Assembly (NCBI GenBank): GCA_020722945.1
Contig: DYJV01000052.1
Span: 1-17,169, forward strand
From: Candidatus Methylomirabilis sp.
Lineage (GTDB): Bacteria; DYJV01
Direction: 5' to 3'
DNA: 17,169 nt
Part shown: piece by piece, positions 1-17,169 of the stretch
Layout of the letters: each line of letters begins with the position of its first letter
Position numbering within the stretch: the first letter of the stretch is position 1
Program-made: the position numbers and the translations under genes
The notes under the pieces: generated by a model
What the model was told of the DNA's origin: nothing
The model's database searches: none
What the model saw: the letters and a program-made list of their open reading frames with translations, nothing else

Positions 1-81
1 ACCTAACTACAAGTTTAAGTGAGATTGCTGTTTCAACTAAAGTAGTCCCCTATTACGAGTCATTACCAACTACAATAAAAA

Positions 82-273
82 TCAAAGAGCTGATATAATT
101 ATTTTGTGAGATAAAAGATTTATCTCATCAATGACACCTTTGACCTCTTTTTCATCACCAAAAAGAGATACCAACCTTATCTGATCTTTAGAGAGTATCT
201 CTATCTTTGCAACATCCTCCATAATCAGAGATTCTGAATTTTGGTTTGTAATATATGCATTTGACTGGCACAT
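82..273 (-). CDS. CooT family small (nickel-binding type) protein
   Basis: A 63-residue protein beginning MCQSNAY. The family typically begins with Met-Cys followed by a short beta-rich chain, and the segments MEDVAKIEI, LVSLFGDEKEVKG and INLLSHKI fit that pattern. CooT of Rhodospirillum rubrum binds nickel through Cys2 and was linked to maturation of carbon monoxide dehydrogenase; here Cys2 is present, but no CODH gene is in the window, so the role is unassigned. An in-frame ATG 16 codons upstream exists, but I chose the start at 273 because it puts Cys at position 2 and has a strong GGAGGGA ribosome binding site 7 bases ahead. It lies downstream of the aminopeptidase gene on the same strand, separated by 118 bp and a hairpin, so it may be transcribed on its own. 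Confidence 0.8.
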   Translation of the reverse strand: MCQSNAYITNQNSESLIMEDVAKIEILSKDQIRLVSLFGDEKEVKGVIDEINLLSHKIIISAL

Positions 274-280
274 TGTTAAT

Positions 281-287
281 TCCCTCC
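281..287 (-). promoter_or_regulatory. Ribosome binding site deciding the CooT start
   Basis: On the minus strand the sequence reads GGAGGGA, 7 bases before the ATG at 273-271. It selects the internal start that gives the family-typical Met-Cys N-terminus over the upstream in-frame ATG at 321. Confidence 0.8.
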
Positions 288-349
288 AGAATATAAAATA
301 TTTTACTTTAGCATCAACCAACTATAAACTATAAAATATTGGAAAATAT

Positions 350-383
350 GGAAGGTCGATTTAAAGTAAACAATCCACCTTCC
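350..383 (-). terminator. Probable terminator hairpin of the M18 aminopeptidase gene
   Basis: GGAAGGTCGATT (350-361) and AATCCACCTTCC (372-383) form a 12-bp stem with one C-C mismatch and a 10-base loop. On the minus strand the hairpin starts 8 bases after the aminopeptidase stop codon and is followed by a T-rich stretch, although not a clean run of Ts. This is a plausible but imperfect intrinsic terminator, and some read-through into the CooT gene is possible. Confidence 0.55.
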
Positions 384-391
384 AATAAATA

Positions 392-1798
392 TTAAGCATT
401 TAAAAAAGTTTTGTATGCCCTAAAAGTTTCGTAAAGATCCACCTTACTTGAGATTTCAAATGTAGAGTGCATTCCTAAAAGAGCTGTCCCAATATCGATA
501 ACATCCATACCATACTCAGCAAGGAATTTTGCAACAGTGCCGCCACCCCCTTCATCTATTTTACCTAATTCACCAGTCTGCCATGTTATATTACTTTTAT
601 TAAGAATACTCCTTATCCACCCTACAAACTCTGCATTAGCATCATTTGCATTATATTTTCCACCTGAACCGGTAAATTTGGTAACACATACACCATAACC
701 TATTATAGCAGCATTCTGCTTCTCATGAACATCTTGATACACTGGGTCAAGTGCACCATTAACATCAGCAGAGATTGCTTTTGAATTAAAAAGAATCTCT
801 TTTAAGAGAAATTCGGAAGATGTATTAAAATATTTTTCAAGAATTTTTGAAACTACATATTCAATAAATCTTGCTTTTGTCCCTGTATTACCGTCACTCC
901 CTATCTCCTCTTTATCTGCAAATAAAGCAACTATCGTATCATCAGAACTTTCAGACTGCAAAAATGCCTCCATAGAAGCATAAGCACAAACTCTGTCATC
1001 CTGCCCATATGCACCAATAAAACTCCTGTCAAAACCAACATCTTTGGCTTTAAATGAGGGCACCATTTCTATCTCAGCTGATAGAAAATCTTCCTCTATT
1101 AGATTGTATTTCTCGTTAAGAAGCTTTAAGATATTGAGTTTTATACCCTCTTTTACCGAATCATCTTCATCTGATAAAATGGGTATCCCACCACAAACAA
1201 CAACAAGTTTCTCACCCTGAATAGCGTCTGATAATTTCTTATCCTCCTGAGACTTCCTCGATAGATGTGGGAGAAGGTCTGTTATTGTAAAAACAGGATC
1301 ATTTTGCTCCTCTCCAATCACAATCTCCATCTTCTCTCCGTCTGCTTTGATGAATGTGGCATAAAGGCTCAATGGGATACTGAGCCAATGATATTTTTTG
1401 ATACCACCATAGTAGTGAGTCCTTAAAAGAGCAACCCCTGCATCTTCAAAAAGTGGATTTTGCTTCAAATCGAGTCTCGGAGAATCAAGATGTGAAACTA
1501 CTATTTTTATACCCTTTTCGATACTATTCTTACCAACTTTGACAAGAGCAAGGCTTTTCCCTCTATTGGCTATAATTAATTTTTTGCACTTTTTATCAGC
1601 TTTATCTACAGTTTTGAAGCCACAACTTTTGGCTCTCTGTAGGATAAAATCAAATGCTCTACGCTCAGTTTTGGCATAGTTAAGAAAATTTTTATAATTC
1701 TCCGAAAACTCAAATATCTCCTTTTCAGAAGATTTCAACTTCTCCCATCCAGACAATTTTTTGATTTTTAGACTCTTTTCAAGATCTTTTATACTCAT
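392..1798 (-). CDS. apeA: M18 family zinc aminopeptidase
   Basis: A 468-residue cytoplasmic metallopeptidase of the M18 (aspartyl aminopeptidase) family, which removes N-terminal residues from peptides. Expected metal and catalytic residues are visible in order: His103 in VSHLDSP (with Asp105), Asp in GQDDRV (267-268), the Glu pair in ADKEEIGSDG (297-298), Asp345 in ISADVNG, and His444 in GMHSTFE near the C-terminus. The SHLDSPRLDLKQNP form and the length are typical of the bacterial 'M18 aminopeptidase 1' subgroup. There is no signal peptide. The ATG at 1798 is preceded by AGGAGAG at good spacing. It is divergent from the flagellar operon with a 358-bp intergenic region, so it is not part of flagellar assembly. 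The chain looks intact; substrate preference cannot be read from sequence. The family call is firm, the symbol less so. Confidence 0.9.
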   Translation of the reverse strand: MSIKDLEKSLKIKKLSGWEKLKSSEKEIFEFSENYKNFLNYAKTERRAFDFILQRAKSCGFKTVDKADKKCKKLIIANRGKSLALVKVGKNSIEKGIKIVVSHLDSPRLDLKQNPLFEDAGVALLRTHYYGGIKKYHWLSIPLSLYATFIKADGEKMEIVIGEEQNDPVFTITDLLPHLSRKSQEDKKLSDAIQGEKLVVVCGGIPILSDEDDSVKEGIKLNILKLLNEKYNLIEEDFLSAEIEMVPSFKAKDVGFDRSFIGAYGQDDRVCAYASMEAFLQSESSDDTIVALFADKEEIGSDGNTGTKARFIEYVVSKILEKYFNTSSEFLLKEILFNSKAISADVNGALDPVYQDVHEKQNAAIIGYGVCVTKFTGSGGKYNANDANAEFVGWIRSILNKSNITWQTGELGKIDEGGGGTVAKFLAEYGMDVIDIGTALLGMHSTFEISSKVDLYETFRAYKTFLNA

Positions 1799-1922
1799 AA
1801 ATACTCTCCTATCTCCTATTATATTTTAAAATTTTATTCTGTTCCATTGGGATTAACGTATTTTAAAAAGATTACCAAATAAGATAAACTGGATTAAAAT
1901 TACATTTTTAAACTTTTTAAAC

Positions 1923-2017
1923 AATAACAGATAATCAAGAGGGGTAAAAAACTGTTATTAATAGATTTTCCTTAATATATTAAAAGTAAGGAAGCAAGTA
2001 ATCTATATTAATGACAG
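1923..2017. repeat. Nested inverted repeats upstream of the flagellar promoter
   Basis: The main inverted repeat pairs CTGTTATTAATAGATT (1952-1967) with AATCTATATTAATGACAG (2000-2017), with a 2-base bulge and one G-T pair. Inside it, TTCCTTA (1968-1974) pairs with TAAGGAA (1987-1993). A third copy of the outer sequence, AATAACAG at 1923-1930, is an exact inverse of 1952-1959. The block lies about 90-180 bp upstream of the sigma-54 promoter at 2105, the usual distance for sites bound by sigma-54 activator proteins. Function is inferred only; an RNA structure is the alternative. Confidence 0.5.
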
Positions 2018-2104
2018 CAAAATGTAAATATTTATACGTCCCTGCTTAATTAGAATTTTTTTTGATTTAGCATATCTAAACTTTAAATTCAATAAAATTA
2101 ATAA

Positions 2105-2120
2105 TGGCATTCTATTTGCT
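2105..2120 (+). promoter_or_regulatory. Sigma-54 promoter of the flgF operon
   Basis: TGGCAT (2105-2110), five bases, then TTGCT (2116-2120). The invariant GG and GC are exactly 10 bases apart, as in the -24/-12 consensus TGGCAC-N5-TTGCA/T. Transcription would start near 2131, about 25 bases before the flgF ATG. Sigma-54 control of rod and hook genes is common in polar flagellar systems and needs an enhancer-binding activator, not encoded in this window. Confidence 0.85.
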
Positions 2121-2131
2121 AAAAAGCAAAT
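2114..2131. repeat. Palindrome over the -12 element and start point of flgF
   Basis: ATTTGCT (2114-2120) and AGCAAAT (2125-2131) are perfect 7-bp inverse arms around AAAA. The left arm includes the -12 element of the sigma-54 promoter and the right arm reaches the expected transcription start. It could be a repressor site or a chance AT-rich palindrome. Confidence 0.4.
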
Positions 2132-2156
2132 AACAACATCGAAGGAGAAATTAGAG

Positions 2157-2939
2157 ATGAATCACAGTATATACGTTGCTGCTTCAGGTGCAATAGCAAA
2201 TGATAGAAAATTTGACATAATAAGCAACAACCTTGCAAACGTAAATACCAATGGCTTCAAAAAAAGCACAATATCTTTTGCTTCTATGCTCCCTCTTGAA
2301 GACGATACAAATCCCCTCACAAAAAATGAGAAGAAGAGTGAAAGTTTTAGAAAGGGTGAGTTTAACACCTTCCCCTTTATTAACAAGGTGAAAACAGATT
2401 TTTCAGGGGGATATATAAAGGTTACAGATAATAATCTTGATTTTGCAATAAATGGTGAAGGTTTTTTTGCAATCAAAGATAAAAATGGATCGGTCAAATT
2501 AACAAGAGATGGAAATTTTACTGTAAATAAAGATGGTTATCTCGTTACAAGAAATGGGGAAAATGTATTAGACTCAACTATGAACCAAATTCAGATCCCT
2601 CTTAAAGATGCAAAATTCATCAATGTTGATGATAGTGGAAATATCTATGTAAATGATAATTTTATTGCTAAAATAGGGGTTAAAGATATTGAGGATAGGA
2701 AAGAACTTGAAAAAGTAGGTTACAACAGCTTCAAGGCAAAAGATGGGATAAATCTTATTGATGCTAAAGATTACACCGTATCACAAGGTTCTCTTGAAGG
2801 TTCAAATGTGAATGTAGTCAAAGAAATGACAGCAATGATTGAGGTAATGAGGTCATTTGAAGCCTCTCAAAAAATAATTACTACAGTTGATTCACAGTTA
2901 GACCAAAAAGCTGTTAGCGAAATAGGAAGAACAGTATAA
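2157..2939 (+). CDS. flgF: Flagellar basal-body rod protein FlgF
   Basis: A 260-residue rod protein, exported by the flagellar type III apparatus and assembled in the periplasm as part of the rod. The N-terminal rod motif is visible at about residues 17-35 ([18 protein letters not shown]), and the C-terminal rod/hook helix at about 213-256 (LEGSNVNVVKEMTAMIEVMRSFEAS). No Sec signal peptide is expected or seen. It is shorter and more diverged in the middle than the following gene, and as the first of a tandem pair immediately before a canonical flgG it is best called FlgF. The ATG is preceded by GAAGGAGAA. It is first gene of flgF-flgG-flgA-flgI-flgJ, driven by the sigma-54 promoter at 2105. 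FlgF and FlgG are related, so the assignment rests partly on order. Confidence 0.92.
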   Translation: MNHSIYVAASGAIANDRKFDIISNNLANVNTNGFKKSTISFASMLPLEDDTNPLTKNEKKSESFRKGEFNTFPFINKVKTDFSGGYIKVTDNNLDFAINGEGFFAIKDKNGSVKLTRDGNFTVNKDGYLVTRNGENVLDSTMNQIQIPLKDAKFINVDDSGNIYVNDNFIAKIGVKDIEDRKELEKVGYNSFKAKDGINLIDAKDYTVSQGSLEGSNVNVVKEMTAMIEVMRSFEASQKIITTVDSQLDQKAVSEIGRTV

Positions 2940-2965
2940 ACTTTAAATAAAAGGGGGAAATTCTT

Positions 2966-3754
2966 ATGTTAAGAGGACTATGGACAGGTGCAACAGGTAT
3001 GATAACCCAGCAGACAAACATCGATGTAATTGCAAACAACCTTGCAAATGTCAATACTTCAGGATTTAAAAAATCGAGAGCTAATTTTGAAGATCTGATC
3101 TACCAGACATTCAAACATCCAGGGACTTTATCTGCATCAGGTAGTGAAATTCCAACAGGAATACAGGTAGGACATGGCTCTAAAACAACTTCTGTTGAAA
3201 AGATGTTTACTGAAGGTGATTTTCAACATACAGGAAATGAACTCGACTTTGCTATCGAGGGGAAAGGATTTTTCAAGATAACTCTCCCTGACGGGACAGA
3301 CGCATACACAAGAGATGGGTCATTTAAGATAAATAGTGCTGGTGAGATGGTAACTCCAAATGGTTACAAACTCTCACCCAACATAGTTATCCCAAATGAT
3401 GCTGTAAATATAACTATATCTGAAGATGGGACTGTATCTGTTCTTCAGGCAGGACAAACAGCAATGACACAAGTTGGCAACATTACTGTTTCCACCTTTA
3501 TAAATCCATCTGGGCTTAAAGCAATTGGGAAAAACCTTTTTAACGAAACTGCGGCAAGTGGAGCTCCCACAGATTCGACACCGGGAACTAATGGGACTGG
3601 GACAATCTCTCAAGGATTTCTTGAAATGTCAAATGTGAGTGTAGTTGAGGAGATGGTGAGTATGATAGTAGGTCAGAGAGCCTATGAGGCAAACTCAAAA
3701 AGCATCTTGACCGCTGATTCTATGCTTCAGACTGCAATAAATGTAAAACGTTAA
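2966..3754 (+). CDS. flgG: Flagellar distal rod protein FlgG
   Basis: A 262-residue distal rod protein, the usual FlgG length. It starts [12 protein letters not shown], with the rod motif [19 protein letters not shown] near residues 19-37. The YQTFKHPG segment that follows is the FlgG-type insertion distinguishing it from FlgF. The C-terminus carries the conserved helix ([22 protein letters not shown]) and ends [14 protein letters not shown]. FlgG polymerises on the proximal rod and is the shaft held by the P and L rings. It is 26 bp after flgF with a strong AGGGGGA ribosome binding site, so co-transcribed. The chain appears complete. Confidence 0.96.
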
Positions 3755-3794
3755 AAAACTATAAATTAACAATATTAAGGATAGGGGGAAGCAG

Positions 3795-4787
3795 ATGAGA
3801 AACTTTATATTACCATTAATTATACTAATACTCTTTTCAAATGCAGGCTTTGCCTCTGTAACAGATAGTGGAAACAACCAGAAAAAAGAGGTGATAGTGA
3901 GATTAAAAAATAAAGTAGAAATATCTGATACTACTGTAAAACTCAAAGATATGGGCACTATAATCGGAGACAATAGGTTAATGGATATTGAAATAATAGA
4001 AGTGCGCGGTGAAAAAGAGTCCTTTATGATAAATAAAGAACTTGTTCAGAGGAAGATATCTGAATTTTATCAGAAGAAACAGGAGAAACTACCTGAATTG
4101 AAGATAGTATCTGATAACCTTATAAAGATATTTAAGAAAAGCTACTATATCTCAGGGGAGAAGATTCAATCTATCATAGAACAATTTTTAAAAGAGCACA
4201 GCAGTAAAATATTTTCTGGCAAAAAATGGAAAATTGCAAAGATATTAGCTCCCAATAGAATTAAAATTGAAACAGAAAAGGTTGACATCAAGGTCTCCAC
4301 TGCTGATGACATTAATCTCAATAATATCCATCTCCTTATTGAATTCTTTGATGAGAAGAAGAGTAAAATAAAAGAGATACGTGTATCTGCAATAATAGAT
4401 TTAGAAGAGAAATGCTGGGTATCAAAAACAGATATCCCTGTTGGCAAAATAATCACTCAAGATGACATAGAGTATAGTATAAAGAAAATTAAGAAATCAG
4501 AAAACAACGCTTTGTCAAATCCCTCTGATATTATAGGGAAACAGGCAAAAAGATTTATAAGGCAGGGTGAACCTTTCATTGAAAGTATGCTTGTAGAACC
4601 TCCAATGATAAATAGGGGGGATATTGTTGATGTTGCTGCAACAAACAACAACATCACAATAATCACAAAGGGTAAAGCAATGGAGAAAGGTTACTACAAC
4701 AAACAGATCAGGATATTAAATCTATCAAGTAACAAAATATTTGTAGGGATAGTAGCAAATTATGGGAAAGTATCTGTTAATTTTTAG
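3795..4787 (+). CDS. flgA: Flagellar P-ring assembly chaperone FlgA
   Basis: A 330-residue periplasmic protein with a cleavable signal peptide (about residues 1-20, hydrophobic core ILPLIILILF, likely cleavage after GFA). A SAF-like domain covers about 205-267 (WVSKTDIPVGKIITQDDIEY ... GKQAKRFIRQGEP). The conserved FlgA end follows at 270-330: NRGDIVDV, GKAMEKGYYNKQIRILN, SSNKIFVGIV. FlgA helps FlgI fold into the P-ring. It is longer than the enteric protein (about 220 residues); the extra part is an N-terminal region at about 30-200 rich in Lys and Ile, as in FlgA of several non-enteric phyla. The gene sits 40 bp after flgG with an AGGGGGA site and ends 10 bp before flgI, which fits its role as FlgI partner. 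Confidence 0.92.
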   Translation: MRNFILPLIILILFSNAGFASVTDSGNNQKKEVIVRLKNKVEISDTTVKLKDMGTIIGDNRLMDIEIIEVRGEKESFMINKELVQRKISEFYQKKQEKLPELKIVSDNLIKIFKKSYYISGEKIQSIIEQFLKEHSSKIFSGKKWKIAKILAPNRIKIETEKVDIKVSTADDINLNNIHLLIEFFDEKKSKIKEIRVSAIIDLEEKCWVSKTDIPVGKIITQDDIEYSIKKIKKSENNALSNPSDIIGKQAKRFIRQGEPFIESMLVEPPMINRGDIVDVAATNNNITIITKGKAMEKGYYNKQIRILNLSSNKIFVGIVANYGKVSVNF

Positions 4788-4791
4788 GGGG
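4786..4791 (+). promoter_or_regulatory. Ribosome binding site deciding the flgI start
   Basis: AGGGGG lies 6 bases before the ATG at 4798 and overlaps the flgA stop codon. It supports a start at 4798 rather than the in-frame ATG at 4762 inside flgA. The downstream start also puts the signal peptide directly at the N-terminus. Confidence 0.8.
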
Positions 4792-4797
4792 CTTAAA

Positions 4798-5889
4798 ATG
4801 AATAATTTTACCAGACTCTTACTGATAATATTTACTCTTGGAGCATTGGTGAATGGATTAAATGCAGCTAAGATAAAGGACCTTACAAATATAAAGGGTG
4901 TTAGGAATAACCAGCTTATAGGTTATAGCTTGGTTGTCGGGCTAAACGGGACAGGAGATGATGGCAAAAAAACATCTTTCACACTTGAAGCTCTTACAAA
5001 TATGCTTAAAAACATGGGGATAACTGTAAATAAAAAAGATATCGACAGTGATAATATAGCTGCCGTTGTCGTAACTGCAAATCTTCCCCCATTTGCAAAA
5101 ACAGGGATGAAGATAGATATAAATGTCTCTTCACTCGGAGATGCAAAATCTCTTGAAGGTGGGATACTTCTTATGACTCCTTTAAGGGGACCTGATGGTA
5201 ATGTTTATGCAGTTGCACAGGGTCCTATATCGACAGGTGGTTATCTTGCAGGTAGTGGTGGAGGAAAAAATTTCCCCACAACAGGGAGAGTTCCTGAAGG
5301 TGCAATAATTGAAAAAGAGGTGCCATTTTCTATTTTGGATAAAGATAAGATATTCTTGAGTCTAAAGAATCCAGATTTCTCTACAAGCTCCAAGATAGCA
5401 TACACTATTAATTCACACTTTGGCAGTAACAGCATAGCATCACCTATTGACAGCTCAACTATAAAAATAGATGTTCCAAGTGACCAAAATATCGTAAATT
5501 TCATATCTTCTATGGAAAAGATAGATATTACTCCTGAAAAATCTGCAAAAGTCGTAATAAATGAAAGGACTGGCACAGTGGTAATAGGTGATGATGTTCA
5601 GATAAGCACAGTTGCAGTTGCACATGGAAATCTTAATATCCAGATAAAAGAGACCCCTCAAGTCTCACAGCCTAATCCACTTGCAACAGGGGAAACAGTA
5701 GTCACCACAAATAAAGAAACTAATATAAAAGAGGAAACAAGGAGATTAATGCTTCTTAATAAATCTGTCAGTATCAAAGATCTTGTGGCAGGGTTAAACA
5801 GAATCGGCGTATCTCCACGAGACCTCATCTCTATTTTGCAAGCAATTAAAGAAGCTGGAGCATTACAGGGTGAGCTTGTAATAATGTAA
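4798..5889 (+). CDS. flgI: Flagellar P-ring protein FlgI
   Basis: A 363-residue periplasmic protein that forms the P-ring, the bushing around the rod in the peptidoglycan layer. From the chosen start it has a clear signal peptide (residues 1 to about 21, TRLLLIIFTLGALVNGLNA), followed by the family hallmark AKIKDLTNIKGVRNNQLIGY and LVVGLNGTGDDG. Other conserved stretches are VTANLPPFAKTGMKIDI, GGILLMTPLRGPDG and the C-terminal VAGLNRIGVSPRDLISILQAIKEAGAL. Length is normal. It follows flgA directly; in many species flgH (L-ring lipoprotein) lies here but is absent. Confidence 0.96.
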   Translation: MNNFTRLLLIIFTLGALVNGLNAAKIKDLTNIKGVRNNQLIGYSLVVGLNGTGDDGKKTSFTLEALTNMLKNMGITVNKKDIDSDNIAAVVVTANLPPFAKTGMKIDINVSSLGDAKSLEGGILLMTPLRGPDGNVYAVAQGPISTGGYLAGSGGGKNFPTTGRVPEGAIIEKEVPFSILDKDKIFLSLKNPDFSTSSKIAYTINSHFGSNSIASPIDSSTIKIDVPSDQNIVNFISSMEKIDITPEKSAKVVINERTGTVVIGDDVQISTVAVAHGNLNIQIKETPQVSQPNPLATGETVVTTNKETNIKEETRRLMLLNKSVSIKDLVAGLNRIGVSPRDLISILQAIKEAGALQGELVIM

Positions 5890-5908
5890 ATTCTAAAATA
5901 TTATAATT

Positions 5909-5915
5909 GGAGGAG
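5909..5915 (+). promoter_or_regulatory. Ribosome binding site supporting the TTG start of flgJ
   Basis: GGAGGAG ends 4 bases before the TTG at 5920. The nearest in-frame ATG, 13 codons further on, has no comparable site, so the TTG start is preferred. Confidence 0.7.
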
Positions 5916-5919
5916 AGCC

Positions 5920-6258
5920 TTGATAAATATAAACCCAGATGGGATATTAAATAAAAGAATGAATTCAAATATAGAAAAACTCGCTTCTGAATCATCAAAT
6001 ATGAAGAAAATGAGCAAGGAGAATGAGCAAGAGCTAAAAAAAGTCTGCAAAGATTTTGAAAGTTTTTTTATTAACTATATGTTTAAAGAGATGCGTAATA
6101 CTGTCCATAAAAGTGAGTTTATTCCTGAAACAAACGCACAGAAAATCATTGACAGCATGTATTATGAGAAGCTTTCCGACTCAATGTCAGATGGCAGTGG
6201 CATAGGAATTGCTGATATGCTTTATAGCAACTTAAAAAGGGAATATTTTTCAAAATGA
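5920..6258 (+). CDS. flgJ: FlgJ-type rod-binding protein, single domain
   Basis: A 112-residue protein matching only the N-terminal rod-binding domain of FlgJ. The conserved stretch spans about residues 40-110: KKVCKDFESFFINYMFKEMR, then AQKIIDSMYYEKLSDSMS and GIGIADMLYSNL. In enteric bacteria FlgJ is about 310 residues, with a C-terminal glucosaminidase domain that opens peptidoglycan for the rod; that domain is missing here and the gene ends normally, so another enzyme must do this job. Single-domain FlgJ is known in several phyla. The start is TTG with a strong ribosome binding site. The gene follows flgI by 30 bp and is the last before the internal sigma-28 promoter. Confidence 0.88.
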   Translation: MININPDGILNKRMNSNIEKLASESSNMKKMSKENEQELKKVCKDFESFFINYMFKEMRNTVHKSEFIPETNAQKIIDSMYYEKLSDSMSDGSGIGIADMLYSNLKREYFSK

Positions 6259-6273
6259 ATTTATTGCAAATTG

Positions 6274-6300
6274 TTAAGTTTTATTATATCCTGCCGATAA
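6274..6300 (+). promoter_or_regulatory. Sigma-28 (FliA) promoter of flgM-flgN-flgK
   Basis: TTAAGTTT (6274-6281), 11 bases, then GCCGATAA (6293-6300). This matches the enteric FliA consensus TAAAGTTT-N11-GCCGATAA at 15 of 16 positions with exact spacing. Transcription should start about 5-8 bases later, inside the A-run at 6303-6310, giving a leader of only about 20 bases before flgM. A FliA promoter in front of its own anti-sigma gene is the classic feedback arrangement. Confidence 0.9.
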
Positions 6301-6316
6301 TTAAAAAAAAGCAGGA
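6289..6316 (+). promoter_or_regulatory. Possible hairpin masking the flgM ribosome binding site
   Basis: TCCTGC (6289-6294) is the exact inverse of GCAGGA (6311-6316), which is part of the flgM ribosome binding site GCAGGAGG. Only RNA reading in from the upstream operon contains both arms; RNA starting at the sigma-28 promoter lacks the left arm. The stem is 6 bp with a 16-base loop, so stability is modest. Function is inferred. Confidence 0.4.
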
Positions 6317-6324
6317 GGTATAAA

Positions 6325-6624
6325 ATGAAAATAGACCCTAATGAACTCATTATCAACAAATCAGTCAAAACAGAAAAAACTGATAAAAAAGAGCTCCACA
6401 ATCAGATACTCAAAGCTAAATCTGATGAAGATTCTGTAAGTTTTTCAGAGAATCTGAAAAAAGCTGAAGAAAAGGTCATTGACATACTCAACTATCCCGA
6501 CAAAAGAGCTGAGAAGATAGAAAACTTAAAAGGGATGATAAAATCTGGCGAGTATAATGTTGATGTTCATAAGCTTACAGACAAAATAATTGAGGATCTT
6601 GTTTATGGAGGGTTTTATCAGTAA
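6325..6624 (+). CDS. flgM: Anti-sigma-28 factor FlgM
   Basis: A 99-residue protein with the typical FlgM layout: a charged, probably unfolded N-terminal half, then a helical sigma-binding half. The signature is at about residues 72-95 (DKRAEKIENLKGMIKSGEYN, VDVHKLTDKIIEDLVYGGF), which closely follows the family pattern of RAEKV, GxYxVD and DKIxxDL. FlgM holds FliA (sigma-28) inactive until the hook is complete and FlgM is exported. It has a strong AGGAGG site and lies directly after a near-perfect sigma-28 promoter, forming the expected feedback loop. Length is close to the enteric protein (97 residues). It is followed by flgN after 14 bp. Confidence 0.93.
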   Translation: MKIDPNELIINKSVKTEKTDKKELHNQILKAKSDEDSVSFSENLKKAEEKVIDILNYPDKRAEKIENLKGMIKSGEYNVDVHKLTDKIIEDLVYGGFYQ

Positions 6625-6638
6625 ACAGGAGATTACAA

Positions 6639-7154
6639 ATGAAAAATGTTTCAAAAACAACTATCCAAAAATGTATCGACCTATTAAGCTTGGAGTACAA
6701 TTTCTACAAAGAGCTTCAAGAAGTATTGATTCAGGAGAGGAATGCACTCGTTAAAATTGGGAATGAGGAGCTTTCAAATATCAATTTCAGCAAGGAATCT
6801 ATCCTTATAAACATAATCGAAGTAAAAAATAAACGTAAAGATATCATGCAGAACATAAGTGAATTACTAAATGTCGATGTCAACCAGATAAATTTGACAT
6901 TTCTTGCAAACAATTTCGAAGAATTCTCAAGCACATTCATCAAAATCAGAGATGATTTCAAAAAAATTGGGGTTAAGATAAAATCCCTAAATGAAACCAA
7001 CAAACATATAATCAATTCATCACTCCAATTCATTCAATCTTCACTTAATATAATATTCCAAGGTTCAAATAGGGCAGTTTATACGAATTACGGTAAAGTA
7101 TCTGTCAACAACAATTATATTAAAAACAACCAACTATACAGTAGCAAAATATAA
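6639..7154 (+). CDS. flgN: FlgN-family export chaperone
   Basis: A 171-residue, almost entirely helical protein. The N-terminal half follows the FlgN pattern: a helix with LLSLEYNFYKELQEVLIQER, then a loop and a helix with ESILINIIEVKNKRKDI. The C-terminal part has a long helix (about residues 115-140) and a Tyr-rich tail. FlgN is the cytoplasmic chaperone for the hook-filament junction proteins FlgK and FlgL. Sequence conservation in this family is low, so the call relies heavily on its place between flgM and flgK, the usual partner genes. It has an AGGAG site; flgK follows 40 bp later. Confidence 0.82.
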   Translation: MKNVSKTTIQKCIDLLSLEYNFYKELQEVLIQERNALVKIGNEELSNINFSKESILINIIEVKNKRKDIMQNISELLNVDVNQINLTFLANNFEEFSSTFIKIRDDFKKIGVKIKSLNETNKHIINSSLQFIQSSLNIIFQGSNRAVYTNYGKVSVNNNYIKNNQLYSSKI

Positions 7155-7194
7155 CCTTAAATATAACTATTTCTGCTAAAAAAGGGGTGCACTA

Positions 7195-9684
7195 ATGGGG
7201 GTTGGACTTCTCAATGCTCTATCCATAGCAAAATCGGGTCTTTTCACAAATCAATACCTGATCAATATCCATGGTCAAAATATTGCAAGTGCAAATAACG
7301 CCGATTATACAAAGAAGAATACTACTCTTGAAGCTACTACACCTATCTCTAATATCTCCCCCGGAGCAATAGGCACTGGTGTAAAAATTACAGATATATC
7401 GAGAGTTATAGACCAATTTCTTGAAGTTCAGATAAACAAGAATAATAGTGATGTTGGGAATTGGGATATTGTAGACAAATACCTCCAGCAAGTCGAATCA
7501 ATTTTTAATAACACCGAAACTGGCTCTTTAAACGATTCATTCAACGATTTCTGGAATGCTTGGCTTGATCTCTCAAATAATCCATCAGATTCAGCAACAA
7601 GGATGGCTCTCCTTGAAAAGTCGGAGACGCTTAACGATTTTATTCACAACGGATACAGTCAGTTAAGGAGTATAGAGTCTACTGTAGAAACTGAAATAAA
7701 AGGGACTGTTGATCAAGTAAACACAATTATAAAAAATATAGCTGACTTAAATCAGAGTATATCAAGCAGTGAAATAGGTGGTAACAATGCAAATGATTTA
7801 AGAGATTCCAGAGACAAACTTGTTAAAGAGTTATCAACTATTATTGACATCTCTTACGTAGAGGAGGAAAATAATCAATTTAATATATTTCTAAACAATG
7901 GGACATCTCTTGTTGCAGGAATATTTTATAATGAATTGGCTGCAAAGGGTGATGCACAAACCGGCAATTTATCCTCAATCTTCTGGACAAATGGTAAAGG
8001 TGATGAGATAAATATTACTGATACAATAAGAAACGGGGAGCTAAAAGGTCTTTTATATACAAGAGATGAGCTCTTATCTGATTACAAAGAAAGATTAAAT
8101 AACCTTGCCAACTCTCTTATACAAGAGGTAAACCAGATTCATTCTCAAGGGGTGGGTCTTAATACTTTTTCACAAGTACTTGGAACTGTCAGAGCTGAAA
8201 ACAGTGATATCCCTTTTGAATATTCAGGTATTGCAAGTGATGTAACTAAAGGGAATCTAAAACTGATAGTTTTCGATCCTCAAGGTAATCCTGCAAGCGT
8301 TACTAATATAACAATAGATGATAATATCAATTCTCTTTCAGAGTTTTCAGATGAAATTAATAATAAGAATATAGCTAACATTTCATCAGCGGTAGTAGAC
8401 AATAAACTTCAGATAACTGCTGACAATAACTATACTTTCGGTTTTGCAGATGACGAAACTGGAATCCTCTCGGCACTTGGGATAAATACATTTTTCCAAG
8501 GTAAAAATTATGAGCTTACAAACAATATCGATATAGTTGCTACCGATACAGCCTCCAGACTCTATTCAGTCTCCTCCTACGATTCAGATAAACTTAAAGG
8601 TGATAACTACACTTTAACCACAGATGGGACAACTGTATCAGGTATTACAAATAACTCAACTGGCGATAGTGTCGATTTTACAATAGAAACTATCAACTCT
8701 AAAAAAGTAGTTTTGTTTGACGGGATACGGGTAGACCTTGATGATTTTACTGCAAATACAGTCACAATCGAAAATGCTACTTCATCAAGCGTTAATGACT
8801 ATGAGAATATGACAGATCATGTTTTCAGAATTGATTTTAATTCAGGGACTGCAAACATCTCTGTATTTGACATTACTGACAATATAACTTTATCATCTTC
8901 AGATTATGATACAACTACATATACAGTAGGAGGGACAAATTATACATCTGTAGATATTACAAAATTTGGAGTAACTGCTACCATAAAAGATGGAAGTTAT
9001 GGAGTTCTTCAGATTACACCTGAAAAAACAGCTGCAAATTATATACAAAACAACATTACAGATACAGATTATATAAATGCAGGAAAGATTCAGACACCCC
9101 ATTTTGACGATAGTGGAGCATCTGTAAAGATAGATTATATAGATGATATGAATTCAGCAGATATAGGCAACCTTACAAACAAAAGTTATACAATTATCCC
9201 TGACGGAGCAGGGCATTATACAATAACCGATCAAGATGGAAATAGTATTACCCCAGATGCAGAGGCATCTAATTCAGTTAAATTTGATGGGGTAACAATC
9301 ATTTTTGAACATAATACAGTATCCGGAGATAAATATGTAGTTACATCTGGACAAGTGATAAAATCAGAGAGTGACAACAGAAATGCACTTGATATAGCAT
9401 CTCTCAAAGATACTGAAACTCTCAGCGATGACACTGTCTCAATGAGTGATTACCTTGGCAATTTTATGACAAAAATAGGGTATGACCGATCAAACGCTCT
9501 TGGAAGGATTGAAGCGGTTAATATTACAAAGCAGAGTCTTTCTGACCAGAGAGACAGTGTTAGTGGGGTATCTCTTGATGAAGAGATGACAAAACTTATC
9601 CAAATTCAGCATGCCTACACTGCAACATCAAAGTTGCTTACAGTGGTTGATTCATTAATAAAAACTCTCCTCCAATCAGCATAG
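7195..9684 (+). CDS. flgK: Flagellar hook-filament junction protein FlgK, long form
   Basis: An 829-residue protein capping the hook so the filament can be attached. The conserved N-terminal part (about 1-330) includes GLLNALSIAKSGLFTNQYLI, HGQNIASANNADYTKK, the long helical section to about 220, and NQIHSQGVGLN at about 313-323. The conserved C-terminal helix spans about 790-829 (SLDEEMTKLIQIQHAYTATS, LLTVVDSLIKTLL). Enteric FlgK is about 550 residues; here a roughly 400-residue, Ser/Thr/Asp-rich, beta-type region lies between about 330 and 735 and probably forms extra surface domains. The reading frame is intact. The ribosome binding site is GGGGTG, 5 bases before ATG. It should be transcribed from the sigma-28 promoter at 6274, with possible read-through from the sigma-54 operon. 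Confidence 0.94.
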   Translation: MGVGLLNALSIAKSGLFTNQYLINIHGQNIASANNADYTKKNTTLEATTPISNISPGAIGTGVKITDISRVIDQFLEVQINKNNSDVGNWDIVDKYLQQVESIFNNTETGSLNDSFNDFWNAWLDLSNNPSDSATRMALLEKSETLNDFIHNGYSQLRSIESTVETEIKGTVDQVNTIIKNIADLNQSISSSEIGGNNANDLRDSRDKLVKELSTIIDISYVEEENNQFNIFLNNGTSLVAGIFYNELAAKGDAQTGNLSSIFWTNGKGDEINITDTIRNGELKGLLYTRDELLSDYKERLNNLANSLIQEVNQIHSQGVGLNTFSQVLGTVRAENSDIPFEYSGIASDVTKGNLKLIVFDPQGNPASVTNITIDDNINSLSEFSDEINNKNIANISSAVVDNKLQITADNNYTFGFADDETGILSALGINTFFQGKNYELTNNIDIVATDTASRLYSVSSYDSDKLKGDNYTLTTDGTTVSGITNNSTGDSVDFTIETINSKKVVLFDGIRVDLDDFTANTVTIENATSSSVNDYENMTDHVFRIDFNSGTANISVFDITDNITLSSSDYDTTTYTVGGTNYTSVDITKFGVTATIKDGSYGVLQITPEKTAANYIQNNITDTDYINAGKIQTPHFDDSGASVKIDYIDDMNSADIGNLTNKSYTIIPDGAGHYTITDQDGNSITPDAEASNSVKFDGVTIIFEHNTVSGDKYVVTSGQVIKSESDNRNALDIASLKDTETLSDDTVSMSDYLGNFMTKIGYDRSNALGRIEAVNITKQSLSDQRDSVSGVSLDEEMTKLIQIQHAYTATSKLLTVVDSLIKTLLQSA

Positions 9685-9733
9685 TATTTACAATATTTTT
9701 ATATTGAAGAGATATTACTCACCCTTCCTAATA

Positions 9734-9749
9734 TGGCAATTATTTTGCT
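9734..9749 (+). promoter_or_regulatory. Sigma-54 promoter of flgL-csrA-fliW
   Basis: TGGCAA (9734-9739), five bases, then TTGCT (9745-9749). The GG and GC are 10 bases apart as required. Transcription would begin near 9760, about 29 bases before flgL. It lies in the 104-bp gap between flgK and flgL and closely resembles the promoter at 2105. Confidence 0.82.
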
Positions 9750-9788
9750 TATAAAATTAATAAATACATTTTTCCCCTGGAGTCAAAA

Positions 9789-10910
9789 ATGAGGGTTACA
9801 AATGGTGGACTTTACAGAAATATGCTTACATATCTCAAGAATCAGATGGAAAATATAGGGAATCTCAATGAGCAGGTAGCATCAGGAAAAGAGCTGATAA
9901 ACTTAAGTGATGATCCCCTTGCTGTATCTGAAACTCTCCAATATAAAAAAACTCTTTCGCACATAGGCCAGTATAAAGAGGATATAACTTTCGGGACAGC
10001 ATGGGTCAATACTACCCAATCCGCTCTTGAAAATATAGAGAGTCTTGCACGTGATGCAAAAGTTCTCGCAGAACAAGCTTCCACAGACACATATATCATT
10101 GAAAATAGAGAGCAGATATCTTTCTCAATAGATAGCATATCAGAAGAGATGTTGCAGAGTATGAACACCGATTTAAATGGTAAATATATCTTCTCAGGCT
10201 TCAAAACAGATGTAAAACCTTTTCAAACTGAAATTAAAGCGACAGACAGTCGTTACACTATCTCTGATTTTAATCATAGTTTTGACATTGATTTAAAAAT
10301 TGAAGCTATCGATGCAACACACTATCAATTTAGTGTGGATGATGGAGAAACATGGGTCAATACATCTGATGGGACTGGATTTACATTCAATAGTGAAAAC
10401 TCTGTATTGGGGTTTACTGTCTCTACAACCGCAACTCCATCTCAAGGTGATCAAGTAGATATTTCTATTTCAAATTCATATAATGGGGATTATGGAAATA
10501 TTGAATTGCAGAGTAACAAAGATAGTAAAGTAGCTATAAACATCAATGGGGAAGATGCCTTTACAAATTCAGACAACAGCAATATTTTTAAAATAATGGG
10601 CAATCTATGGTCAGGACTTGTAACAAATAATCGGGATCTGATTTCAAAACAACTTCCCAAATTTGATACTTTTGAAAAACATATGTTAAAAGAGCAATCA
10701 ATTACCGGAACAACTCTTAACAGATTTGACAAAATTAAAAATGAGATCTTGTCAAATTCAGAACAAAATGCTACAGAGTCACTTTCAGATATAGAGAGTG
10801 TAGATGTAACTAAAGCAATGACAGAGTTGATCAGGAATCAAACCACTTATCAGGCAACTTTGAGAGTTACATCTATGATATCCAACTTAAACATAATGAA
10901 TTACTTATAA
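9789..10910 (+). CDS. flgL: Flagellar hook-filament junction protein FlgL
   Basis: A 373-residue second junction protein, located between FlgK and the flagellin filament. The flagellin-like N-terminus reads [20 protein letters not shown] and continues with [20 protein letters not shown], including the family SDDP motif. The C-terminus ends with the conserved helix [20 protein letters not shown] and [15 protein letters not shown]. It is about 55 residues longer than the enteric protein, the excess lying in the central variable domain (about 140-290). The ATG at 9789 has a GGAG site 7 bases ahead. It has its own sigma-54 promoter and is followed by csrA after 14 bp. Confidence 0.95.
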
Positions 10911-10924
10911 AGATAGGACAAATT

Positions 10925-11158
10925 ATGCTTGTATTAACAAGAAAATTAGGTGAAGCTATTGTAATCGGTGAGGATATCAAATTCAGAGTATTAGGGATAC
11001 GTGGCACTCAGATCAAAATAGGAGTTGAAGCACCTGAAGGGGTATCTGTATATAGGGAAGAGCTTTATGAAAAGATAAAGAGGGAAAATATTTCAGCATC
11101 AGAGCTAAAAATTGATATTAACAAATTAGAAGAAATTTTTCTTGGGAGCAATAAATGA
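10925..11158 (+). CDS. csrA: Carbon storage / translational regulator CsrA
   Basis: A 77-residue RNA-binding regulator. CsrA dimers bind GGA-containing hairpins near ribosome binding sites and usually block translation. The RNA-contacting residues Leu4, Arg6 and Arg44 are all present ([22 protein letters not shown]). The protein has a tail beyond the enteric 61 residues, as in Bacillus subtilis, where the extended C-terminal helix helps FliW bind; the adjacent fliW gene fits this. csrA overlaps fliW by 4 bases (ATGA), indicating coupled translation. In other bacteria the main flagellar target is flagellin mRNA, which is not in this window. Confidence 0.97.
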
Positions 11159-11673
11159 AGATTATTTCAAGCAGATTTGGAGAGATAGAAATTAATGAAG
11201 ACCTCATCATAGAGTTTCCAGAGGGGATTCTTGGTTTTCAGGCTTTCAAAAAATTTATAATATTAACAAAGGATGAGAATCAGCTTTTCTGGTTTTTACA
11301 TTCAGTAGAGAACAGTGATCTTATGTTTATAATCACAAATCCTTATTTTATATTATCAGATTATACTTTTGATATGTCAGAAGAGGATTGCAAAACTTTA
11401 CTACTCGATGGTAATAATTCAAAAGAGCTATCAATCTTTACAATAACCAAAGTTGATAACAAGAAAAATTTCTTTATCAACCTGAAAGCTCCTCTCTGTA
11501 TCAACTTCAATAAAAAGATAGGAAAACAGATAATTCTCTACAATTACAACTACTCTCATCAATACAAGATAAATGCAGCCGCAAAGGATGGCATAACAGA
11601 CAAAATATCAAAAAACACTCAGCAAAAGAGTGAATACTCTGTAAGTATCAAGACAGATCAGAGTAAGGATTAA
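11155..11673 (+). CDS. fliW: Flagellar assembly factor FliW, CsrA antagonist
   Basis: A 172-residue protein. Family features are [20 protein letters not shown], then [14 protein letters not shown], and [20 protein letters not shown]. FliW binds both flagellin and CsrA; when flagellin is secreted, freed FliW captures CsrA and lets flagellin mRNA be translated. The conserved fold ends near residue 140 ([15 protein letters not shown]). About 30 polar residues follow, a tail longer than in typical FliW. The last 26 bp, including the stop, overlap the 3' end of purN on the other strand. The start overlaps csrA by 4 bases and has a GGGAG site. It is the last gene of the flagellar run in this window. 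Confidence 0.94.
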
Positions 11674-12316
11674 TCATAAATATATCTTTCATATCGTCTG
11701 TTTCTTGATTAAGAAGAAGGACTTTCCTACCATCCAAAAATAGTTTATCCTCTGTTAAAAGTTTGATTGCATAAGGGAGAATTTTGTGCTCCTGATTAAG
11801 TATCCTTTTTTTAAGTGTCTCTTCTGTATCTTTTTGCAAAACAGGGACAACAGCCTGAACAATAATAGCTCCCGTATCAACACCCTCATCAACAAAGTGA
11901 ACTGTGCAACCTGCAAATTTCACTCCATACTTGAAAGCTTGAACTTGGGCATCTTCACCTTGAAAAGATGGGAGTAAAGCAGGATGAATATTGATAATCT
12001 TATTTTTAAAAGCTGATATAAAATTTTTAGTCAAAATTCTCATAAACCCAGCAAGAACAACAAAATCAATATTATAATTATTCAAAATACGAATCAATTC
12101 ATCTTCAAATGCCTCTCTTGATGAGAAATTACTATGTTCCAAGACCTCTGTGTTTATTTTATAATTCAAAGCTCTCTTTAATCCGTAAGCATCTTTATTG
12201 TTACTCATTACAACAGCTATTTCTGCATTGCTAATAAATCCACTATTTACATTTTCTATGATTGATTGTAGGTTTGTGCCACTTCCTGAAATAAGAACAG
12301 CAAGTTTCTTCTTCAT
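11648..12316 (-). CDS. purN: Phosphoribosylglycinamide formyltransferase PurN
   Basis: A 222-residue cytoplasmic enzyme of purine synthesis that moves a formyl group from 10-formyltetrahydrofolate to glycinamide ribonucleotide. Motifs in order: the phosphate-binding loop ISGSGTNLQSII (9-20), VVLAGFMRIL (86-95), the catalytic IINIHPALLPSFQG (107-120) with Asn109 and His111, and GCTVHFVDEGVDTGAII (136-152) with catalytic Asp147. It is about ten residues longer than the E. coli protein at the C-terminus. The start has a GGAGGAG site. No other pur gene is nearby, so it is isolated from its pathway. It is convergent with fliW, and their stop ends overlap. Confidence 0.96.
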   Translation of the reverse strand: MKKKLAVLISGSGTNLQSIIENVNSGFISNAEIAVVMSNNKDAYGLKRALNYKINTEVLEHSNFSSREAFEDELIRILNNYNIDFVVLAGFMRILTKNFISAFKNKIINIHPALLPSFQGEDAQVQAFKYGVKFAGCTVHFVDEGVDTGAIIVQAVVPVLQKDTEETLKKRILNQEHKILPYAIKLLTEDKLFLDGRKVLLLNQETDDMKDIFMINPYSDLS

Positions 12317-12365
12317 ACGACTCCTCCATTTAATCTAATACTATTTCAAAATTCAAAATTTAAAT

Positions 12366-12391
12366 TATAAAAATAGACTATAAAAATAGAC
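12366..12391. repeat. Tandem 13-bp repeat upstream of purN
   Basis: TATAAAAATAGAC occurs twice in perfect tandem. On the minus strand the first copy overlaps a TATAAT-like -10 candidate (12369-12364) upstream of purN, but I see no convincing -35 partner. Confidence 0.6.
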
Positions 12392-12459
12392 TCAAAGCAC
12401 AAGCTGAAGTGCTCCAAGTGTAAGACTGAAAAAATATAACAAAAAAAGAAAAAAGAACA

Positions 12460-12543
12460 ACCACCCCGCCGCTTTGCGGCACCCCTTAAGTAGAGGGGAA
12501 TACCCCTTCAGGCTTTGCCTTCCACCCCTACACAGAGGGGAAT
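12460..12543. repeat. GC-rich hairpin repeat, two 42-bp units
   Basis: Two adjacent 42-bp units, 12460-12501 and 12502-12543. Each starts with an ACC(AC)CCC block, has a small central hairpin (GCCGC-TTT-GCGGC in the first, AGGC-TTT-GCCT in the second), and ends with ACCCCT, a 5-7 base variable part, then AGAGGGGAAT. CCCCT and AGGGG also pair, giving a two-hairpin element. It stands out from the AT-rich surroundings and is preceded by an A-rich tract (12430-12459). It resembles small non-coding REP/MITE-like repeats found in many copies in bacterial genomes; no transposase is nearby. Confidence 0.8.
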
Positions 12544-12550
12544 AAAAAGA

Positions 12551-12637
12551 ACCACCCCGTCTGGTCTGTGTTTATTAGCACTCAAGACAAGTCAGGATAC
12601 ACCTGCCATCCCCCGGAAGAACAGGCTGAAGGCTGAA
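12551..12637. repeat. Degenerate or interrupted copy of the GC-rich repeat
   Basis: ACCACCCCGTC at 12551 restarts the unit, but the central part is replaced by about 45 unrelated bases before CCTGCCATCCCC (12602-12613), which recalls the second half. AGGCTGA is repeated in tandem at 12623-12636. It could be a decayed copy or one with a small insertion. Confidence 0.45.
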
Positions 12638-12675
12638 GAAAAAAACAAGAGCAAAAAAATAAAAATAAAAAAAAG

Positions 12676-12740
12676 ACCACCCCGCCGCTTTGCGGCACCC
12701 CTTAAGTAGAGGGGAATACCCCTTCAGGCTTTGCCTTCCA
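12676..12740. repeat. GC-rich hairpin repeat, perfect 65-bp duplicate
   Basis: These 65 bases are identical to 12460-12524, displaced by 216 bp, so they contain one full 42-bp unit and half of the next. The second unit then diverges into TCTCTCACAAAAAGTGAAAT, a relic of its end. The perfect identity against otherwise unlike flanks suggests recent duplication or gene conversion. It is preceded by an A-rich tract (12636-12675), as the first copy is. Confidence 0.85.
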
Positions 12741-13083
12741 TCTCTCACAAAAAGTGAAATTTACATTGGTTAGGAATATTCTCAATTTAAAATTCAACAT
12801 TCATCATTCTCTATTCTCAATTCTCAATTCAAACACAATTTTGAAGATTGAAATCTTATAAGTAGTAATCAAAATATAAAGATACAACTGAAATAAAAGT
12901 GTCAAAACATTTTAATAATAAATAAATTCAAAAATTTATGCAACCAATTTTATAACATAATAAAATTTTTATAGATTGGAAAGATAGAAATTATTAAAGT
13001 ATTAACTCAATAGAAATTTATCTAAAAAATATTAGTAATGATTTTTGTTATCTTGTTTTAAGATTATTCGTATCTTATTAAAA
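12741..13083. other. AT-rich intergenic DNA without a gene
   Basis: No convincing open frame or RNA gene. 12770-12840 is a low-complexity run of TTCTCAA/TTCAACA-like short repeats. ATAAATT-CAAA-AATTTAT (12922-12939) is a perfect palindrome with 7-bp arms. The rest is AT-rich spacer leading to the glgA control region. Confidence 0.6.
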
Positions 13084-13133
13084 TTAATAAACTTTAATAG
13101 TTTTACAAATTGACTTTAATAAACTATTATAGT
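13084..13133 (+). promoter_or_regulatory. Two 18-bp operator-like direct repeats before glgA
   Basis: TTAATAAACTTTAATAGT (13084-13101) and TTAATAAACTATTATAGT (13116-13133) match at 16 of 18 bases and start 32 bp apart, about three helical turns. Each contains an inverse core, ACT-N5-AGT; in the first copy it extends to AAACT-N5-AGTTT. The second copy fills the spacer of the candidate promoter at 13110. This geometry suits a regulator binding two sites, but AT-rich DNA can give chance similarity. Confidence 0.5.
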
Positions 13134-13138
13134 ATGTT
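13110..13138 (+). promoter_or_regulatory. Candidate housekeeping promoter of the glgA cluster
   Basis: TTGACT (13110-13115), 17 bases, TATGTT (13133-13138). The -35 is close to consensus, the -10 fair. Transcription would start near 13145, leaving a leader of about 190 bases before glgA. Other AT-rich -10 alternatives exist nearby, so the exact site is uncertain. Confidence 0.4.
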
Positions 13139-13157
13139 GATATTGAGGATGTGTGTA

Positions 13158-13175
13158 TAAAATATTTATATTTTA
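13158..13175 (+). repeat. Palindrome in the putative glgA leader
   Basis: TAAAATAT-TT-ATATTTTA is a perfect inverse repeat with 8-bp arms. It is flanked by GAGG (13145-13148) and CCTC (13176-13179), which could close a larger stem. It may be a 5' stabilising hairpin or a protein site; function unknown. Confidence 0.4.
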
Positions 13176-13336
13176 CCTCTTTAAATAGATTATTAGCTTA
13201 TCACTAATGACAGTTAAAAAAGATTAGTATTACTCTTATTATCCGTAACTACTTGCTCCAATAGGATACAAATTCTACCTCTTCATTTTTTCTTTTATTT
13301 TTGGATTAAAATAACTCTGAAAGATTACTCATTAAA

Positions 13337-14740
13337 ATGAAAATAGCCCATATAGCAAGTGAAGTTTACCCTTTCTCTAAAACTGGCGGATTAGCTGATG
13401 TAGTATCTGCGCTACCACTTAGCCTCAAAGCAAATGGTCTTGAATGCTTTGTTATATCTCCACTTTACAAAAATATTATAAATAATTTTCCTCTCAAAAA
13501 AAGTAAAGAGAGCATTGACATTCAAGTAGGCACAGATATTTACAATATACAGATATTCCAATACAAAAAATCTGGGGTGCACTATATCTTCCTGTCCAAC
13601 CCTTACCTTTTTGAAAGAGACGGGTTATATACCTCCAATGGGAAAGATTACAGTGACAACTGTTTGAGATTTGGTATCTTTACAAAAGCAGCACTACATT
13701 TTATTACTAATAGTATCGGCACTCTTGACATTATACACTGCCACGATTGGCAGACAGCCCTTACAGCTCCACTTTTAAAAACAGAATTCCAAGATATAAA
13801 AGCTAAAGTTGTTTTTACTATACACAATATTGCATTTCAGGGGATTTTTGATTTTTCTGAGTTATCGAAGTTAAATCTCGATACTTGGCTTTTCGGTTTT
13901 GGTGGTTTCGAATATTATGGTAAAGCCAACCTTATGAAATGTGCCATCATAAAATCTGACGCTGTTACAACCGTAAGCCCTACTTATGCAAATGAGATAC
14001 AGACTCCAGAGTTAGGCTACGGTTTAGAGGGTGTTCTCTCAGAGCATAGCTACAAGCTTCAAGGGATACTCAATGGTATTGATTACAATGTATGGTCACC
14101 ACAAAAAGATAAACATATTATCCAAAAATATTCTCAAAAATCTACAAAAAGGGGTAAAACTATAAATAAAGATTATCTACTTAATAGATTCAACCTCCCA
14201 AAAGATAAACCACTTTTTGGATTTGTTTCCCGTTTTACAAAGCAGAAAGGGATAGACATTACTATTGACATCATCAAGAAATTTCACAAAGATATAAATT
14301 TTATACTTTTAGGTGATGGTGATTCCTCTGTAAAGCAAGAGTTGGAGACTTTAAACTCTCTTAAAGAAGCAGCCATCCAATTTGGCTACAATGAGCCTCT
14401 CAGCAGACAAATTTATGCAGGCTCTGATTTCTATCTTATGCCTTCACTATTTGAACCTTGTGGGCTCTCACAGCTTATAGCAATGAAATATGGTGCTATC
14501 CCTATTGTCAGGAAAACAGGTGGGCTCTCAGACACCATAGTAGATATATCTTCTAATGGATATGGGATAATCTTTGAAGATTACACTACTGACAGTTTTG
14601 CAAATGCCATCGATAGAGCATTATCAGTTTATCATAAAGGGGAGAGTGACCAATTTTACAGACTTGCAATGGAGAAAGATTTTTCTTGGAATGAATCCTC
14701 AAAACAATACATTACGCTCTACAAAAAATTAAGGGGGTAA
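13337..14740 (+). CDS. glgA: Glycogen synthase (GT5)
   Basis: A 467-residue cytoplasmic glucosyltransferase that extends alpha-1,4-glucan chains from a nucleotide sugar, in bacteria usually ADP-glucose. GT5 features run in order: MKIAHIASEVYPFSKTGGLADV with the substrate-binding Lys15 and Gly-Gly; IHCHDWQTAL; FTIHNIAFQG; AVTTVSPTYANEI; GILNGIDYNVW; the C-terminal domain SRFTKQKGIDI; and EPCGLSQLIAMKYGAIPIVR with conserved Glu373 and KTGGLSDTI. Length is typical (E. coli 477). No clear ribosome binding site precedes the ATG at 13337, unlike nearly every other gene here, so expression may depend on the leader. It is first of a three-gene cluster with 3- and 2-bp gaps. No glgC or phosphorylase gene is in the window. 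Confidence 0.96.
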   Translation: MKIAHIASEVYPFSKTGGLADVVSALPLSLKANGLECFVISPLYKNIINNFPLKKSKESIDIQVGTDIYNIQIFQYKKSGVHYIFLSNPYLFERDGLYTSNGKDYSDNCLRFGIFTKAALHFITNSIGTLDIIHCHDWQTALTAPLLKTEFQDIKAKVVFTIHNIAFQGIFDFSELSKLNLDTWLFGFGGFEYYGKANLMKCAIIKSDAVTTVSPTYANEIQTPELGYGLEGVLSEHSYKLQGILNGIDYNVWSPQKDKHIIQKYSQKSTKRGKTINKDYLLNRFNLPKDKPLFGFVSRFTKQKGIDITIDIIKKFHKDINFILLGDGDSSVKQELETLNSLKEAAIQFGYNEPLSRQIYAGSDFYLMPSLFEPCGLSQLIAMKYGAIPIVRKTGGLSDTIVDISSNGYGIIFEDYTTDSFANAIDRALSVYHKGESDQFYRLAMEKDFSWNESSKQYITLYKKLRG

Positions 14741-14743
14741 AAT

Positions 14744-15385
14744 ATGGGCTTTCAGGCATTTATGGAGCAATCAAATCGTAACAATAGTGGGAATGAGGAG
14801 AATATAGTAGAGTTGTTAAAAGATATGATTTTCGAGGGGAACAACTACACCAACAACCTTTTCAAAGTAGAAACATACACTACCCCAAAATATGAGGAGG
14901 ATATATCTATTCCAGATAGATACGGGATAGATTATATTTATCTCCTTCCTATAAATCCTCAAAATATCTATATAATATGGGAGATTACTTTGGCAACCTT
15001 AAAAAATACCATAGCAGATATTAACAATATCAGTGACATCCAATTACTGCTGCGTGTATTTTACGACAAAAATAACTTTGAGGAGATAGCAATTAAAGAT
15101 ATTGGAAACTACTACTATTCAAATAATCAGATAAACGGCAGGTATGTCTGGGCAGAGTTGGGAGGGATATTCAATGGCTCTTTTATCAAAATATTGGCTA
15201 CAAATAAAGTTTTAATGCCAAGAGATTATTTATCTGATAAGTTCTCTACATACTGGATTAATAAAGAATCTTCAGACAAGATTATCTACCTTTCAATATT
15301 TAATCTTTCAGAACAGCATAGTAGTATTGAGCTGCAAAGAAAAATTTTTCAAACATTAAGTTCTGATCTTACAAATAGGGGATAA
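14744..15385 (+). CDS. DUF4912 domain protein in glycogen cluster
   Basis: A 213-residue protein of unknown function. The N-terminal 55 residues are polar and probably flexible. The DUF4912-type core covers about residues 58-162: YGIDYIYLLPINPQNIYIIWEI (the family 'dP..lyvyWEi' strand), LLLRVFYD, then GRYVWAELGGIFNGSFIKIL and ATNKVLMPRD. This family occurs repeatedly next to GH57 glucan-branching enzymes and glycogen synthases, so a role in alpha-glucan metabolism, perhaps glucan binding, is likely but unproven. No signal peptide or catalytic motif is seen. It starts 3 bp after glgA with AAGGGGG overlapping the glgA end, and ends 2 bp before the branching enzyme gene, so the three proteins are translated from one message. 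Confidence 0.8.
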   Translation: MGFQAFMEQSNRNNSGNEENIVELLKDMIFEGNNYTNNLFKVETYTTPKYEEDISIPDRYGIDYIYLLPINPQNIYIIWEITLATLKNTIADINNISDIQLLLRVFYDKNNFEEIAIKDIGNYYYSNNQINGRYVWAELGGIFNGSFIKILATNKVLMPRDYLSDKFSTYWINKESSDKIIYLSIFNLSEQHSSIELQRKIFQTLSSDLTNRG

Positions 15386-15387
15386 TT

Positions 15388-16968
15388 ATGAACGGATATT
15401 GGACACTCGTATTACACTCACATTTACCATTTGTCAAACATCCAGAGTTTGACTACTTTCTTGAAGAGCATTGGTTTTATGAAGCACTCACTGAATCTTA
15501 CATACCACTTCTACTCAATTTTGAAAAGCTACTTGAGGATAAGATAAATTTTAAGATTACTATTTCGCTCACTCCTCCACTCTGTGAAATGTTTACAGAC
15601 AATTTTCTCATGGAAAGATTCTTTAAATATCTTAATCGGAATATAGAATTGTGTCAAAAAGAGATAAAAAGGACCAGTAATCAGCCAGAGTTTAACTCTC
15701 TTGCCCATTTTTATCTTGAAAGATACATAAAAATCAAAAATTATACATTTGATAATTTACAAGGTAATATCATAAACGGTTATAAGAAATTCATACAAAG
15801 TAAAAATATAGAGGTAATAACATGTGCGGCAACACACGGTTTCCTACCATTTTTAGGGGTTAACAGCAAAAATAGCTCTGCACAGATAAAGATAGCTGTA
15901 GATTCATACAAAAAGCATTTCTCAGAGCAGCCAAAAGGTATATGGCTACCTGAATGTGCATACTACAACGGACTCTCAAAAATATTAGCTGACAATGGAA
16001 TAAAATATTTTTTCATTGATACACATGGGATAATTTTTGGTTCACCAAGACCTCAATATGGTATTTATGCACCTATTTACACAGAAGATGGTGTTGCTGC
16101 ATTTGGAAGAGATCACAATTCATCAAAACAGGTATGGAGTTCAAAAGAGGGATACCCGGGTGATTACAATTACAGAGATTTTTATAGAGACATCGGTTAC
16201 GATCTCGATTTTGATTATATACATCCATACATAATCCCTGACGGCACAAGAGTTTTCACAGGAATAAAATATTACAAAATAACAGGTAATACCGATCAAA
16301 AAGAGCCTTACAATCCCAATAATGCTTATTTAAGGACAGAAGACCACGCAAAACATTTCATTTACGAACGTGAAAAGCAATTTGAGACCATCGGAACACT
16401 TATAGATAGACCACCACTAATAGTTTCACCCTACGACGCAGAGCTTTTTGGACATTGGTGGTTTGAAGGACCAGATTTTATATACAACATATTCAAATAT
16501 ATGGATGGCAATCCGCACATAATACCGATTACACCTTCTGAATACTTATCCCAATACAACAGGAATCAAGTAATCTCACTTAATCCATCTTCTTGGGGGG
16601 ACAAAGGATTTTATGAAGTATGGCTCAATGCTTCAAATGATTGGGTATATAGGCATATCTTGGTATGCAGTGACAAAATGATTGAAGTTGCAAAAGATTA
16701 TAAAGATGAGAGTGATAGTATCAAAAATCGATTAATCAACCAGCTTGCAAGGGAGCTTCTGCTTGTTCAATCAAGTGACTGGACATTTCTTATGACCACC
16801 AAAACAGCATTGGAGTATGCTACAAAAAGAGTAAAGGAGCATATCCACAATTTTAATAGATTGCTGAGTATGCTTAATAATGACTCGATTGATACAGATT
16901 ATCTTTCCAAACTTGAATTCAAAAACAGCCTCTTTTCTAATTTTGACCTTAAAAAATATTTTTTGTAA
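15388..16968 (+). CDS. 1,4-alpha-glucan branching enzyme, GH57 family
   Basis: A 526-residue cytoplasmic enzyme that cuts alpha-1,4 chains and rejoins them as alpha-1,6 branches in glycogen. GH57 motifs: LHSHLPFV (9-16); GIWLPECAYYNG (184-195) with the likely nucleophile Glu189; and VSPYDAELFGHWWFEG (346-361) with the likely acid Asp350, equivalent to Glu184 and Asp353 in the Thermus thermophilus enzyme. The C-terminal helical part carries SSWGDKGFYEVWLNASNDWV (401-420), the DUF1957-type region of branching enzymes, which separates it from GH57 amylases. Length matches the family (about 520-560). It replaces the unrelated GH13 GlgB used by many bacteria. Start ATG has a GGGGAT site; it ends the cluster. 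Confidence 0.93.
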   Translation: MNGYWTLVLHSHLPFVKHPEFDYFLEEHWFYEALTESYIPLLLNFEKLLEDKINFKITISLTPPLCEMFTDNFLMERFFKYLNRNIELCQKEIKRTSNQPEFNSLAHFYLERYIKIKNYTFDNLQGNIINGYKKFIQSKNIEVITCAATHGFLPFLGVNSKNSSAQIKIAVDSYKKHFSEQPKGIWLPECAYYNGLSKILADNGIKYFFIDTHGIIFGSPRPQYGIYAPIYTEDGVAAFGRDHNSSKQVWSSKEGYPGDYNYRDFYRDIGYDLDFDYIHPYIIPDGTRVFTGIKYYKITGNTDQKEPYNPNNAYLRTEDHAKHFIYEREKQFETIGTLIDRPPLIVSPYDAELFGHWWFEGPDFIYNIFKYMDGNPHIIPITPSEYLSQYNRNQVISLNPSSWGDKGFYEVWLNASNDWVYRHILVCSDKMIEVAKDYKDESDSIKNRLINQLARELLLVQSSDWTFLMTTKTALEYATKRVKEHIHNFNRLLSMLNNDSIDTDYLSKLEFKNSLFSNFDLKKYFL

Positions 16969-17140
16969 ATAAAAATTGACAGCTGTAGGGAAAAGTAAAA
17001 AGAAAAGCAAGGAGAAAATAGTTGATAGGGGTTAGTTGGTAGTTGTTAGAAAAAAAATTAAAAGCAAAGAGGTTTTATCTTTTTTTCTGTTCTAAACACT
17101 AAAAACTATCAAATGGTAACCATTTTCACATTACACTCTA
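16969..17140. other. Intergenic DNA after the glycogen cluster
   Basis: No gene seen. A weak AAAGA/TCTTT hairpin followed by a run of seven Ts (17066-17086) may end the glgA cluster transcript, but the stem is short and AT-rich. AAATGGT-A-ACCATTT (17111-17125) is a perfect 15-bp palindrome. A GTTAG/TAGTTG-rich stretch at 17022-17049 is low complexity. Confidence 0.5.
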
Positions 17141-17169
17141 ATTCCCCTCTACTCAAGGGGTGGCACCGT
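17141..17169 (-). repeat. Inverted, window-truncated copy of the GC-rich repeat
   Basis: Read on the minus strand this ends in CCACCCCTTGAGTAGAGGGGAAT, which matches the second half of the 42-bp unit at 12460-12501 with small changes (GAG for AAG). The element continues past the window edge. Its orientation is opposite to the copies at 12460-12740, so the glycogen cluster lies between inverted copies. Confidence 0.75.

Follow-up and report, generated by a model that had tools for sequence, protein, structure and literature searches.

Predicted transcript-start-dependent masking of the flgM ribosome binding site in a flagellar operon of Candidatus Methylomirabilis

The analysed stretch of DNA, 17,169 nucleotides of a Candidatus Methylomirabilis sp. 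contig (hereafter the window), contains a flagellar operon with the gene order flgF-flgG-flgA-flgI-flgJ-like, a 66-nt gap and then flgM-flgN-flgK-flgL-csrA-fliW. The final gene 5' of the gap encodes a flgJ-like rod-binding protein (positions 5920..6258, + strand; Pfam PF10135, E 8e-13). On the other side of the gap lies flgM, the gene of the anti-sigma-28 factor (6325..6624, + strand; Pfam PF04316, E 3e-10), whose domain scores 40.6 bits (Pfam cut-off, 25). The flgN gene, identified by Pfam PF05130 and its coordinates, begins 14 nt 3' of flgM (6639..7154, + strand). One RpoN and one FliA, both above curated cut-offs, are encoded in the genome of the window, and the same was found in a relative, G001. 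Both genomes are draft assemblies of many contigs.

Several features outside the gap were also recorded. Three open reading frames at 13337-16968, 3' of the flagellar cluster, presumably encode glgA-like, DUF4912-like and GH57-like proteins. Within 12438-12745, an AT-rich non-coding stretch carries two copies, 216 nt apart, of a G+C-rich repeat that is about 60 nt long (ACCACCCCGCCGCTTTGCGGCACCCCTTAAGTAGAGGGGAATACCCCTTCAGGCTTTGCC), and a third, partial copy with the start portion of the repeat is found at 12530-12559. This looks like a dispersed repeat element. Elsewhere in the same assembly (genome G000), contig C133 carries a second flgL-like gene of the flagellin family (L072); another flgK end and another csrA-like reading frame seem to lie in the surrounding DNA. 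Either there is an additional set of flagellar genes, or the bin is contaminated (5.8% reported). A second, weak FlgM-like protein is encoded on contig C87 (L094, 43920-44108), with no obvious sigma-28 promoter directly 5' of its gene.

The gap between flgJ and flgM contains a strong sigma-28 promoter, TTAAGTTT-N11-GCCGATAA (6274..6300, + strand), assigned from its sequence, the presence of fliA and the conservation of both boxes in the relative. The boxes occupy 6274-6281 and 6293-6300 and are separated by an 11-nt spacer. The flgM Shine-Dalgarno sequence (SD), AGGAGG, is at 6313..6318 (+ strand), and the ATG start codon is at 6325. Among the 14 window genes examined, this is the only perfect SD. 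An earlier note on this DNA stated that TCCTGC is the exact inverse of GCAGGA within the flgM ribosome binding site. This turned out to be correct to the nucleotide: the left arm, TCCTGC (6289..6294, + strand), is the exact reverse complement of the right arm, GCAGGA (6311..6316, + strand), which overlaps the SD, and both arms are conserved in G001. It is also true that the left arm overlaps the -10 box of the promoter (6293-6300). Arm and box share two bases, at the 3' end of the arm and the 5' end of the box, so RNA initiated at the sigma-28 promoter cannot contain the arm. This absence follows from the geometry, provided that the promoter has been identified correctly. The 16-nt loop between the arms (6295..6310, + strand), delimited by alignment, holds the sigma-28 start expected from promoter geometry at about 6305-6308. 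A search of Rfam 15 gave no family match above the gathering score in the window.

A candidate sigma-54 promoter of the -24/-12 type, TGGCATTCTATTTGCT, with the GG-N10-GC arrangement (2105..2120, + strand), lies ahead of flgF-flgG-flgA-flgI-flgJ, and rpoN is present in the genome. A terminator scan found no terminator-like site on the + strand between 2371 and flgM. Since the sigma-54 site precedes flgF, no such site intervenes and fliA and rpoN are both encoded, read-through from the sigma-54 operon into flgM is plausible. The translation of flgJ ends at 6258, about 30 nt 5' of the left arm, so terminating flgJ ribosomes are probably too far upstream and should not open the hairpin.

Folding energies were computed on a single RNA strand without ribosomes. 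The window RNA was predicted to fold as the earlier note described, with an additional 7-bp A/U-rich outer helix (6278..6284 paired with 6320..6326, + strand) that extends to the start codon (-12.9 kcal/mol, z -2.5). We rejected the outer helix as a conserved feature, because the relative does not share it. In the window, the predicted cost of opening the SD is 9-10 kcal/mol in the read-through RNA and 1.4 kcal/mol in the sigma-28 RNA; in the relative, it is 6-7 and 1.8 kcal/mol, respectively. Thus, in both genomes the SD is predicted to be closed solely in the read-through RNA, as had been proposed. The predicted cost in this RNA remains at least 5 kcal/mol across 15 to 60 C. Among the 14 ribosome binding sites of the window that were tested, that of flgM has both the best SD and the costliest opening (9.7 kcal/mol, with 6.4 for the next and about 3 or below for most).

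In the genome collection that was searched, the phylum is represented by two genomes, that of the window and G001, which share ancestry and are not independent. G001 belongs to the same order and a different family; its FlgM is 52% identical, and the gene order is the same. Its gap reads TAAAGTTTTAAAAAATCCTGCCGATAA-CAAGATTGAAGGATTATAAAAAGGCAGGAGGTTTGGT-ATG. The pairing is kept there and lengthened to 7 bp (TCCTGCC/GGCAGGA), and the arm likewise overlaps the -10 box. Alignment of the two gaps showed conserved blocks at the -35 box, ATCCTGCCGATA and GCAGGAGGT, with a 13-nt insertion between the arms in G001 that increases their spacing from 16 to 29 nt. The earlier note had proposed looking for compensatory changes in the arms. 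No double change was found, the left arm being partly fixed by the -10 box, but the two aligned genomes do show conservation and one added pair. In the longer flgM leader of G001 (L004/L048, minus strand), the motif AAGGATT is a possible alternative to the SD as a partner for AATCCT in the left arm; the predicted fold of G001 prefers the pairing with the SD.

The most serious competing explanation is that the -10 box with a chance TCCT beside it and an ordinary strong SD are each kept separately, and their complementarity has no function. Indeed, the left arm's GC and the right arm's AGGA are under constraint in any case. However, the promoter consensus does not include TCCT, nor does the SD include the GC before AGGAGG, so the conservation of both is not accounted for by either function by itself. 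We estimated the chance of such a helix by simulation, in which both promoter boxes and the SD were fixed and the remaining bases were random at AT-rich composition. A perfect helix of 6 bp or longer joining the promoter to the SD region had a probability of 0.0055 for the window, and one of 7 bp or longer had a probability of 0.00095 for the relative. Multiple testing weakens the first value: the site was picked by a reader from the whole window, and with about 14 genes in this one window the chance rises to roughly 8%. The window by itself is therefore only suggestive, and it is the conservation in the relative that makes a coincidence unlikely. When the spacers were shuffled, 2.5% and 7.5% of the shuffles gave an opening energy at least as good, so this measure on its own is modest. 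The non-random structure of the hairpin is supported.

We compared these two leaders with flgM leaders gathered from a wide range of bacterial lineages, the phylum of G018 and E. coli K-12. A sigma-28-like promoter with at least 12 matches out of 16 was required, which gave 38 leaders in total. In start-site-dependent masking, the window and G001 rank first and second of the 38 (8.5 and 4.2 kcal/mol), and only these two have helices of at least 6 bp. Two given leaders would occupy the top two places of 38 by chance once in 703, a figure that shared ancestry keeps from being a proper P value. The remaining 36 leaders gave a mean of 0.6 kcal/mol, against 0.5 kcal/mol for shuffled spacers (Wilcoxon p 0.91). 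A general flgM phenomenon is thereby ruled out, and the pairing looks specific to this lineage. Its absence from the other 36 sigma-28 flgM leaders is also what a coincidence would predict. The earlier note had held that relatives keeping the promoter without the pairing would speak against its proposal. Within the phylum, the one relative keeps the pairing; outside the phylum, the promoter is kept without it.

The TCCT motif was considered from the same angle. It does not precede the -10 box in any of the other 36 leaders, and it was not seen immediately before the -10 box in other promoter-plus-SD matches. It is likewise missing at this place from the fliC-type promoters of both genomes, and we rejected a general preference of sigma-28 promoters for TCCT. 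The motif does precede the -10 box in L117, an flgM leader whose score of 11/16 fell short of the cut. In G001, a second sigma-28-like promoter, before a peptidase-like gene, has TCCT before the -10 box and no SD partner, which favors the coincidence. Given conservation of bases that neither the promoter nor the SD requires, the two simulated probabilities and the two top ranks, we consider the coincidence unlikely.

Two further observations came from the search for leaders. In a genome of a different lineage (G011, L064), the sequence TCCTCGGAGGA right at the start of a flgM-like gene forms a local self-complementary SD. Scanning genome contigs gave no match with a FlgM query and six Desulfobacterota-like loci with a FlgI query. 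The flgJ-flgK gaps located in this way were discarded: in those that were translated, the reading frames looked like FlgN, and there was no flgM leader.

The conserved GCAGGAGG could instead be a target of the CsrA that is encoded, along with FliW, in this cluster, in which case the hairpin would shape the binding site and would not be a start-dependent mask. The csrA and fliW genes lie 4-5 kb downstream of flgM in the same cluster, the longer leader of the relative contains a second GGA, and binding of CsrA to GGA motifs of flagellar mRNAs is reported from other bacteria (PMC4894983). However, GGA is found in every good SD and here belongs to the stem, not to a loop, and the conservation of TCCT inside the promoter is left unexplained, so we find this reading very improbable. 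A little less credible still is an element of RNA processing or stability that divides the rod and ring message from that of flgMN. In general, a hairpin located between two groups of genes, here in a gap of 66 nt, could be a site of cleavage or protection, but nothing here points to a nuclease, and the coincidence of the arm with the SD is not accounted for. Operators, too, usually take the form of an inverted repeat lying across a promoter, and a dimeric regulator would then bind the DNA around the sigma-28 promoter and transcription start. An operator has no need for the exact coincidence of the arms with the SD, and the 13-nt difference in arm spacing (16 against 29 nt) does not amount to an integral number of helical turns. 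Such an indel is tolerated by an RNA loop and normally not by a dimer operator, which makes the operator the least believable of these readings. A terminator was rejected, as no T run follows the stem.

Thus, we consider it rather probable, judging from sequence and predicted folding, that flgM carries a mask of its ribosome binding site that depends on where the transcript starts. Read-through RNA from the sigma-54 rod and ring operon would carry TCCTGC, which would pair with GCAGGA and close the flgM SD. RNA made from the sigma-28 promoter would start 3' of the arm, the hairpin could not form, and the SD would stay open. FlgM would then be translated mainly from messages made by sigma-28, and flgN may be affected together with it. 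Synthesis of the anti-sigma factor would in this way track the activity of the sigma factor that it inhibits. The earlier note also proposed that FlgM thereby stays low while the rod and rings are assembled; this may be so, but the proposal goes further than the evidence reaches.

The primary work on the gene e (lysozyme) leader of phage T4, as cited in PMC3014915, is that of McPheeters et al. (1986). PMC3014915 describes a start-dependent mask of the ribosome binding site in this leader and in those of soc, 49 and I-TevI. For gene e, the proven case, the same source gives a translation that is about 100-fold lower. The flgM arrangement has the same anatomy and logic as gene e and I-TevI. However, the T4 case is proven and belongs to a phage, whereas the present one is only predicted and belongs to a chromosomal flagellar operon. 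Unlike in T4, the gene product here inhibits the very sigma factor that would make the open transcript.

In Salmonella and E. coli, as here, two kinds of transcripts reach flgM, the second from a sigma-28 promoter just upstream. The E. coli flgM (L098) has no comparable arm, and the predicted cost of opening its SD is equal in both RNAs. An influence of Flk and FlgN on flgM translation has been reported (PMC8036289). Small RNAs control flgM translation in E. coli (OmrA/B, PMC7549644) and in C. jejuni (CJnc230, PMC11187230). In these cases, as in the arrangement proposed here, base pairing sets the output of FlgM at translation initiation; OmrA/B and CJnc230 act in trans, whereas the hairpin would act in cis with no extra factor. 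A cis arrangement of this kind for flgM was not found in a search of the open-access literature. Class 2 production of FlgM in Salmonella belongs to the checkpoint; the lineage studied here would thus be doing something different.

In the study of flagellar assembly, it has long been asked why flgM has both an early and a late promoter and what role the message from each one plays. In the broadest form of our proposal, translation of an anti-sigma factor would be licensed only on the messages of its own target sigma factor, with the -10 region doubling as an anti-SD arm. This would be a protein-free translational feedback set within a flagellar promoter and conserved in one poorly known lineage, a claim that we regard as evenly balanced. 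If it is true, a short cis element would, without any additional factor, make the two flgM messages differ in translational value, and a trick documented in phage T4 would extend to a bacterial loop of sigma and anti-sigma factors.
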